The notes beneath the pieces are model-generated. The model had not been told where the DNA came from and searched no databases. It saw only the letters and a list, made by a program, of their open reading frames with translations. The position numbers and the translations under genes were made by a program. DNA of 64,000 nt, from the NCBI RefSeq assembly GCF_900100765.1, contig NZ_FNFO01000003.1, positions 124,001-188,000 of the forward strand, given 5' to 3'. This stretch comes from Catalinimonas alkaloidigena (GTDB lineage Bacteria > Bacteroidota > Bacteroidia > Cytophagales > Flexibacteraceae). Below, one piece after another: positions 1 through 64,000 of this stretch; within the stretch, counting starts at the first letter, position 1, and every line of letters starts with the position of its first letter.

Positions 1-151
1 GTGGAAGTCACGCGTTTTGTTGCACGTAACTGCAATAAAATGTACTGGAGACGTTCTTCGCGTAACAATGCGTTTTTGTGCGTTTTTATTCCGAAACACA
101 TTGCAAGTATGCAAAATTGTGCAGACTTTTACCTCGTAACGAGATGAAATT

Positions 152-676
152 ATGAAAAGAATTGCCATCGACATGGACGAAGTGATCGCGGATTCGCACG
201 GGTCCCTGTTGCGTATCTACGAGTCTGAGTTCGGCAAGCGCATCCTTCCCGAAGAAGTGCAGGGACGCTCGTGGGAAGAGTTAGTAGGAGAAGATCATGC
301 CGCGCACATTCGTCGTTACCCCAGTCGTGAAGGTTTTTTCAGGGCGCTTGAGCCCATCGCCGACAGCCAGCAGGTCCTGAAGGCGCTGATGGAACACTAC
401 GAAGTTTTCATCGTCTCGGCGGCTACAGAATTTCCGCTCTCCCCGAACGAAAAACTGGCGTGGCTGGCTGAGTACTTTCCTTTTATCAGTTGGCGCAATG
501 TCGTACTCTGTGGTGACAAGAGCATTATTGCCGCGGATTACCTGATCGACGATCACCTCAAAAATCTCCGGACATTCACAGGCACCCCTCTCTTGTTCTC
601 GGCTCCTCATAATTTACGGGTGACCGGCTACGAGCGCCTCCACAGCTGGCAAGACGTCGCAGCACGTTTTCTTTAA
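152..676 (+). CDS. 5'(3')-deoxyribonucleotidase, HAD superfamily (NT5C type)
   Basis: A 174-residue cytoplasmic phosphatase that most likely removes the phosphate from deoxyribonucleoside monophosphates, helping balance dNTP pools. The N-terminus carries the HAD nucleophile motif IDMDEVIADSHG, with Asp7 as nucleophile and Asp9 as the general acid/base. A middle segment VFIVSAATEFP fits motif II (Ser/Thr), and DYLIDDHLKN near residue 130 supplies the Asp pair of motif IV. Length is normal for the NT5C family (about 170-200). The ATG at 152 is the only sensible start because the nucleophile lies seven residues in. It stands alone, with about 480 bases without a gene after it. The family call is firm; the exact nucleotide preference is inferred. 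Confidence 0.9.
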   Translation: MKRIAIDMDEVIADSHGSLLRIYESEFGKRILPEEVQGRSWEELVGEDHAAHIRRYPSREGFFRALEPIADSQQVLKALMEHYEVFIVSAATEFPLSPNEKLAWLAEYFPFISWRNVVLCGDKSIIAADYLIDDHLKNLRTFTGTPLLFSAPHNLRVTGYERLHSWQDVAARFL

Positions 677-1155
677 GCTTTCTACAACAGAGCGGACTGC
701 GCATCCGGCAAGAAAACGTAGCTTGAGTTTACCGGTGCCACACCGATAACTTTTCACACCCTGCCTTCAGAAGGTCATTAGAGAAGGCCGCTTCTGCGAC
801 GCTGATTCGCCTTGTGGAACGACATGTTGCTTCTTCTCTGCCCCCTGAAGCGCAAAAAAGCCTCTATTCTTCCGTATGCCTCACGTCAGGTATTCTACAC
901 CGTGCGCTGGTACAGATTCGCTGCCCTTTCCTCGGTATTGGACAATCCCGCGCGAACCCTTGCCTGATACAGGCCAGATTCATGCTTAATTGACTTTTCG
1001 GCTAGTGCCAAACAGGAAGGTTTCAGGAAAAGAGGCCCAATCATAGTACACTTCTTACATAAGTATTTAAAGCGCTGCCTTCCGCGTTTCTATGGCCTGA
1101 TTCTACTCTACCTTGCATAAGCAGTGCAAAACACCTGCCCCAAAGAGATCTGGTT
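677..1155. other. gene-free interval
   Basis: This 479-base stretch separates the deoxyribonucleotidase from the next forward gene. I see no convincing coding frame, no tRNA-like cloverleaf and no strong hairpin with a T-run. A TACCTTGC sequence close to 1115 resembles a degenerate Bacteroidota -7 element for the following gene, but it lacks a well-spaced TTG upstream, so I do not call a promoter. Confidence 0.5.
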
Positions 1156-1557
1156 ATGAATCAAACTATTACACAGGAGAAATTACGCAAGCTGCTTTCA
1201 CCGGATAATGCTTACCTCTCACTGCTGGCCTGGGAAACCGAGCAGTATTATGAACTAACCAACAAAGCCCTTTACAACGAATTTGTGCCCTTTTCCGGCG
1301 AGTACCCGGAAACCGTACGTCCTGCACCTTTCTGGGCGAAAAAAGCGGGCATGGACTGCATGATCCAGGAATCGTACGTTGCCGAAGAACAGCGCTCGCT
1401 GAAAGTGGCGGCTGCCAAGTGTAAACTGATTCTGATGTTGCGCACTGAGAAGCGCATCTCCGACGACATGCGCAACACCCTGATCAAGATTGTCGAATCC
1501 AACGACAATGCAGGCATGCGCGCCGTAGTCGAAATCATCGAAGCTTTGCGACTTTAA
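1156..1557 (+). CDS. hypothetical protein, 133 residues
   Basis: I do not recognise this protein. It has 133 residues, no signal peptide and no membrane segment, so it is probably cytosolic. The composition is that of a compact helical protein with scattered acidic and basic residues, several Tyr in the first third (ETEQYYELTNKALYNEF) and a predicted C-terminal helix rich in Val, Ile and Glu. Codon use is like that of its neighbours and the frame is intact, which supports a real gene. It ends 10 bases from the convergent malic enzyme stop, so the two genes are not co-transcribed. No function is proposed. Confidence 0.65.
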   Translation: MNQTITQEKLRKLLSPDNAYLSLLAWETEQYYELTNKALYNEFVPFSGEYPETVRPAPFWAKKAGMDCMIQESYVAEEQRSLKVAAAKCKLILMLRTEKRISDDMRNTLIKIVESNDNAGMRAVVEIIEALRL

Positions 1558-1566
1558 GCGTAATCT

Positions 1567-3930
1567 TTATTTATCCTTAAGCGCTGTTTCCGGTTGCCGC
1601 GCCGTTTTGCGGACCTCCCCTTTTCCATTTCCCTCACCCGATAGCGACTTCTGCCGCGCCTGTTCGTACTGCGCGTCAGCTACAGCAATGGCAGCCATGT
1701 TCACGATTTCGCGAACCGAGCTTCCGAGCTGAAGAATGTGGACCGGTTTCTGCATCCCGATCAAAATCGGGCCGATTACATCGGCTCCCCCCATTTCCTG
1801 CAAAAGTTTATAGGCGATATTTCCGGAAGCCAGATCCGGGAAAATCAACGTATTGGCTCCGGTTTCGGCCAGACAACTGAACGGGTAATTTTCCCGCTGC
1901 AGGTCAGTGTTCAGCGCGATGTTTGCCTGCATCTCTCCTTCGATCTGCAGATCGGGATATTTTTCCTGAGCCAACTGCGTGGCAAACGCCATTTTTTCGG
2001 GCACGTAGCCGGGCGCCGAACCAAAGTTAGAATACGAAAGCAGCGCAATTCGTGGCTCCGTATCGAAGAACCGCACCGCATTGGCCGTGAGGCCGATGAT
2101 GTCTACCAACTCTTCGGCCGACGGATTTGCGTTCACGGTGGTATCTGCAAAGAAGTACGCACCACGCGCAGAATTGACGATGTACATACCCGCAACACGG
2201 TTCACGTGCTTCTTAACCCCAATGACCTGCAGGGCCGGACGAATCGTCTTTCGGTAGTCTTTGGTGAGTCCTGAGATTAGGACATCGGCTTCGTTCAGCT
2301 CCAACATGGCCGCTCCAAAGTAGTTGCGGTCGCGCATCAGCTTTACACTTTCGTCGGGCGTTACACCTTTGCGTTTCCGCTTTTCGTACAGCACGGCACC
2401 GTACGTTGTGCAGAGTTCATCTTCTTCCATCGGGTCGATGATGACCGAATCCTCCAGTTCCAGACGGTTTTCCTGGATCAGGTGCGCAATGCGTGTCCGG
2501 TTCCCCAGCAAAATGGGCAGCGCGATGCCTTCGTCGATCAGAATCTGCGCGGCTTTCAGGATTTTATAATTATCGGCTTCGGCGAAGATGACCCGCTTCG
2601 GAGCGCGCTTGGCCCGGCTCACAATCTGGCTGATCAGTTTCTGCGTACTGCCGACCCGCCCAAGCAACTCCTGATCGTAAGCATCCCAATCGGTGATGTT
2701 TCGGCGTGCTACGCCGGTTTCCATCGCGGCTCTGGCCACCGCCGGGGCAACCGTGGTAATCAAGCGTGGGTCCAGTGGCTTGGGAATCAGATAGCCGCGC
2801 CCAAAGCCTAGGGTATTGTCTTCGTAAGCACGGTTTACCTGGTCGGGCACAACTTCTTTTGCCAGTTCGGCCAGGGCCTTTACGGCGGCCAGCTTCATTT
2901 CTTCGTTGATCTCGGTGGCACTGACATCGAGCGCCCCGCGAAAGATGTAGGGAAATCCCAATACGTTATTGACCTGATTCGGATGGTCGGAACGCCCGGT
3001 CGCCATGATCAGATCGGGGCGCGACGACATCGCCAGGTCGTAATTAATCTCCGGCTCGGGATTCGAAAGTGCAAAGACGATCGGATGGGGGGCCATACGC
3101 TGCAGATCCTCCGGCTTCACAATGTTACCGGTCGCCAATCCCAGCAGCATGTCGGCTCCGTCCAACGCTTCCTGCAAATTGTGTACGTCGCGGTCGGTCG
3201 CAAACTGGTAGCGCACGTCGTCGGGCGGAACGGTATCTTTCCGCAATACGCCGTTGATGTCGATCATCACCAGATTCTCGACACGCACGCCCATGTATAC
3301 ATAAAAACGGGTGCAGGCCATGGCCGCGGCCCCCGCCCCCAACACCACCAGTTTGATCTCGTCGATTTTCTTGCCTACCAGTTCCAGAGCGTTCAGCAAA
3401 GCGGCAGACGTGATGATGGCGGTCCCGTGCTGATCGTCGTGCATCACCGGAATGTTCATCTGCTTACGCAGCTGCTGCTCAATGTAAAAACACTCAGGCG
3501 CTTTGATGTCTTCCAGGTTAACGGCCCCGAAGGTGGGCTCCAACAGCTTCACCGTACGGATAAACTCATCCGGATCTTGCGAATCGATTTCAATGTCAAA
3601 TACGTCGATGCCCGCAAATTTCTTGAACAGCACGGCTTTTCCTTCCATAACGGGCTTCGACGCCTGCGCCCCGATGTTGCCCAGCCCCAACACGGCCGTC
3701 CCGTTGGAAATTACCCCCACGAGGTTGCCTTTCGAAGTATAGCGGTAGGCGTCTTCCGGACGCTGCGCGATGGCTTTGCACGGCTCTGCCACACCGGGCG
3801 AATAGGCCAGCGCGAGGTCGTGTTGCGAACTCAGGGCCTTGGTCGGCACAACCTCGATTTTGCCGGGGCGGGGATGCTCGTGGAAAGCAAGAGCGTCTTC
3901 CTTACGTATTTTTCTTTTTGATAGGGCCAT
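1567..3930 (-). CDS. maeB: NADP-dependent malic enzyme with C-terminal phosphotransacetylase-like domain
   Basis: A cytoplasmic enzyme of 787 residues that oxidatively decarboxylates malate to pyruvate and CO2 with reduction of NADP. The first half is the malic enzyme: LALAYSPGVAEPC near the N-terminus, VISNGTAVLGLGNIG around residue 70, and the dinucleotide-binding turn VVLGAGAAAMAC near residue 190. From about residue 445 the sequence (RVIFAEADNYKILKAA) is phosphotransacetylase-like, the standard MaeB fusion, thought to be regulatory rather than catalytic. The frame stays open upstream to 4179, but the extra residues are unlike the family, so I choose the ATG at 3930. A DUF4837 lipoprotein gene ends 59 bases upstream and is probably co-transcribed. 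Confidence 0.93.
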   Translation of the reverse strand: MALSKRKIRKEDALAFHEHPRPGKIEVVPTKALSSQHDLALAYSPGVAEPCKAIAQRPEDAYRYTSKGNLVGVISNGTAVLGLGNIGAQASKPVMEGKAVLFKKFAGIDVFDIEIDSQDPDEFIRTVKLLEPTFGAVNLEDIKAPECFYIEQQLRKQMNIPVMHDDQHGTAIITSAALLNALELVGKKIDEIKLVVLGAGAAAMACTRFYVYMGVRVENLVMIDINGVLRKDTVPPDDVRYQFATDRDVHNLQEALDGADMLLGLATGNIVKPEDLQRMAPHPIVFALSNPEPEINYDLAMSSRPDLIMATGRSDHPNQVNNVLGFPYIFRGALDVSATEINEEMKLAAVKALAELAKEVVPDQVNRAYEDNTLGFGRGYLIPKPLDPRLITTVAPAVARAAMETGVARRNITDWDAYDQELLGRVGSTQKLISQIVSRAKRAPKRVIFAEADNYKILKAAQILIDEGIALPILLGNRTRIAHLIQENRLELEDSVIIDPMEEDELCTTYGAVLYEKRKRKGVTPDESVKLMRDRNYFGAAMLELNEADVLISGLTKDYRKTIRPALQVIGVKKHVNRVAGMYIVNSARGAYFFADTTVNANPSAEELVDIIGLTANAVRFFDTEPRIALLSYSNFGSAPGYVPEKMAFATQLAQEKYPDLQIEGEMQANIALNTDLQRENYPFSCLAETGANTLIFPDLASGNIAYKLLQEMGGADVIGPILIGMQKPVHILQLGSSVREIVNMAAIAVADAQYEQARQKSLSGEGNGKGEVRKTARQPETALKDK

Positions 3931-3989
3931 GGTGGCGGGAAATGGTTGAAACAAAAGTGCGCAATTCTGTCGGATTCCGCAGGACGAAC

Positions 3990-5072
3990 TCAGGCATCGG
4001 GTTGTGACTTCGCCGGCTGGAAGGTTTGCAGCAACGCCTCCATTTCCCGGAGGTATTCCCGTTTGTCCATGTTCGGCGCGTAGATAAATCCTTCGACGTA
4101 GTACAGACGCTGCTGCGCATCGTCCACAAACGTGTAACTCAGAAATACGCCCCCCAGACGGTTGTCGTTCATCTTCCAAAGCCCTCGGCTCTCCACGGCA
4201 TAGCGCCCGTTGAACGTGGTAGTTTCAAAGTCAGGTGGAATGTAGGTCTCCGTGACCATGTACGAGGCCGTATCGTCCGACCCGGTAATGTAGCGCCCCA
4301 ATTGGTCGCGCCACGCCACCACGCTATCGGGACTGAATTGCGACTCGCTGGTATACTCGCGCCAGCCGATCACAATGCTGCGGTCCAGCACCGCCTCCAT
4401 GTTGCGAAGCCAGACGAAATTATCGCGCTCCAACGCCAGTTTGTAGTTCTCGGGCAAGCGAATCACAAAACCATAGTCGTTGCGCAACTGCCGCTCCAGC
4501 GAGCGATTTTCTTTCTTCAATACGTCGTCGCGAATGCTTTTCAGCTCACTGTTGCGAAAGCGGTTCAGGATGCGCTGCGGATTTTCCTGCAACTGGGCCA
4601 ACAAATCGGCAGCGGTAGGCGCAAACAGGTACATGACGGTCTGGCCGCGGGCAAACTTGTTCTCTTCCGTCGCCAGAAAGAACGAACTATCGCTGTCGAC
4701 CCGCTCGCGCACGTCTTTCCCGAAATACGTGCTCATTCGCTGCGACTCGGCACTTTTGTCGTTAAAAACGTGCACAAACACCAAATTGCGGCGTTGCTGC
4801 TGAAAGCGATTCGATAAGTCGTAAGGGCTGATGCGCTGGACATAATAGGCCGCCTCGTCGGTAGGCAGTCCGGGCATGGGCTGTTCGAAAATCGTGCGGA
4901 GTTGTTTCCCCACAGGGCCATTCCACAAGGTGCTGTCCACCACGAACAACACATCGCCGGCCCGCCCCAGGGCCACAGGTTTGGTTAGATCTGAAGAAGA
5001 CTCGTCCGTGCTGCACGCCCCCAATACGGCCAGCAGCACGATCCAAAAAGTGATTATCCCGTGTTTCATCAT
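3990..5072 (-). CDS. DUF4837 family lipoprotein
   Basis: A 360-residue protein with a lipoprotein signal: a hydrophobic segment ending in LAVLGAC, where the Cys at residue 20 would be lipidated, followed by an acidic/serine linker typical of Bacteroidota surface or periplasmic lipoproteins. The rest matches the Bacteroidota-specific DUF4837 family, whose function is unknown. No enzyme motif is visible. The gene begins with two adjacent Met codons (5072 and 5069), and either could start it. It lies directly upstream of maeB on the same strand, and a weak promoter-like pair is seen at 5123-5156. Family assignment is from memory of characteristic sequence and context, not from a search. Confidence 0.75.
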   Translation of the reverse strand: MMKHGIITFWIVLLAVLGACSTDESSSDLTKPVALGRAGDVLFVVDSTLWNGPVGKQLRTIFEQPMPGLPTDEAAYYVQRISPYDLSNRFQQQRRNLVFVHVFNDKSAESQRMSTYFGKDVRERVDSDSSFFLATEENKFARGQTVMYLFAPTAADLLAQLQENPQRILNRFRNSELKSIRDDVLKKENRSLERQLRNDYGFVIRLPENYKLALERDNFVWLRNMEAVLDRSIVIGWREYTSESQFSPDSVVAWRDQLGRYITGSDDTASYMVTETYIPPDFETTTFNGRYAVESRGLWKMNDNRLGGVFLSYTFVDDAQQRLYYVEGFIYAPNMDKREYLREMEALLQTFQPAKSQPDA

Positions 5073-5122
5073 AAAGCAAATTGTTCAATTGCTCAGAACC
5101 ATCCAAGCTTCCATTTTTCGTA

Positions 5123-5156
5123 CGAAGATAGGCCGGTGGGGTGGCGAAATGGCCAA
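5123..5156 (-). promoter_or_regulatory. candidate promoter for the DUF4837-maeB pair
   Basis: On the reverse strand TATCTTCG (7 of 8 to the Bacteroidota -7 consensus TAnnTTTG) is preceded, 23 bases upstream, by TTG within TTTGG. The start codon lies about 50 bases downstream. The spacing is at the long end of the accepted range, so confidence is limited. Confidence 0.3.
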
Positions 5157-5194
5157 AGTTTTTGCATTTCTGCCAGAAGCCGCCACCGGTTGGT

Positions 5195-5203
5195 TATATT
5201 TGC
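5195..5203 (+). promoter_or_regulatory. candidate -7 promoter element for the nusB operon
   Basis: TATATTTGC is a perfect match to the extended Bacteroidota -7 element TAnnTTTGC, 48 bases before the nusB start. No TTG lies at the usual 19-23-base spacing; the nearest is about 30 bases upstream. The -7 match is good and the -33 part is weak. Confidence 0.42.
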
Positions 5204-5251
5204 AGCGACGCGATGTTTGCCAAAGCATCGCGTCTTAGTTCTTCCTGTACT

Positions 5252-6451
5252 ATGCTGAATCGTCATACCCTGCGCATCAAAGTAATGCAAGCACTCTATG
5301 CCTTTCAACAGGCTCGGGTGTCCGATTACCATGCCTCGATCGAACGCATTGACGCCCATTTTGAGCCCGATCCTCTGGCTGCCGATCCGCCCGATCGGGC
5401 GGTGATCCACCGTAAGCGTACGTTTTCGGCCGAGGTGTTCGAAACTACTTACCAAGAGCGCCGCCTCGCGGCCCCTTCGCCCGACCGCGAGGGAGAAATT
5501 ACGCCCGACGTACGCGATGCGGTCATGTCGGCGGTCAACTTTTACCACGAACAGGTAAAACGCGATCGTACGTTTTTACGCAACCAGCTGCTGGCCGACG
5601 CACAACACGTGTACGAAGGCTACCTGCGGGTTTTGCAGTTACTGCTCGAACTGGCCGACCTCGTGGGCCAGGAGCAGCAGGCGTTTGAGCGCCGCCGGCT
5701 GAAGGGCACGCCGCCCACCCCGGGACAACTGCGCCTGCACCGCAATCCGCTGCTTGAGACGCTGCGTTCCAATGAGGAAATCCGCGCGGCCATGATTCGA
5801 CACAATATTAGCTGGGCTAACGATCGTTCTTTTGTCAAAGCGCTCTATCGCGACGTGCTGGCCACCAACGAAAAATACCTCCAATACCAGGCGGCTGAAA
5901 CGGTTTCGGCCGAGGAACACGAAGCCATGGTGCGCCACATCGTAAAAACCGTGATCTTTAAATCGGACATGGCACAGGCGTTTTTCGAAGAATGGGACAT
6001 CAACTGGGCCGAAAACAGCGAAACGACGCGCAGCATGGTGCTGCGGACACTCAAGTCGCTCGCCGCCCCGGCCGAAGAGGGCGTCTCGGCACTGGCCCCG
6101 CTTTCGAGCAATTGGGAAGACGATAGAAGCTTTTTTGTAGCTTTGTACGACACCACGTTGGACCATCGTGAAGCGTTGGAAGCCCTGGTCGCCGGCCGGG
6201 TAGAAAACTGGGATATGGAACGGGTCGCGGCCCTGGACAAAATCATTTTGCAAATGGCCCTGGCCGAGATGATCCACTTTCCGTCGATTCCCGTAAAAGT
6301 CACGATCAACGAATACATTGAAATTTCAAAAAAGTATAGCACCCCCAAGAGCAAACAATTCGTAAATGGATTACTAGACGTGCTGGCGGCCGAACTTACC
6401 GCCAACGGGACTATACGCAAAAGCGGCCGTGGGCTGCTCGATAACCGATAA
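5252..6451 (+). CDS. nusB: transcription antitermination factor NusB (long Bacteroidota form)
   Basis: A 399-residue NusB protein. NusB with S10 (NusE) binds boxA RNA and prevents premature termination, chiefly in rRNA operons. The C-terminal 130 residues carry the recognisable NusB fold, including the stretch DKIILQMALAEMIHFPSIPV and the following NEYIEISKKYSTPKSKQFVN segment that ends classical NusB proteins. The N-terminal region (MLNRHTLRIKVMQALYAF) also fits NusB, while the middle is an insertion of roughly 250 residues typical of Bacteroidota homologues. The open frame extends further upstream, but only the ATG at 5252 gives the conserved N-terminus. It heads a forward operon running to coaE. 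Confidence 0.88.
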   Translation: MLNRHTLRIKVMQALYAFQQARVSDYHASIERIDAHFEPDPLAADPPDRAVIHRKRTFSAEVFETTYQERRLAAPSPDREGEITPDVRDAVMSAVNFYHEQVKRDRTFLRNQLLADAQHVYEGYLRVLQLLLELADLVGQEQQAFERRRLKGTPPTPGQLRLHRNPLLETLRSNEEIRAAMIRHNISWANDRSFVKALYRDVLATNEKYLQYQAAETVSAEEHEAMVRHIVKTVIFKSDMAQAFFEEWDINWAENSETTRSMVLRTLKSLAAPAEEGVSALAPLSSNWEDDRSFFVALYDTTLDHREALEALVAGRVENWDMERVAALDKIILQMALAEMIHFPSIPVKVTINEYIEISKKYSTPKSKQFVNGLLDVLAAELTANGTIRKSGRGLLDNR

Positions 6452-6458
6452 TAACTCT

Positions 6459-6761
6459 ATGAGATACAACGGCATTAAATATTTGCTATTTTTCCTGCTC
6501 GGCTCCTGCGCCGGGATGGCGACTGGTGTGTTGTACGCACCAGACAAAGGACGTAACACCCGCGACCGGCTGACGTTCCGGCTCAGCAAATACCGCGACC
6601 GTCTGGGCGAGCTGATTCAGCAACTGGAAGCCCAGAAGGACATCCCGGTAAACTCGGCTCGTTCGGAAGGGCAGCGGCTCATCGAAGACACACGCGACCG
6701 CGCCGAAGAGCTGCTGAACGACGTAGAAAGCCTTATTGGTCAAATCAAGTCGGGGCGCTAG
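6459..6761 (+). CDS. YtxH-domain small membrane protein
   Basis: A 100-residue protein with one N-terminal membrane segment (YLLFFLLGSCAGMATGVLYA), immediately followed by the APDKGRNTRDRL stretch that marks YtxH-type proteins. The rest is a charged amphipathic helix likely to form a coiled coil. YtxH proteins are often stress-linked in other phyla, but no biochemical role is known here. The frame opens earlier, at 6429, but that would overlap the end of nusB, and the ATG at 6459 gives the normal N-terminus. It lies 7 bases after nusB and is presumably co-transcribed with it. Confidence 0.75.
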   Translation: MRYNGIKYLLFFLLGSCAGMATGVLYAPDKGRNTRDRLTFRLSKYRDRLGELIQQLEAQKDIPVNSARSEGQRLIEDTRDRAEELLNDVESLIGQIKSGR

Positions 6762-6797
6762 TTGCATCCCGTCGCTCATTTTCTGAATAGTTTGGTT

Positions 6798-7295
6798 ATG
6801 CGCAAAGAACTGATTACAGGAGCAACGCTGGCAGTCCTGGTGCTGCTGCTCCCGGCCTGCGAGTCGGGCCAAGCCGACAACTCGAAAGCGACTTCGGCCA
6901 ACGAACTGGTTACCAACTCCAATACGGCCGATGCCTCTTCGGCAGGGGCTACGGCGGTGGCCGCCATCACTTTCGAAGAATCTAGTTACAATTTCGGCAA
7001 GGTGGTGGCTGGCGAAAAAGTGCGCCACATCTACAAATTCGAAAACACCGGCGCAGCACCGCTACTGATCCAAAGCGCGACGGCGTCGTGTGGCTGTACG
7101 GTTCCCACGCCCCCCAAAGACCCGATTCCCCCCGGTGGTACCGGAGAAATCACCGTTGAATTTAACAGCACCGGGCGCGCTGGCGAACAGGTCAACAAAA
7201 CCATCACCGTGCTAGCCAATACTGAACCCAATACCACAAAACTTTCGCTGACCGGCGAGGTCCTTTCCGACGAGCAAGGCCCCATTCGCCAGTAA
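6798..7295 (+). CDS. DUF1573 domain lipoprotein
   Basis: A 165-residue lipoprotein: a hydrophobic signal ends in LLLPAC, with Cys21 as the predicted lipidated residue, then a low-complexity Ser/Thr/Ala linker, then a single immunoglobulin-like DUF1573 domain. That domain shows the hallmark sequence TFEESSYNFGKVVAGEKV followed by FENTGAAPLLI and SASCGCTVPTPP-type residues. DUF1573 proteins are abundant in Bacteroidota and are thought to be cell-envelope proteins; the role is not established. An upstream TTG frame start at 6762 would place extra residues before the signal sequence, so the ATG at 6798 is preferred. It sits between the YtxH gene and yajC in the nusB operon. Confidence 0.85.
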   Translation: MRKELITGATLAVLVLLLPACESGQADNSKATSANELVTNSNTADASSAGATAVAAITFEESSYNFGKVVAGEKVRHIYKFENTGAAPLLIQSATASCGCTVPTPPKDPIPPGGTGEITVEFNSTGRAGEQVNKTITVLANTEPNTTKLSLTGEVLSDEQGPIRQ

Positions 7296-7309
7296 GCATC
7301 TTCTGCTCT

Positions 7310-7618
7310 ATGCATTACTCTGTTCTTCTTCAAGCGGCTCCTTCGAGCAACGGCTTTTTGCAAATTGCCATGTTCGGAGCCATTTTCGTGGTCTTCTATT
7401 TTTTCATGATCCGTCCGCAGCAAAAAAAGCAGAAGGATCAGCGAACGTTTAGCGACTCGCTCAAAAAGGGCGACGAAGTCGTGACGATCGGCGGAATGCA
7501 CGGACGGATTATGGAAGTCGATAAAGATACCGTCACCCTGGAGGTGGACCGCGGTATGAAACTCAGATTCGATAAATCGGCGATTTCGCTGGAATTCAGC
7601 AAGAAAAAGTCGTCATAA
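7310..7618 (+). CDS. yajC: preprotein translocase subunit YajC
   Basis: A 102-residue single-pass inner-membrane protein of the SecDF-YajC complex that assists Sec-dependent export. After a short N-terminal periplasmic part comes the membrane helix (AIFVVFYFFMIRPQQKKQK), ending in the diagnostic FFMIRPQQKK motif. The cytoplasmic YajC domain follows with FSDSLKKGDEVVTIGGMHG. Length and layout are standard. It starts 14 bases after the DUF1573 gene, and the ybbR-like gene begins 5 bases after it. Confidence 0.95.
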   Translation: MHYSVLLQAAPSSNGFLQIAMFGAIFVVFYFFMIRPQQKKQKDQRTFSDSLKKGDEVVTIGGMHGRIMEVDKDTVTLEVDRGMKLRFDKSAISLEFSKKKSS

Positions 7619-7623
7619 CTTGA

Positions 7624-8592
7624 ATGCGCTTTCAGGACATACCGGCTAGGCTGTTTCGGTCGCTTTTCAAAAAGCGGCCTGACGAATGGAAAGTAATCCT
7701 GTTGTGCATGGGGGTAGCGGCTACCATCTGGCTGCTCAACAAGCTGAACCGCGATTACACCACGCGTCTGTCGTATCCCATTGAGATTGATTACGACCAG
7801 AGCGAGGTGATTCCCATCCTGCCCCCTCCCAAAAGTGTAGAAGTAAACGTGACGGGCTACGGCTGGAACCTCCTGCGGCAATCGTCGTGGCTGGGCAAGC
7901 GGCCGCTGCGCTATACACCCTCCAACCTGCCAGCCACCCGTTACATCACCAACGCGCAACTGTACCCGGCCGTGCAGGAACAGTTGCCGGACCTGGAACT
8001 CAACTTCATCGTTCAGGATACCTTGTTCCTGGACTTCGACGCACGCGCCCGCCGCAAGGTGGCAGTGGTGGTAGACAGCCAGAAAATCTCGCTGGAAGAA
8101 GGCTACCGCATCGTGTCGCCCATTCGGATCGAACCCGATTCGGTCACGTTCGTCGGCGCGGCCTCACGCCTGGACGATCTGCCGCCGTTCCTGATGATCT
8201 CGATCCGGGAGAAGGAAATCTCAGAAGATTACGAAGAAGAGATTGAGCTGGACTATCCGCAGGACAACCTCGCGACGCTTCTCACGCCGCAGGTACGGGT
8301 CAGCTTCGAAACAGCGCTCTTCCGCCAGCAATCCATTCAGGTACCGGTGCGCGTGCGGAACGTGCCGTCGCAGCTCAAACAGCCGATTTTGCGCGATACG
8401 ACCGTTCTGGTCAACTACTACATCAACACGGAACGGCCCACGACCCTAACGGTCGACAGTTTCCAGGTAACCGCCAATTTCCGACAGTTGAACGAAGATT
8501 CTACCCTGACCCTTACGCTGTCTCGCACGCCCGCCAATGTCTTCAACGTCACCCTCCGCCCCGTCCGCATTCCCCTCCGCGACTCCCTCTAA
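7624..8592 (+). CDS. YbbR-like domain protein
   Basis: A 322-residue protein with one membrane helix near the N-terminus (WKVILLCMGVAATIWLLNKL, about residues 22-41) and a large extracytoplasmic part containing YbbR-type repeats. In Firmicutes the YbbR protein CdaR modulates the diadenylate cyclase CdaA; whether that holds in Bacteroidota is not known, and no cdaA is present in this window. The order yajC, ybbR-like, coaE is a recurring Bacteroidota arrangement. Its 3' end overlaps the coaE start by 56 bases. Confidence 0.8.
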   Translation: MRFQDIPARLFRSLFKKRPDEWKVILLCMGVAATIWLLNKLNRDYTTRLSYPIEIDYDQSEVIPILPPPKSVEVNVTGYGWNLLRQSSWLGKRPLRYTPSNLPATRYITNAQLYPAVQEQLPDLELNFIVQDTLFLDFDARARRKVAVVVDSQKISLEEGYRIVSPIRIEPDSVTFVGAASRLDDLPPFLMISIREKEISEDYEEEIELDYPQDNLATLLTPQVRVSFETALFRQQSIQVPVRVRNVPSQLKQPILRDTTVLVNYYINTERPTTLTVDSFQVTANFRQLNEDSTLTLTLSRTPANVFNVTLRPVRIPLRDSL

Positions 8593-9193
8593 ACCGCTAC
8601 AGATCGGCATTACGGGGGGCATAGGTTCCGGCAAGAGTCTGGTGTGCCGCCTGTTTGCCCTGTTGCGCATCCCCATTTACGAAGCCGACGACCGGGCACG
8701 CTGGCTGATGAACCACGATCCGCAACTCACCGCAAGTGTACGCAGCGCCTTTGGCAACGAAGCCTACACGCCCGACGGTCAACTAAACCGTCCCTGGCTT
8801 TCGGCACGTGTTTTCTCCGACCCAGAGCAGGTGGCACAACTAAACGCACTGGTGCACCCACGCGTCGCCGACGACTACGGCGCCTGGGTCGCTGAACAAC
8901 GGTCTCCGTACGTCATCAAAGAGGCCGCACTTTTGTACGAAGCGGGATCGTGGCAGCAGTTGGATCAGGTCGTGGTGGTTTACGCCGGAGAAGCCTTGCG
9001 TATCGCGCGCATTCGCCAACGCGACCCACACCGCAGTGCGGAAGAGATCCGTGCCATCATGGCCCGCCAACTGTCCGAAGACGAAAAAGTGAAGCGGGCC
9101 GACCATGTGATCTACAACGACGAGCGCCAGCTGGTCATTCCGCAAGTGTTGGCGTTGCACAACCAGTGGTGGGCATCCCGGCAGCCAAGTTGA
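8537..9193 (+). CDS. coaE: dephospho-CoA kinase
   Basis: A 218-residue cytoplasmic kinase that phosphorylates the 3'-hydroxyl of dephospho-CoA, the last step of coenzyme A synthesis. The P-loop GITGGIGSGKS is at about residues 23-33, followed by the family features YEADDRARWL, VHPRV and PYVIKEAALLYEAG. The P-loop normally begins within 10 residues of the start; here the only ATG upstream gives a Ser/Pro/Ala-rich extension of about 20 residues and puts the start 56 bases inside the ybbR-like gene. A non-ATG start closer to the P-loop is possible but none is obvious. It ends the nusB operon unless the next small gene is included. Confidence 0.92.
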   Translation: MSSTSPSAPSAFPSATPSKPLQIGITGGIGSGKSLVCRLFALLRIPIYEADDRARWLMNHDPQLTASVRSAFGNEAYTPDGQLNRPWLSARVFSDPEQVAQLNALVHPRVADDYGAWVAEQRSPYVIKEAALLYEAGSWQQLDQVVVVYAGEALRIARIRQRDPHRSAEEIRAIMARQLSEDEKVKRADHVIYNDERQLVIPQVLALHNQWWASRQPS

Positions 9194-9264
9194 TGATCCT
9201 CAATAGATTATTTTGATTTATCGGGGAAATTCCTTTTCTTGATAAATCCACCAACGTATACGTT

Positions 9265-9510
9265 ATGATGCACAAATACCGCAAACCTACCGGCTGGTTC
9301 CTGCTTGTGCTAGGGCCTTTCCTTGGCGCATCTAACCTGGTTACGCTCGCTTACACAGACTTTGACCTGACCGACGCCGTGGGCGCTCCCGGCACGCTTG
9401 GTAATTTTATGATCGGCTTCCTGGGCATGTCGCTCATGCTGACGGGCCGCAATCTGCTCCGCAAAACCGAAGATGCGGACACTGCCGACTACGAAACGGA
9501 GTTTACGTGA
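9265..9510 (+). CDS. small two-helix membrane protein, unknown function
   Basis: An 81-residue protein with two predicted membrane segments (roughly residues 11-31 and 44-61) and an acidic C-terminal tail (EDADTADYETEF). I do not recognise a family. It lies 71 bases after coaE on the same strand and is followed 24 bases later by a strong intrinsic terminator, which supports expression as the last gene of the transcript or as a short unit of its own. A pair of adjacent ATG codons occurs at the start, and the first is used here. Confidence 0.6.
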   Translation: MMHKYRKPTGWFLLVLGPFLGASNLVTLAYTDFDLTDAVGAPGTLGNFMIGFLGMSLMLTGRNLLRKTEDADTADYETEFT

Positions 9511-9533
9511 ACGTCTACAAACCCTGAATACAC

Positions 9534-9561
9534 GTCCGGCCCACCCGCCGGACTTTTTTTT
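9534..9561 (+). terminator. intrinsic terminator
   Basis: A seven-base-pair GC-only-but-one stem (GTCCGGC at 9534-9540 and GCCGGAC at 9547-9553) with a six-base loop is followed directly by eight T. It closes the transcript carrying coaE and the small membrane protein, before pgk. Confidence 0.88.
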
Positions 9562-9681
9562 GCCCTCCTCACAGAGAACGCAGGGTCGCGCAAAAGTTAA
9601 CTTTTAGACCGCTTCTTCCCGATCTGTCGATTCTTCGTAAAATTGCCCGACGCAATTGCAACCCAACTTAAATGCTTGCTT

Positions 9682-10872
9682 ATGAAGACCATCGATGATT
9701 TTAACTTCAACGGAAAGAAAGCCCTGATCCGGGTCGATTTCAACGTACCTCTCGATAAAGATTATAACGTAACGGACGATACCCGCCTGAAAGCGGCCGT
9801 CCCGACCATCCAAAAGATTCTGAACGATGGCGGAGCGGTGATTCTGATGTCGCACCTGGGTCGCCCCAAGGAAGGACCGACCGAAAAATACTCGCTGAAG
9901 CACGTGATCAGCTATCTGTCGGATGCCTTTGGGCGGGACGTGAAATTCGCCGACGACTGCATCGGTGAATCAGCGCAAAAGCAGGCAGCCGCGCTGCAAC
10001 CCGGCGAAATTCTGTTGTTGGAAAACCTTCGCTTCTACAAGCAGGAAGAAAAAGGCGACCACGACTTTGCGAAGAAGCTGGCGGCGTTGGGCGATGTGTA
10101 CGTGAACGACGCCTTCGGTACCGCACACCGCGCGCACGCTTCGACGGCTATCATTGCCGAAAACTTTGCACCCGAAAACCGCATGACGGGCTACGTGATG
10201 CAAGCCGAACTGGAAAACGCCGACAAAGTCCTCAAAAATGCAGAACGACCGTTTACGGCCATTATGGGCGGCGCGAAGATTTCTGATAAAATTGAGGTGA
10301 TCCATCAGTTGTTAGATCGTGTCGACAACCTTCTGATCGGCGGGGGCATGTCGTATACGTTTGCCAAGGCGCAGGGCGGCAACATCGGCAACTCGTTGCT
10401 GGAAGAAGACAAGCTGGAACTGGCGCGTGAACTGATGGCGAAAGCCAAAGCCAAAGGCGTCAACCTCTTATTGCCCGTCGATTCGGTCGCGGCCGAAGCA
10501 TTCGACAACGAGGCGAAAACCCAGGTAGTGGGCAACGGCAAAATTCCTGACGATTACATGGGGCTCGACATCGGCCCGGAAACCCGCAAGGCTTTTGCCC
10601 AGGTGATCAAGGAGTCGAAAACGGTGCTCTGGAACGGCCCGATGGGAGTATTTGAAATGCCCAACTTCGCCAAAGGTACCGAGGCCGTCGCCGAAGCCAT
10701 TGCCGAAGCCACGAAAAGCGGCGCCTTCTCGCTGATTGGCGGGGGCGATTCGGCTGCGGCCGTTAACCAACTAGGGTTCGGCAATGACGTATCGTACGTT
10801 TCTACCGGAGGCGGGGCCTTGCTCGAATACATGGAAGGAAAAGAACTGCCCGGCGTGGCAGCACTTTCTTAA
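9682..10872 (+). CDS. pgk: phosphoglycerate kinase
   Basis: A 396-residue glycolytic enzyme transferring phosphate between 1,3-bisphosphoglycerate and ADP. The signature near the N-terminus, [14 protein letters not shown], is intact, as are the substrate-binding segment [12 protein letters not shown], the [12 protein letters not shown] stretch and the nucleotide-binding GGGDSAAAV near residue 355. Length is normal. The frame is open back to a TTG at 9643, but the ATG at 9682 gives the standard N-terminus. It is flanked by terminators on both sides, so it is a single-gene unit. Confidence 0.97.
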
Positions 10873-10890
10873 AAAAAGAATGCATAGAAA

Positions 10891-10922
10891 AAAGCCGCTT
10901 CCGGTCTCGGAAGCGGCTTTTT
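10891..10922. terminator. bidirectional intrinsic terminator between pgk and ltaE
   Basis: A perfect 12-base-pair stem (AAAGCCGCTTCC at 10891-10902 and GGAAGCGGCTTT at 10909-10920) with a six-base loop has A residues before it and T residues after it. It can stop pgk transcription going right and threonine aldolase transcription going left. Confidence 0.92.
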
Positions 10923-10925
10923 CGT

Positions 10926-11984
10926 TTATAGCGTAACGCCCTGAGGCGCGTATGCCTGCAGCGCTTCCAGCGTCTGGGTCAGCATGACATCGTCGATGTC
11001 CAGATGCGTCACCATGCGGATGTGTTTGGGGCCAAAACCACTCGCCAAAATCCCGCGTGCTCGCAAGTAGGCCAGCAGATCGGCCGGCGCGAGTCCTTCT
11101 CTCAGAGAGAAAATCACGATATTAGTTTCGGCCGGATAGACTTCGCCAACGTACTCCAATCCGGTTAATGCCTTAGCCAGTTGGGCCGCCCGACGGTGGT
11201 CGTCCGCGAGTCGATCTACCTGGTGATGAAGCGCATACAGCGCACCTGCGGCTATGTAACCAGCCTGTCGCATACCACCGCCAAACACTTTTCGGTAGCG
11301 CCGGGCCTTGTGTAACGCCTGCGCACTCCCGATCAGTACCGACCCCACGGGTGCTCCCAATCCTTTGGAAAAGCAGACAGAAATCGTATCGAAACACTGA
11401 CCATATGCCTTCGGATCGTCGCCCGTTGCCACCAAGGCATTGAACACCCGCGCACCGTCGAGATGGCAGGCGATGCCCCGCTGCCGACAGAGGGCCGCTA
11501 CTTCCTGCATCTGTGCCAAGGGGTAACAGCACCCGCCGCCCTTGTTGACGGTATTTTCCAGTGCGACTAACGTGCTGGGCGGAAAGTGCAGGTCGTCAGG
11601 ATTCAGGTTGGCTGCTACCTGGGCGGCGGTCATCCGCCCCCGGTCCCCGTCGATCAGCCGCACCGAAGCGCCGGCGTTGAAGGCGATCCCCCCCCCTTCG
11701 TAGTTGTAAATGTGCGCCAACCGGTCGCACACCACTTCGTCGCCGGGTTGTGTATGGAGTTTGATGGCAATCTGGTTCGTCATCGTGCCCGAAGGGCAAT
11801 AAAGCCCCGCTTCCATCCCGAACCATGCCGCCGTCGCCTCTTCCAGTTGGCGGACGGTTGGGTCCTCGCCATACACATCGTCCCCCACGTCTGCACGCAT
11901 CATGGCGTCCAGCATCCCTGCCGTGGGGCGGGTAACCGTATCGCTCCGGTAATCAAGGAGCTTGTTTTCTCTCGCTGTGCTCAT
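10926..11984 (-). CDS. ltaE: low-specificity L-threonine aldolase
   Basis: A 352-residue PLP enzyme cleaving L-threonine or allo-threonine to glycine and acetaldehyde. Typical features run in order: [14 protein letters not shown] at the N-terminus, [10 protein letters not shown], the cofactor region [22 protein letters not shown], and the PLP lysine in [12 protein letters not shown] at about residue 205. Length fits the family. It converges with pgk on the shared terminator at 10891-10922. Upstream, only 13 bases separate its ATG from the T-run of the mscS terminator, so its own promoter must overlap that region or it relies on read-through. Confidence 0.94.
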
Positions 11985-11997
11985 ACTACAATCCTAC

Positions 11998-12027
11998 AAA
12001 AAAGCCGGTACGTAGTTGCGTACCGGC
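11998..12027 (-). terminator. intrinsic terminator of the mscS gene
   Basis: A perfect nine-base-pair stem (GCCGGTACG at 12004-12012 and CGTACCGGC at 12019-12027) with a six-base loop is followed, on the reverse strand, by six T at 12003-11998. It starts 31 bases past the mscS stop and ends just before the threonine aldolase start. Confidence 0.82.
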
Positions 12028-12058
12028 GTGAAGTCAATTCGTAAATTCAACACGTAGG

Positions 12059-13015
12059 TCAGTGGCCTCCCTGATCTTGGCCGTTTTCGAGTACCAGCGG
12101 ATTGTCCCAGAGTTTTTCGCCGCCTTTGATGCCGAAATCCAGCGTGCGAATTGGGAACGGAATCATGATGTCGTTTGCGTCATACGCCTCTTTGATGGCA
12201 ATAATGCCCTCGCTCAGGGCCGTGAGGTACTCGGGTTGTTTATGAAAGCTCACCCAGTAGCGTACCGTGAAGTTGATCGAGCTGTCGCCAAATTCTTTGA
12301 AGAAAAGCGTCACGCCCGCTTCTTTGTCGATCATGTCGAGCGACTCGATGGCCTTAATGGTGATCTCGCGCACTTTCCGGAGATCGTCACCGTACGAAAC
12401 TCCCACGTCGAGGTCGACACGCCGCCGCTCTTCCATCGTGTAGTTTTCGATGGCCGAGCCGTATACATCTTTGTTCGGCAGGTAAACGATCTGCCCCTGA
12501 AACGTCCGGATCACCGTGTCGCGCAGGTTGATCTGCATCACCGTCCCGAAAAAGTCGTTGGATTTGATGATGTCGCCTACCCGGATGGGCCGCCGCACGG
12601 CCATCAACATCCCGGCCATGAAGTTGGCGGCGATGTCCTGAAACGCAAAGCCTAACGCCAGACCGATGATTCCGGCCCCGGCCAACAGCGACGTAACGGC
12701 CCCTTGCAGTTGCAGGACGGTCAGCGCAATGAAAATGCCCAGCGCCACCAGCCCGATGAAGATGAGGTTCACCATCAGGTCGGCAATAGCGCGGCTGTGC
12801 GTGAGGCGGTGCAGCGGTTTATCGACTATCCGCCGAACGAGCCGACCGAGAAAATAAAAGATCAGAAAGATCAGAATGGCGACCACCAGGTTGGGCAGCA
12901 TGATGATGATCTTCTCGACCCATCCGGTCACTTTATCCCATACGCCGTTGATAGCCTCATTAACGTTAACCTGTGCTTCTTCAACTTGTGCTTCTTCAAC
13001 TTGTGCTTCTTGCAT
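12059..13015 (-). CDS. MscS-family small-conductance mechanosensitive channel
   Basis: A 318-residue inner-membrane channel that opens under membrane tension and protects against hypo-osmotic shock. Three membrane helices lie in the first 135 residues. The third, pore-lining helix is the Gly/Ala-rich stretch LLAGAGIIGLALGFAFQDIA, followed by the conserved beta domain with VGDIIKSNDFFGTV and YLPNKDVYGSAIENYT. The N-terminus has three copies of a five-residue unit (EEAQV), encoded by tandem 15-base repeats. The gene has its own terminator. The family is certain; the subtype (MscS or YnaI-like) is not assigned. Confidence 0.93.
   Translation of the reverse strand: MQEAQVEEAQVEEAQVNVNEAINGVWDKVTGWVEKIIIMLPNLVVAILIFLIFYFLGRLVRRIVDKPLHRLTHSRAIADLMVNLIFIGLVALGIFIALTVLQLQGAVTSLLAGAGIIGLALGFAFQDIAANFMAGMLMAVRRPIRVGDIIKSNDFFGTVMQINLRDTVIRTFQGQIVYLPNKDVYGSAIENYTMEERRRVDLDVGVSYGDDLRKVREITIKAIESLDMIDKEAGVTLFFKEFGDSSINFTVRYWVSFHKQPEYLTALSEGIIAIKEAYDANDIMIPFPIRTLDFGIKGGEKLWDNPLVLENGQDQGGH
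12969..13013 (-). repeat. tandem 15-base repeat at the 5' end of mscS
   Basis: Three nearly identical in-frame copies of a 15-base unit (TTGTGCTTCTTCAAC on the + strand) encode the repeated EEAQV peptide just after the start codon. Copy-number change by slippage would add or remove five residues without shifting the frame. Confidence 0.8.
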
Positions 13016-13342
13016 AAATAATGATGTGAGACAATGGGTGCCGCCTCAGGAGCGGGCGGCAGGAGGCTCCTCCGTTTATCTACGGAAGATGCTTCCGAAG
13101 TGTTTATGCTTTCTTCAGTAGCATTTAGATAAAACTCAGATAATAAAGCTTTTATACATTGTTTTTACTTTTTCGAAGTTGGTCGATCGCCTGATCCATC
13201 CCCCTATGCACCCGCTTGGATTTTTTCGCCTCAGCTCGCCCGATTCATGAAGATTTATTCATAACAAGGATATAACGTGGTGATGAAAAACAGGTAATCC
13301 GCCGCCAGCAACTTTGTGTCTACACACAATGAACTCCTTGCT
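13016..13342. other. intergenic region between divergent mscS and phoX-like genes
   Basis: About 327 bases with divergent start codons at both ends, so promoters for both genes should lie here. A CAACTTTG sequence at 13309-13316 matches 7 of 8 of the -7 consensus for the phosphatase gene but no TTG sits at the proper distance. Small imperfect hairpins occur near 13050-13100. No gene is seen. Confidence 0.45.
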
Positions 13343-15265
13343 ATGAAAAAGCTTTACGTACCGCTACTGGCCGCCGCCATGGCAACGTCCGCCTACGGCC
13401 AGTCCCCGTTCCCCGTCGATATTTCGATGGCGGATTCGGCAGATTGGAACACCTCTGTCGTTTTGCACCCTTCTCCCCTGAAGTACCAAGTGCTGTTTGT
13501 GGGTGGCCTCGATTCGGTCGCCACGCTCGATAACGCCCAACACCCGAACGGTTTTGCGCTCGCCAAAGAGTGGCACGACTTCATCGGCTTTACGCCCGAC
13601 ACCGCTAGCGGCACCAGCGATCTGGGCTGGATTTCGGTCAACCACGAGATGATTCTTGCCGACGATAAAATTGGTGACGGCGGCGGCATGACCGTTTTCA
13701 AAGTACAACGCGACGCCGCAACCGACACGCTGGTGATTGTCGAGCAAACCCTGCCCGACAGCCGGATCGGCAAATTCTTCAACGTGGATTTTGTGAACAC
13801 CGTCGGAGAAACCGGCATGAACTGCGGAGGCATCACCTCAGATGCCGACGGACGGATCTGGACCGCCGAAGAGTGGTTTCAGGGCAGCAATTCTGCCATC
13901 AGCAGCAACGGTGGCGGCATCACCGATACCAGCAATTTTGAGTTTATGACCGACATCGCTGGCCTGTCGGGCGAAAACGGCACCATGCTTCCCAAGTACC
14001 AGAACTTCAACTGGATGGTAGAAATCGACCCGCGTACAGCCAGCGCGGTTCGCAAGCAATACAACTGGGGACGGCAGGGTTTTGAAGGCGGTGCGGTACT
14101 GCCCGACAACAAAACCGTTTACCTGGGCGAAGACGGTACGCCCGGTCTCTTCAGCAAGTTTATCGCCGATACCCCAGGCGATTTTACCTCCGGCAAGCTC
14201 TACGTGTATACTTATCCGGGCGAAGAGGCTACCGGTCCTGACGATTACTGGGTAGAAGTAGACAACAGCGACCTGGACGTTATGCTCAACCTTTCGGCCG
14301 GTACCGATTCGGCCTATGGGCTGAAAGCAGGCGCGGCGATGTTCAACCGGGTCGAATGGGTCGCGTATAACAAACTCGACGGAAAAATCTACTTCACCGA
14401 AACAGGCAGTGACTCACCGGGTAAAGACCTGGCCGAAGGCGCTGCCAAAGGCGGAACGATGGCTCCTTACTGGGCCAAAGCGTACCGGATGCGCTACGAA
14501 GCCATGACGGGCGAAGCGTTTGCAGGCACCGATGCCGAAGCCATTGACTCGGTCCTGGCGGGCAAATTCAACAACTACTACGGCCGCGTGCTGGTGTACG
14601 ATCCGACAACCGGCGAAGTCGACATCGTGGTGGAAGGCGGGCCTTACCTGCCTTCGTCGCCTGAATACGCCGAATATCCTGTGAAACATCTGGCGAACCC
14701 TGATGGCATCAACGTGATGTACATCAACGACAAAGCGTACCTGACCATCTGCGAAGACTTGAACGGCACCTCGTTCGGACGCACGCCCGAAGGCGTCAGC
14801 AACCGCACCTGCGAACTGTTCATGCTGGATCTTGCGATCTCTAACCCCACGGTCAACGATCTGGTGCGTGTCTCGGTGGTGCCGCTGGGCGCGGAAGTGA
14901 CCGGCGCCTGCCCTACGCCCGACGGCAAAACCCTGCTGGTCGATGCACAACACCCCAGCGACGAGAACCCTGCTCCCTACAACCACTCGCTGACGTACGC
15001 CATCACCGGCTGGGACCAGGCCCAGATTACGGATGCAGAGTTGCCCCTGGACGCCGAGATTGGCTTCCAGATTTATCCGAACCCGATCTCGCGTGAACTG
15101 CGCCTCAATGTCTCTTCGCCGACCGACGTCGCGATTTACGACAACATGGGACGCCGCGTTAAAGTCTACCGTCAGGTGCGTTCGGTCGATGTATCGGACT
15201 TGACCTCCGGCGTTTACTACGTCCGCAACGCAGAAGGACAGACGCGCAAACTTATCGTCCAATAA
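13343..15265 (+). CDS. secreted PhoX-type (DUF839) phosphatase with T9SS sorting domain
   Basis: A 640-residue exported protein. Residues 1-20 (MKKLYVPLLAAAMATSAYG) form a Sec signal peptide. The body matches the DUF839/PhoX family of calcium- and iron-dependent alkaline phosphatases and related beta-propeller proteins, for example DLGWISVNHE, CGGITSDADGRIWTAEEW and GRQGFEGGAVLPDNKTVYLG. The last 75 residues are a type A T9SS sorting domain (FQIYPNPISRELRLNV through TSGVYYVRN), so the mature protein should cross the outer membrane by type IX secretion and be surface-bound or released. The frame opens at a GTG at 13316, but the ATG at 13343 starts the signal peptide. Phosphatase activity is inferred from the family only. 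Confidence 0.86.
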   Translation: MKKLYVPLLAAAMATSAYGQSPFPVDISMADSADWNTSVVLHPSPLKYQVLFVGGLDSVATLDNAQHPNGFALAKEWHDFIGFTPDTASGTSDLGWISVNHEMILADDKIGDGGGMTVFKVQRDAATDTLVIVEQTLPDSRIGKFFNVDFVNTVGETGMNCGGITSDADGRIWTAEEWFQGSNSAISSNGGGITDTSNFEFMTDIAGLSGENGTMLPKYQNFNWMVEIDPRTASAVRKQYNWGRQGFEGGAVLPDNKTVYLGEDGTPGLFSKFIADTPGDFTSGKLYVYTYPGEEATGPDDYWVEVDNSDLDVMLNLSAGTDSAYGLKAGAAMFNRVEWVAYNKLDGKIYFTETGSDSPGKDLAEGAAKGGTMAPYWAKAYRMRYEAMTGEAFAGTDAEAIDSVLAGKFNNYYGRVLVYDPTTGEVDIVVEGGPYLPSSPEYAEYPVKHLANPDGINVMYINDKAYLTICEDLNGTSFGRTPEGVSNRTCELFMLDLAISNPTVNDLVRVSVVPLGAEVTGACPTPDGKTLLVDAQHPSDENPAPYNHSLTYAITGWDQAQITDAELPLDAEIGFQIYPNPISRELRLNVSSPTDVAIYDNMGRRVKVYRQVRSVDVSDLTSGVYYVRNAEGQTRKLIVQ

Positions 15266-15282
15266 TTGTTTTTCTCCACTGT

Positions 15283-15324
15283 ATCCGGTGCAGCCTTCGT
15301 GGTTGCACCGGATCTTTCTATTCT
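15283..15324 (+). terminator. hairpin after the PhoX-like gene, possible terminator
   Basis: A 13-base-pair stem, 10 perfect pairs (ATCCGGTGCA at 15283-15292 with TGCACCGGAT at 15304-15313) extended by GCC/GGT with one G-U pair, closes a five-base loop. The sequence after it is pyrimidine-rich (CTTTCTATTCT) but not a clean T-run, so it may terminate only partly and let the peroxidase gene share the transcript. Confidence 0.6.
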
Positions 15325-15335
15325 ACCCCGCTGCC

Positions 15336-17264
15336 ATGCGCACGTTCTACGCCCTACTGACTACCGTGCTCCTGTTTGCGCTGGTGGTCACCGCTTTCAC
15401 CACGCAAGAACTGCCCACAACTGCGCTGCGCGAACGCTACGTACGCGACCTGACCGCTTTTCAAGCGTCTCTGGCTTCGCTGGCCAAGACCAGTGAAGCT
15501 TACGATGGCACGGCAGGTGCTTACCAGCGCTTGCAGCAAGCGTACTTTCGCAGCCGCACTGCTTATAAACGGATTGAGTTCCTGATCGATTACCTGGATC
15601 GGGAGGCAGTACAGCGGCAGATCAACGGCGCGCCGCTACCCAAGCTCCTGGAAACCGCGCCGAGCCTTACCATCTTGGAACCTAAGGGGTTACAGGTAAT
15701 CGATGAACTGATGTTCGAAGAGACGCTGGATAAAGCAGCGCTCGTTGGGACGGTACACACCCTACAACAGCATGTTCAGGCCTTGGCTGAATACCAGCGC
15801 CGCCGCCCCCTACTCGATCGTCACTTTTTTGAAGGGACCCGCTTTGAGCTGATCCGCCTGCTGGCCCTGGGCATCACCGGCTTCGATACGCCCGGCTCTT
15901 TGCACGCCCTGCCCGACACGCGCGCGGCCCTTCAGGCCATGTCCGACCACGCCCAGCTCTATACTCCCGCGCTGACGCGCACCGCTCCCGACGTAGCTAC
16001 GCGTCTACAGACCCACTACACAGAGGCGATTGCGTACCTGGACCAGCACCAAGATTTTGCTACGTTCGATCGCCTTTACTTTCTGCGCCAGTATCTGAAT
16101 CCTTTGTTTAAAACCACGCTGGAAGCCCAACTGGCCCTGGGAATCGAATCGACGCCCGAGACACAACCGCGTACCACTCGCTTTGCCACCAACTACCAGG
16201 CGGACAACATGTTCAGCGCCGATTTTTTGCAGGCCGATTACTTTATGCGTAACGCAGCGCCTACCTCCGCACAGGTCGAACTGGGGAAGCTTCTTTTTTT
16301 CGATCCGGCACTTTCGCAAAACGGCGAACGCTCCTGTGCGTCCTGCCACCAGCCGGAACGCGCCTTCACCGACGGACAGGATAAAAGTGTAGCGATGGAT
16401 TTTAACGGAACGGTGCTGCGCAATGCGCCTACGTTGCTCAACTCGGTATTCGCCGACCGTTATTTCTACGACCTGCGCGTCGATGTGCTAGAAGATCAGT
16501 TCGAGCACGTTGTAACGGGCAAACTAGAGTTCCACAACGATTATTTCACCATCATCGAAACCCTCGGGCGTAGTCCAGAGTACCTTGCGCTATTCAAGGA
16601 AGCATTTCCCGAAGCGGGTCATCATGCCCTTAGCAAACCTACCATTGCCGCAGCCCTCAGTGCGTACGTGGCTTCGTTACAGTCGTTTAACTCGCCTTTC
16701 GATCAATATGTGCGCGGCGAACTCGACACACTGCAACCGGCCGTTATACGAGGTTTTAATCTTTTTATGGGGAAAGCCGCCTGCGGTACCTGCCATTTTG
16801 CTCCGACCTTCGCCGGTCTGGTGCCGCCCTTCTACGAAGAGTCCGAATCAGAAGTGTTGGGAGTGCCAGCCACAATCGATACCCTGCATCCTGTTTTGGA
16901 CGAAGATCTGGGCCGGTACGACGGTCGTCTGAAAGAACGTGCTCCTTTCTATCGTCATTCTTTTAAAACCACTACGGTCCGTAATGCTGCGCTTACGGCT
17001 CCCTATATGCACAACGGGGTGTACGAAACGCTGGAAGAAGTCATTGATTTCTACAACAAGGGCGGGGGCACGGGTTTGGGGCTCGAGGTCCCTGATCAGA
17101 CGCTGGCACCCGATCCGCTGGACCTGTCCACGCAGGAAAAGCAGGACCTGATTGCCTTTATCGGTGCCCTGACCGATACCACCGGCCTAACGGAAAGGCC
17201 CGCCCGTTTGCCTTCGTTCGAGGACCCTGCCTTGGCCAAACGTACCATCGGCGGAACGTATTAG
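15336..17264 (+). CDS. di-heme cytochrome c peroxidase (MauG/CcpA family) with extra N-terminal helical domain
   Basis: A 642-residue exported protein. A signal-anchor-like hydrophobic stretch (ALLTTVLLFALVVTAF) opens the sequence. Residues of about 20-290 are helical and resemble imelysin/periplasmic peroxidase-associated domains, without heme motifs. The C-terminal half is the di-heme peroxidase: CASCH and CGTCH bind the two hemes, with LGKLLFFDPALSQNG before the first, and TTVRNAALTAPYMHNG near the end matching the conserved Met/aromatic region. Such enzymes reduce hydrogen peroxide or oxidise other periplasmic substrates. The start at 15336 is preferred over 15288, whose extra residues would precede the signal segment. 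It follows the PhoX-like gene by 70 bases. The peroxidase part is firm, the N-terminal assignment tentative. Confidence 0.88.
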   Translation: MRTFYALLTTVLLFALVVTAFTTQELPTTALRERYVRDLTAFQASLASLAKTSEAYDGTAGAYQRLQQAYFRSRTAYKRIEFLIDYLDREAVQRQINGAPLPKLLETAPSLTILEPKGLQVIDELMFEETLDKAALVGTVHTLQQHVQALAEYQRRRPLLDRHFFEGTRFELIRLLALGITGFDTPGSLHALPDTRAALQAMSDHAQLYTPALTRTAPDVATRLQTHYTEAIAYLDQHQDFATFDRLYFLRQYLNPLFKTTLEAQLALGIESTPETQPRTTRFATNYQADNMFSADFLQADYFMRNAAPTSAQVELGKLLFFDPALSQNGERSCASCHQPERAFTDGQDKSVAMDFNGTVLRNAPTLLNSVFADRYFYDLRVDVLEDQFEHVVTGKLEFHNDYFTIIETLGRSPEYLALFKEAFPEAGHHALSKPTIAAALSAYVASLQSFNSPFDQYVRGELDTLQPAVIRGFNLFMGKAACGTCHFAPTFAGLVPPFYEESESEVLGVPATIDTLHPVLDEDLGRYDGRLKERAPFYRHSFKTTTVRNAALTAPYMHNGVYETLEEVIDFYNKGGGTGLGLEVPDQTLAPDPLDLSTQEKQDLIAFIGALTDTTGLTERPARLPSFEDPALAKRTIGGTY

Positions 17265-17279
17265 TACCGATCAATCCAT

Positions 17280-17316
17280 AAAAAAGCCCTGCCAGCGTTG
17301 CTGACAGGGCTTTTTT
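17280..17316. terminator. bidirectional terminator between peroxidase gene and infB
   Basis: Arms GCCCTGCCAG (17286-17295) and CTGACAGGGC (17301-17310) pair with a single mismatch around a five-base loop. Six A precede and six T follow, extending the stem and giving T-runs in both directions. It serves both the forward peroxidase gene and the reverse rimP-nusA-infB operon. Confidence 0.9.
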
Positions 17317-17332
17317 ATATTCGTGTGACGAC

Positions 17333-20300
17333 CTATAACGTCCGTTTCACTTCGCGTTCTTCGAACGATTCGATCACGTCACCCACTTTGATGTCGTTGA
17401 AGTTTCTGATGCTGATACCACACTCGTAGCCAAAGCGGACCTCCGCAACATCGTCTTTGAAGCGCTTCAGCACATCGACTTCACCCGTGTAGACGACGAT
17501 GCCCTCGCGGACAAGGCGAATATGGCTGTTCCGTTTGATATACCCATCGGTCACATAACAACCGGCTACGGTACCCACTTTCGAAATCTTGAAGACTTCG
17601 CGCACTTCGACGTTGCCCACGATTACCTCTTCTACCTTCGGCGCCAGCATGCCTTCCATGGCATCCTTGATCTCGTTTATGGCGTCGTAGATCACCGAGT
17701 AGAGACGGATTTCGATCTCTTCGTTCTCGGCTAGTTTACGCGCATTGACCGAAGGTCGTACCTGGAAGCCCACGATGATGGCATCGGCCGTAGAGGCCAG
17801 CATAACGTCCGCCTCGGAGATCTGCCCCACCGCTTTGTGGATGATGTTCACCTGAATTTCCTCGGTCGAAAGTTTCAACAGGGAATCCGACAGGGCTTCT
17901 ACCGAACCGTCGAAGTCGGCTTTCACGATGACGTTCAGTTCCTTAAATGAACCGATGGCCAGGCGTCGACCAATTTCATCCAGCGTGATGTGCTTGCGTG
18001 TGCGTACACTTTGTTCGCGCAGGATCTGCTCCCGGCGCGTGGCGATGTCGCGGGCTTCGCGGTCGCTCTCGTACACTTTCGCAATATCACCTGCTTGTGG
18101 TGCACCATCCAGACCCAGTACCTGCACCGGTACCGAAGGCCCGGCTTCTTTCATGCGGCCTCCGCGGTGATCGTACATGGCTTTTACACGACCGTAGTGC
18201 GACCCGGCTAAGAGCACATCACCGATGCGCAATGTACCGCCCTGAACCAGCATGGTCGCCAAGTACCCCCGGCCTTTGTCGAGCGAGGCTTCGAGAATAG
18301 TCCCTACGGCAGGCTTGTCTGGATTGGCTTTCAGATCCAATAGCTCAGCTTCGAGCAGCACTTTTTCCAGCAATTCAGAGATACCCTGACCTGATTTGGC
18401 CGAGACTTCTTCACTCTGGTATTTTCCACCCCACTCTTCGACCAGGATGTTGATACCGGCCAACTGTTCGCGAATGCGATCAGGGTTGGCCGTGGGCTTA
18501 TCTACTTTGTTGATGGCAATTATGATCGGAACCCCCGCCACTTGTGCGTGGTTGATGGCCTCCTTCGTTTGGGGCATTACACTATCGTCCGCCGCTACCA
18601 CCACAATGACTACGTCGGTTGCTTTCGCACCCCGTGCACGCATGGCCGTAAAGGCTTCGTGACCCGGTGTATCCAGGAAGGTGATCTTTTTGCCCGTATC
18701 GGTTTCCACTTCGTAGGCCCCGATGTGCTGGGTAATCCCCCCGGCTTCGCCTTCGGTGACGCGGGTTTTCCGGATGTAGTCAAGCAACGAGGTTTTCCCG
18801 TGGTCGACGTGACCCATGATGGTCACGATCGGAGCACGCGGTACCAGATCCTCTTCGCTGTCTTCGACGATCTCAGCCTGTTGCATCTCATCTTCCGCCT
18901 TGTAAAATTCGACTTCGTAGCCAAATTCGTCTGCGATGATGGTGATGGTTTCGGCGTCGAGGCGTTGGTTGATCGAAACGAACATACCCATCGACATGCA
19001 GGCCGAAATAACCTGGTTGACCGATACGTTCATCAGCGAGGCCAAGTCGTTGGCGGAGATAAACTCCGTCACGCGGAGTTTCTGCGAAGCTTCCTGCTCC
19101 TGCATCATCCGCTCTTCGCGTGCATCGGCAGCGGCCGACCGCTTCTCCTTCCGGTAACGTGAACGGCTTCGGCCTGAGCCCTTGCCGCCACTCAGGCGCG
19201 CCAGCGTAGCTTTGATCTGCTCCTGGATCTCCTTATCGGTAGGCTCTTCGCGCTTGACCGGCTTTTTGCCTTTGTTGTTGTCTTTGGGCGCGGGACCACG
19301 TCCTCCGCCACCGGCGGGTGCCGCTTTCCCTTGTCCAGAAGGTGTGTTGGCAACACGAACGCGCTTCCGCTTCCGCTTCTTCTTGTCGCCGTCGGCAGCA
19401 TCCCCCGGTTTGCCGGTCGATTTACCACGACCGCGGCGATCGTCGGGCAATTCGATTTTGCCCAGTACGGTCAGCCCTTTCAGGGTTTTGGCCTTGGCTT
19501 CGATCAGCTCCGGATCTTTTTCCTCCTCTTCGGCCTGAGGTGCCTTTTCGGCAGGCTTCTCAGCCGCCGGTTTCGGCGCAGGCTTTTCTTCACGCGGAGG
19601 CGCGACTGGGGGCTTGGGTTGCGGTGCTGCCGGCTTTTGCGCGACAGGTGCTTCTTTTTTCTCCTCTTTAGGAGGCGCAGGCACTTCCGCTTTTTTCTCC
19701 TCCTTTGGAGGCGTTACCGCTTCGGGAGCTTTCGGCTCCGCTTTGGGAGCGGCGGGCGGCGGGGTTGGCGCAGCGGGCTTCTCGGCGACAGGCTTTTCTA
19801 CCGGTGCTGCCGGAGTGGCCGGTTTCTCTACGGCGGGTGCTTCTTTCGGCTTCTCCTCCACTTTAGGCTTTGGAGCCGCTTCAGGTTTAGCATCCAGGTC
19901 GATCGTGCCCAGCACTTTTAGTCCTGGAAGTTTGGCACGGATCACCTCTTTCTCACCTTTGGTTTCTTCTTTCTTCTCCTCTTTGGCAGGAGCAGATTTG
20001 GGAGCTGTTTTGTCTGATCCCGCCTCACGACGGGCGTTCCCGTAATCACGAATCATCAGGTCATCGTCGTCTGCATCATGGCGATCCCCCTGCGCAGTGT
20101 TAATCACTACGTTCTCACCATGCTTATGCCCAATGGTAATGCCCGATGCTTCCTCTTTCGCCAATGCCGAAGACTCAAACTCCTTGGCCAGCATGTCAAA
20201 CTGATCCATAGTGATCTTGGAGTTTGGGTTATTTTCAATCTTAAAGCCGCGGGCCGACAGGTGCTCAGCAATCGTAGATGTCCCTACGTTGAGCTTCCGT

Positions 20301-20338
20301 GCCGCCTGGCTTAATCGCATGGTCCTGACCTCTGACAT
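17333..20338 (-). CDS. infB: translation initiation factor IF-2
   Basis: A 1001-residue GTPase that brings initiator fMet-tRNA to the ribosome. The N-terminal winged-helix-like IF2_N segment ([21 protein letters not shown]) is followed by a long low-complexity Pro/Ala/Lys/Glu region to about residue 390, typical of Bacteroidota IF-2, then a second IF2_N-like part, and the GTPase domain with [11 protein letters not shown] (G1), [10 protein letters not shown] (G3) and NKVDKP (G4). Domains II to IV complete the protein. It is the third gene of rimP-nusA-infB. A hairpin lies in the 78-base space between nusA and infB. Confidence 0.97.
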
Positions 20339-20354
20339 ATGTTAAATTTGGTAC

Positions 20355-20381
20355 CTGTCAGTGGGCATTCCCACCTGACAG
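20355..20381 (-). promoter_or_regulatory. intercistronic hairpin between nusA and infB
   Basis: CTGTCAG (20355-20361) pairs with CTGACAG (20375-20381), and TGGG with CCCA inside it, leaving a four-base loop and one bulged base. It ends 16 bases before the infB start on the reverse strand and lacks a T-run, so it may be an RNA processing or stability element, or affect infB translation, rather than a terminator. Confidence 0.5.
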
Positions 20382-20416
20382 ACTTTTCTGCAATTTCTGG
20401 TTTTTATTTCTAAAAA

Positions 20417-21667
20417 CTATTCTTCTTCGAATTCTTGCTTCAGAATCTGAAAAATTTCGTCAATCATTTCTTCTTCCAACTCCGTACGCCGCAGAAGGTC
20501 TTCTCTTGAGACAGAAAGCACGTTCTTTGCCGTATCCAGTCCAATCCGCTTCAACTCCTGAATCATCCAGGTATCGATTTCGTCGTCGAATTCCTCCAGC
20601 GGAACGTCGTCTTCGATCTCGTACCCTTCGTTGTCGCGGAACACGTCGATTTCCATATCGACCAGACGGCTGGCCAGCTTGATGTTCTGCCCACCCCGGC
20701 CAATGGCCAACGACACCTGATCCGGCTTCAGAAACACCGATACGTGTTTCATTTCCGACTCTATCTTGATGGTACTGATCTTGGCCGGGCTCAACGCACG
20801 GCTGATGAACAACTCCAGGTTGTCGGTATAGTTGATGACGTCGATGTTCTCGTTTTCCAGTTCGCGCACAATGCTGTGAATACGCGATCCTTTCATTCCT
20901 ACGCAAGCGCCTACCGGATCGATGCGGTCGTCGTACGACTCTACCGCTACTTTGGCGCGCTCGCCCGGTTCGCGTACCACGCGCCGAATCGTAATCAGGC
21001 CGTCGTACACTTCGGGAACTTCGTTTTCGAACAACCGCTCCAGGAACACCGGCGACGTGCGCGACATGATGATGCGCGGCGTGCCGTTGACAATCTCCAC
21101 CCGGTGCACAATGGCCCGCACGGTATCGCCCTTGCGGAAACGGTCTTTCGGAATCTGTTCGTTGCGCGGCAAGATCAGTTCGTTCCCTTCCTGATCATGC
21201 AACAAAATTTCGCGCGATAAAATTTGGTATACCTCTCCGGTGATGATTTCTCCCACCAGATCTTTGTATTTATCGTATAACCGGTCTTTCTCCAGGTCTT
21301 TTACTTTCTGAATCAGCGTCTGGCGCGCCGTCATCACCATCCGTCGGCCAAAATCGGGCAACTTCACTTCTTCTGCCAGTTCCTCCCCAATCTCAAAGTC
21401 TTCCTCAATTTTGCGCGCTTCCGAAATTTTCACCTGACGCGTCGGGTCCAGCTCGGGTTCGTCGTCGGCCACGATTTCGCGGAAACGCCAAATCTCCAGG
21501 TCACCTTTGTCGACGTTGATGATGACGTCGAAATTCTCGTCGGTGATGTACTTCTTCCGGATCATAGACCGGAATACATCTTCCAGAATACGGATCATCT
21601 GCGGCCGGTCGATGTTTTTTTGCCGGGCAAAATCCGAAAACGAATCAATGAGTACTTTGCTGTCCAT
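20417..21667 (-). CDS. nusA: transcription termination/antitermination factor NusA
   Basis: A 416-residue RNA-polymerase-binding protein controlling pausing, termination and antitermination. The N-terminal domain is followed by the S1 domain (about residues 135-200), then KH1 and KH2, with the hallmark VGACVGMKGSRIHSIVREL near residue 255 and LAIGRGGQNIKLASRL near residue 325. The two acidic C-terminal repeats of E. coli are reduced to one short acidic tail, as usual in Bacteroidota. The gap to rimP is only four bases. NusA regulates its own operon in E. coli; a leader hairpin here makes similar control conceivable. Confidence 0.96.
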   Translation of the reverse strand: MDSKVLIDSFSDFARQKNIDRPQMIRILEDVFRSMIRKKYITDENFDVIINVDKGDLEIWRFREIVADDEPELDPTRQVKISEARKIEEDFEIGEELAEEVKLPDFGRRMVMTARQTLIQKVKDLEKDRLYDKYKDLVGEIITGEVYQILSREILLHDQEGNELILPRNEQIPKDRFRKGDTVRAIVHRVEIVNGTPRIIMSRTSPVFLERLFENEVPEVYDGLITIRRVVREPGERAKVAVESYDDRIDPVGACVGMKGSRIHSIVRELENENIDVINYTDNLELFISRALSPAKISTIKIESEMKHVSVFLKPDQVSLAIGRGGQNIKLASRLVDMEIDVFRDNEGYEIEDDVPLEEFDDEIDTWMIQELKRIGLDTAKNVLSVSREDLLRRTELEEEMIDEIFQILKQEFEEE

Positions 21668-21671
21668 ATAC

Positions 21672-22142
21672 TTACTTAAAAGATACCTGCACCTGCGCCT
21701 GGTTGATCTGGCTAAAAAGCAGGTCGCGCGGTTGAGTGGTGGCTTTTTTACCTTTTTCTTTACGGGTTTCGAGCACTACGATCCCGTCGTGATTCACTGA
21801 CTCCAGGCGACCGGTTACCGTTTCTCCTTCCGTCAGGGTTACGTTTAGCGTTCGTCCGATGTGTTGCGGGTACTGTCGTGGTTGTGTAAGCGGAAAGTCA
21901 ACTCCCGGTGAGGAAACCTCAAGCGTATAAGCATTCCCGAACAAGTTAAGTTCCTCAAGGCGCTCTCCTAACCAACGACTTACTTTAGCGCAGTCGTCGA
22001 TCTTCACGCCTGAGTCTCCGTCCAGCAATACCACTACCTTCGGGCGTTGCGCACTTCCTTTTACCTCTACCGCTACCGGAAACAGGGAGCTGCCGGCCAG
22101 GTGCTCCTGCACCATGGCGGCGATCTGTTCGCGTTGTTCCAA
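21672..22142 (-). CDS. rimP: ribosome maturation factor RimP
   Basis: A 156-residue protein needed for 30S subunit assembly. It shows the RimP pattern: N-terminal helix, LFPVAVEVKG, VVLLDGDSGVKIDDCAKVSRWLGERL, YTLEVSSPGVDFPLT, then a C-terminal SH3-like domain. The start is a TTG at 22142; the codon two before it is a stop, and the next ATG (22115) would remove most of the first helix, so TTG is favoured. It is the first gene of rimP-nusA-infB, with a strong promoter match 74 bases upstream. Confidence 0.93.
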   Translation of the reverse strand: MEQREQIAAMVQEHLAGSSLFPVAVEVKGSAQRPKVVVLLDGDSGVKIDDCAKVSRWLGERLEELNLFGNAYTLEVSSPGVDFPLTQPRQYPQHIGRTLNVTLTEGETVTGRLESVNHDGIVVLETRKEKGKKATTQPRDLLFSQINQAQVQVSFK

Positions 22143-22164
22143 TCGTTATTTTAGGATGCGTAAC

Positions 22165-22190
22165 AAAAGAGGGGACTTGCGTGTCCCCTC
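22165..22190 (-). promoter_or_regulatory. terminator-like leader hairpin before rimP
   Basis: On the reverse strand a perfect eight-base-pair stem (GAGGGGAC with GTCCCCTC, + strand 22169-22176 and 22183-22190) with a six-base loop is followed by TTTT. It sits between the promoter at 22216-22247 and the rimP start, so it would be in the leader RNA. It could act as an attenuator, or merely end transcription arriving from the MmcQ-type gene upstream. Confidence 0.6.
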
Positions 22191-22215
22191 CACTGAATTC
22201 TAAGAATTCAATGGT

Positions 22216-22247
22216 GCAAATTTATGTAAAAAAGCAAAACATATCAA
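22216..22247 (-). promoter_or_regulatory. promoter of the rimP-nusA-infB operon
   Basis: On the reverse strand TTG (22247-22245), 20 bases, then TAAATTTGC (22224-22216) gives a full match to the Bacteroidota sigma-A consensus, including the extended C. Transcription should begin near 22210, where a 17-base palindrome (arms TGAATTC and GAATTCA, 22194-22210) lies, leaving a leader of about 65 bases before the rimP TTG start. Confidence 0.7.
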
Positions 22248-22277
22248 TGCCTCCTGTCGCCAAGGTGGCAATTTTCG

Positions 22278-22634
22278 CTAGTTGCCGGCGGCCAGTGCTT
22301 CGCGCACTTGCCGGGGCAGCCCACTTACTACCAGCTCGTACGAATCGCGAATCCACTGGCGAATGTCGCGGTCGGCCAGGTCTTCTCGCAGCAGCAGGGT
22401 GTTCCAGTGCCGCTTGTTCATGTGGTAGCCGGGCACCACGCCACGGTACTTTTCGCGTAGCTCAACGGCTTTTTCCGGATCGCACTTTACGTTGATACTG
22501 CCGAATTCCTCAATACCCGACAGCGCAAAAATTTTTCCTTTGACCTTGAACACAAGGGTCTCTTCCCCAAACGGCAGCTCTTCCGTCACACCGGGGAACG
22601 ACAGACAATACTCGCGGTATTCTTCAATGTGCAT
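22278..22634 (-). CDS. MmcQ/YjbR family protein
   Basis: A 118-residue cytosolic protein of the MmcQ/YjbR family, small double-wing-like proteins suggested to bind DNA but with no settled function. Diagnostic features are the N-terminal YREYCLSFPGVTEELPFG, the KIFALSG strand, CDPEKAVELREKYRGVVPGYHMNKRHWNTL and the C-terminal helix with SYELVVSGLP. The open frame extends to 22700, but the family start MHIEEYREYC is the ATG at 22634. Its start overlaps the end of the Na/Pi symporter gene by 11 bases, so the two are probably translationally coupled. Confidence 0.9.
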   Translation of the reverse strand: MHIEEYREYCLSFPGVTEELPFGEETLVFKVKGKIFALSGIEEFGSINVKCDPEKAVELREKYRGVVPGYHMNKRHWNTLLLREDLADRDIRQWIRDSYELVVSGLPRQVREALAAGN

Positions 22635-23841
22635 CGGCAGTGGCAGTAGGGTTGGCGTCCTGAGGCAGCACGGTCTGTTTCTTTTCTTTCCGCTGCGCAT
22701 TGCCTACGGATGGCTCTTCGACCGAGTAGATGAGCAGAAACGGAATCAGAAAGAAAACGCAAATCAGATAAATAAAGCTCACCGAACGCGTGCGGGCATT
22801 GGCCAAGCTTAACCGCTGCGCCAGCCGGAGGGGAATTTCGCGGGTAAACGGAAAGGGGAAGAAAATCATCACGCCAAGCACGTTAAACAGGACGTGTGCA
22901 AATGCAATGCTCAACGCCGCTTCGGAGCGGGGCAGGGCCGCCAGCACCGCCGTAAACGTGGTGCCGATGTTGGCTCCCATGATGAACGGAAAAGCGCGCT
23001 TCAGACTCACCTTTCCGGTACCAACCAGCGGAACAGTCAACGAAGTAATGATGGAACTGGACTGAATGGCGGCCGTCAGGCCGGTTCCCCACAGAAGGGC
23101 CTTGAAATCGCTGCCAAAGACGTACCGATCGAACCGACGCCGCGATTTCCCGATGATGACTTCTTTCATCACCATCGACAACTGCTGCAACGAAAAAAAC
23201 AGCAGCAGCACAGAAACAAACACCAGCAACAGCGGATACCCGACCATCGCCTCGCCCAGCCAGTGGGCTAACGGCGACACGGTGACGGAGAGCACATCGA
23301 AAGCCAAATCGATGTTTTTACCGCCCGACGTGTTGAACAGATGCGTAATGTCGGTCGCCAGATGGGACAACAGACCGAAATAATACTCCAGCGGAAACAA
23401 AATGACCGCTGTCAGGATGTTGAAGATGTCGTGAATGGTAGCGGCTGCAAACGCCTTCCGAAACTCTTTCTCGCGGATAATGTGCGCCATCGAGACGATG
23501 GTGCTGGTAACGGTTGTCCCGATGTTGGCTCCCATGATGATCGGCACCGCATTTTCGAGGCTGATGGTGCCTGACGCTACAATGGCCACGACCATGGCCG
23601 TAATGGTGGAACTACTCTGCAGAATGGCGGTAGACAGCAACCCGATGAACAGGGACACGAAGGGGTTGGCCATTACGCTGATGATCTCCTGAGCGATGTC
23701 GCTGTTGAGGAGGCGAAAGGCGCTTCCCATGCTTTCGAGCGCTACCAGAAAAGCATACAAGGCCACTGCCATCCAGAGGAGTCTGAGTAGCGTTTTGATC
23801 CGCGATGATAACACTACGTGGTCTTCAGCGGCTTCCGGCAT
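22624..23841 (-). CDS. Na/Pi symporter (NptA/YjbB type)
   Basis: A 405-residue polytopic membrane protein of the sodium-phosphate cotransporter II-related family. The two inverted repeats each contain the diagnostic QSSS signature: STAILQSSSTITAMVV in the first half and GLTAAIQSSSIITSL in the second, each followed by IIMGANIGTT or FIMGANIGTT. About nine or ten membrane segments are apparent. The C-terminal PhoU-like domain present in many bacterial members is absent. The frame is open to 23991; the ATG at 23841 leaves a short hydrophilic N-terminus before the first helix and is the most plausible start. It overlaps the MmcQ-like gene. Direction (uptake or efflux of phosphate) cannot be read from sequence. 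Confidence 0.87.
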   Translation of the reverse strand: MPEAAEDHVVLSSRIKTLLRLLWMAVALYAFLVALESMGSAFRLLNSDIAQEIISVMANPFVSLFIGLLSTAILQSSSTITAMVVAIVASGTISLENAVPIIMGANIGTTVTSTIVSMAHIIREKEFRKAFAAATIHDIFNILTAVILFPLEYYFGLLSHLATDITHLFNTSGGKNIDLAFDVLSVTVSPLAHWLGEAMVGYPLLLVFVSVLLLFFSLQQLSMVMKEVIIGKSRRRFDRYVFGSDFKALLWGTGLTAAIQSSSIITSLTVPLVGTGKVSLKRAFPFIMGANIGTTFTAVLAALPRSEAALSIAFAHVLFNVLGVMIFFPFPFTREIPLRLAQRLSLANARTRSVSFIYLICVFFLIPFLLIYSVEEPSVGNAQRKEKKQTVLPQDANPTATADAH

Positions 23842-24032
23842 CAACGGTTCGTGCGACAACACACGGGATTTCTTTTCTATATTCAACACTAATGGCCCAA
23901 TGTCGCAGGGATCGAAAAAATTAGCCAAAACTACGCCATTCCGGACGATTCTTGTAAAGTGTCGTCCCGGGATAACGCTTCCAAGACACAATTTAACAAA
24001 TTGTTAACATACCGTAACGGAGTAGGGATGCC

Positions 24033-25220
24033 TCAGGGCTGCAATTGGCGGATGGCGAGCCAGGCCATAAGTCCCGCGCCGATGGGAAGAGCGCTTTCGT
24101 CGATGTCGAAGGTAGGTGTATGTACGGACGAGGTAATCTGCCGGGCTTCGTTGCGTGTGCCCAGCCGGTAGAAACAGGCGGGTACATGATGTGTGTAGTA
24201 GGCAAAATCTTCGGCGGCCATCCACATGTCCAGATCGACCACGTTTTCGGCCCCCAGGTACTCTTCCGCATAGCCGCGCAGGGTCTGCGCCAGGTCCGGA
24301 TCGTTCTTCAGGAAAGGGTAGCCTTCCACAATGTTGAACTCGCACGTGCCGCCCATGCTTTCTACCAATCCTTCCGCCATCTTTTTCATGCGCTGCAGGG
24401 CATCTTTGCGCCACGCTTCGTCCATGGTCCGAAACGTACCTTCCAGGTAAACCTGATTCGGGATGACGTTCGTAGCACCTTCGGCAATGAAACGCCCGAA
24501 CGACAGCACACTCGGAATTTTCGGGTTGGCGTTGCGGCTCACGATCTGCTGAAGCGCCACCACCATGTGCGAAGCAATCAGGATCGGGTCGATGTTCATT
24601 TCGGGCATCGCACCGTGGCCGCCCTTGCCTTTGACGGTTACGTACAGCTCGTCAGCGCTGGCCATGTACATACCGGAACGGAAGCCCACTTTCCCGGCCT
24701 CGATCAGGGGCATTACGTGCTGCCCTACAATGGCATTTGGTCGTGGCGATTCCAGTCCGCCCTCTTTGATTACCAGCGTAGCGCCGCCCGGTGCTTTTTC
24801 TTCGCCCGGTTGGAAAATCAGCTTAACGGTGCCTTCAAATTGGTCGCGTAACTGGTTCAACACGTACGCGGCGCCCAGCAACGAAGTCGTATGGACATCG
24901 TGTCCGCAGGCGTGCATTACACCCGGCCGCGTGGAACGATACGAACGGTCGTCTACTTCCTGAATGGGCAGGGCATCGAGGTCGGCACGCAGGGCAACGG
25001 TTTTCTTTTCCGGATGTTGACCTTCGATCAGGGCCACCACGCCCGTCCCGGCAATTGGCTTCGGCGCTAGCCCCCATTCGGTCAGGCGACTTTTTACGAA
25101 CTCCGCTGTCTCGTGTTCTTCAAAAGATAGCTCAGGGTGAGCGTGTAAGTGCCGCCGGATGGCGACCAGTTCGTCCGCTTGACGAGCAACTAATTCTTTA
25201 ATCTGCCGGGCTAGATCCAT
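24033..25220 (-). CDS. M20D-family amidohydrolase, cytosolic
   Basis: A 395-residue metal-dependent amidohydrolase of the M20D group (N-acyl-amino-acid hydrolase, hippurate hydrolase and IAA-conjugate hydrolase relatives). Metal-binding and catalytic residues are visible in HAHPELSFEEHETAEF, MHACGHDVHTTSLLG, FQPGEEKAPGG and the dimerisation-domain HGAMPEMNIDPI; EDFAYYTHHVPACFYRLG closes the site. There is no signal peptide. It is the last gene of the secA-deoC-SPOR operon, starting four bases after the SPOR gene stop. The exact substrate is unknown. A secreted paralogue lies at 39766-41115. Confidence 0.9.
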   Translation of the reverse strand: MDLARQIKELVARQADELVAIRRHLHAHPELSFEEHETAEFVKSRLTEWGLAPKPIAGTGVVALIEGQHPEKKTVALRADLDALPIQEVDDRSYRSTRPGVMHACGHDVHTTSLLGAAYVLNQLRDQFEGTVKLIFQPGEEKAPGGATLVIKEGGLESPRPNAIVGQHVMPLIEAGKVGFRSGMYMASADELYVTVKGKGGHGAMPEMNIDPILIASHMVVALQQIVSRNANPKIPSVLSFGRFIAEGATNVIPNQVYLEGTFRTMDEAWRKDALQRMKKMAEGLVESMGGTCEFNIVEGYPFLKNDPDLAQTLRGYAEEYLGAENVVDLDMWMAAEDFAYYTHHVPACFYRLGTRNEARQITSSVHTPTFDIDESALPIGAGLMAWLAIRQLQP

Positions 25221-25224
25221 GCAT

Positions 25225-25731
25225 TCAGCGATTACTCTGGGGGAGATTGACCCGTTCGTCCACGATGGTGGCCGTCGGGAAATGTTCTTTCAGCCGGACC
25301 AGCGCTTTCTGCGCATCCAGCCGGTCGGTATAATCTCCCACCTTCAGTTTAAACGTGGGTTGGTTGTAAGATAGGTAAACGTCAACGTTCGGGAAATCAT
25401 AATAAACGCGCTCTTTCGCTTTGTTGGCCTCTTCGCGGCTCGTGCCGGTATACACCTGCACACGGTAGCCCTGGGCGTAGCGGATCTCCCGGTTTTTTTC
25501 ACTGGCCTTTTCCATCAGATCATTCACCTCGTCGTTAATCTGATGGGTAGGCGTTACGTCGGCGACTGCTCCTCCGCCACTGGCAACAACGGCGTCGCCC
25601 TCAACCGTAGGACGGTAGGCCGCCAGGCTTTCTTTGTAAGTGTAGACGCGCTCCGTGGTTTTCTGAGGCGTTTTGCAACTGGCCAGCAGAGCCACCAGCA
25701 GGATCGGGGCGAGAACGTTATTCCACTTCAT
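25225..25731 (-). CDS. SPOR-domain lipoprotein
   Basis: A 168-residue lipoprotein with a signal ending in LVALLASC (Cys19), a linker, and a C-terminal SPOR domain of about 80 residues (GYRVQVYTGTSREEANKAKE through FKLKVGDYTDRLDAQKAL). SPOR domains bind denuded peptidoglycan glycan strands, often at the division septum. The start overlaps the 3' end of deoC by 14 bases and the M20 gene begins four bases later, so it is part of the reverse secA operon. A periplasm-facing or outer-membrane position is inferred from the lipobox. Confidence 0.87.
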   Translation of the reverse strand: MKWNNVLAPILLVALLASCKTPQKTTERVYTYKESLAAYRPTVEGDAVVASGGGAVADVTPTHQINDEVNDLMEKASEKNREIRYAQGYRVQVYTGTSREEANKAKERVYYDFPNVDVYLSYNQPTFKLKVGDYTDRLDAQKALVRLKEHFPTATIVDERVNLPQSNR

Positions 25732-26377
25732 GATGAACTTCAGTTAAAAGAGCCGACGTGCCGATGCGCGTAGCGCCGGCTTCCAGAAAAGCCATGGCTT
25801 GTTCGTAGGTCCGGATTCCTCCGGAAGCTTTGACCCCAACGGTATCGGGGAGCCAGCGCCGCATCTGATACACAGTACGGATGTGCGCGCCTTCAGGTGC
25901 GAACCCGGTCGAGGTTTTTACAAAATCTACGCGCGCTTCGGCGCACAGGTCACACGCACGTTTGACTTCGTCTTCGTCCAGGTAGGCGGTTTCGAGGATG
26001 CATTTCACGACCCGCCGGGCCTGATGCGCCACGGTGGTCAGTTGCTGAATTTCCGTGCGGACGTAATCGTACTGCTGCGACTTGAACGCCGAAATGTTCA
26101 TCACGAAATCTAGTTCGTCGGCCCCGTCGTCAATCAGTCGGATCAGTTCGCTTAGTTTCTCGTGCAACGAAATATACCCCAGCGGAAACCCGACTACGGT
26201 ACCCACTTTTACGGACGTACCGGCAAGGTACTCAGCGGCCTGCGGTACCAGATACGGTGGAATGCAAACCGACGCAAAGGCGTGATGGCGTGCCTCTTGC
26301 AGGTGCGTTTGAAACGCCTGCTGCTCCAGAAAGGGGCGCAGCGCCGTGTAGTCGATGTAGGAAGCCAGCTGTTGCAT
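25718..26377 (-). CDS. deoC: deoxyribose-phosphate aldolase
   Basis: A 219-residue class I aldolase that splits 2-deoxyribose 5-phosphate into glyceraldehyde 3-phosphate and acetaldehyde during deoxynucleoside catabolism. Recognisable are the N-terminal SYIDYTALRPF, VGFPLGYISLHEK, DELDFVMNIS, KCILETAYLDEDE and the Schiff-base lysine in VGVKASGGIR near residue 180. It starts three bases after secA and overlaps the SPOR lipoprotein gene. Acetaldehyde is also the product of the threonine aldolase encoded at 10926-11984, though the two genes are not linked. Confidence 0.95.
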   Translation of the reverse strand: MQQLASYIDYTALRPFLEQQAFQTHLQEARHHAFASVCIPPYLVPQAAEYLAGTSVKVGTVVGFPLGYISLHEKLSELIRLIDDGADELDFVMNISAFKSQQYDYVRTEIQQLTTVAHQARRVVKCILETAYLDEDEVKRACDLCAEARVDFVKTSTGFAPEGAHIRTVYQMRRWLPDTVGVKASGGIRTYEQAMAFLEAGATRIGTSALLTEVHHEVE

Positions 26378-26380
26378 GAA

Positions 26381-29300
26381 TCAGGCTTCGATCAGCACGC
26401 ACCGGTTTTGCATCAGGTCCTGCTCTACCGTCTTGAACTTCACGTCTTTTTTCACCCGTCCGTCTGCGTAGCGTACCGATACGCGCTGGTTGCGGTCCGC
26501 TACCTTTTTGGCTTTGGCCGGTGCCTGAGGCGCCGCCGAAGGTCGATTGGTGCTCACTTGCGGCCGCGCGCCCATTGGGGCGGGTGCGCCGTTGCTCGGC
26601 GCAGGGGCCGCAGCCGGCTCCGTCCGGTTGGTGTGCAGCGGCGCAGCGGGGCGCGGCGGGCGCATTGCAGGACGAGGCATGGGCATCTGATCGGGCCGGT
26701 CGATGGCGATATCGGCCTTGGTCAGGAACGAGATTACTTCTTCGTCGAGTTTGCTGATAAACCGTTTGAACAACTCCAGCGCCTCAAATTTGTAGATCAA
26801 GAGCGGGTCTTTCTGCTCGTATGAGGCGTTCTGCACCGACTGCTTCAGGTCGTCCATCTCGCGCAGGTGCTCTTTCCAGCTCATGTCGATGAAGGCCAGC
26901 GCCACAAATTTTTCCATCGACCGGATCATCTCTTTTCCTTCCGACTCAATGGTTTTCTTCAGCGGCACCACGACCTGCAACTGCTTTTTGCCATCGGTAA
27001 ACGGAATACCGACATTTTCCACCACACTGCCTTGCTCTTCGTACAGACGCGAAAGCCCGCCCATCACGCGCTCGGTCAGCCCCTGTTGTTTGCGACGGTA
27101 CCCAGCGTAGGCCTCTTCGTAAAGCCGCTCGGTCAGGGCGTTCAGCGACAGCGAATCGAATTCGTCTTGCGTCAGGCTCGTGTTGATCCCGAACACGCGG
27201 ATTATGTTGAGTGTCAGGTCTTCGAAGTCGTTGCTCTGCTTCGCGTACATGGCAATGTCTTCGCTGATGTCGTAGATCGCGTTCATCAGGTCGAGTTCCA
27301 GGCGCTCGCCGAACAGCGCGTGCCGACGCCGGGTGTAAATCACCTCACGCTGGGCGTTCATCACGTCGTCGTATTCCAGCAGGCGTTTCCGGATCGAGAA
27401 GTTGTTTTCTTCGACTTTTTTCTGCGCTCGCTCAATCGACTTGGAGACCATCGAGTGTTGAATCACTTCGCCTTCTTCCAACCCCATGCGGTCCATCAGC
27501 TTGGCAATCCGGTCGGTTCCGAAAATCCGCATCAGGTTGTCGTCCAGGGCCACAAAGAACTGCGACGTACCGGGATCCCCCTGACGACCTGAACGGCCGC
27601 GCAACTGCCGGTCGACGCGCCGCGACTCGTGCCGCTCAGTACCGATGATGGCCAACCCACCCGCAGCGCGCGATTCCGGCGTCAGCTTGATGTCCGTACC
27701 ACGACCCGCCATGTTGGTGGCGATGGTGACGGTGCCCGGTTTCCCGGCCTCGGCCACGACTTCTGCTTCGCGCTGGTGGAACTTGGCGTTCAGCACCTGG
27801 TGGTTGATTTTGCGGACGCGCAGCATGCGGCTGAGCAACTCGGAAGTTTCGACCGAAGTGGTGCCCACCAGCACGGGTCGCCCGGCTTCCGTCAGGGTGA
27901 CGATTTCGTCGACAACCGCGTTGAATTTCTCCCGCGTCGTTTTGTACACTTTGTCGTCTCGGTCGTCGCGGACGATGGGTTTATTGGTCGGGATGACCAC
28001 CACATCCAGCTTGTAGATCTCCCAGAATTCGCCGGCTTCCGTTTCGGCCGTACCGGTCATCCCGGCCAGCTTGTGGTACATCCGGAAGTAGTTCTGGAGC
28101 GTAATCGTCGCGTAGGTCTGGGTGGCGTCTTCGACTTTCACCCCTTCTTTCGCTTCGATGGCCTGGTGCAACCCGTCGGAATACCGACGACCTTCCATAA
28201 TCCGGCCCGTCTGCTCGTCGACGATCTTCACCTTGCCGTCCATGATAACGTACTCGACGTCGCGCTCGAACAGGGCGTAGGCTTTCAGCAATTGGTTGAC
28301 GGAGTGAATCCGCTGCGTTTTTTCGGTGTAGCTCTGAATCAGCTTTTCTTTCGCCTCCAGCTTTTCTTCGTCCGAATACTCGGTATGCTTTTCGATCTTG
28401 GCGATCTCGGTTCCGATGTCGGGCAGAATAAAGAAGTCGGTGCTTTCGTTGGCTTTGGTCAGGTGCTCAATGCCTTTCTCGGTCAGGTCGACGGTGTTGT
28501 TTTTCTCCTCGATGGTGAACAGCAGCGGCTGGTCGGCCTCCGGCATCTGCTTGGCGTTGTCCTGCAAATAGAAGTTCTCCGTTTTCTGGAGGATCTGCCG
28601 CATACCCTGTTCGCTCAGGAACTTGATCAGCGGCTTGTATTTGGGCAACCCGCGGTAGGCGCGGAACAACGCCAGCCCCCCCTCTTTCTCGTCGCCTTCC
28701 GAGATTTTTTTGCGGGCCTCGACCAGGAAACTTCCCACGAGCTTTTTCTGCTCTTCGAACAGGGTGCCGACGCGGGGCCGCAGAATTTCGAACTCCTGCT
28801 GGTCACCGCGCGGAATGGGACCTGAGATGATCAACGGCGTCCGTGCGTCATCGATCAACACGGAGTCGACCTCATCGACCATGGCAAAGTGGTGCTTCTT
28901 CTGCACCAGTTCCTGCGGATCGCGCGCCATGTTGTCGCGCAGGTAGTCGAAACCGAATTCGTTATTGGTGCCGTAGATGATGTCGCAGGTGTAAGCACGG
29001 CGACGTTGCGGCGAGTTGGGTTGGTGCTTGTCGATGCAATCGACCCGCAGGCCGTGGAACTCGAACAGCGGGCCCATCCACTCGGAGTCACGTTTGGCGA
29101 GGTAGTCGTTGACCGTCACGATGTGGACACCGCGCTTGGCGAGGGCATTCAGAAAAGCGGGGAACGTTGCCACGAGGGTTTTTCCTTCCCCGGTCGCCAT
29201 CTCCGCGATTTTCCCCTGGTGCAGCACGACGCCCCCGATGATCTGTACGTCGTAGTGAACCATGTCCCAGACCACCTCGCTACCGCCGGCCATCCAACGG

Positions 29301-29785
29301 TTTTTCCAGACGGCGTATCCGTCTTCGATGCGGATGCTGTCGGGCCGGCGGGCGGCCAACTCCTGGTCCAGTTCCGTGGCTTTGACGCGAATTTCTTCGT
29401 TTTCTTTAAAGCGCCGAGCCGTTTCTTTGATGATGGCAAACGCCTCGGGCAACACGGTCAGCAGAACCTTTTCCAGCTCTGTGTTACGGCTCTCTTCGAG
29501 CTTATCGATCTTTTCGAACAGCGTTTCCTTTTCGGCAATGTCCAGGTCCGGATTTTCGTCGATCTCCTGGTGAAGCGCCTGAATTTCGTTGTCGATTTCC
29601 TGAAGATGCGCGTCAATTTTGGCTTTGATCTGGTAGGTCTGGTCGCGTAGTTCGTCGTGGCTGAGCGACACGAGTTTCTGATGTGCCTCGTTGACCTGCT
29701 CTACGTAGGGATACAGCTCTTTAATGTCGCGTTCCGACTTGGAGCCAAAAATTTTGGTTAACCCCTTAACTATTGCGTCAATCAT
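26381..29785 (-). CDS. secA: protein translocase ATPase SecA
   Basis: A 1134-residue motor of the Sec export pathway that pushes unfolded preproteins through SecYEG. DEAD motor motifs include MATGEGKTLVATFPAFLN (Walker A), the DEVDS box (AMVDEVDSVLIDDARTPL), and the second motor domain with MAGRGTDI and RVDRQLRGRSGRQGDPG. The protein is longer than the 900-residue E. coli form because of insertions in the first half, as in other Bacteroidota. The C-terminal tail is Pro/Ala-rich and ends without the CxCxSG zinc-binding motif found in many SecA proteins. It heads a tight operon with deoC, a SPOR lipoprotein and an M20 hydrolase. Confidence 0.97.
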   Translation of the reverse strand: MIDAIVKGLTKIFGSKSERDIKELYPYVEQVNEAHQKLVSLSHDELRDQTYQIKAKIDAHLQEIDNEIQALHQEIDENPDLDIAEKETLFEKIDKLEESRNTELEKVLLTVLPEAFAIIKETARRFKENEEIRVKATELDQELAARRPDSIRIEDGYAVWKNRWMAGGSEVVWDMVHYDVQIIGGVVLHQGKIAEMATGEGKTLVATFPAFLNALAKRGVHIVTVNDYLAKRDSEWMGPLFEFHGLRVDCIDKHQPNSPQRRRAYTCDIIYGTNNEFGFDYLRDNMARDPQELVQKKHHFAMVDEVDSVLIDDARTPLIISGPIPRGDQQEFEILRPRVGTLFEEQKKLVGSFLVEARKKISEGDEKEGGLALFRAYRGLPKYKPLIKFLSEQGMRQILQKTENFYLQDNAKQMPEADQPLLFTIEEKNNTVDLTEKGIEHLTKANESTDFFILPDIGTEIAKIEKHTEYSDEEKLEAKEKLIQSYTEKTQRIHSVNQLLKAYALFERDVEYVIMDGKVKIVDEQTGRIMEGRRYSDGLHQAIEAKEGVKVEDATQTYATITLQNYFRMYHKLAGMTGTAETEAGEFWEIYKLDVVVIPTNKPIVRDDRDDKVYKTTREKFNAVVDEIVTLTEAGRPVLVGTTSVETSELLSRMLRVRKINHQVLNAKFHQREAEVVAEAGKPGTVTIATNMAGRGTDIKLTPESRAAGGLAIIGTERHESRRVDRQLRGRSGRQGDPGTSQFFVALDDNLMRIFGTDRIAKLMDRMGLEEGEVIQHSMVSKSIERAQKKVEENNFSIRKRLLEYDDVMNAQREVIYTRRRHALFGERLELDLMNAIYDISEDIAMYAKQSNDFEDLTLNIIRVFGINTSLTQDEFDSLSLNALTERLYEEAYAGYRRKQQGLTERVMGGLSRLYEEQGSVVENVGIPFTDGKKQLQVVVPLKKTIESEGKEMIRSMEKFVALAFIDMSWKEHLREMDDLKQSVQNASYEQKDPLLIYKFEALELFKRFISKLDEEVISFLTKADIAIDRPDQMPMPRPAMRPPRPAAPLHTNRTEPAAAPAPSNGAPAPMGARPQVSTNRPSAAPQAPAKAKKVADRNQRVSVRYADGRVKKDVKFKTVEQDLMQNRCVLIEA

Positions 29786-29825
29786 ATATGTGGCTGGGCT
29801 AGTGAAAGTCTCAAAAATAGGAAAG

Positions 29826-29833
29826 TAAAGGTA
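29826..29833 (-). promoter_or_regulatory. candidate -7 element before secA
   Basis: Reverse-strand TACCTTTA matches 7 of 8 of TAnnTTTG and lies 41 bases upstream of the secA ATG. No TTG is found at the normal 19-23-base spacing, so support is limited. Confidence 0.28.
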
Positions 29834-29995
29834 CGCTCTTTTTATCGAAAATATCGCGGGAGCGGCAAGGTGTCGCTCCAGAGCGGGGCGCGGTCAGGCA
29901 AATCCTCCCGAAATGCGGTGGCCGTACGTGCAACAAAATATAACGTCAATTTTTACAGAGAATGTTCGACGAAACCGCCAAACGGTCAGAAAAAT

Positions 29996-30775
29996 TTAGA
30001 GCTGTTTCAGGTCTACTTCGCCGGTAAATACGGTTTGGGCCGGACCAATCAGTTGGATGTTCTGGAAGTGGTTGCTCCCGTCGATCTGCTCGAAGGCCAC
30101 CCGCAGGTTACCCCCTCTGGTCGAAATGCGCACCGGACTCGGCAAGCCGGACGAGAGGGCCACGGCCGTAACGCCCGTGCCGCACGAAAGGGTTTCGTCC
30201 TCGACGCCCCGCTCGTAAGTGCGCACCTGCACGGCCCCGTCGGGTGCACGCTCCACAAAGTTGACGTTGGTCCCGCCGCCGGGCGCAAACCGCTCGTCGT
30301 AGCGAATCGCTTTGCCCTCGCCGACTACATCGTAGGCCGCCAAATTGTCCACCCACTTGACGTAATGGGGCGAGCCCGTATCCAGAAAGACGTGATCGGC
30401 AGCGCGATCGATGCCCTCTACCGCTTGCATGTGCAGGTAGACCAACCCCTCGCGGATTTCGGCTTCGTGCGGCCCGTCGGCGGCCAGAAAACGGGTTTTC
30501 GTACCGATGATGCCCAGCGCATGGGCAAACGCTACTGTACAGCGCCCCCCGTTGCCGCACATGGTTCCCACGCCACCATCGGCGTTGTGGTACACCATCT
30601 CAAAATCGTATTCCGGGTGGTTGCGAACCAGGATGAGGCCGTCGGCCCCGATGCCAAAATGGCGATTGCACAGGCGCGCAATCATGGCTTGCGAAAGTTT
30701 CACCGACTGGTTCCGGTCGTCGACCATGATAAAGTCGTTACCGGTGCCGTGGTATTTATGAAAGCGAAGGAGCAT
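29996..30775 (-). CDS. dapF: diaminopimelate epimerase
   Basis: A 259-residue enzyme converting LL- to meso-diaminopimelate for lysine and peptidoglycan synthesis. Both catalytic cysteines are present: MCGNGGRCTV near residue 75 and LSCGTGVTA near residue 197. Other family features are the N-terminal FHKYHGTGNDFIMVDDRN and the GIGADGLILV segment. Length is standard. The gene stands alone, with about 210 bases to secA downstream and 300 bases without a gene upstream. A 15-base inverted repeat ends three bases before its start codon. Confidence 0.95.
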   Translation of the reverse strand: MLLRFHKYHGTGNDFIMVDDRNQSVKLSQAMIARLCNRHFGIGADGLILVRNHPEYDFEMVYHNADGGVGTMCGNGGRCTVAFAHALGIIGTKTRFLAADGPHEAEIREGLVYLHMQAVEGIDRAADHVFLDTGSPHYVKWVDNLAAYDVVGEGKAIRYDERFAPGGGTNVNFVERAPDGAVQVRTYERGVEDETLSCGTGVTAVALSSGLPSPVRISTRGGNLRVAFEQIDGSNHFQNIQLIGPAQTVFTGEVDLKQL

Positions 30776-31079
30776 AAGAACAACGGAAGATTTCCCGACA
30801 AAGGTCTTTAAAATCTTCCGTTGTTTGTCACCAACCGTGCCAAGTTACCGGACTGTGTCACCTTGACAGGCAAGCGTGTGCAAAACGGTGAGGTATTAGT
30901 ACAGCATCCGCAATGGCGCAGTGGCATCGCGACCCAAAGCGAACGGCGACGAGTTGCGGCACCTGTTGCGTGACGCCATTGGAAAGGGATGGTAACGTAT
31001 TTGTTGATTTCTCAGGCAAAACGCCGCCCTTCCAAACGACACATCACCACGTCGCTATTACGCCACACCACTACAAGAT
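30776..31079. other. intergenic region upstream of dapF
   Basis: A 304-base stretch between dapF and the NADH dehydrogenase gene, both reverse. Apart from the inverted repeat at 30779-30825 and a GACCTTTG sequence inside it (reverse strand, 30806-30799; 7 of 8 to the -7 consensus, with TTG 25 bases upstream), I see nothing recognisable. No terminator is evident after the dehydrogenase gene's neighbour. Confidence 0.45.
30779..30825 (-). repeat. perfect 15-base inverted repeat in the dapF leader/promoter
   Basis: AACAACGGAAGATTT (30779-30793) is exactly complementary in reverse to AAATCTTCCGTTGTT (30811-30825), with a 17-base spacer. The near arm ends three bases before the dapF ATG. As RNA it would fold over the ribosome-binding area; as DNA the arms lie about three helical turns apart (32 bases centre to centre) around a possible -7 box. 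Confidence 0.75.
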
Positions 31080-32462
31080 TTAATAATCCGCCTGCGTGGG
31101 TTCTTCTTCAGGGTTTTCCTGCGGCAAAAAGGCCGGGTTTTTCTCTGAGGGACGGATGATGAGCCGCGTGCTGCGGTCGTAGGTGAAGTAATTATAGATC
31201 CAGTTGGTCAGGGTGATGAGCTTGTTGCGGAAGCCCACCAGGAAGATCAGGTGCACGCCCATCCAGGCCATCCAGGCCGGGAAACCGCCGATGTGGATGT
31301 CGCCGGGCAGGTCGGCTACGGCACGGTTCCGCCCGATGGTCGCCATCGATCCTTTGTCGAAGTAGCTGAACGGCGTCATGGGCCGCCCCGTCACCATGCG
31401 GTTCAGGTTTTTCGCCAGGTGCTCGCCCTGTTGGATGGCCACCGGCGCCAGTTGCGGATGCCCCTTCGGGAATTTTTCCGTCTGCATCAGCGCGATGTCG
31501 CCAATCGCGTAAATGTTGCCGTAGCCCTTCACGCGGCTGAACTGATCCACTTTCAGCCGATTTCCTTTTTCGATGGCTTCTTTCGGCAGCCCGTCCACCA
31601 GGTTGCCGGTAACGCCCGCCGCCCAGATAACGGTTTTGGCCGGAATTTCCGTCTCGTCGCTCAGTTTCACCACGTCGCCGTCGTAGGCGCTCACCAGCTT
31701 TTCGAGCATCACGTGGACGTCCAGTTCCTTGAGGTAGTCCAGCGCCAGTCGGCCGGCTTTGTCGGACATGCCGTTCAGCAGCCGGGGCAGGCCTTCCACC
31801 AGGTAAATGTTCATGCTGCTGAAGTCCAGCTCGTCGTAGTCGTTGGGCAGCACGTGGGTTTTCAGTTCGCTCAGCGCACCGGCCAGTTCCACGCCCGTCG
31901 GCCCACCGCCCACAATCACGAAGTTCAGGAGGCGCTGCCGCTCTTCCGGCTCAGCCATGGTGGCTTTTTCCAGACACTGCAGCATGTGGCTGCGGAAGTT
32001 CAACGCCTGCGGAATCTGCTTCAGCGGAAAGGCTTTTTTCAGTTCCTCGTCTTTTCCAAAGTAGTTGACTTTGGTGCCGTTGGCGATCACCAGCAGATCG
32101 TACTCCAGTTCGCCCAGCGACGTCTCGATTTTATTTTCCTCCGGTACCACCCGGTACACCGTTCCCCAGCGGAAGAAAAAGTCTTTGCTCGGCTCGAACA
32201 GCTTGCGCAGCGGGCCGGCAATGGAGTCGGCCTCCAACCCGGCCGTTGCTACCTGATACAACAGCGGCTGGAAGGTGTGGTAGTTGTGCCGGTCGAACAG
32301 GACGATCTGAAAACGGTGCTGATAAAGTTCTTTCAGCAGGTGAATGCCTCCGAAACCACCGCCAATCACCACGAGGCGTGGCTTGCGGGAACGAGGAATG
32401 TTGAGGCCATTGGCAATGTCGGGTGTGTCGGCGTGCGGAGCGGTTCCGTTGCTACTTTCCAT
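31080..32462 (-). CDS. ndh: type II NADH dehydrogenase (NAD(P)/FAD-dependent oxidoreductase)
   Basis: A 460-residue flavoprotein that oxidises NADH and passes electrons to menaquinone without pumping protons. The FAD-binding motif LVVIGGGFGGIHLL follows a hydrophilic N-terminal extension of about 28 residues, HTFQPLLYQVATAGL is the typical NDH-2 loop, and FVIVGGGPTGVELAGAL binds NADH. The C-terminal hydrophobic segment PAWMAWMGVHLIFLVGFRNK suits peripheral membrane attachment. The start is divergent from the PAP2 gene by 244 bases. Confidence 0.9.
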   Translation of the reverse strand: MESSNGTAPHADTPDIANGLNIPRSRKPRLVVIGGGFGGIHLLKELYQHRFQIVLFDRHNYHTFQPLLYQVATAGLEADSIAGPLRKLFEPSKDFFFRWGTVYRVVPEENKIETSLGELEYDLLVIANGTKVNYFGKDEELKKAFPLKQIPQALNFRSHMLQCLEKATMAEPEERQRLLNFVIVGGGPTGVELAGALSELKTHVLPNDYDELDFSSMNIYLVEGLPRLLNGMSDKAGRLALDYLKELDVHVMLEKLVSAYDGDVVKLSDETEIPAKTVIWAAGVTGNLVDGLPKEAIEKGNRLKVDQFSRVKGYGNIYAIGDIALMQTEKFPKGHPQLAPVAIQQGEHLAKNLNRMVTGRPMTPFSYFDKGSMATIGRNRAVADLPGDIHIGGFPAWMAWMGVHLIFLVGFRNKLITLTNWIYNYFTYDRSTRLIIRPSEKNPAFLPQENPEEEPTQADY

Positions 32463-32706
32463 AAAACGGACAATTAGAATTGATCAGAAAAGGGTGGATT
32501 ACTTGCATTTCCATGCACATAAGGAGGCAGGTTGCGTTACGGGTGTCTGCCACGCGCAGGGCGGGCGGCGGTTCCCCGGTGTTGTAACGCAAGACTTCGA
32601 CGGGCTGTTCTTCTTAACCCCATCTTTTTCACGATTCCGCACCACGAAGAAAAGGAGGCCCGTTTCGCCGCGGCTGATCTAAATTGTGGCCTTCTCCGTA
32701 AGCAGC

Positions 32707-33405
32707 ATGAAAACCCTTTTCATGCTCGTTCCGATTCGCACACGTTTTCTGCCCTGGCTCAAGACCTACTGGGTTCGGTTGTTGGTTCTGTTCTTAGGTG
32801 TGGCCCTGCCGCTTTACCTCTTTAGCGAACTGGCCGAGGAAGTGCTGGAACAGGAAGCGTTCTGGTTCGACGACCCGCTGCTGCTGTTTCTGCACCGGCA
32901 CGCGACGCCCGCCCTGGATCAGTTCATGACCCTCATTTCGATGCTTGGCACCACTTACGGACTGATTCCGGCCGCCATTCTGATCGGCGTGCGGCTGACC
33001 TGGAAACGGCGCTGGGGCGATCTGTGGTTCTGGACGCTGGCGTTAGGCGGCTCCGGCCTGCTGAACGTGGCGGCCAAGCATACTTTCCGGCGGCCCCGCC
33101 CGGCGCTCTGGGAACCGTTGCACCACAATGCCACCTACAGCTTCCCGAGCGGACATACGATGGCGGCCATGTCGTTTGCGGCGGCGGTGATTGTGCTGCT
33201 CTGGCCCACCCGCTGGCGCTGGCCCGCTCTCTTTTTCGGGCTAGGCTTTGCGGTGCTGGTGGCGCTGTCGCGGCTCTACCTGGGCGTTCATTTTCCGTCG
33301 GATATTCTGGCGGGCTGGGCGGCTTCGCTGGCGTGGGTCATCGGGCTGAGCGTGGTCCTCTACCGCCACCTGACCAAGCCCACCCCGCGCGCCGAACCGG
33401 TGTAG
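32707..33405 (+). CDS. PAP2-family membrane phosphatase
   Basis: A 232-residue inner-membrane protein with about six membrane segments and the full acid-phosphatase signature: KHTFRRPRP (motif 1), SFPSGHTMAAM (motif 2) and SRLYLGVHFPSD (motif 3). Such enzymes dephosphorylate lipid phosphates such as phosphatidic acid, phosphatidylglycerophosphate or undecaprenyl pyrophosphate. The frame opens at a GTG at 32686, but the ATG at 32707 is preferred; a further ATG at 32722 is also possible. No neighbour indicates the substrate. Confidence 0.92.
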   Translation: MKTLFMLVPIRTRFLPWLKTYWVRLLVLFLGVALPLYLFSELAEEVLEQEAFWFDDPLLLFLHRHATPALDQFMTLISMLGTTYGLIPAAILIGVRLTWKRRWGDLWFWTLALGGSGLLNVAAKHTFRRPRPALWEPLHHNATYSFPSGHTMAAMSFAAAVIVLLWPTRWRWPALFFGLGFAVLVALSRLYLGVHFPSDILAGWAASLAWVIGLSVVLYRHLTKPTPRAEPV

Positions 33406-33596
33406 CTCCGCTACTGATCCAATATGCTTTACCGTTCCGGAATGGAAGGACTGGGCCAAGGTCCGGCCTCAAGCCGCGACTGGTTCAGTGGCTACCCTGT
33501 GTTGTTTCGACACAGGAGTCAGGCGCGGCTCGCCTCGCTCTAACCCCCTGAATTTCAAGGCCCTTTCTGTAATAAAAAGCGGCAATCTTCATTTTT

Positions 33597-33623
33597 TTGT
33601 GCTACGCGATTTGGATACTTTTA
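33597..33623 (+). promoter_or_regulatory. candidate promoter for the PAS histidine kinase
   Basis: TTG (33597-33599) at the end of a T-run is followed after 16 bases by TACTTTTA (33616-33623), 7 of 8 to the -7 consensus, about 77 bases upstream of the start. The spacing is slightly short. Confidence 0.35.
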
Positions 33624-33699
33624 ACAAGAACGCCTACGTCCGTTTACCACCCCGATTTACCCTGGACTCACGCCTTAGTTTAGTACCACTCCCTGTTGT

Positions 33700-36327
33700 A
33701 TGAACGATTTTACCCCGGTTGATTTTGAAGATGCTTTCGTGGGCACCTGGCATTGGAATATACCGGACAATACTGTCTCTGTAAGTCCCGCACTCGCTTC
33801 CCAACTGGGATATGCTTCCGACGAACTGACGCAAACGCCAGATGTATGGAATGCCCTCTTTCTACCCGAATACGCTGCTGAAATTTCTTCGCAACATTAT
33901 GCACTCTCAGAGGCATTGCAGCCACTTTCGTACCGGGAAGATGTAAGGTGCAGACACAAAAGCGGCGCAATCGTCTGGGTGACGCACACGGCGCAGATCA
34001 CAGCGCGCGACGCGCAAGGGCGACCGACCCAACTGGCGGGCCGCCACGTAGACATCACGCGTTATAAAGAGGCGCAGCTGGAAAACCAGATGTACCGCTC
34101 CATTTTGGCGGGCAATCAGGTAGGCGTCTGGGAAGCCGACTTAGTGAATGGCCGTATGGTCTTCGACGAGCAGTGGGCGGCACAACTGGGCTACACCAGC
34201 GAAGAGCTACGGCCGTTTACGCGCGACAACTGGCTGGCCCTGGTCCATCCGGACGACGCGCCCTATGCACAGCAGGCCTTGGCGGCCCACCTGGCGGGCA
34301 CACAAAGCCGCTACGAGTGCGAAGTCCGCATGCAACACAAAAACGGGCAGTGGGTATGGATGCTGGACAAAGGCACGCTGACCCAGTGGTCGGCAAGCGG
34401 AACACCACTGCAAATGCAGGGATGTCGCCACACCGTAACGGAGCGCAAGCAGTACCAAGCGCAGATCGAGCACTACCGCGAATTGCTGCAGAAAGTTAAC
34501 CAGGTAGCCCAGATCGGCACCTGGGAGGTTGATCTGGCCAAAAACGAGCCTGTCTGGAGCCAGGTCACCAAAGAAATTCACGAGGTAGACGAAAACTTCC
34601 AGCCCGACCTGAGCACCGCGCTGGCTTTCTATCCCGCAGGCGTGCATCGCGAAACGATTACCCGGGCCGTTCATCAGGCCATTCAAGAAGGGCAGGGCTA
34701 CGACCTGGAATTGCAGATCCTCACCGCCCGCAACAAACTGAAGTGGGTACGCGCCATCGGCATTCCGGAATTCGACCAGAACCAGTGCACCCGCCTCTAC
34801 GGCATTTTTCAGGACATCGACGCCCAGAAAACCACCGAACTCAAGATTCGCGACAGCCTGCGACGCAACCAGATTTTCGTCGAACAGTGCCCCGGGGCCA
34901 TCGCCATGTTCGATACCCAGATGCGCTACCTGGCCGCCTCGCAACAATGGATCGAAGAGTATGCGTTGCAGGGCCGCCAGATCATCGGCGTATCGCACTA
35001 CACGATCTTTCCGGAAATCGGCGACGACTGGAAGCAGATCCATCAGGAATGTTTGCAGGGCCACATCAACCAGCGCGACGAGGTCTGTTTTCCGCGCATG
35101 AACGACACCACGCAGTGGATCAACTGGGACGTGCGTCCCTGGTACATTTCCGAAGAAGAAATCGGAGGACTGGTGATGTATACGTCCGATGTGACCGAAC
35201 GGAAAGAAGCGGCAATTCGCCTGGCCCGAAGCGAGGAACAGTTCCGCCAGACGTTCGACCACGCCGCCATCGGCATGGCGCTGGTGTCTACCAAAGGCGC
35301 CTGGCTCCGGGTGAACCGGCAGGTGTGCGAGCTGCTGGGCTACACCGAGAAAGAACTGATGCAGAAAACGTTTCAGGACGTTACGCATCCGGACGATCTC
35401 GAAATCGACCTGTTGTACGTGCAGCAGCTGCTGAATCGGCAAATCAACACGTACCGGATGGAGAAACGCTATTTTCACAAAAGCGGCAGCACGGTCTGGG
35501 TAAACCTGGCCGTATCGCTGGTGCGCGACGAGCGCGGCAGGCCCCTGCACTTCGTGTCGCAGATCGAGGACATCACCGAGCGCAAAATCGCATTTCAAAA
35601 GCTGGAAGAGACGCTCGTGCTGGTCAAGGAACAAAATGACCGGCTGATGAATTTCGCCCACATCGTCTCGCACAACCTGCGCTCGCACGGCGGCAACCTG
35701 GAGATGATGCTGACCTTTTTCAGCACCGAAACCGACGAAGACGAGAAAGCCTTGCTACTGCAAAACATCAATAACATTTCGGCTTCGCTTTCGGAAACCA
35801 TTACCCACCTCACCCAGGTGGTGCAGATTCAGACGCGGGCACACGAACAGAAAGAAGAACTGGGTCTGCGGCGCTTTCTCGACAAAACCATCAGCACGCT
35901 CAGCGCCGATTTGCGCCGCACGGAAGGCGTCGTGACCAACGAAGTTCCTGACGAGGCCAGGGTGTTGTTCAATGCGGCGTACCTGGACAGTGTGCTGCTC
36001 AACTTTCTGAGCAACGCGCTGAAGTACCGCCATCCGCAGCGCACGCCGCAGATTACCCTTAGCATGGACGAACAGGAACGGTACCGCGTGCTGTCCATTC
36101 GCGACAACGGCATGGGCATAGACCTGGAGCGCCACGGGGCCAAGCTTTTTGGACTTTACAAAACGTTTCACGAGCATGCCGACGCCCGCGGCGTAGGGCT
36201 TTTTATCACCAAAAACCAAATTGAAGCGATGGGCGGAAAAGTAGCCGTGGAGAGCACGCCCGGTGTAGGCACCACCTTCAAGATTTACTTCTGTTATGAA
36301 AAAGATACAGCTTGCCTGCATCATTGA
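33700..36327 (+). CDS. soluble multi-PAS sensor histidine kinase
   Basis: An 875-residue cytosolic kinase with no membrane segment. Five PAS/PAC units follow one another at about residues 8-125, 130-250, 260-385, 390-510 and 513-635, several ending in DITERK- or DVTERK-type PAC sequences. The dimerisation/phosphoacceptor region is FAHIVSHNLRSHGGN with His658 as the likely phosphorylated residue, and the HATPase domain follows (NFLSNALKYRHPQ, IRDNGMGIDLERHG, GVGLFITKNQIEAMGG). The phosphoacceptor sequence is of the HWE/HisKA_2-like or PAS-linked Bacteroidota kind. It overlaps the response regulator by 32 bases, so the two form one sensory pair. The ligand is unknown. Confidence 0.92.
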   Translation: MNDFTPVDFEDAFVGTWHWNIPDNTVSVSPALASQLGYASDELTQTPDVWNALFLPEYAAEISSQHYALSEALQPLSYREDVRCRHKSGAIVWVTHTAQITARDAQGRPTQLAGRHVDITRYKEAQLENQMYRSILAGNQVGVWEADLVNGRMVFDEQWAAQLGYTSEELRPFTRDNWLALVHPDDAPYAQQALAAHLAGTQSRYECEVRMQHKNGQWVWMLDKGTLTQWSASGTPLQMQGCRHTVTERKQYQAQIEHYRELLQKVNQVAQIGTWEVDLAKNEPVWSQVTKEIHEVDENFQPDLSTALAFYPAGVHRETITRAVHQAIQEGQGYDLELQILTARNKLKWVRAIGIPEFDQNQCTRLYGIFQDIDAQKTTELKIRDSLRRNQIFVEQCPGAIAMFDTQMRYLAASQQWIEEYALQGRQIIGVSHYTIFPEIGDDWKQIHQECLQGHINQRDEVCFPRMNDTTQWINWDVRPWYISEEEIGGLVMYTSDVTERKEAAIRLARSEEQFRQTFDHAAIGMALVSTKGAWLRVNRQVCELLGYTEKELMQKTFQDVTHPDDLEIDLLYVQQLLNRQINTYRMEKRYFHKSGSTVWVNLAVSLVRDERGRPLHFVSQIEDITERKIAFQKLEETLVLVKEQNDRLMNFAHIVSHNLRSHGGNLEMMLTFFSTETDEDEKALLLQNINNISASLSETITHLTQVVQIQTRAHEQKEELGLRRFLDKTISTLSADLRRTEGVVTNEVPDEARVLFNAAYLDSVLLNFLSNALKYRHPQRTPQITLSMDEQERYRVLSIRDNGMGIDLERHGAKLFGLYKTFHEHADARGVGLFITKNQIEAMGGKVAVESTPGVGTTFKIYFCYEKDTACLHH

Positions 36328-36691
36328 CGACGATCCTGTTTATGTGTACGGCATCAAAAAGCTGATGAAACTGGTCGACTTTTGCGAAAACATGCTGGTT
36401 TTCAAAAACGGTGCAGAGGCCCTCAAGTACCTGACACCCGTCATCCAACAAAACGACACGCTGCCCGACATCATTCTGCTGGACATCAACATGCCCATTA
36501 TGGACGGATGGCAGTTTCTGGACGAGTTCATTCAGATCAAACCCAAATCCAGAAAAATCACGATCTACATGGTCTCGTCTTCGGTCGATCCGGATGAAGT
36601 CGCCAAAGCGCAACGCTACTCCGAAGTGTCGGATTATGTCGTAAAACCTGTGCAGGAAGACAGCCTGCGGGCCATTCTGGAAAGTGTCTGA
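36296..36691 (+). CDS. single-domain response regulator
   Basis: A 131-residue CheY-like receiver with no output domain. The acidic pocket is IIDDDPVY near residues 9-16, the phosphorylated Asp is Asp63 in LLDINMPIMDGWQF, the switch Ser/Thr lies in MVSSS and the conserved Lys in YVVKPVQ near residue 118. The gene begins 32 bases before the end of the PAS kinase gene, which implies coupled translation and a dedicated pairing. Output must occur by protein-protein contact or by onward phosphotransfer; no partner is visible nearby. Confidence 0.94.
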   Translation: MKKIQLACIIDDDPVYVYGIKKLMKLVDFCENMLVFKNGAEALKYLTPVIQQNDTLPDIILLDINMPIMDGWQFLDEFIQIKPKSRKITIYMVSSSVDPDEVAKAQRYSEVSDYVVKPVQEDSLRAILESV

Positions 36692-36741
36692 AGAGGCCAG
36701 GCGGTCGAGTGGGACGGGGCAGGTAGGCGTACAAAAAGTTT

Positions 36742-36749
36742 TACCTTTG
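36742..36749 (+). promoter_or_regulatory. candidate -7 element for the epimerase gene
   Basis: TACCTTTG is a perfect match to TAnnTTTG, 43 bases before the start of the NAD-dependent epimerase gene. No TTG lies at the expected distance upstream, so only the -7 half is supported. Confidence 0.4.
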
Positions 36750-36791
36750 GCACGCGGAGGCAAGTGCCTCTTGAGGAAGTAAACTAGCCCC

Positions 36792-37775
36792 ATGAAAATT
36801 CTGATTACAGGCAGTGCCGGCCATTTGGGAGAGGCGCTCGTCCGTACGTTGCAACGGCAGGGCCACGAGGTAGTCGGGACGGATGTGTTGCCCTCGGCAA
36901 CCACACACCGCGTAGGGTCGATCACCGACCGCGACCACGTCCGACGGTGCATGCAGGGGGTCGAGGCCGTGGTCCACACCGCCACGCTGCACAAGCCCCA
37001 CGTGGCGACCCACAGTCGGCAGGCGTTTGTCGACACCAACATCACCGGGACGCTGCATTTGCTCGAAGAGGCGGCGGAGGCGAAGGTCCGTGCGTTCGTG
37101 TTCACCAGCACCACCAGTGTGTTCGGCGATGCCATGGCGCCGAACGCCGAAGCGCCCACCCCGTGGATTACGGAAGAGGTCGTGCCCATCCCGAAAAACA
37201 TTTATGGCGTGACGAAAGTCGCCGCCGAAGACCTGTGCCAGCTCTTTCACCGTAACCAGCACTTGCCCTGCCTGATTCTGAGAACGTCACGGTTCTTTGC
37301 GGAAGAAGACGACCACCGCGACCTGCGCGAGGCCTACGCGGACGCCAACATCAAAACCAACGAATTTCTGTACCGCCGGGTCGATCTGGAAGATGTGGTA
37401 AGCGCGCATCTGTTGGCAATCGAAAAAGTACCGGCGCTGGGTTTCGGGCGGTACATCATCAGTGCCACCACGCCCTTTACGCCCGACGATCTGCCGGCGC
37501 TGCGCACCGACGCGCCCACCGTGGTCCGACGCCGGGTGCCCGCTTACGAGGCGGTCTACGCGCGGCTGGGCTGGCGCATGTTTCCGCACCTCGACCGGGT
37601 ATACGTCAATACCAAGGCCCGCATGGAACTTGGCTGGCAACCGCACCACGACTTCGATACGGTGCTGAAACGGCTCGAAAACGGACAGGGACCACTCAGT
37701 TCGCTGGCAAACCAGATCGGCGCCAAAGGTTACCACAGCACCAAGTTTTCTGACGGACCTTATCCGGTCTGCTAA
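36792..37775 (+). CDS. NAD-dependent epimerase/dehydratase (extended SDR)
   Basis: A 327-residue extended short-chain dehydrogenase. The nucleotide-binding motif GSAGHLG is at residues 7-13 (ILITGSAGHLGEALV), and the catalytic YxxxK is YGVTK near residue 137, with a preceding TSTTSVFGDA segment supplying the Ser/Thr. The substrate-binding C-terminal part is intact. The family mostly acts on nucleotide sugars, but the substrate here cannot be told; the neighbours do not include sugar-nucleotide or capsule genes. It is transcribed alone and ends 18 bases from the convergent serine hydrolase gene. Confidence 0.88.
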   Translation: MKILITGSAGHLGEALVRTLQRQGHEVVGTDVLPSATTHRVGSITDRDHVRRCMQGVEAVVHTATLHKPHVATHSRQAFVDTNITGTLHLLEEAAEAKVRAFVFTSTTSVFGDAMAPNAEAPTPWITEEVVPIPKNIYGVTKVAAEDLCQLFHRNQHLPCLILRTSRFFAEEDDHRDLREAYADANIKTNEFLYRRVDLEDVVSAHLLAIEKVPALGFGRYIISATTPFTPDDLPALRTDAPTVVRRRVPAYEAVYARLGWRMFPHLDRVYVNTKARMELGWQPHHDFDTVLKRLENGQGPLSSLANQIGAKGYHSTKFSDGPYPVC

Positions 37776-37793
37776 TCGACCGTAGGCTGTCTT

Positions 37794-39362
37794 CTAACGC
37801 GTGCCACCCGCGTTTCCGGTGGGTAGGCGGTGGTAGCGCACCTCGTCCATCTCCAGTTGCACCACCCGGCCTTTTTCGTCCATCAGAAACCGGAGCTGCG
37901 AAGGCCATTGTCCGTACCACGGGTCCTGATTCACCGCCCGAAACGTGTCGTAATGCACGTGTTGCAGGTCGTACGACCGTTCGCCACGCTGCATCTGCAA
38001 TGCTCCGCCCACCAGCGTCACGGTGAGGGTTCCGTACAGGCTGTCGACGTAAGTGCCCGCATAGGCCTCCGCCGCAAGGGAGGGCACATCGTGCGGTACG
38101 CGGGGCAAAACGGCTAATGCTTCCTGGTGCTCTTTCGCCGCTTCGGCCTGGTAGTAGGCCAGCGCTTCGCCGCTCCAGTCGATGCCCTGCGTCCCCAGGT
38201 ACCGGTCGAAAATTTCGTACATGAGTGGAATCCGCAACTCTGCCTGGTCTTTGTTCAGGAACATGGCAAAGCCGAGGTTTTCTTCCGGCAACATGCCCAC
38301 CAATGCACTTGCGCCACGCAACGAACCCGTATGGAACACGAGCAGATGCCCGCGGTAATCTTGCAGAAACCACCCGAGGCCGTAGGCGTAGAAATGAATC
38401 CCCGCCCGGCGGATGGCCGGGTTGCTCGACTGGCCGATCAGGGTGTGAGGCGTAAACAGCTGTGCGTATGCACCGGGCGTCAGCAGGCGCGTCCCGTCGT
38501 GCCGCGTGCTGTCCAGCAAAGCGATGACCCAGCGGGCCATGTCGTGGATGTTGGAGCGCAGGGCCCCGGCAGCGCTTACGCCGGGATTGTACGGATAGGC
38601 CAGCACCCGCAGGGTGTCGTGAATGGGGCCGTGCGCTGCCGCAACGTTCGGTTTGCCTTTCACCTCCAAGCCGTTGGTCAGGGTTTCTGCCATGCCGAGC
38701 GGCGTCAGGATGCGTTGTTGTACGTACGTTTCCCATGGCTGCCCGGTCACCGCCTCGATCACCTTCCCCGCCACAATGAACATGTCGTTGTTGTACTGGT
38801 AGTGCGAACGCAAACTGGAGTGCTGCGGAGCAAACTGCAGCCGTCGGACGTAGTCGTCGCTCAGGTCCAGGCTGTCGTACACCCACAGGTTGGTCGGCTC
38901 CACCCCCGTGCGGTGGGACAGTAGGTCGCGCACCATCAACGCACGCGTCACGTACGGATCGGCCACCCGAAAGCCGGGCAGGTAGCGAATCACCGGCGCG
39001 TCCAGGTCTACTTTTCCTTCGTCGGAAAGCATCAGGAGGGCGGTTGCTACAAAGGCTTTGGTCGTAGAGGCGTTGGAGAAAAGCGTATGAGCATCGACGG
39101 GCTCCCGGGTGTCGAGGTTGCGCACCCCGAATCCCTGGGCATACACCACCTTTCCGTCCTTGACGATGGTCAGCGCCATGCCCGGAATCTCCCATGCCTG
39201 CCGGGCTTCGTCGACGTACCGGTCCAGTCCCTTGAGCGGATTTTTCTGGGCAAAGAGCCCGGTGGGGATGCATGCAATTAAGAAGAGCCAAATAGAATAA
39301 CGCACAGCAGATAAAGGGTTAGAAGCGGAACAACGGTGGGTTGGGTAGAGGTGGCGTAACAA
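37794..39362 (-). CDS. secreted serine hydrolase of the beta-lactamase/AmpC-like family
   Basis: A 522-residue exported serine hydrolase of the class C beta-lactamase/D-aminopeptidase/esterase superfamily. The active-site tetrad STTK sits in SNASTTKAFVATALL near residue 96, the Tyr motif is in SHYQYNNDMF, and HTGS in VFHTGSLRG is the third motif. A C-terminal lipocalin-like domain of about 100 residues is present, as in many family members. The ATG at 39362 gives a 19-residue lead before a signal peptide (VRYSIWLFLIACIPTGLFAQ); a GTG at 39305 starts exactly at that signal peptide and is an equally good start. It is the last gene of a reverse cluster with DoxX, M20 and ATP-grasp genes. Confidence 0.88.
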   Translation of the reverse strand: MLRHLYPTHRCSASNPLSAVRYSIWLFLIACIPTGLFAQKNPLKGLDRYVDEARQAWEIPGMALTIVKDGKVVYAQGFGVRNLDTREPVDAHTLFSNASTTKAFVATALLMLSDEGKVDLDAPVIRYLPGFRVADPYVTRALMVRDLLSHRTGVEPTNLWVYDSLDLSDDYVRRLQFAPQHSSLRSHYQYNNDMFIVAGKVIEAVTGQPWETYVQQRILTPLGMAETLTNGLEVKGKPNVAAAHGPIHDTLRVLAYPYNPGVSAAGALRSNIHDMARWVIALLDSTRHDGTRLLTPGAYAQLFTPHTLIGQSSNPAIRRAGIHFYAYGLGWFLQDYRGHLLVFHTGSLRGASALVGMLPEENLGFAMFLNKDQAELRIPLMYEIFDRYLGTQGIDWSGEALAYYQAEAAKEHQEALAVLPRVPHDVPSLAAEAYAGTYVDSLYGTLTVTLVGGALQMQRGERSYDLQHVHYDTFRAVNQDPWYGQWPSQLRFLMDEKGRVVQLEMDEVRYHRLPTGNAGGTR

Positions 39363-39387
39363 TGCAGGGTTGGAAAGGGCGCGATGG

Positions 39388-39762
39388 TCAGGTTCGCCTC
39401 GGTCGGGTGTATGCGTAGGCCCACGCGATCAGCACGCCCTGTAGCGGCAGCCGCAGCCAGAGCGCCCAAACCGGAACGTTGGGAAAAAGCGCGGCATGTT
39501 GCGCCATGTACACGTTGGCAGGAAATACGGCGATCAGCAGCAGAATTAGGGCCCAGGCCGCCCACCGACGAGACGCGGGCAGTACCACACCGACACCCAG
39601 CACCACTTCGAACACACCGCTGAGGTACACCAGAAACCGGTGCCACGGCAGATACGGCGGCATGATGTTCAGGTAAAGGGCGGGTTGCAGAAAGTGGTTC
39701 AGCCCCGCCCCCACAAACAGCACGCCCAACGTGTAGCAGAGCACCTTGCCGGCAACAGACAT
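39388..39762 (-). CDS. DoxX-family membrane protein
   Basis: A 124-residue protein with four predicted membrane helices in the DoxX/DoxD pattern: CYTLGVLFVGAGLNHFLQP at the start, then YLSGVFEVVLGVGVVLP, then ALILLLIAVFPANVYMAQH, then a last helix. DoxX relatives are linked in other organisms to quinone- or thiol-related redox and detoxification, but no clear assignment can be made here. It lies three bases after the M20 gene and 25 bases before the serine hydrolase frame, so it is part of the same transcript. Confidence 0.85.
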   Translation of the reverse strand: MSVAGKVLCYTLGVLFVGAGLNHFLQPALYLNIMPPYLPWHRFLVYLSGVFEVVLGVGVVLPASRRWAAWALILLLIAVFPANVYMAQHAALFPNVPVWALWLRLPLQGVLIAWAYAYTRPRRT

Positions 39763-39765
39763 GAC

Positions 39766-41115
39766 CTAGCGTTTCGGACCCGTGTGGGCGACCGGTTTAC
39801 TCAAATAGCCTACCGCCACGTTCACCAGGGCGCGGACGCCGGTTTTCAGGCCACTCTCGTCAATGTAAAAATCGGGGGTATGGTGCGGAGCGGCGTCTTC
39901 TTTCGCTACCTCCTTCGGCTTGCCGCCAACGTTAAAAAAGAAGCCCGGCACTTCCTGCGCAAAAAAGGAAAAATCTTCAGCGCCGGTCACCGGATCGGTT
40001 AGCACCAGATTCTCTTTCCCGGCGGCGGCCTCTAGGTACGGGAGCATCGCCTCAGTCAGCGTCGGATCGTTGTACGTCACCGGATAAGCCGTCGTCACCG
40101 AAATTTCTACTTCGGCCGTAGCGCCCATGCTCTCGGCCACGTGGGTCGCCACCGTACGGATGCGTTCGTGCAACTGCGTCCGCACGTCCGGGTCGAGCGC
40201 CCGGATGGTGCCCAGCATTTCTACCTCGCTGGGAATGATGTTGGCGCGCACCCCGCCGTGAATGCTTCCGACGGTGATGACGGCGGCACTCTTGGTTAGT
40301 TCCACATTCCGGCTGACGATGGATTGCAACGCGTTGACGATTTGCGCGGACGTGACGATCGGGTCCACTCCGCCCCACGGATACCCCCCGTGTGTCTGTT
40401 TGCCTTTGACCCGAATGCGAAAGTCGTCGGCGCTGGCCATAAACCCGGCCGGCCGGTAGCGGATCTTGCCGGCGTCGGTAATGGAGTTGATATGCAGCCC
40501 GAACACGGCTTCCACGTCGGGATTTTTCAGAGCACCTTCTTTTACCATCAGTTCCGCACCGCCTTTTTCGCCCTCGGGTGGTCCTTCTTCAGCGGGTTGA
40601 AACAGAAACACTACCGTTCCCGGCAATTCGTTTTTCATCCCGGCCAGCACTTCGGCCGCGCCCATCATCATCGCCACGTGGGTATCGTGTCCGCAGGCGT
40701 GCATCACCCCGACCTGCTGCCCGTTGTACTCGGTCGTGACTTTCGAGGCAAACGGCAGATCGACCCGCTCGGTCACCGGCAGCGCATCCATGTCGGCACG
40801 CAGGGCAATGACCGGCCCGGGTTTGCCGCCTTTCAGCACCCCGACTACGCCGGTATGCGCCACGCCGGTCTGCACTTCTATCCCGAGCGATTTCAAGTGG
40901 GCCGCCACCTTTTCGGCGGTTTTAAATTCGCGGTTGCCCAGTTCGGGATGTTCGTGAAAATCGCGTCGCCACGCGATGACCTTCGCTTCGAGGGCGTCGC
41001 AGCGGGCGTTGAGTTTCGCGGCCGAGGGGACTTTCTGAGCAATGGCCGGGCGGGGAATGGCCGACAGACCGAAGGCACACAAACCTCCGGTAACGAGTAG
41101 ATGTCGTAGCTTCAT
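39766..41115 (-). CDS. secreted M20D-family amidohydrolase
   Basis: A 449-residue metallo-amidohydrolase with a signal peptide (MKLRHLLVTGGLCAFGLSA, cleavage near AIA-Q). M20D features are intact: DFHEHPELGNREFKTAE, MHACGHDTHVAMMMGA, FQPAEEGPPEGEKGG, THGGYPWGGVDPI and TGAEDFSFFAQEVPGFFFNVG. Compared with the cytosolic paralogue at 24033-25220 it carries an export signal and a Trp/Tyr-rich substituent at the HGG site (HGGYPWGG). It starts 34 codons inside the open frame; the ATG at 41115 begins the signal peptide. It is the second gene of a reverse cluster with ATP-grasp, DoxX and a serine hydrolase. Confidence 0.9.
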   Translation of the reverse strand: MKLRHLLVTGGLCAFGLSAIPRPAIAQKVPSAAKLNARCDALEAKVIAWRRDFHEHPELGNREFKTAEKVAAHLKSLGIEVQTGVAHTGVVGVLKGGKPGPVIALRADMDALPVTERVDLPFASKVTTEYNGQQVGVMHACGHDTHVAMMMGAAEVLAGMKNELPGTVVFLFQPAEEGPPEGEKGGAELMVKEGALKNPDVEAVFGLHINSITDAGKIRYRPAGFMASADDFRIRVKGKQTHGGYPWGGVDPIVTSAQIVNALQSIVSRNVELTKSAAVITVGSIHGGVRANIIPSEVEMLGTIRALDPDVRTQLHERIRTVATHVAESMGATAEVEISVTTAYPVTYNDPTLTEAMLPYLEAAAGKENLVLTDPVTGAEDFSFFAQEVPGFFFNVGGKPKEVAKEDAAPHHTPDFYIDESGLKTGVRALVNVAVGYLSKPVAHTGPKR

Positions 41116-41203
41116 GGGCAGGGAGTCAAAACCGGAAAATAACGGTTTCCTCCGATTCCCGGGAGCGGCTTTGGTGTAATTGCGCAGAAAAAGAGCGCCC
41201 CGG

Positions 41204-42319
41204 CTACAGGGCTTCATTACAGGCGACCGCTTCTTCAGCGATTTTCGGACGCACAGGGCACCGTTCCGCCATACCTGCCAGCGAAAGGTAGTGCCACAAC
41301 ATCATCTCGAAAATCTCGGTTGCCGCCTCGTGGTGGTGCGTCAGCTCGGGATGCTGCCACTCGTAAGGACGAATGATCACCGGAAACGGATTGGGTTCCC
41401 ACACCACCAGTTGCTCCTGCGCATCGAAGGCATAATCGAACGCAACGAAATCGAACTTCAATCGTTTGCGGAGCCGGTTGAACAGCGCATGGTGCGGGTT
41501 TGCAGTGCGCAGCAACGTCCGTTCCTCATCCAGGAAGCGTTTTTGCATGACGCGGTCTTCGCTGTGGGCCATCCATTTGGGCGTAATCACCAGGGAGCGC
41601 ATCTTCCCCTCGTTCCCCATCATCACGTACCGGTACTTGCGGTAATACCCCTCGGCGTCAGTGGTATCGATGTATTCCAGCGCCACCGGATAGGGCAGTT
41701 GCGACCACGTGATGGTATGGTAGTCGTCTGCGGATTGCACCAAATGGACCGCGCCTCCGTGCCCGACATCGTTCCGCACAATAAAGGGCAAGCCTAGCGC
41801 CGTGGCCACTTCTTCGAACGACGTTTCCGGCGAAATATGTAGGCTGTGCGCCGTACGGACGCCTTCGTTGCGGATGATGTTCAGCGCCCGCGACTTGATG
41901 CTATTGGAGAGCATGCGCACGGAATTAACGACAGGTACGCCCAGCTTACCGTAGGTTTCTTCCAGGGCCACCACTTTGTTGTACAGGGGCAGCCAACGCT
42001 CGCGCACCGGATCTTGCAACCAGGGAATAAACAAGGCCGCGCCGGGCAAGGGAGCCAGGTTTCGATCATGAGTCGTGGTATGCCTGAACAGGCGCGCCTG
42101 TTCGGGATAAGTTTCCTGGAGCCACGTGAAGAACGACCAGTTGCGTTTGCGTTCGTGGTCGCGCAGTACGTGAATGTGCGGCGTGGCTTTGCCCGTAAAA
42201 CGGAGGTTTTCTACGTGGCGCACTACACTGTGGGCAAACCAATGCGTGGAGCGAAGCGAGTGGCGCAGCGAAGCAGGAACTGCGGCTTTGAGTTGAGCGG
42301 GAGTTATGGTTTTTTTCAT
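41204..42319 (-). CDS. ATP-grasp domain protein
   Basis: A 371-residue cytosolic protein with an ATP-grasp fold. The central part has NIIRNEGVRTAHSLHI, a Gly-rich segment VRNDVGHGGAVHLVQS, and a metal-binding end DFVAFDYAFDAQEQLVVW followed by EPNPFPVI, equivalent to the D...E.NP signature of ATP-grasp ligases. Such enzymes join a carboxylate to an amine or thiol via an acyl phosphate. It resembles sequences found near sugar or peptide genes but I do not recognise a specific family. It leads a reverse cluster with a secreted M20 hydrolase 88 bases downstream, a DoxX protein and a serine hydrolase. The substrate is unknown. Confidence 0.78.
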   Translation of the reverse strand: MKKTITPAQLKAAVPASLRHSLRSTHWFAHSVVRHVENLRFTGKATPHIHVLRDHERKRNWSFFTWLQETYPEQARLFRHTTTHDRNLAPLPGAALFIPWLQDPVRERWLPLYNKVVALEETYGKLGVPVVNSVRMLSNSIKSRALNIIRNEGVRTAHSLHISPETSFEEVATALGLPFIVRNDVGHGGAVHLVQSADDYHTITWSQLPYPVALEYIDTTDAEGYYRKYRYVMMGNEGKMRSLVITPKWMAHSEDRVMQKRFLDEERTLLRTANPHHALFNRLRKRLKFDFVAFDYAFDAQEQLVVWEPNPFPVIIRPYEWQHPELTHHHEAATEIFEMMLWHYLSLAGMAERCPVRPKIAEEAVACNEAL

Positions 42320-42753
42320 GAGATAAGGGTAAGCGTTCGCTAACAGCCAAGGCTGGGCGCTACCGGTAGAGCGAGGACTAACCGTACTGTCTATGAAAGA
42401 AGCGCATGCTTACTGCCGCTGGCGGAGCGTTAACCAGGAGCGGAAAGACATGGCTGAACGTACACTGGCCTGTTGGTTTGCCAGTACAATGCGGTTTAGC
42501 GCTCGTATGCCCAGAAAGCTGTTCGTCAGACGCCGAGTGGAATGGTGCTTAGAGGCGTCTTCGTTTGCGATTGCCGATGTGGCACGTCTCTCGTGCAGAG
42601 ACTAATCGAAGGCCAAGATAATAGCTCTTTCGGTTTTTCGCCACATTATCCGATTATTTCTTCGATAAATAGTGCATCAAACGAACATGCCCTACGGCAG
42701 GCAGGGCGCACCGTAGGGCATGTTCGTTGGTTACCACAGAAGGTAAGTGGCTT
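42320..42753. other. gene-free interval with strong inverted repeat
   Basis: A 434-base region between the ATP-grasp start and the SDR stop. The only strong feature is the 17-base inverted repeat at 42681-42727. A 70-codon forward frame (42393-42605) has no family resemblance and unusual composition, so I do not count it as a gene. A six-base-pair hairpin occurs at 42586-42602. A promoter for the ATP-grasp gene should lie here but no clear consensus is visible. Confidence 0.5.
42681..42727. repeat. perfect 17-base inverted repeat, likely terminator or REP-like element
   Basis: ACGAACATGCCCTACGG (42681-42697) is exactly matched by CCGTAGGGCATGTTCGT (42711-42727) with a 13-base GC-rich loop. 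It starts 27 bases downstream of the SDR stop on the reverse strand and could end the ATPase-DUF389-SDR transcript, but only three T follow. The stem contains GCCCTACGG, whose partly repeated loop (GGCAGGCAGGGC) hints at a dispersed palindromic element. Confidence 0.7.
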
Positions 42754-43461
42754 TTACTCACGGGGATTGGTGGCCCAGACGGTGGTTTCTGTCACGAACC
42801 CACGGTCGTCGAGTTCCAGTAAGCTGGCGATGGCGTGGGCGATGTCTTCGGCGTGGAGCTTCGTCGGATTTTCGGGGGCACGGTCGCGTCCCGACCGTTC
42901 GCGGAACTCCGTCAGCACCTCGCTGGGGTTGACCTGCATCACCCGAATGTTGTGGGGGCGCAGTTCGGCACGCCAGCATTCGGTCATGCCGCCGAGGGCA
43001 AATTTGCTGGACGCGTAGGCCGTCCCCCCCGCAAAACCGCGTGACCCGGCAGTAGACGAAATGTTGATGATGTTGCCGTACTTTTCCTGCACAAAGTGGC
43101 GCGCCGAAGCCTGAGCCACCAGCATGGCACCCAGCACGTTGGTTTCCCACACGCGCCGGAAATCGGCCGGATCGAGCTCGGTGAGCGGGGCAAAAAGGCC
43201 GAAGCCCGCATTGTTGATCAACACGTTGTAACCGCCCAGTTGGGTCACAGCCGCCTGCACCAGTTCGGTCACCTGTGCTTCGTTGCTGACGTCGGCCGGC
43301 AGGGCTACGGCCCCCAGTTCGTCGGCAGCGGCCTGGAGTTTCTGCGGGTCGCGTCCGCAGATGGCGACTTTCGCCCCTTTGCGGAGGAGCAGTTGGGCGG
43401 TGGCTTTGCCGATGCCGGAACTGCCCCCGGTGATGAGTACTTTGGCTTGAGAAAGATTCAT
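42754..43461 (-). CDS. short-chain dehydrogenase/reductase
   Basis: A 235-residue classical SDR. The cofactor motif VLITGGSSGIGKATA (TGxxxGIG) is at the N-terminus, NNAG is present in LINNAGFGLF, and the catalytic Ser-Tyr-Lys set lies in ISSTAGSRGFAG and YASSKFALGG. It is probably NADP-dependent because of the CGRDP after the second strand. The substrate is not deducible. It follows the DUF389 gene by 33 bases and so is the last gene of a three-gene reverse cluster led by the calcium ATPase. Confidence 0.9.
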   Translation of the reverse strand: MNLSQAKVLITGGSSGIGKATAQLLLRKGAKVAICGRDPQKLQAAADELGAVALPADVSNEAQVTELVQAAVTQLGGYNVLINNAGFGLFAPLTELDPADFRRVWETNVLGAMLVAQASARHFVQEKYGNIINISSTAGSRGFAGGTAYASSKFALGGMTECWRAELRPHNIRVMQVNPSEVLTEFRERSGRDRAPENPTKLHAEDIAHAIASLLELDDRGFVTETTVWATNPRE

Positions 43462-43494
43462 AGCTTGAATGCGTTATCAGTGATTGATGGATGA

Positions 43495-44772
43495 TTAGCG
43501 GGGGGCTTCGCCGGGATAGTCGAGCAACGTGATGTTGAACATAGGATCGGCGTTCCACCCCTGGGCCTTGATGGCCTCATAAAGTCGTTGCTCAATTTGT
43601 TGCTTGAGCTGCGCGTCGGTCAGCAACGCATCGCGCCGGTACAGGTACAGTTCGCAAATGACCGGATTCAGGTCGGGCAACGTTCCTCGGGTAAAACGGG
43701 CGTTGACCTCAATGGTTTCCAGCTGGTCCAGTTTGCTCAGTTCCGTCCGCATCACTTCCGTAATCTGCGTGTCCAGGCTGGCCTTCTGCAAATTGGGTTG
43801 TTGCGAAAACTGCCAGAACATAAACCCGGCAATGACCAGCACGGCCACCGACATCGACAGCGGAAATACGTAGGATTTCCCGTCGGCAAAGCGCACGCCC
43901 CTGGTGGTGACATGTCCCATGAGCCGGAACATCAGCGCCGCCGACAGCTGGATGCCCGCCAGTTGCAGAATCAGCAGGAAAATACCACTCCGAATCAGTT
44001 GCCAGTTGCCGAAGTTGAGCGCCATGCCGATCAGGCCCGTGGGCGGAGCCAGCGAAGCGGCTACCAGCATGCCGACGGCCGCGCCCGACACCAGACTGTC
44101 GCGTTCCGACTGGATCAGGTTCGCGCCACCGGCCACCCCGGCGATCAGCGGCAACAGCAGCGTTACCTGCGAGATCTGACTCACACTCACCATCATCGGC
44201 GTCGCGTGCTGTTGTCCGACCAGGAGAGACAGGAGAAACGAGACGGCGATGCCCGTCCCGATGGCGACAAAATACCGGAGCAGACTTTGTTGCAACAGCT
44301 GCATTTTGCCCGCGGCCGAAGCCAGGGCGGCATTCATGGCCGGGCCCGCAAACGGCGCAATCAGCATGGCCGCCACCAGCAGGTAGCTCGTACCGGTGTA
44401 GAGGCCGATCCAGACCAGCACCGCTCCGGCGATGGAATAGACCAGAAGGCCTGTCCAGGAACCGACGCTCTGCAACCCGCCTAAAAAGATTTCGATAGGG
44501 CTGCGGTACGTGACGTCCACAACCTGTTCCGGCGTTTGTTCGGCCGGTGGATACATGGTGATGACCCCGCGAGGCACCAGCGTAATTTCGGCAGATTCCA
44601 GGTGGCTGATGGCTTCGATGAAGCGACTCACCGCCTCGTTATTAAGGTGCACGGTGACCTGCTCGCCTGCCTCTGTGGGCTGCAACGTCAGGTTTTTGCC
44701 GTGGTGTTGTGCGGCGATTTGCTTGACTTCGTGTCCTTTGCCTTTGGGTACTTTGATGGTTAATGCGCGCAT
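43495..44772 (-). CDS. DUF389 family membrane protein
   Basis: A 425-residue polytopic membrane protein of the DUF389 (TIGR00341) family. After a soluble N-terminal part of about 95 residues come roughly six membrane segments with the characteristic YLLVAAMLIAPFAGPAMNAA and LVAASLAPPTGLIGMALNFGN stretches, then a soluble C-terminal domain. The family is widespread but its function is unknown. It lies between the calcium ATPase (67 bases upstream) and an SDR (33 bases downstream) on the same strand. Confidence 0.88.
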   Translation of the reverse strand: MRALTIKVPKGKGHEVKQIAAQHHGKNLTLQPTEAGEQVTVHLNNEAVSRFIEAISHLESAEITLVPRGVITMYPPAEQTPEQVVDVTYRSPIEIFLGGLQSVGSWTGLLVYSIAGAVLVWIGLYTGTSYLLVAAMLIAPFAGPAMNAALASAAGKMQLLQQSLLRYFVAIGTGIAVSFLLSLLVGQQHATPMMVSVSQISQVTLLLPLIAGVAGGANLIQSERDSLVSGAAVGMLVAASLAPPTGLIGMALNFGNWQLIRSGIFLLILQLAGIQLSAALMFRLMGHVTTRGVRFADGKSYVFPLSMSVAVLVIAGFMFWQFSQQPNLQKASLDTQITEVMRTELSKLDQLETIEVNARFTRGTLPDLNPVICELYLYRRDALLTDAQLKQQIEQRLYEAIKAQGWNADPMFNITLLDYPGEAPR

Positions 44773-44839
44773 GCTTCCGAATAAAGTCTACTCTAGCCTA
44801 CGCAGCATGGGCCGAAGGGTATACAAAGCGTTGCTTGTG

Positions 44840-47638
44840 TCACCACCCCATCAGTTTGCTAACCTCGCGTACGACCACAACCGAGGCGCCGACCAGGACG
44901 CACTCCAGCCAATCGCCGAGTGACAGCGGCACCGTTTCGAAGGCCGTTTGCAACCAGGGCAGGTAAATCACCAACACGTGCAGGACCAGCGAGAGGCCAA
45001 TGGCCCCCAGCAACCACGGATTCTGAAAAGGCCGGTGAAAGGCCGTCTGGGTGTCGGAGCGGGCATTGAACGTGTTGAACAACTGGAACATCACCAGGGT
45101 AGTAAAGGCCATGGTGCGTCCGTACGCCAGCTTGCCATCCCCCTCGATCAGTCCGCCGGGCAACGAGGCATCCAGCACCAGGAGGGTGCCGACCGCCATC
45201 ACGACTCCGACCAGCACAATGCCGCGCCACATGCTTCCGGTAATGACGCCTTCGTTCGGGTCGCGCGGAGGGCGGTTCATCACCTCCGGATCGTCCGGGT
45301 CCAGGCCCAGCGCCAGCGCGGGTGCGCCGTCGGTCATCAGGTTGATCCAGAGAATTTGAGTAGCTAGCAGGGGCAATACCACCAATCCTTCTTCGCTTGT
45401 CAGGCCGATGACGCCCTCCAGCACCACGCCCAGAAACATGGTCAGCACCTCGCCGATGTTGGACGACAGCAGGTACCGCAGAAACTTCTGGATGTTGGCA
45501 AAAATGGAGCGCCCCTCCTCTACCGCCGCCACAATCGACGCGAAATTGTCATCGGTCAGCACCATGTCGGCGGCTTCTTTTGAGACGTCGGTGCCCGTGA
45601 TGCCCATCGCCACGCCGATATCGGCCGTTTTCAGCGCCGGGGCATCGTTTACGCCGTCGCCGGTCATGGCCACAACCTGCCCGTTGCGCTTCAGCGCTTC
45701 GACAATTTTGAGTTTATGTTCGGGGTTGACGCGTGCGTACACCGACACCTCTTGGACCGTCCGCTCCAGCGTCGCCTCGTCCATCTTTTGCAACTCGCCC
45801 CCCACTACGGCCTTTTCTTCCTCGACCATGCCCAGCTCTTTGGCAATGGCCGCCGCGGTTTTCGGGTGGTCGCCGGTAATCATCATCGTGCGGATGCCAG
45901 CCTTGTGTGCCTTGGTCACCGCTTCTTTTGCTTCGGGGCGGGGCGGGTCGATCATACCGACCAGTCCCAGAAAGACCAGCTCCTGCTCAACCGCATCGTC
46001 TACTTTATCGCCCTGAGTATCGGGAGCAACCGAGCGAAACGCTACCCCGAGGGTCCGCAGTGCTTCTTCGGCCAGTTGTTCATTTGCCTGTTTGATTTCC
46101 ATCCGGCGCTCGTCGGTGAGCGCTCGTGCTTCCTCGCCCACCAGCTCGTGTGTGCAGCGTTCCAGTAGCACGTCGGGCGCACCTTTGGTGAACACGATGT
46201 TGCGTTCTTCTTTTTTCTCGGCGTCGGTATGCACGGTGCTCATCAGCTTCCGCTCCGACGAGAATGGCACCTCCCCCACCCGCCGGAAACGGCTTTCCAG
46301 TTCGTCCGGCTTCATACCCGCTTTGCGTGCTGCCACCAGCAGTGCCCCTTCGGTCGGGTCTCCCTGGATGATCCACTGCCCGTCTTTCTCCTGCAATACA
46401 GCATTATTGGCCAGATCGGCGGCCCGCAGAATGCGTTCCGTTTCGGCCGTGAGGGCGCTTTCGTCCCGGTCGGTTTGGTGCTCTACCGCGCCTTCGGGCT
46501 GATAGCCGGTGCCCGTCAGGTTGGTGCGGCCGCTGGCGGTAATCACGGCCCGGACGGTCATTTCGTTTTTGGTAAGCGTTCCGGTTTTGTCGGAGGCGAT
46601 CACGGTGGCCGAGCCGAGCGTCTCCACAGCCGGCAATTTCCGGACGATGGCGTTCCGATCAGCCATGCGTCGTACGCCAATCGCCAGCACAGCCGTGACG
46701 ATGGCGGGCAGGCCTTCGGGCACAGCCGCCACAGCGAGCGCCACGCCGAGGATCAGCACTTCCATCACCGCCGAAAAGTCGGTGGCTCCTTCGACCAGCA
46801 GAATGGTGCCGACCATGATGACCGCAATGACGATAACGATCAGGCCCAGCCGCTTGCCAGTTTTGTCCAGTTCTTTCTGGAGGGGAGTATCGTTGGCTTC
46901 GGCGCGTTGCAGCATCCCGGCAATTTTTCCCATCTCGGTCTTCATGCCGGTGGCTGTCACCAAGGCCTTGCCGCGCCCGTAGGTCACGGCCGTACCGCTG
47001 AATGCCATGTTGGTCTGATCGCCCACGCCCGCTTCCGCTTCGATGGGGTCGGCGGTTTTCGATACCGGGACGCTTTCGCCGGTCAGTGGCGCTTCGGCCG
47101 TTTGCAGCCCCGTCGCCTGCACCAGCCGACCGTCGGCCCCTATCGTATCACCTTCTTCGAGCAGAAGCACGTCGCCGGGCACCAACTCCGTCGACTTAAC
47201 CGACTGCCGTTTGCCGTCGCGAATCACCTGCGCCTCGGCCGCCGACATGGCCTGCAGGGCACTCACAGCCTCTTCGGCGCGCGCTTCCTGCACGTAGCCC
47301 AGAATGCCGTTGAGCAGCACGATGGAGAAAATGACAAGGGCCTCGTAGGGCAACGCCTCTTCGCCTTCGTACAGCCAGACCGCCACCGAAATGGCCGTCG
47401 CGATCAGCAACAGAATGACCAGCACGTCGTTGAACTGCGCCAGAAAGCGCTTCCAGCCCGGCACGGGCGGTTCGTGTTCCAGTTCGTTGGGACCGTATTG
47501 TTCCAGCCGCTGCCGGGCAACTTCGGCCGTAAGGCCTTTTTCAGGATCGGTTTCCAAGCGTTGGGCGATCTGATCGACCGGCAATCGATAGGCCTCGGCC
47601 ACGGAAGGGTCGGCGGGGGTAAGGGTGTCTGCAGACAT
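44840..47638 (-). CDS. calcium-transporting P-type ATPase (SERCA/PMCA-like, type II)
   Basis: A 932-residue P-type ATPase with ten predicted membrane helices. The N-terminal cation-ATPase region is followed by the TGES-type actuator (LTGESVPVSK), the phosphorylation site DKTGTLTKNE, the nucleotide-binding domain (KGAPDVLLERC) and the hinge TGDGVNDAPALK. In the membrane domain PEGLPAIVTAVLAIG (M4), SSNIGEVLTMF (M5, the Asn and Glu of site I) and NLMTDGAPALALGL (M6, the Asn, Thr and Asp of site II) are the calcium-ligand motifs of SERCA. Transport of Ca2+ from the cytosol is therefore likely, though bacterial relatives may also move Mn2+. It leads a reverse cluster with DUF389 and an SDR. Confidence 0.92.
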   Translation of the reverse strand: MSADTLTPADPSVAEAYRLPVDQIAQRLETDPEKGLTAEVARQRLEQYGPNELEHEPPVPGWKRFLAQFNDVLVILLLIATAISVAVWLYEGEEALPYEALVIFSIVLLNGILGYVQEARAEEAVSALQAMSAAEAQVIRDGKRQSVKSTELVPGDVLLLEEGDTIGADGRLVQATGLQTAEAPLTGESVPVSKTADPIEAEAGVGDQTNMAFSGTAVTYGRGKALVTATGMKTEMGKIAGMLQRAEANDTPLQKELDKTGKRLGLIVIVIAVIMVGTILLVEGATDFSAVMEVLILGVALAVAAVPEGLPAIVTAVLAIGVRRMADRNAIVRKLPAVETLGSATVIASDKTGTLTKNEMTVRAVITASGRTNLTGTGYQPEGAVEHQTDRDESALTAETERILRAADLANNAVLQEKDGQWIIQGDPTEGALLVAARKAGMKPDELESRFRRVGEVPFSSERKLMSTVHTDAEKKEERNIVFTKGAPDVLLERCTHELVGEEARALTDERRMEIKQANEQLAEEALRTLGVAFRSVAPDTQGDKVDDAVEQELVFLGLVGMIDPPRPEAKEAVTKAHKAGIRTMMITGDHPKTAAAIAKELGMVEEEKAVVGGELQKMDEATLERTVQEVSVYARVNPEHKLKIVEALKRNGQVVAMTGDGVNDAPALKTADIGVAMGITGTDVSKEAADMVLTDDNFASIVAAVEEGRSIFANIQKFLRYLLSSNIGEVLTMFLGVVLEGVIGLTSEEGLVVLPLLATQILWINLMTDGAPALALGLDPDDPEVMNRPPRDPNEGVITGSMWRGIVLVGVVMAVGTLLVLDASLPGGLIEGDGKLAYGRTMAFTTLVMFQLFNTFNARSDTQTAFHRPFQNPWLLGAIGLSLVLHVLVIYLPWLQTAFETVPLSLGDWLECVLVGASVVVVREVSKLMGW

Positions 47639-47751
47639 GGGAGGAGCAAGAGGATAGAAACATTGCTTTGTACGTGCAGCTCCACGTTCCGGTTCGAGTC
47701 CGGCAGGGCGTTATCCCTTCCAGCGTGAATTCCGTATGCTACCCCAAAAAG

Positions 47752-48102
47752 ATGCGGTATCCTGTCACGCCCGATGGGCGCTATTTTGTAGTGAAGGGTC
47801 GTCTGTGGCGTTGCAGCAACCCGGCCTTGGCCGACGCCGAGCGCGAACGTCTGGTCAAGGCCCTGATGCAGGCGCGGGCCGCGGTGGGCCGCGCGCAAAA
47901 GCTGGAAGACGAGGCGGCGCTTAAACAGGCACGTTCCGACGTGCATCGCGCCAAAGTGGCGTTAGGCGAACGCGGCCCCGTCTGGTGGGAAGATGGCGCA
48001 CCGGACTACAACCGTCATCTGGCTAAAAATACACCCTACGCCGCGTGGCACGAAGCCCTAGCCGCGGAAAGTACTTCCCCAAAGAAACGGGCCACACGCT
48101 AA
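47752..48102 (+). CDS. conserved small protein of unknown function
   Basis: A 116-residue protein beginning MRYPVTPDGRYFVVKGRLWR and containing NPALADAERERLVKALMQAR, an Ala/Arg-rich central helix, then ERGPVWWEDGAPDYNRH and NTPYAAWHE. I recognise this as a small family present in many Proteobacteria and in some Bacteroidota, without known function. The frame is open back to 47668, but the ATG at 47752 gives the family N-terminus. There is no signal or membrane segment. It stands alone between two reverse genes, and a hairpin overlaps its stop codon. Its broad and patchy spread suggests horizontal exchange. Confidence 0.8.
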   Translation: MRYPVTPDGRYFVVKGRLWRCSNPALADAERERLVKALMQARAAVGRAQKLEDEAALKQARSDVHRAKVALGERGPVWWEDGAPDYNRHLAKNTPYAAWHEALAAESTSPKKRATR

Positions 48103-48118
48103 AGAACGTGCGGCCCGT
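48083..48118 (-). terminator. hairpin terminator of the TonB-receptor gene, overlapping the convergent gene end
   Basis: ACGGGCC-A-CACG (48087-48098) pairs with CGTG-C-GGCCCGT (48107-48118), one mismatch, eight-base loop. On the reverse strand it is followed by TTTCTTT. It starts 27 bases after the receptor stop and spans the stop codon (48100-48102) of the forward small gene, so both genes end on it. Confidence 0.65.
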
Positions 48119-48145
48119 CTAACATAACAGGATAACGCAATACAA

Positions 48146-50308
48146 CTAGAAATTATAGCTGGCACCGAACATTACCGAACGGCTGGTGCGGTCGGAACCG
48201 TAGTACTCGCGGCTGGTGCTCCCCGTCAGGTTGCGCACGTTCAGGTACACTTGCAACGGTTCGATCACCTGATAGGCCACCTTGCTGTTGATCAGCACCT
48301 TGCCGCTGATTGCCCCTACGGTCGATTCGCGTTCCAGATCGTACTGGTGGAACTGCGTATGGGCACTGAAGAAATAACCGTTCAGGTTGATGTTCCACTT
48401 CTGCGAGGGGCTAAAGTTGGCGTACAAGCCACCGAAAACGGCCGGCGTGCTTTTGTGTTCGTCGTCGAAGCCATTGTAAATGTTGTACGGATTGGACGCC
48501 GAATCGACAGGCAGGGTATTGGCACCGCGCGGGATATCGATCACCTGGGTCCGCTGAATGGTGACAAACGGTTTGAACTGGAACTTGGCACTGGCGATGT
48601 AATTGGCCGACACGGTCAGGCCCAGCTGCGTCGCCGTGAGGGGCAGATTCTCGAAGCTAAATTGAATCCGCTCGGGTACGTAGGCCGGGTAAGGCGCCGG
48701 ATACCCCGTCGGCTGGTAGGTCATCTCCGTCATTACGAACATGTTCATGTCGCGCAGTTTCTGCCGGAACGCATCCACGTCCAGCGAAAGGTTGCGGGAA
48801 AGGTGGGTCCGAAAACCGAGTTCGGTCAGCGTAACAGAGGCCAGTTTCAGGTTCCGGTTGCCGCTCAGGTTGTACGTGTAGAACGGGCCGCTGCCTGGAC
48901 CGTTGAACGCCATGTCGTTCGTAATGGAATAGTTGATCGACGTAGGCGTCCAAAACGCACCGCTCGTCGAGCGCGACTGCCCGAAACGCAGCAGAGACTT
49001 TTCGCTGAGCTTGTAGGTAGAAAGCAACTGGTACGAAAAATACGCGTCCTTCAGGATGTCGAATTTGTCGACCCGCCCAGCCCCCATCAGCCGCCAGTTG
49101 TCCAGCAGTTGGTAATCGACCTGCACCGAACCGGCATACGTGTTTATCTGGGACGTGGTGTTCAACTGATCGTACTCAATGTGCTGGTAGTTGAACTCCG
49201 GACGCACACTCAGGCGATCGCTCAGTTGCCAGCGGTAGTCGACCACCGCATCGGCCGTTCGGAAGTTGTATTCGATCCCGCCTTCGTGATCTACGAAGCT
49301 GTAACCCGTATTGTACGAGACACGCGTACCCACTCCGTACACGCGGCTGGCTAGGTTCAGGTACTTACTGGAGATGCCGTTGGTGCCCAGTGGCGTCAGG
49401 CTACTCACGTATACTTTCTGCGATTCAGCGTCCTGGAGCCCTGCCGAGAGGTCGAGACTCACCTGGTCGTTGGCTTCATAATTGACGAATGCGTTGATTC
49501 CGTACTTGTTCTGCGCCAGCGACGGGTCCGGGTAAAACAGGGCCGCATCGGGTACTTCGCTCAGATCGGACGAGAACGTATCGCTCTGGTAGAAGTAATA
49601 CAGGTCGTCGAACCGATCGCGCTTCTGGTAGTTGCCCGAGAGCGTAACGTGTAGCTTTTCGTTGAGTCCGTAGCCTACGGCCAGGTTCGCCACCTGGGTT
49701 TGACCCGGCGCAATCTGTGCGTTCGCGACGGCATGAGGCCCTTTCTGATCCGGCGTGCGCGTAATGATGTTAATCACCCCCGTGACGGCATTCGGCCCAA
49801 AAAGCGGAGCGACTGCGCCGCGCACTACTTCGATACGTTCGATGTCGATCAGGTCGATCGGTAACGATTCCCAGAAAGTCCCTCCCTGATCGTAGTTGAA
49901 AACCGGACGGTTGTCGATCATGACCAGCGTCAACCGGTTTTGTTGTTCCAACGTCCGCGTATACTGCGCGGTGTTATCCAGTCCGCGCAAATGCACGTCG
50001 TAGTTTCCGTTGGACGTTTCCCGCACAATAACGCCCGGACAGAGCCGCAGCGCTTCCGGAATGGAGCTTGCTCCCGAACGGGCTATTTCTTCCCGCGTAA
50101 TGGAGTAGCTCGACACTGGAGCATTGAATACGTTTTCTGATTTTTTACTGGCCGAGACAATCTCCACGTTCATCAATTCTTCCAACGACATCTCGAACAA
50201 ATCTGCATTGTTCTGCTCCTGCCCGTAGCCGGGAGTTGCGTTCAGCACTAAGGCCCCCAGGCCGACTATCGTAAGTAATGTATTTCGTTTTTTCATCTGG
50301 AATTTCAT
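48146..50308 (-). CDS. TonB-dependent outer-membrane receptor
   Basis: A 720-residue outer-membrane receptor. A signal peptide (about residues 1-29, ending near PGYGQ) precedes a TonB-box-like acidic stretch (FEMSLEELMNVEIVSASKK), the plug domain (SYSITREEIARSGASSIPEAL, GVIVRETSNGNYDVHLRGLD, IERIEVVRGAVAPLFGPNAV, GVINIITRTP) and a 22-strand barrel that ends with the aromatic MFGASYNF. It is not SusC-like: no carboxypeptidase-regulatory domain and no SusD partner. It is linked to the YfiR-type gene just upstream on the same strand (38 bases), an association seen repeatedly in Bacteroidota. The start may be the ATG at 50308 or the one at 50296. Substrate unknown. Confidence 0.9.
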   Translation of the reverse strand: MKFQMKKRNTLLTIVGLGALVLNATPGYGQEQNNADLFEMSLEELMNVEIVSASKKSENVFNAPVSSYSITREEIARSGASSIPEALRLCPGVIVRETSNGNYDVHLRGLDNTAQYTRTLEQQNRLTLVMIDNRPVFNYDQGGTFWESLPIDLIDIERIEVVRGAVAPLFGPNAVTGVINIITRTPDQKGPHAVANAQIAPGQTQVANLAVGYGLNEKLHVTLSGNYQKRDRFDDLYYFYQSDTFSSDLSEVPDAALFYPDPSLAQNKYGINAFVNYEANDQVSLDLSAGLQDAESQKVYVSSLTPLGTNGISSKYLNLASRVYGVGTRVSYNTGYSFVDHEGGIEYNFRTADAVVDYRWQLSDRLSVRPEFNYQHIEYDQLNTTSQINTYAGSVQVDYQLLDNWRLMGAGRVDKFDILKDAYFSYQLLSTYKLSEKSLLRFGQSRSTSGAFWTPTSINYSITNDMAFNGPGSGPFYTYNLSGNRNLKLASVTLTELGFRTHLSRNLSLDVDAFRQKLRDMNMFVMTEMTYQPTGYPAPYPAYVPERIQFSFENLPLTATQLGLTVSANYIASAKFQFKPFVTIQRTQVIDIPRGANTLPVDSASNPYNIYNGFDDEHKSTPAVFGGLYANFSPSQKWNINLNGYFFSAHTQFHQYDLERESTVGAISGKVLINSKVAYQVIEPLQVYLNVRNLTGSTSREYYGSDRTSRSVMFGASYNF

Positions 50309-50346
50309 GTTGCGCTTGTTTCACATCCGTTGAGCGGAGCCTGGTA

Positions 50347-50868
50347 TCAGAGCACCTTGCCTACGTTGTAGAGCGTAGGCACGACTTTGAGCTGATTCAA
50401 CTCCAATACCTTTTTGTTAATGACAAAGCCCAGTTTGGAGTCGTGTTTTACAAAACTGATCCCGGCTCCCTGGGCAGCCAGGTCCTCTTCGGTGACCACG
50501 AGCGACTCTTTACGACGCGTCGCCGCTACCACTTCGGAGAGGTGCGCCGAGTTGGTCTTCGGCAGATAGACAACCTGACACTCCTGTGCCTCTGACGCAC
50601 TCTGGATGCGCCGCGCCTCAATACTCTTGCCTTGCAGTTTTTTGCCGGGCAGGTCGTTTTGAAGAATCGACAGCACGTCGTCGTTGCCGTACACCCCAAT
50701 GGTAATGATGCTGCCCGGATGATTCCACTCCACGTACTTGACGAAGCTGTAAATGAATACCGCCTTTACCTTGTCTTCTGAAGCTTGTGCTCGCAGCAAT
50801 CCGGCCTTTCCCAGCCCTCCACCCAGCATCAGCACCAGCGAAAGAAGTAACTTTTTCGATCTAAACAT
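50347..50868 (-). CDS. YfiR family protein (DUF4154)
   Basis: A 173-residue exported protein with a signal peptide (about residues 1-28, MFRSKKLLLSLVLMLGGGLG to LLRA-Q) and a DUF4154/YfiR body: EDKVKAVFIYSFVKYVEWNH, ITIGVYGNDDVLSIL, KSIEARRI, VVYLPKTNSAHL, VVTEEDLAAQGAGISFVKHD and GFVINKKVLE. In Pseudomonas, YfiR is a periplasmic repressor of the diguanylate cyclase YfiN; here no cyclase is adjacent. The gene sits directly upstream of a TonB-dependent receptor, a pairing found in many Bacteroidota where a sensor kinase often follows; that kinase is absent here. Confidence 0.85.
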   Translation of the reverse strand: MFRSKKLLLSLVLMLGGGLGKAGLLRAQASEDKVKAVFIYSFVKYVEWNHPGSIITIGVYGNDDVLSILQNDLPGKKLQGKSIEARRIQSASEAQECQVVYLPKTNSAHLSEVVAATRRKESLVVTEEDLAAQGAGISFVKHDSKLGFVINKKVLELNQLKVVPTLYNVGKVL

Positions 50869-51412
50869 GAGTACATTTAAATTTTCCTCAAATTTGAATA
50901 GATCAATTAATTATTGAATTAATTCATTTAAAGGAAACCTACATGCGTGCTCCGTCAAGCTATTTATAACAATCAGGCTATTTAGTTTAATTTTACCCAC
51001 ACAAATACTGTTTGAGCGTTCACTAGAGCACGCCCGCCTCTCCTCGGCAACAGCCAGCCCCCAGAGACACGACAGAATAAGTATATTATTAAAATAAATA
51101 GTACAACAAATTCAACTTTCAGGAAGGGCTGAACTGGTCAAAACGGCCTTATGTCACCGGTCAGTCTGTACCGAGGGAGTTCGATGTCAGGAAGGCAAGG
51201 GCGAAAGTTCGTGGGTTCGGGCGCCAGCGCCGGTCCTACGAAGGAGAAAGGGAATGGAACAACAGCCGGGTACTAGGGCCGTGCTGAGTCAACGGCGTGG
51301 TAAGTCCGCCGTAAAAGTAGGTCCGGGTAAGATCAGTGAGTAAGGCCACACGTGCTTTAGACCATTTCTGACGCCACTGCACGAACCAAAGTAATTTGGA
51401 GAAGGGTCCTGC
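50869..51412. other. gene-free interval upstream of the YfiR gene
   Basis: A 544-base region. The 130 bases next to the YfiR start are AT-rich, with self-complementary stretches such as TTAATTATTGAATTAATTC around 50907-50925, which suits a promoter or operator. A CAAATTTG element lies at 50890-50897 but without a proper TTG partner. The rest is GC-richer and shows no coding frame of substance, no tRNA and no terminator I can support. Confidence 0.45.
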
Positions 51413-51886
51413 TCAATCGCCGGGGAAGGGACGTCCGTTCCACATGTCGAGGTGCATGCGCCATTGTCCATCGGCTTCGCGCCGCCAGACGATCACGTAC
51501 TTGCCGTGCACCGGTCCCCACTCCTGCGCGCCGTTCCGGCCGCTGATTTCGTAGTGACCGTGGTCGGAGGCCAGGTTGCCCTGCACTTCCACGCCTTCGG
51601 ACGTACTCTGGTGGTGGGTGATCTGCCGCCCGTCGGGCAACCTCCAGTACTTTCCAAGGGCTTCTTTGCCACGAATTGCCTCCATGTTGTGCGGAAAGAT
51701 CACCGCATCGTTGGTATAGACGGCCAGCATGGCGTCGAGATCGCCTCGTTCGTAGGCGCGCGAAAATTCGGCGGCACGCCTCGCCAACGTATCGGCCACG
51801 GCCTGCACGTCGGTCTCGGGTTGGGGCTGGCAGGCCTGGCTCACCCACAGCAGCCCCAGCATGAACACTAGATGTTTGACTCGCAT
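51413..51886 (-). CDS. SnoaL-like/DUF4440 lipoprotein
   Basis: A 157-residue lipoprotein. The signal ends in WVSQAC (Cys19), and the remainder is a SnoaL/NTF2-like domain of the DUF4440 type: EFSRAYERGDLDAMLAVYTNDAVIFPHN, then IRGKEALGKYWRL and a C-terminal WRMHLDMWN. These alpha+beta barrels have various or no enzymatic roles; nothing here fixes the function. It follows the next upstream gene by four bases, so the two form a pair. Confidence 0.82.
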   Translation of the reverse strand: MRVKHLVFMLGLLWVSQACQPQPETDVQAVADTLARRAAEFSRAYERGDLDAMLAVYTNDAVIFPHNMEAIRGKEALGKYWRLPDGRQITHHQSTSEGVEVQGNLASDHGHYEISGRNGAQEWGPVHGKYVIVWRREADGQWRMHLDMWNGRPFPGD

Positions 51887-51890
51887 GGGT

Positions 51891-52313
51891 TTACGCTTCT
51901 CGTGTCAGTAACCAGAGGCCGTGGCCTTCTACCAACGGCAGCCCGTCAGGACCCGTTTCGTTCAGGGCGTAGATGACCCACTCGCCGTAGAGGCTGTTCC
52001 GCTCGGCATCGAGGAATCCGTTGTATTCCACCTCCGTTTCCTCTACCTCGCCCAGCAAGGCCGCGTTTGCATCGGGTACGGCCCCGACCTCGGCATAGGT
52101 CTTGACCAACGAAACGACCTGCCCTTCCAGAAAGCCTCGTAGGTTGGCTTCGCGCGCTACCGATAGGTCGGTGGCCTCTTCCTGACAGACGCCCGCGATG
52201 CCCTCGGCAGAGGTGGTAAACGTAATGCGCACGGGCACACGCTGTGCGAAAAAAGGCAGCCCGTACGAGGCACCGTATTCATAAAATCCAAACCAGGTTC
52301 CGTCGAGGGTCAT
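51891..52313 (-). CDS. hypothetical protein, 140 residues
   Basis: A 140-residue soluble protein, probably a small beta-barrel or beta-sandwich: MTLDGTWFGFYEYGASYGLP at the start, then PVRITFTTSAEGIAGVCQEE, VEYNGFLDAERNSLYGEWVIY and HGLWLLTREA. I do not recognise a named family. The frame is open to 52397, but the ATG at 52313 is a natural start 29 bases after a promoter-like site. It is co-directional with the SnoaL-like lipoprotein gene four bases downstream, so they are probably co-transcribed. Confidence 0.7.
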   Translation of the reverse strand: MTLDGTWFGFYEYGASYGLPFFAQRVPVRITFTTSAEGIAGVCQEEATDLSVAREANLRGFLEGQVVSLVKTYAEVGAVPDANAALLGEVEETEVEYNGFLDAERNSLYGEWVIYALNETGPDGLPLVEGHGLWLLTREA

Positions 52314-52701
52314 ATGCTTTCGGGATAATTGCCCGGCAAAATAGCACGCGGTACCAGCTCGCCCAACGGGCAAGACGGTGCAATCGGGGCGGGCCATGTA
52401 AGGTTCGGACGGAGAGTTACCGGCTTTTGACGAAGGCCACGGCGGCGGCGTTCATAACATTAGCTTCCGGCAACGTTCCCGATAACGATTGCATAGTTTT
52501 TTTCGCCCTGAGCGCTATTCTCTTCTGAGGCCATCACTTAGATTTACATCATTTCAACAAGCTGATTCCTAGGTTTCTTTGTCTGATTAATCAGTTTTTT
52601 ACAATTCTTTTTTTTGAAGCTTATCACCCAATCTAGTTGCTGAAAACCGCCTTTACAGAGTCTTTCAATCGTATCGTTTAACATTCAAACAATCTATTCT
52701 T
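52314..52701. other. intergenic region between divergent hypothetical gene and susC
   Basis: A 388-base stretch with divergent promoters expected. It holds a candidate promoter for the leftward gene (52336-52366) and, on the susC side, an AT-rich tract with long T-runs near 52604-52616. A 12-base perfect palindrome CTGATTAATCAG is at 52583-52594; a TTTG at 52578-52581 precedes a degenerate -7 (TACAATTC) across the palindrome. No gene is seen. Confidence 0.45.
52336..52366 (-). promoter_or_regulatory. candidate promoter for the 140-residue hypothetical gene
   Basis: Reverse-strand TTG (52366-52364), 20 bases, then TATTTTGC (52343-52336), which is the -7 consensus with one T missing. The start codon lies 23 bases further downstream. 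Confidence 0.33.
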
Positions 52702-55700
52702 ATGACAGCAGCTCATACCCCTCAGCCGGGGCTATGGGGCAGGAAGGTTTTGTCCTTCTCTGGCTCACGCATTGCCCTTGGCCTGCTTTGTTTTCTGATG
52801 CTCGCGGGAAGCTCTCTCCCCGGCTGGGCGCAGAGCCTCACCGTAAAAGGAAAAGTCACCGACAGCGGTGAGGGCATTCCCGGCGTCAACATCTCCATTC
52901 GCGGGACGTCTACCGGCACCGTGACCGACGTCCAGGGCGACTATTCGCTTCAGGTGCCTTCGGGCGATGCCGTGCTCGTTTTTAGTTCGATCGGCTACGA
53001 GTCGCAGGAAATTCCGGTAAACGGGCGCGCCACCATCAACGTCGACATGGCGGTGGATGTGCAACAGCTCAACGAAGTGGTCGTGGTCGGCTACGGTACG
53101 CAAAAGAAATCGGACCTGACGGGGGCCATCACCTCCATCGAAACCAAGCAGATTACAGAACGGGGCGCAACCAGCCCGGTCGAATCGATTCAGGGCCAGT
53201 TGCCCGGCGTCAACATCTCGGCCAGTTCGGGGCAGGCCGGTTCCGGTTACACGTTCCAGATCCGGGGGGTGAACTCACTGGCGGGGGGCAATCCGCTCTT
53301 CGTGGTGGATGGCTCGATTGTGCCGGACATCAACTTCCTTAACCCGCAAGACATCGCCCGCATCGACGTGTTGAAAGATGCCTCGTCGACGGCCATTTAC
53401 GGTTCGCGCGGCTCGAACGGGGTCGTCATCATCACGACCAAATCGGGGAATGCGGGCGGCAATCCCGGCGCGACCATTTCGTACGACGGCTACGTGGGCG
53501 TTCGCGAAGCGGCCCGGCTGCCGGAGTTTATGGACGGGCAGGAATGGTGGGAGTACCGCCAGAATGCCTACATCGCCAGCCCGCTGATCAGCGGCAAACC
53601 GTACGACAACACCGTCGGGGGCATTGCCGACAGCGACGTGCTGCGCCAGCGGATTGCGGCCAACCAAACGACCGACTGGCCCGGCTACTTCCTACAAACG
53701 GGCCTTCAGATGAACCACTGGCTGAGCGTATCGGGCAACAGCAGCAACGGCATGAGCTACACGCTGGGCGGCGGTTACCAAAAGGAGAAGGGCAACATCA
53801 TCAACGAAGAATACGACCGTTACAACTTCAAAGCGGCGGTAGATCACAAGATTTCGGACCAATGGTCGGCCGGAGCGAACGTGAACCTGTCGATCTCCAC
53901 GCACGAAATCGGCAGCGAAAACGCCATCCTGAATGCCTTCCGCATGTCGCCGCTCGTCACACCCTACGACAGCCTCGGCAACCTGCTGTACCAGCCCGGC
54001 AAGTACGCGGGCATTTCGTTCACCAGCTCGGTGAACCCCCTCTGGGAAATGATGGATTCGCGGAACAACACGCGGACCTTTACGGGTGTGGGTAACCTCT
54101 ACCTCCAGTACGCGCCCGTGTCGTGGCTACGGCTCCGCAGCACGTTCGCGCCCAACCTGCGCAACGAGCGCGTGGGCATTTACTACGGTCCCAATACGGA
54201 GCGCAACAAGCAGGGCAACCCGTCGGGCTCCATGGAGCGCAACGAGTATTTCTCGTACAACTGGGATAACGTCGTGACGGTAGACCAGAACTACAACGGG
54301 CACAACTTCACGTTCACGGGTCTGTACAGCCTCTATTACAACCAACTGGAGGGCAGCTACCTCGACGTGATCAACCTGCCGTTCAACTCGCTCTACTACA
54401 ACCTGGGGACGGCCGCCACCGACAAAAACAACATCCAGGAGATCAGCACCAACTACAGCAAGGTGTCGCTCATTTCGTACATGGGTCGCCTGAACTATAA
54501 CTGGCGCGACCGGTACTTCGTGACGGTGGCTTCGCGCTGGGACGGCTCGTCTAAACTGGCCCAAGGTTACAAGTGGGGGGCGTTTCCGTCGGCGGCACTG
54601 GCCTGGCGGATTTCGGAAGAGTCGTTCATGCAGAACATCACGCCCATTTCGAACCTGAAGCTGCGCCTGAGCTACGGCTTCACGGGGAACAACAACGTGG
54701 ACCCTTACATCACGCAGGTGTACGCCAACACCCAGCGCTATTATGACTACGGCGGCTCCGTGGCGGGCGGTCTGGCACCGAGCGGGGTGGTCAACCCGCT
54801 GCTGACCTGGGAGAAAACCCGCGAGGTAAACGTAGGGATGGACTACGACCTGTTGCAGGGACGCATTTCGGGTACGGTCGACGTCTACAACAAACTGTCG
54901 AGCGATCTGCTGATCGAACGCAACCTGCCGATCGAGTCGGGCTGGACGTCGCTGTTTGACAACGTAGGGTCGGTCCGCAACAAAGGGGTGGAAATTGCCC
55001 TGCGCACCGTCAACATCCGCACCGACGCGTTTTCGTGGACCACGTCGTTCAACTTCACCCGCAACAAGAACGAGATTGTGGAGCTGATCAACGGCAAGGA
55101 AGACATGGTCGGGAACCAGTGGTTTATCGGGCAGCCCATCGACGTGAACTATACGTACGTGTTCGACGGCATCTGGCAGGAAAGCGACCGCGAGCTGGCA
55201 CGCCGCTACAACGCCTTGCCCGGACAGCCGCGCATCAAGGACATCAACAGCGACAGCGCCATTACGTCGGCCGACCGCACCATCATCGGTTCGCCGTTCC
55301 CGAAATGGCAGGGTGGTTTCAACACCCAGGTGACCTACAAAGGATTTGACCTTTCGCTTTCGCTGTTTGCCGTCCAGGGCAAGCAGGTGTTCAGCCCCTT
55401 CCACGACGAGTTCCTGAACTTCACCGACCGGGGCCGCGCCAAACTGGACGTGGACTACTACATGAGCCCGAACGACGTGACGCCCACCCGCGTCTCGAAC
55501 GAGTACCCCATGCCGAACAACGTCGGTTCGTACTGGCGCGGCGAGTCGGGCGTAGGGGCGTACAAAGATGCCTCGTACGTCAAGGTCAAAAACATCGTGC
55601 TGGGCTACAATGTGCCGTCGCCGGTGCTGGAGCGGTTCAAACTGAAGAGCTTGCGCCTGTACGCCAACGTGCTGAACCCCTTCGTCTTCACCAAATACGA

Positions 55701-55791
55701 CGGGTTCGATCCGGAGTGGGCCGAGGCTAATCTGGGCCGTAGCGGCATCAGCACCGTGACGTATCAGTTCGGCATCAATCTCAAACTCTAA
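52702..55791 (+). CDS. SusC/RagA-family TonB-linked outer-membrane transporter
   Basis: A 1029-residue outer-membrane transporter. A signal peptide of about 43 residues (ending SLPGWAQ) is followed by a carboxypeptidase-regulatory-like domain (LTVKGKVTDSGEGIPGVNIS), the TonB box/plug junction (EVVVVGYGTQKKSDLTGAI), plug domain with PLFVVDGSIVPDINFLNPQDI and IDVLKDASSTAIYGSRGSNG, and the 22-strand barrel. With SusD it forms the pedal-bin glycan importer. The signal region begins with an unusually long polar lead (MTAAHTPQPGLWGRK). It is followed 27 bases later by susD and the pair ends at a terminator. Pectin-like substrate is inferred from the adjacent GH28 and GH105 genes. Confidence 0.95.
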   Translation: MTAAHTPQPGLWGRKVLSFSGSRIALGLLCFLMLAGSSLPGWAQSLTVKGKVTDSGEGIPGVNISIRGTSTGTVTDVQGDYSLQVPSGDAVLVFSSIGYESQEIPVNGRATINVDMAVDVQQLNEVVVVGYGTQKKSDLTGAITSIETKQITERGATSPVESIQGQLPGVNISASSGQAGSGYTFQIRGVNSLAGGNPLFVVDGSIVPDINFLNPQDIARIDVLKDASSTAIYGSRGSNGVVIITTKSGNAGGNPGATISYDGYVGVREAARLPEFMDGQEWWEYRQNAYIASPLISGKPYDNTVGGIADSDVLRQRIAANQTTDWPGYFLQTGLQMNHWLSVSGNSSNGMSYTLGGGYQKEKGNIINEEYDRYNFKAAVDHKISDQWSAGANVNLSISTHEIGSENAILNAFRMSPLVTPYDSLGNLLYQPGKYAGISFTSSVNPLWEMMDSRNNTRTFTGVGNLYLQYAPVSWLRLRSTFAPNLRNERVGIYYGPNTERNKQGNPSGSMERNEYFSYNWDNVVTVDQNYNGHNFTFTGLYSLYYNQLEGSYLDVINLPFNSLYYNLGTAATDKNNIQEISTNYSKVSLISYMGRLNYNWRDRYFVTVASRWDGSSKLAQGYKWGAFPSAALAWRISEESFMQNITPISNLKLRLSYGFTGNNNVDPYITQVYANTQRYYDYGGSVAGGLAPSGVVNPLLTWEKTREVNVGMDYDLLQGRISGTVDVYNKLSSDLLIERNLPIESGWTSLFDNVGSVRNKGVEIALRTVNIRTDAFSWTTSFNFTRNKNEIVELINGKEDMVGNQWFIGQPIDVNYTYVFDGIWQESDRELARRYNALPGQPRIKDINSDSAITSADRTIIGSPFPKWQGGFNTQVTYKGFDLSLSLFAVQGKQVFSPFHDEFLNFTDRGRAKLDVDYYMSPNDVTPTRVSNEYPMPNNVGSYWRGESGVGAYKDASYVKVKNIVLGYNVPSPVLERFKLKSLRLYANVLNPFVFTKYDGFDPEWAEANLGRSGISTVTYQFGINLKL

Positions 55792-55818
55792 CCTCTTCCA
55801 CCAACTAGTTTCTCGAAA

Positions 55819-57486
55819 ATGAAAAAGTCATTTTTATATGCAGCACTGGCCGGGGCGTTTTTGTCCCTGGGCAGTTGCCAGGATTACATCCAGGAAGAAA
55901 ATCTCGGCAACGTACTGATCGACGAGTATTACCAAACCCAGGATGGCTACCTTTCGCTGATCAACTCGGCTTACTCGACGCTCCGCGACGTGTACGGCAA
56001 CGAGCCGTGGGTCTTTTGTGCCGGTACCGATATGTACGTGGAAGGGCGCAGCGACCAGCCGCCGGGCATCAGCGAGTACCTGACCCTGACGGCCAGCAAC
56101 GGCGAAGTCACCACGTTCTACACCAATGTCTATCAGGCCATTCAGACCTGCAACATTGCCATCCACACCAACGGGCAAACGGCCGCGACCGACAACCTGC
56201 CGGTGTTGCTGGGGGAGATGAAGTTTCTGCGGGCGTACTATTATTTCCTGCTGGTGCAGCAGTTTGGGGGTGTGCCGCTTGTAACCGACGTCTATGCCTA
56301 TGCGGAGAACGGCACGTCGTTCACCCGCAACTCGGCCGAAGAGGTCTACACGTTCATTCTGAACGAAATGAACGAAGCCATGAACCTGGTGCCCGAGTCG
56401 CAGGCCTTCGGTAAGGTGAACAAACGAGTGATTCGTCATTACCTCGCCAAGGTGCACCTGACGCGCGGTTACGAAACCTTCGCTGCGGCCGACGACTTCA
56501 CGAAAGCCGCTCAGTATGCCGACGAAGCCATTGCCGGACAAGCGCTGACGTTGTCGTTCCGGGATCTGTTTTTCCCGGGCAACGAAGTGAACGAAGAGGT
56601 GCTGTTCTCGGTCCAGTACGACATCGCGTCCATTCAGGACCCGCTCGACGACGGCAACATGCAGAACTACTACTTCGGGCCATACTTAGGTGGTGAGGGG
56701 CAACAGAACGGCTATCCCTATCGCTCCTACATGCTGGTGCCGACCATGTACACGTTCGATTTGTTCACCGAAAACGACAGCCGTTTCGATAACTCGTTCA
56801 TGGTCTATTTCTACGACCGGTACTACGACTATTACGACCGGAACGAAAGCCTGGGCGACCTCAACATCCGGTACTACTACGTGCCGAAGTGGGAACTGGA
56901 CGACACCACGGCCTGGCGTGCCGCCGATCTGGAACATCGTGCCAACACAGAACTGCGCCCGTATTCAGCGGCCTGGGAAGCTTCAAACTCGACCGTTCTG
57001 GACGCCGCCACGCCCATCGTCAGCAAATTCGACGACCCGACGGCGCGTTTCTCGGGAAGCGGCAGCAGCACACGCGACATCTACCTGGCGCGACTGGCCG
57101 AAACGTACCTGATTGCCGCGGAGGCCTACTTCAAAACGGGTAACCTGGGAACCGCCGCCGAGCGCATCAACGAAGTGCGTCGCCGCGCCGCCAAGCCAGG
57201 TACCGAAAGTGAGATGATGATTACGGCCGCCGATGTCGACATCGACTTCATCTTGGACGAACGCGGCCGCGAGCTGCTGGGCGAATACCACCGCTGGAAT
57301 GACCTGAAACGGACGGGCACGCTGGTAGAACGGACCGAACTTTACAACCGCGACATCCGCGCGATTGTCAACTCAGGACTTGATCCATTCCGGGGCACCA
57401 ACGGAGCGCTGAAAATTCTGCGCCCGATTCCACAGAACGCCATCGACCTGAACGACGCAGACGTCAGTCAGAATCCGGGGTATTAA
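55819..57486 (+). CDS. SusD/RagB-family nutrient-binding lipoprotein
   Basis: A 555-residue surface lipoprotein with a signal ending LSLGSC (Cys20). It has the SusD N-terminal helical repeats (EENLGNVLIDEYYQTQDGYL, LRAYYYFLLVQQFGGVPLV) and the C-terminal region (LARLAETYLIAAEAYFKTGN, INEVRRRAAKPG, LDERGRELLGEYHRWNDLKR). SusD proteins cap the SusC barrel and bind the oligosaccharide. It is directly coupled to susC. Sequence alone does not give the ligand. Confidence 0.95.
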   Translation: MKKSFLYAALAGAFLSLGSCQDYIQEENLGNVLIDEYYQTQDGYLSLINSAYSTLRDVYGNEPWVFCAGTDMYVEGRSDQPPGISEYLTLTASNGEVTTFYTNVYQAIQTCNIAIHTNGQTAATDNLPVLLGEMKFLRAYYYFLLVQQFGGVPLVTDVYAYAENGTSFTRNSAEEVYTFILNEMNEAMNLVPESQAFGKVNKRVIRHYLAKVHLTRGYETFAAADDFTKAAQYADEAIAGQALTLSFRDLFFPGNEVNEEVLFSVQYDIASIQDPLDDGNMQNYYFGPYLGGEGQQNGYPYRSYMLVPTMYTFDLFTENDSRFDNSFMVYFYDRYYDYYDRNESLGDLNIRYYYVPKWELDDTTAWRAADLEHRANTELRPYSAAWEASNSTVLDAATPIVSKFDDPTARFSGSGSSTRDIYLARLAETYLIAAEAYFKTGNLGTAAERINEVRRRAAKPGTESEMMITAADVDIDFILDERGRELLGEYHRWNDLKRTGTLVERTELYNRDIRAIVNSGLDPFRGTNGALKILRPIPQNAIDLNDADVSQNPGY

Positions 57487-57508
57487 GCCCAGGTACTTTA
57501 GAAAACCG

Positions 57509-57544
57509 AGAAGGCTGCGGAGCGATCTGCAGCCTTCTTTTTTT
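57509..57544 (+). terminator. intrinsic terminator after susD
   Basis: AGAAGGCTGC (57509-57518) pairs perfectly with GCAGCCTTCT (57529-57538) across a ten-base loop, followed by seven T (57538-57544). It begins 22 bases after the susD stop. Confidence 0.88.
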
Positions 57545-57625
57545 AGGCCCTCACCAGGGTCAGGAAGTAGCGCTTTTGTGCGCCCTCGCGGCCATCTTTG
57601 CCGTAGCACCCAACGCCGCTCCGTC

Positions 57626-57988
57626 ATGAAAACGCTCCTCCGCCTCGAAGAACTGACTCAGTTTCTCTTTTCTATCGTAGTCTTCAGTCAACTGCCTTAC
57701 GCCTGGTGGTGGTTTCCGGTGCTGATTCTCGCGCCAGATCTCAGCATGATCGGCTATGCCATCAACCCTCGCATCGGCGCGTATGTGTATAATCTGGGGC
57801 ATCACAAAGGGCTGGCGCTCGCGCTGGGAACCTTGGGCTGGTTCAGTGGCATGCCGCTCGCGATGCTGATCGGCACGATCCTCTACGGCCATTCCAGCCT
57901 GGACCGCATCTTGGGATATGGTTTGAAATACCCGGACGATTTCAAACACACCCACCTGGGCAACCTGAATGAGAAGCCTGCCGTGTAA
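57626..57988 (+). CDS. DUF4260 family small membrane protein
   Basis: A 120-residue membrane protein with three or four hydrophobic segments, matching DUF4260: LRLEELTQFLFSIVVFSQL, WWWFPVLILAPDLSMIGY, NPRIGAYVYNLGHHKGLA and a C-terminal HSSLDRILGYGLKYPDDFKHTHL. Function unknown. The frame starts earlier (57578), but the ATG at 57626 gives the family N-terminus. It begins about 80 bases after the susD terminator, so it is probably expressed independently of the transporter, and it ends six bases from the convergent metal-dependent hydrolase gene. Confidence 0.85.
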   Translation: MKTLLRLEELTQFLFSIVVFSQLPYAWWWFPVLILAPDLSMIGYAINPRIGAYVYNLGHHKGLALALGTLGWFSGMPLAMLIGTILYGHSSLDRILGYGLKYPDDFKHTHLGNLNEKPAV

Positions 57989-57994
57989 AGTCGC

Positions 57995-58534
57995 TTAACG
58001 CCGTGCTTTCCGCACGAACCACGAAAGGCCCAGCAACGCAAATGCGGGCAGCCAGATCCACACCAGTTCGCTTGCAATGACCGCCAGGCCACGCGCGCTG
58101 AAAAAGTCCGCTCCAATGGGCGACACCCGAATGGGCCGCCACGGCGCGAAGTAGCGCTCCCCCGAAAACGGTGCGAACAGCGCCACCCCCAATCCGCCGC
58201 TCGTGAAGGCATCGAGCAGGGGATGCGACAAGGTAACCAAGGTAAAGTAAGCGACCAGTCCTGCCGGGGTCAGCGGCCTAGAACGCCGGTCCCGAAACAC
58301 CACGAAGGCCATCACCACGCCGACCAGCAGCGCAAAAACAATGGAATGGGTAAACCCGCGGTGGCCCCACAGGCTGTCGTACGGAATGCCGACGGCGAAC
58401 CCCACCACGTCGGCATCGGGCAGCATGGCACAGAGGGCGGTCATGACCCAGAACCGGGTCGAAAGCGTTCGGTGAAGAAGGGTGGCTTTGCCCAGGGTAG
58501 CGGCAAAGATGGCGTGCGAGAAGATGGAAGGCAT
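57995..58534 (-). CDS. YdjM-type membrane-bound metal-dependent hydrolase
   Basis: A 179-residue inner-membrane protein of the DUF457/YdjM family, annotated as metal-dependent hydrolases. Features are the N-terminal MPSIFSHAIFAATLGKA, LPDADVVGFAVGIPYDS, the His-rich LWGHRGFTHSIVFALL and HPLLDAFTSGGLGV, in which the His and Asp residues are the proposed metal ligands. About four membrane segments are present. The role is unknown. It has a good promoter match 32 bases upstream. Confidence 0.88.
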   Translation of the reverse strand: MPSIFSHAIFAATLGKATLLHRTLSTRFWVMTALCAMLPDADVVGFAVGIPYDSLWGHRGFTHSIVFALLVGVVMAFVVFRDRRSRPLTPAGLVAYFTLVTLSHPLLDAFTSGGLGVALFAPFSGERYFAPWRPIRVSPIGADFFSARGLAVIASELVWIWLPAFALLGLSWFVRKARR

Positions 58535-58566
58535 ATGCAGAGAACAGCGTCAAATGGGCATTTTGC

Positions 58567-58596
58567 CAAAGATAGCATCCTGCCGTTCGTCTGAAA
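58567..58596 (-). promoter_or_regulatory. promoter of the YdjM-type gene
   Basis: Reverse-strand TATCTTTG (58574-58567) is a perfect -7 element, with TTT (58596-58594) in the -33 position 19 bases upstream (two of three to TTG). The start codon is 32 bases further on. Confidence 0.5.
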
Positions 58597-58860
58597 CGCA
58601 CATTTTTCTGTTCGTTTCGGGCAGGGCCTGCCTGATCGACTTCTTCGGCATCTTGATGCCCCTCCTTACCAGAACACGCTGATCCCCATGCTCGTCAGCA
58701 TCCCGGCCTCCCTCGGCAAACTCGGGACGTGTCTATGGCTGCTGATTCGCGGTACGAAAACGGCAGCTATGAAAAAAAGGGTGATCGTCTTATGAAATGC
58801 GGTGGAGGCGGGACGCATGAAAATCCTTACTGCTGCAAGGGATTCATGCCACGATTCCAA

Positions 58861-58907
58861 GAAAGCATCGGGAGCCACGTAAGATCTATCTGGCTCCCGA
58901 TGCTTTC
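58861..58907 (-). terminator. strong inverted repeat after the GH28 gene, candidate terminator
   Basis: A perfect 17-base-pair stem (58861-58877 with 58891-58907) and a 13-base loop begin three bases after the GH28 stop. The sequence following on the reverse strand (TTGGAATCG) has no real T-run, so it may stabilise the 3' end of the message rather than, or as well as, terminating it. Confidence 0.6.
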
Positions 58908-58909
58908 CC

Positions 58910-60610
58910 CTATTGCATCTTCACCTCTGCCTTCTCGACCTGCGTGCCGAGGGTGAGGCCTTCCGGACCACCGGCGTTTTGGAGCGAAATGTTTTTGGTC
59001 TGGGTGCCGTCCACCTGCACAATGGCCTCTTGCCCGTCGGGATATTCGAGTCCGGCGACCTGCACGTTCCGGCTGTTTTCCAAATGCAGGACCGGGCCGT
59101 GTTTCGGTTCGATTACCACGTTTTTCATCGTCACGCCGTCGGCCTCGCTGCACAGAATTCCCTTGCCCGCTTCGGTGATGCGGATGTTTTCCAGGTTCAC
59201 GTTTTTGATGTTCATTTCCGGCAGTCCCTTCAGCAACACGGCCTGTCCGGCACCCCGGCACACCACGTCCTTGATGTAAATGTCTTTGAACTGGGGCGTC
59301 TCTTCCGTAACGGGAGGCACCGCCGCGGCTTCCTGCGCGGGCCCGGAGGCGTCTTCTTCGGTGCGGGCCGTGCCGCCGTAGAAGAGGTTAAACAGGATCG
59401 GTTCGGCGGGAATGTCGACCATGTCGATGTTCGCGATGTGGATATTTTCGACCACGCCGCCGCGGCCCCGCGTGCTTTTGAAGCGCAGCCCGACGTCGGT
59501 ACCCAGGAAAGTACAGTCGGTCACGTGCACGTTTTTCACGCCGCCCGACATTTCGCTACCCACCACAAAACCACCGTGTCCGTGGTAGACGGTGCAATTT
59601 TTCACGATCAGGTTTTCGGTCGGGATGCCGCGCTTGCGCCCATCTTCGTCTTTGCCGGATTTGATGCAGATGGCGTCGTCGCCCACGTCGAAGCTCGAGT
59701 TGTAGACCGCCACGTTCTTGCACGATTCCACGTCCAGGCCGTCGCCGTTCTGTGAGTACCACGGATTGCGGACGGTCAGGTTGCGGACGGTCAGGTTTTC
59801 GCACATCAGCGGATGCAGGCACCACGCCGGCGAGTTCTGGAACGTCGGGCCGTCGAGCAAGACGTTTTTGCAACTCACCAGGCTCACCATCACGGGGCGC
59901 AGGTAATCTTTAATCGCTTCGTATTCTGACATGTCGTTGGCATCGGGCACGTTCATGTTGGCTCCCTGACTGCCGCGTAGCGCTTTTTCGCTCGGGTACC
60001 AGATGTCGCCTTTCTCGTTCACGACCCCACCCGACGAGGTCAGTTGTTTCCAGTGCGAAGCGGTCAGTTTCGATTTTTTGACGGGCCGCCACGCGTCGCC
60101 CGAGCCGTCGAACACGCCATCACCCGTCAGGGCGATGTTTTCCAGCCCTCTTCCGGACAGCGGCGACTGGCAACGCACCGTGCTGAGGCCTTCGAAACTG
60201 GTTTCGATCAGCGGATAGAGGTCAAAATCGGGACTGAACATCACCACCGCCCCGCGTTCTGTGTGCAGGTTGATGTGGCTTTGCAGCACGATCGGTCCCG
60301 TCAGCCAGATGCCCCGCGGAATCACCACGCGCCCGCCGCCGTTTGCCGACACGTCGGCAATGGCCTTGGCAAAGGCGTCGGTGTTGAGGGTCTGCCCGTC
60401 GCCCACGGCCCCAAAATCGGCCAGGTTGACGCTGTAGTCAGGAAATTCCGGTACCACGATCTCGTCCATTTCGAACGGCAGGTCGGTGTACAGGTCGACA
60501 TCGGTGGTTTGGTCCCGAACGGCTTCGTTGTTGCCTTGCGAAGGAGCAGTCGATTGACAGGCTGCCAACAGGGCCGTAGCCAGTCCGAGGGAAAAAATCG
60601 TTTGTTTCAT
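58910..60610 (-). CDS. GH28-family polygalacturonase-like lipoprotein
   Basis: A 566-residue parallel beta-helix enzyme, exported as a lipoprotein (signal ending LATALLAAC, Cys18). It carries the pectate-lyase-superfamily N-terminal repeat (VNLADFGAVGDGQTLNTDAF) and the GH28 catalytic motifs in order: NGDGLDVESC, GDDAICIKSG with the two Asp, YHGHGGFVVGSE with the catalytic His, and RFKST (R-x-K). Hydrolysis of galacturonan or rhamnogalacturonan is the likely activity; endo or exo mode is not clear. Downstream in the reverse direction it ends at the inverted repeat 58861-58907. It is the last gene of the pectin cluster, 89 bases after the GH105 gene. Confidence 0.92.
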   Translation of the reverse strand: MKQTIFSLGLATALLAACQSTAPSQGNNEAVRDQTTDVDLYTDLPFEMDEIVVPEFPDYSVNLADFGAVGDGQTLNTDAFAKAIADVSANGGGRVVIPRGIWLTGPIVLQSHINLHTERGAVVMFSPDFDLYPLIETSFEGLSTVRCQSPLSGRGLENIALTGDGVFDGSGDAWRPVKKSKLTASHWKQLTSSGGVVNEKGDIWYPSEKALRGSQGANMNVPDANDMSEYEAIKDYLRPVMVSLVSCKNVLLDGPTFQNSPAWCLHPLMCENLTVRNLTVRNPWYSQNGDGLDVESCKNVAVYNSSFDVGDDAICIKSGKDEDGRKRGIPTENLIVKNCTVYHGHGGFVVGSEMSGGVKNVHVTDCTFLGTDVGLRFKSTRGRGGVVENIHIANIDMVDIPAEPILFNLFYGGTARTEEDASGPAQEAAAVPPVTEETPQFKDIYIKDVVCRGAGQAVLLKGLPEMNIKNVNLENIRITEAGKGILCSEADGVTMKNVVIEPKHGPVLHLENSRNVQVAGLEYPDGQEAIVQVDGTQTKNISLQNAGGPEGLTLGTQVEKAEVKMQ

Positions 60611-60699
60611 AGTGGTTATGCAAGTCGAAGACTTGTTCTACATCGGGCTGAAAGGTCGTCTCCAGCCGCTTTAAGCTTTAAACTCGTAACTCTACTCTT

Positions 60700-62622
60700 T
60701 TACGGATTGTCCGACGCCGGACCGGCTTGTTCCAAGAGCCATTTCGCCAGTGCCTTACCCGCTTCGAAGTTTTGGAAAGTGCCGGGCAGTTTTCGTCCGT
60801 CGACGTACTCGTTGTAGAGCCACGGATCGCCCACGGCAAATACGGTTCCCTTGCCCACTTTCGCCACGGCCATCAGGATTTCGCCGTGATGGGTCAGCAC
60901 GCCTTCGGCGGGCGATTTCACCGACAGCGGCGCAATTTCCTTCAGGTAGAGATTCAACGGTTCCTGGAAGATCGGGTGCCCGGCGGGCGTCTTGACCAGT
61001 CCCTGTTCGAACTGGTTGTTTTTCACCATGTTCAGGTTTTTGGGCAGAAACTGCATGCCGAAGGCTTTCGCCAGTTCGTTGAAATGCACGTGTTCCACGT
61101 TGGACGTGTCGTTCGACATCAGCACCAGCACCCCACCCGCTTTTACCCAGGTCTCCAGGGCTTTGATGTCTTTCTTTTCGACAAAATGCGGGTTCGGACT
61201 TTCTTTCTTGGTATCCGGATCGACGATGATGTACACATCGACATTTTTCAGGCTGGCGGCCGTCGGCGCGGTCGCCACCGAATCAATGGTGGCCCCGAAG
61301 TGCTGGAAGGTTTCGCCCCAGAGTTTGAAGCCGGAGTTGGTCGGATCTTCCCAGGTGTAGTGGTAGCGCTCTTTTTTGCCGTCTTTCGTGTTGCGCACTT
61401 CGTGGTTAAAATAGTAATCCAGGCCCACGCGCAGGCCCTTCCCGACCTTCTGCTCGTCGACCATTTCCATTTCCACACTCGCTTTAATGAACGGCCCGAC
61501 GCCCTTCAGATCGTCGGGGCGGATCGGTTCGCTGAGGTAATAGTCGTAGCTGCCCGAACGGTACGGATTGCCGCCCAGCCCACCGACGCTGACCGTCTTG
61601 TCGAGGTGGACCATGCCGTCCGGCGCCACGTCGATGAAGTTATCCAGAATACACTGGTAGCCTTTCTGGGCCGGGGCCAGGAACGAGGCATTGAGGTAGC
61701 CCATCCGCACGCCTTTCAACAGTGAATAGACAAACATGTTGGAGGCCGACGCTTCCAGGTAGTTGCCCTGGCGGCTGCCCTGGTCGACAATCTGGTACCA
61801 ACACCCCGAGTCGTCCTGATAGTTGACCAGTACCGGAGCTAAGCGTTGCAGGTAGCTCACCAGCGAGGAGTACTTCGGATGCTCCTTCGGAAAGTTGTCG
61901 AGCACATCGACCAGCGCCATGGCGTACCACCCGATGGCCCGGCCCCAGTAGTTCGGCGAACGGCCGGTTTTAGGATCGGCCCACTTCTGCTGGCGGCTTT
62001 CGTCGTAGCCGTGGTACAACAGGCCTGTTTTTTCGTCAACCAGATGCTTTTCGATCAGCTCGAACTGGCGCGCGATGTCGTCGAAGTTCTCCGGTTCGTT
62101 AAATACCTGGCTGAACTCCGCGTAGAACGGCTCGCCCATGTAGAGGCCATCCAGCCACATCTGGTACGGATAGCGCTTTTTGTGCCAGAAGCCGCCCTCT
62201 TTCGTGCGGGGTTGTTCGGCCAGTTGCCGCCGCAGTTCGTACGCCGCCTTTTTGTACTTCGCCTCGCCGGTCTGTTCGTAAAGCATCAGCAAGGCGCGTC
62301 CGGGCGGCAGGTTGTCGATGTTGAACGACTCGAAATCGTAGGTAGTAATCGTGCCGTCGTCCTGCACAAACAGGTCGATGTCGTGCTTGATGTAATCGTA
62401 GTATTTCCCGTCGCCCGTCCGTCGCCAGACACGCCGCAGCGCTTCCAGCACCAACCCTTGCTCGTAATCCCAGCGGGTGTAGGTCTTGTCGCCGATCACG
62501 ATGCTGTCTGGATATTTGGCCATCAGCGACTCGGCCATGCGCACCGACCAGGGCTTTTGCGCTTGGGCCCGGAGCGACGGAGCCAGACACAGGAAACAGA
62601 GAAAAACTAGCAACTTCTTCAT
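60700..62622 (-). CDS. GH105 unsaturated rhamnogalacturonyl hydrolase with C-terminal DUF4350/GATase-like domain
   Basis: A 640-residue exported protein with a signal peptide (MKKLLVFLCFLCLAPSLRAQ). Residues of about 30-380 are a six-hairpin GH105/GH88 domain: WDYEQGLVLEALRRVWRRTG, FWHKKRYPYQMWLDGLYMGE with the catalytic-type Asp, and SPNYWGRAIGWYAMALVDVL. Such enzymes release the 4,5-unsaturated uronic acid left by lyases on pectin fragments. The last 230 residues (VDVYIIVDPDTKKESPN, ETWVKAGGVLVLMSND) look like a class-I-glutamine-amidotransferase or DUF4350 fold. The frame is open back to 62679; the ATG at 62622 starts the signal. It is placed between two GH28 genes. Confidence 0.9.
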   Translation of the reverse strand: MKKLLVFLCFLCLAPSLRAQAQKPWSVRMAESLMAKYPDSIVIGDKTYTRWDYEQGLVLEALRRVWRRTGDGKYYDYIKHDIDLFVQDDGTITTYDFESFNIDNLPPGRALLMLYEQTGEAKYKKAAYELRRQLAEQPRTKEGGFWHKKRYPYQMWLDGLYMGEPFYAEFSQVFNEPENFDDIARQFELIEKHLVDEKTGLLYHGYDESRQQKWADPKTGRSPNYWGRAIGWYAMALVDVLDNFPKEHPKYSSLVSYLQRLAPVLVNYQDDSGCWYQIVDQGSRQGNYLEASASNMFVYSLLKGVRMGYLNASFLAPAQKGYQCILDNFIDVAPDGMVHLDKTVSVGGLGGNPYRSGSYDYYLSEPIRPDDLKGVGPFIKASVEMEMVDEQKVGKGLRVGLDYYFNHEVRNTKDGKKERYHYTWEDPTNSGFKLWGETFQHFGATIDSVATAPTAASLKNVDVYIIVDPDTKKESPNPHFVEKKDIKALETWVKAGGVLVLMSNDTSNVEHVHFNELAKAFGMQFLPKNLNMVKNNQFEQGLVKTPAGHPIFQEPLNLYLKEIAPLSVKSPAEGVLTHHGEILMAVAKVGKGTVFAVGDPWLYNEYVDGRKLPGTFQNFEAGKALAKWLLEQAGPASDNP

Positions 62623-62657
62623 GGGTGATGGGTCAGTTCGGGAGATTAGGGGATTCG

Positions 62658-63080
62658 TTACCATAGAGTTGTTCCACACACAAGCATACTAAAGGCCCCT
62701 TTAGAAACTACGCCAAGCGGGGTTAATCTTTCAGGTGGTCTTTCGTTTAATAACTCTTCTTTTAAGCGATAATAAGCCTTTATTTTTTCTTCCAGTATAA
62801 ACGCCTGGCTATCGCGCGAGACGGTGAGAGGCTCATCGTATTCCATCCCTTCTACCACTTCGATCGTCACCGCATCGCCTTCCTGCAGTTCTTGTTGAAC
62901 TCACTTGTAGTGCGCATCCTCTTTGCTGAGGTAGCCTCCGCTGTACAACTCCAGCGACTGCTCATCGTTTTCAACATCCGTCCTTAACGTTACGATTTGG
63001 GTTACCACGCCGTCAGCGTTAATGCCGTTGGTGCTGATCAGCTTTCCGTTCAGGTATACGTTGAATCCTAGATTTTTCAT
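62658..63080 (-). pseudogene. small gene interrupted by an in-frame TGA stop
   Basis: Read in one frame from the ATG at 63080 to the stop at 62658, this would encode 140 residues, but codon 60 (62903-62901) is TGA. The first half (MKNLGFNVYLNGKLISTNGI, then LYSGGYLSKEDAHYK) and the second (VQQELQEGDAVTIEVVEGM, then AYYRLKEELLNERPPERL) are both protein-like and continue the same frame across the stop, so a single substitution, for example TGG to TGA, explains it. No family is recognised; codon use is more AT-rich than the neighbours, which suggests transfer. Two separate short products, or a recoded stop, are less likely. It sits 12 bases from the distal GH28 stop and 36 bases before the GH105 start. 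Confidence 0.65.
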
Positions 63081-63092
63081 CGCTCTTTAGAG

Positions 63093-64000
63093 TTATCGAC
63101 CGCTTTGCACTACGTCGGCCGAGACGCCTTCGCCGTATTCGTTCGGTTGAAGCGGGCTCTCGCCCGAGGCGTCGACTACCTGAATGGTGCCCGTCCGCGA
63201 GCCGGTCACGCTCAGCAACCGTTGGGCCATGCCGCCGACGCGCACGTTTTCGAGCACCAGGTTGCGGCTGTTGTGGATGTGAAAGGCGGTCTGTTCTTTC
63301 AGCGGCACCAGTTGGACATTCTTCAGCGTAAGGCCGTCGGTTTCCGCGATGGTCGCGCCTTCGTCGGCGCGGAGCACGGCGTTTTCAAGCCGTACGTTCC
63401 GGATGTTCATTTCGGCCAGGCCGCGCATCGTGATGGCTTTGGCCGCGCTCCGGCAGAAGACGTTTTGCATGAAAATGTCTTTGAACTGCGGCGTGCCGTC
63501 GTTCACCGGTTCCGGCTTCATGTCGGGCAGCGCGCGGTTCTCACCGACCAGTGCCACGGGGTCCTGCGCGGCGTAGTACATGTTGAACAGGATCGCTTCG
63601 CCCAGGATGTCGGCCATGTTGATGTCCGTGAGGTAAACCTGATCGACCACGCCGCCCCGGCCGCGCGTCGTTTTGAAGCGGATGCCAATGTCGGTTCCCA
63701 CGAAGGTGCAGTTCGACGCATAGATGTTCCGTACACCGCCCGACATTTCGCTGCCCACCACAAAGCCGCCGTGCGCATGGAATACGGTCGAGTTGCGGAT
63801 GATCACGTTTTCGGTCGGGATGCCGCGCTTGCGCCCTTCTTCGTCGCGGCCCGATTTCAGGCAGATGCCGTCGTCGCCCACGTCGAAGGTGCAGTCTTCC
63901 ACCAGCACGTAGCGCGTCGATTCCAGGTCGACGCCGTCGCCGTTCTTGCCGTACCACGGATTGCGCACCGTCAGGCCGCGTAGCGTGACGTGCTCGCTCA
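63093..64000 (-). CDS. GH28-family polygalacturonase-like protein, partial (5' end beyond window)
   Basis: The C-terminal 302 or so residues of a second GH28 enzyme; the start lies past 64000. The frame is open to the window end (SEHVTLRGLTVRNPWYGK at the edge). Catalytic motifs are NGDGVDLES, GDDGICLKSG with the paired Asp, AHGGFVVGSE and RFKTT. In place of the usual GHG the third motif is AHG, with the His retained. It is clearly a paralogue of the GH28 protein at 58910-60610, with runs such as GIPTEN and GGFVVGSEMSGGV shared exactly. It would be the first pectin gene within this window on the reverse strand. Confidence 0.9.
   Translation of the reverse strand, partial: SEHVTLRGLTVRNPWYGKNGDGVDLESTRYVLVEDCTFDVGDDGICLKSGRDEEGRKRGIPTENVIIRNSTVFHAHGGFVVGSEMSGGVRNIYASNCTFVGTDIGIRFKTTRGRGGVVDQVYLTDINMADILGEAILFNMYYAAQDPVALVGENRALPDMKPEPVNDGTPQFKDIFMQNVFCRSAAKAITMRGLAEMNIRNVRLENAVLRADEGATIAETDGLTLKNVQLVPLKEQTAFHIHNSRNLVLENVRVGGMAQRLLSVTGSRTGTIQVVDASGESPLQPNEYGEGVSADVVQSGR

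Follow-up and report, generated by a model that had tools for sequence, protein, structure and literature searches.

The window analyzed here, 64,000 nucleotides of Catalinimonas alkaloidigena DNA, carries rimP, nusA and infB in succession, and a hairpin with a T-run stands between the promoter and the first of these genes. The question raised by this locus is what the hairpin does: whether it attenuates transcription of the genes that follow and, if so, which factor sets the termination, or whether it belongs to the neighboring gene, acts on the transcript once made or arose by chance. We consider it probable that the leader terminator is a transcription attenuator of rimP-nusA-infB, with NusA as the best candidate for setting termination. 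The features of the locus are listed from upstream to downstream.

22278-22640, minus strand: YjbR gene, upstream of rimP and on the same strand
22216-22247, minus strand: Bacteroidota sigma-A promoter, TTG (22247-22245), N20, TAAATTTGC (22224-22216), from sequence and pattern scan
22212, minus strand: predicted transcription start (+1), from the rule that puts the box at -12 to -5 (PMC9723704)
22190-22214, minus strand: upstream palindrome or hairpin CCATTGAATTC-TTA-GAATTCAGTGG, from folding (11 pairs, -12.9 kcal/mol)
22169-22190, minus strand: attenuator hairpin (predicted intrinsic terminator) GAGGGGAC-ACGCAA-GTCCCCTC, about +23 to +44, from sequence, folding, conservation and covariation
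22161-22168, minus strand: terminator tail TTTTGTTA, with U-run UUUUGUUA interrupted by one G, from sequence
21672-22142, minus strand: rimP, TTG start at 22142 (Pfam PF02576, 1.7e-15; PF17384, 1.8e-10)
20417-21667, minus strand: nusA (Pfam NusA_N, 1.2e-32; KH_5, 3e-29)
17333-20338, minus strand: infB, encoding IF2 (Pfam IF-2, 1.1e-39; GTP_EFTU, 2.6e-33)
17278-17310, minus strand: terminator-like hairpin (17310-17286) with UUUUUUAU directly after infB, probable operon end, from hairpin scan

The elements named in the first-pass annotation, namely a consensus promoter TTG-N20-TAAATTTGC, an eight-base-pair stem with a T-run and, after these, a TTG codon as the rimP start (22142), were all found on the minus strand where it had placed them. 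Its presumed leader of 65 bases comes out at about 70 instead: the box TAnnTTTG, which in Flavobacterium psychrophilum is that of the primary sigma factor and lies at -12 to -5 (PMC9723704), puts the start near 22212 when taken at the same distance. TTG is the first usable rimP start, since a TAA closes the reading frame two codons before it, and 26 nt separate this TTG from the stem end at 22169. Given the terminator-like hairpin directly past infB, the operon seems to consist of rimP, nusA and infB. The whole leader folds at -28.8 kcal/mol, compared with a mean of -15.0 for shuffled sequences (z = -5.15; none of 200 shuffles was as good), and the attenuator hairpin alone at -15.1 kcal/mol.

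The second hairpin of the leader, CCATTGAATTC-TTA-GAATTCAGTGG, had been overlooked in the first-pass annotation; its 5' side begins at the predicted transcription start. As DNA, 22190-22214 is a 25-bp inverted repeat, nearly perfect, that contains two GAATTC halves and spans this start. Its core, TTGAATTCNNNGAATTCA, has no other perfect copy in the 7.1-Mb genome; with up to 2 mismatches, 7 sites per strand were found, against 0 for a reversed control. The palindrome is absent from the rimP leaders of relatives: short helices between start and terminator occur in 40 of 200 leaders; one of these is the window's palindrome, and the others bear no relation to it in sequence. This inverted repeat may serve as an operator for a protein or as a stabilizer of the 5' end.

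For the comparison across Bacteroidota, rimP was located by profile searches and the sequence before its start was taken as the leader. Leaders came from the window's family (10 of 11 genomes used as loci) and order (246 genomes with a match, of which 30 were used as loci and 20 more fetched), from 80 named contigs found with NusA (all used as loci), from the phylum (30 of the 243 genomes in which RimP matched) and from 30 members of the class drawn from eight families. Three copies of the window's own locus were removed, after which 198 leaders were reduced to 186 distinct ones by dropping 12 duplicates. The Cytophagales set holds a few contigs labelled otherwise, among them L110, from a MAG labelled Chitinophagaceae. 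A leader passed if it contained, at most 120 nt from the rimP start, a stem of 5 or more pairs that has a G-C pair at its end, includes at least 4 G-C and at most one G-U pair and encloses a loop of 3-9 bases, followed by a T-run in which T fills 5 or more of 8 positions and 3 or more of the first 5. Because this rule was set after viewing the first leaders, a later test set was drawn from 80 genomes spread over the class, yielding 64 previously unused leaders. Genomes with no RimP match contributed no leader (45 of 291 for the order, 4 of 247 for the phylum, 7 of 80 for the class). The RimP N-terminal domain was not found in small order genomes of 0.7-1.6 Mb belonging to families f8, f13 and f21, nor in three full-size genomes of f51, another family of the phylum (G396, G445 and G477); we interpret these cases as loss or divergence of rimP.

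Under this rule, the hairpin with its T-run was detected in 125 of 131 leaders of the Cytophagales set and 27 of 30 from other class members, that is, in 152 of the 161 distinct leaders of the class, compared with 21 of 3,220 shuffles of the same leaders. The later set gave 57 of 64, with 11 of 1,280 shuffles passing (32 of 4,500 for class and later set combined). The antisense strand passed in only 28 of 161 class leaders and 23 of 64 later ones, so the T-run is strand-directional. In other classes of the phylum, 17 of 25 leaders have a hairpin and T-run at the same place, with stems unrelated in sequence; across all 186 distinct leaders, 27 of 3,720 shuffles and 29 of 186 antisense strands passed. 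Most of the misses inspected do contain a hairpin whose loop is longer, whose stem has a mismatch or whose T-run is poorer. Ten misses of the first set have one that the rule excludes for a longer loop, a bulge or a distance above 120 nt (L025, L128, L134, L136, L137, L143, L144, L148, L165 and L186), and so do four of the later set (L254, L266, L280 and L297), excluded by the same rule. No hairpin was seen by eye in leaders L008, L031, L184, L194, L269 and L281, and the starts of L139 and L299 are possibly misplaced. As the sequences are related, no P value is meant as exact. The first-pass annotation had made its reading depend on conservation of the stem in relatives, and the stem is conserved.

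The hairpin also keeps its place behind the promoter. TAnnTTTG lies at most 50 nt upstream of it in 118 of 125 hairpin-bearing leaders of the Cytophagales set, in all 27 from other class members and in 55 of 57 of the later set; the box occurred in 713 of 12,500 and 74 of 2,700 letter-shuffled stretches and is rarer in other classes of the phylum (4 of 17). Among the 200 leaders with the box, the distance from predicted start to hairpin is narrowly distributed, with a median of 20 nt.

The stem itself covaries, a check in related Cytophagales that the first-pass annotation had suggested. In an alignment of 77 of the 103 distinct hairpins, 7 of 10 pair positions are changed on both sides, and cells with both-side changes number 55 where shuffles give 12.9 +/- 2.8. 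Pairing stands at 91.4% and drops to 45.8-72.2% when the partner is shifted by one to three columns; since the rows were picked for having a hairpin, the 91.4% is inflated and the informative part is the mix of pair types. At the pair beside the loop-closing pair, for instance, A-U occurs 52 times, G-C 10, G-U 8, U-A 3 and C-G 2. Loops are 3-8 bases long, with neither their length nor their sequence constrained, and the 77 aligned hairpins share no conserved binding site in the loop or the flanking sequence. A free loop combined with a retained hairpin and T-run corresponds to the needs of a terminator and not to the trace of a loop-binding protein.

What is kept in the stem is its polarity, the 5' arm being purine and rich in G. 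This arm is G-rich (G outnumbers C) in 151 of 152 class leaders and 56 of 57 later ones (207 of 209 for Bacteroidia), compared with 53 of 161 other terminator-like sites at the same loci, only 12 of 46 when these are restricted to intergenic sites, and only 6 of 17 rimP leaders in other classes of the phylum. Because the polarity is all but fixed in Bacteroidia, recognition of the G-rich arm by a protein can be proposed. The stem may thus be a signal read in sequence, beyond its use as a terminator, with a protein, most simply NusA by means of its RNA-binding domains, reading the nascent G-rich 5' arm, and the leader a dedicated NusA sensor with a class-specific code; we regard this as possible, if somewhat doubtful. 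The near-fixed polarity is the point worth an experiment, and the natural stem variants available across the class can separate a requirement for any strong terminator from reading of the G-rich arm. Terminators of inverted polarity were observed in rimP leaders of other classes (L124, L125, L127, L129, L140 and L145); inverted stems such as GTCCCGC...GCGGGAC and GCCCG...CGGGC resemble the CCCg(...)cGGG motif of an upstream gammaproteobacterial terminator described in PMC2965389.

Does the hairpin belong to rimP at all? In the window the YjbR gene lies upstream on the same strand, as does the upstream gene in 46 of the 110 loci where one was called, and the hairpin could then be that gene's ordinary terminator. 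It sits, however, downstream of the conserved promoter motif, and it is equally present where the neighbor points away: with upstream and control genes called by longest ORF, 64 loci have a divergent upstream gene (3 have none called), and the hairpin occurs at 63 of the 64 divergent and 45 of the 46 same-strand loci. An upstream ORF was listed for 14 loci, and all 8 divergent ones scanned match known families, namely MreB, endonuclease/exonuclease/phosphatase (5), a class I (cysteine-type) tRNA synthetase and 3-hydroxyanthranilate dioxygenase. As the hairpin is kept where divergent upstream genes are real protein families, it is not the neighbor's terminator; that explanation is largely refuted and very improbable. 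Where loci have long flanks, the rule is passed by 110 of 113 rimP leaders and by 1 of 201 other gene starts. A chance hairpin would fit a general scan in which the region has no excess of terminator-like sites (7 found, 10.2 expected), yet the comparative data, conservation together with covariation, refute chance and leave it a practically negligible probability.

The stem sequence is less exclusive than its position. Besides the rimP leader, GGGGAC-N3-9-GTCCCC has one further site in the 7.1-Mb genome, which lies between two other genes. A model derived from 77 leaders, among them the window's own, ranks rimP first in the window's genome (38.5 vs 29.1 bits). Twenty other genomes were scanned; among the 14 where the position of rimP is known, its hairpin is the best match in 7, present without being the best in 6 and, in G280, not among the matches listed. 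Given the genome-wide copies and these 7 of 14, the notion of a stem sequence unique to rimP holds only partly. The GGGGAC-type model has 37 matches in G163 and 26 in G420, where this stem is thus a common terminator form and not special to rimP.

Two further explanations accept the hairpin as part of the rimP leader and assign it a different role or a different partner. It may act after transcription instead of as a terminator, by stabilizing the 5' end or by keeping ribosomes from the rimP start: two tandem stable helices occupy most of the 70-base leader, and the median distance from hairpin to start codon is 24 nt in the Cytophagales set. That distance nevertheless spans 7-70 nt in the same set, and most leaders have a T-run 3' of the stem and none 5' of it (152 of 161 pass in sense, 28 of 161 in antisense), a feature that a stabilizer would not need, so we find a post-transcriptional role improbable. 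Alternatively, the leader is an attenuator in which termination is set by NusG, RimP, IF2 or the translating ribosome. RimP binding has been raised as a possibility for the rimP-leader (PMC2965389), NusG of B. subtilis enhances intrinsic termination (PMC8060035), and in some relatives the hairpin ends 4-10 nt from the start codon, where a ribosome could interfere. Against these candidates, neither loop nor flanks are conserved as a binding site, and NusA is the factor with evidence for the rimP operon in two other phyla (PMC6511841, PMC12288461); we rate another factor as rather unlikely, more plausible all the same than action after transcription.

The attenuator reading of the first-pass annotation thus stands strengthened by conservation, covariation, the position behind the promoter, the strand-specific T-run, the control genes and the orientations of upstream genes, and as a reading of sequence it is strongly supported. 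RNA polymerase would start near 22212 and make about 44 bases, whereupon the GAGGGGAC/GUCCCCUC hairpin would form behind it with the U-run in the hybrid; some polymerases would stop at the U-run and others continue into rimP. NusA, the product of the second gene, stimulates hairpin-dependent termination, so that more NusA would mean more termination in the leader and less NusA. Across families, only the hairpin and T-run are conserved, with no conserved alternative pairing or antiterminator; a riboswitch-like antiterminator was rejected on this ground, and a protein that acts on the elongation complex most likely decides what fraction of polymerases stop. An 8-pair G-U-rich helix (e.g., TTTTGATCGATTGATTGAGG) whose 3' side overlaps the 5' arm of the terminator was observed in L021, L023, L032, L035, L038, L039 and L041, and could possibly be a lineage-specific antiterminator of that group.

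As for NusA, E. coli mutants in which NusA termination is reduced have more transcript of the operon (PMC6511841). In B. subtilis, NusA acts especially at weak hairpins or interrupted U-tracts (PMC12288461), and the strength of the rimP hairpin (-15.1 kcal/mol) is a counterpoint to NusA dependence. A weak U-tract as a sign of such dependence was rejected: rimP leaders have a mean of 6.4 T of 8, compared with 5.8 in a control set of 46 further intergenic terminators from these loci, which may include chance hits. NusA feedback on the leader terminator is likely in our analysis; termination in this organism, its partial extent and the role of NusA are what we infer. The leader of about 70 bases could be placed before a reporter for measuring NusA-dependent termination.

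In the work of Naville and Gautheret (2010), rimP ranked first among genes with premature terminators, and the 'rimP-leader' was named the most ubiquitous transcription attenuator, with G-rich and C-rich arms, a GGGc(...)gCCC signature, no antiterminator in its general form and NusA proposed as effector (PMC2965389). The statement in the first-pass annotation that this arrangement is inferred from sequence alone therefore applies to this phylum, and gives way for bacteria in general, where the attenuator had been described in 2010. The words 'Bacteroidetes' and 'Bacteroides' are absent from the main text of PMC2965389. Literature searches on 'rimP-leader' returned nothing on Bacteroidota by title; those on transcription termination in Bacteroidota returned little, and nothing on rimP-leader attenuation by title; rimP with leader, attenuator and Bacteroid returned one review only. 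The main text of a B. thetaiotaomicron transcriptome paper mentions neither rimP nor nusA (PMC7366714). In F. psychrophilum, rimP is preceded by a transcribed, structured 5' element, which is conserved in other Flavobacteriaceae genera and has no Rfam hit (PMC9723704); it shares phylum and operon with the window's leader, and the passage in that paper gives neither structure nor mechanism.

A known Rfam element was rejected: RF01770, the gammaproteobacterial rimP leader, has no match in the window at the gathering score, nor at E of 10 or below within 22000-22400, and this 102-position model scores 102 bits on the E. coli control. RF01770 shares operon and place with the window's leader, and the E. 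coli GGGC-UUUAG-GCCC-U7 hairpin beside the rimP start is near the window's motif in form. In B. subtilis, NusA is reported, from NusA-depletion work, to regulate itself through NusA-stimulated termination in the 5' leader (Mondal 2016, cited in PMC12288461); the nusA gene within the operon, an intrinsic terminator in the leader and negative feedback are common to both, the feedback being proposed here from sequence data, and the B. subtilis leader is 180 nt long (PMC2965389) against about 70 in the window.

The likeness to the rimP-leader of PMC2965389 is close. The window's hairpin precedes rimP-nusA-infB (assigned by Pfam), is short, with a G-rich 5' arm, a C-rich 3' arm and a T-run, and lies 26 nt from the gene start, within the 4-130 nt given there; like the rimP-leader, the window and its relatives have no larger conserved element or antiterminator, and the upstream helices are lineage-specific. 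Where the published signature reads GGGc(...)gCCC, the window has GGGGAC(...)GTCCCC, that is, GGG/CCC and the top C-G, with G-C and A-U between them. Relatives vary this Bacteroidota form, GGGGAC...GUCCCC, as GGGGGC, GGGAAC, GGGGUA and others, and some have exact GGGC/GCCC stems (e.g., L110, L256 and L304). The stem motif of the rimP-leader is described as occurring in no other terminator (PMC2965389), which is only partly true for the Bacteroidota form, with rimP best in 7 of 14 genomes. Taken together, the window's leader appears to be the Bacteroidota form of the already known rimP-leader attenuator, and the analysis would extend this attenuator, with likely NusA feedback, to the whole phylum.
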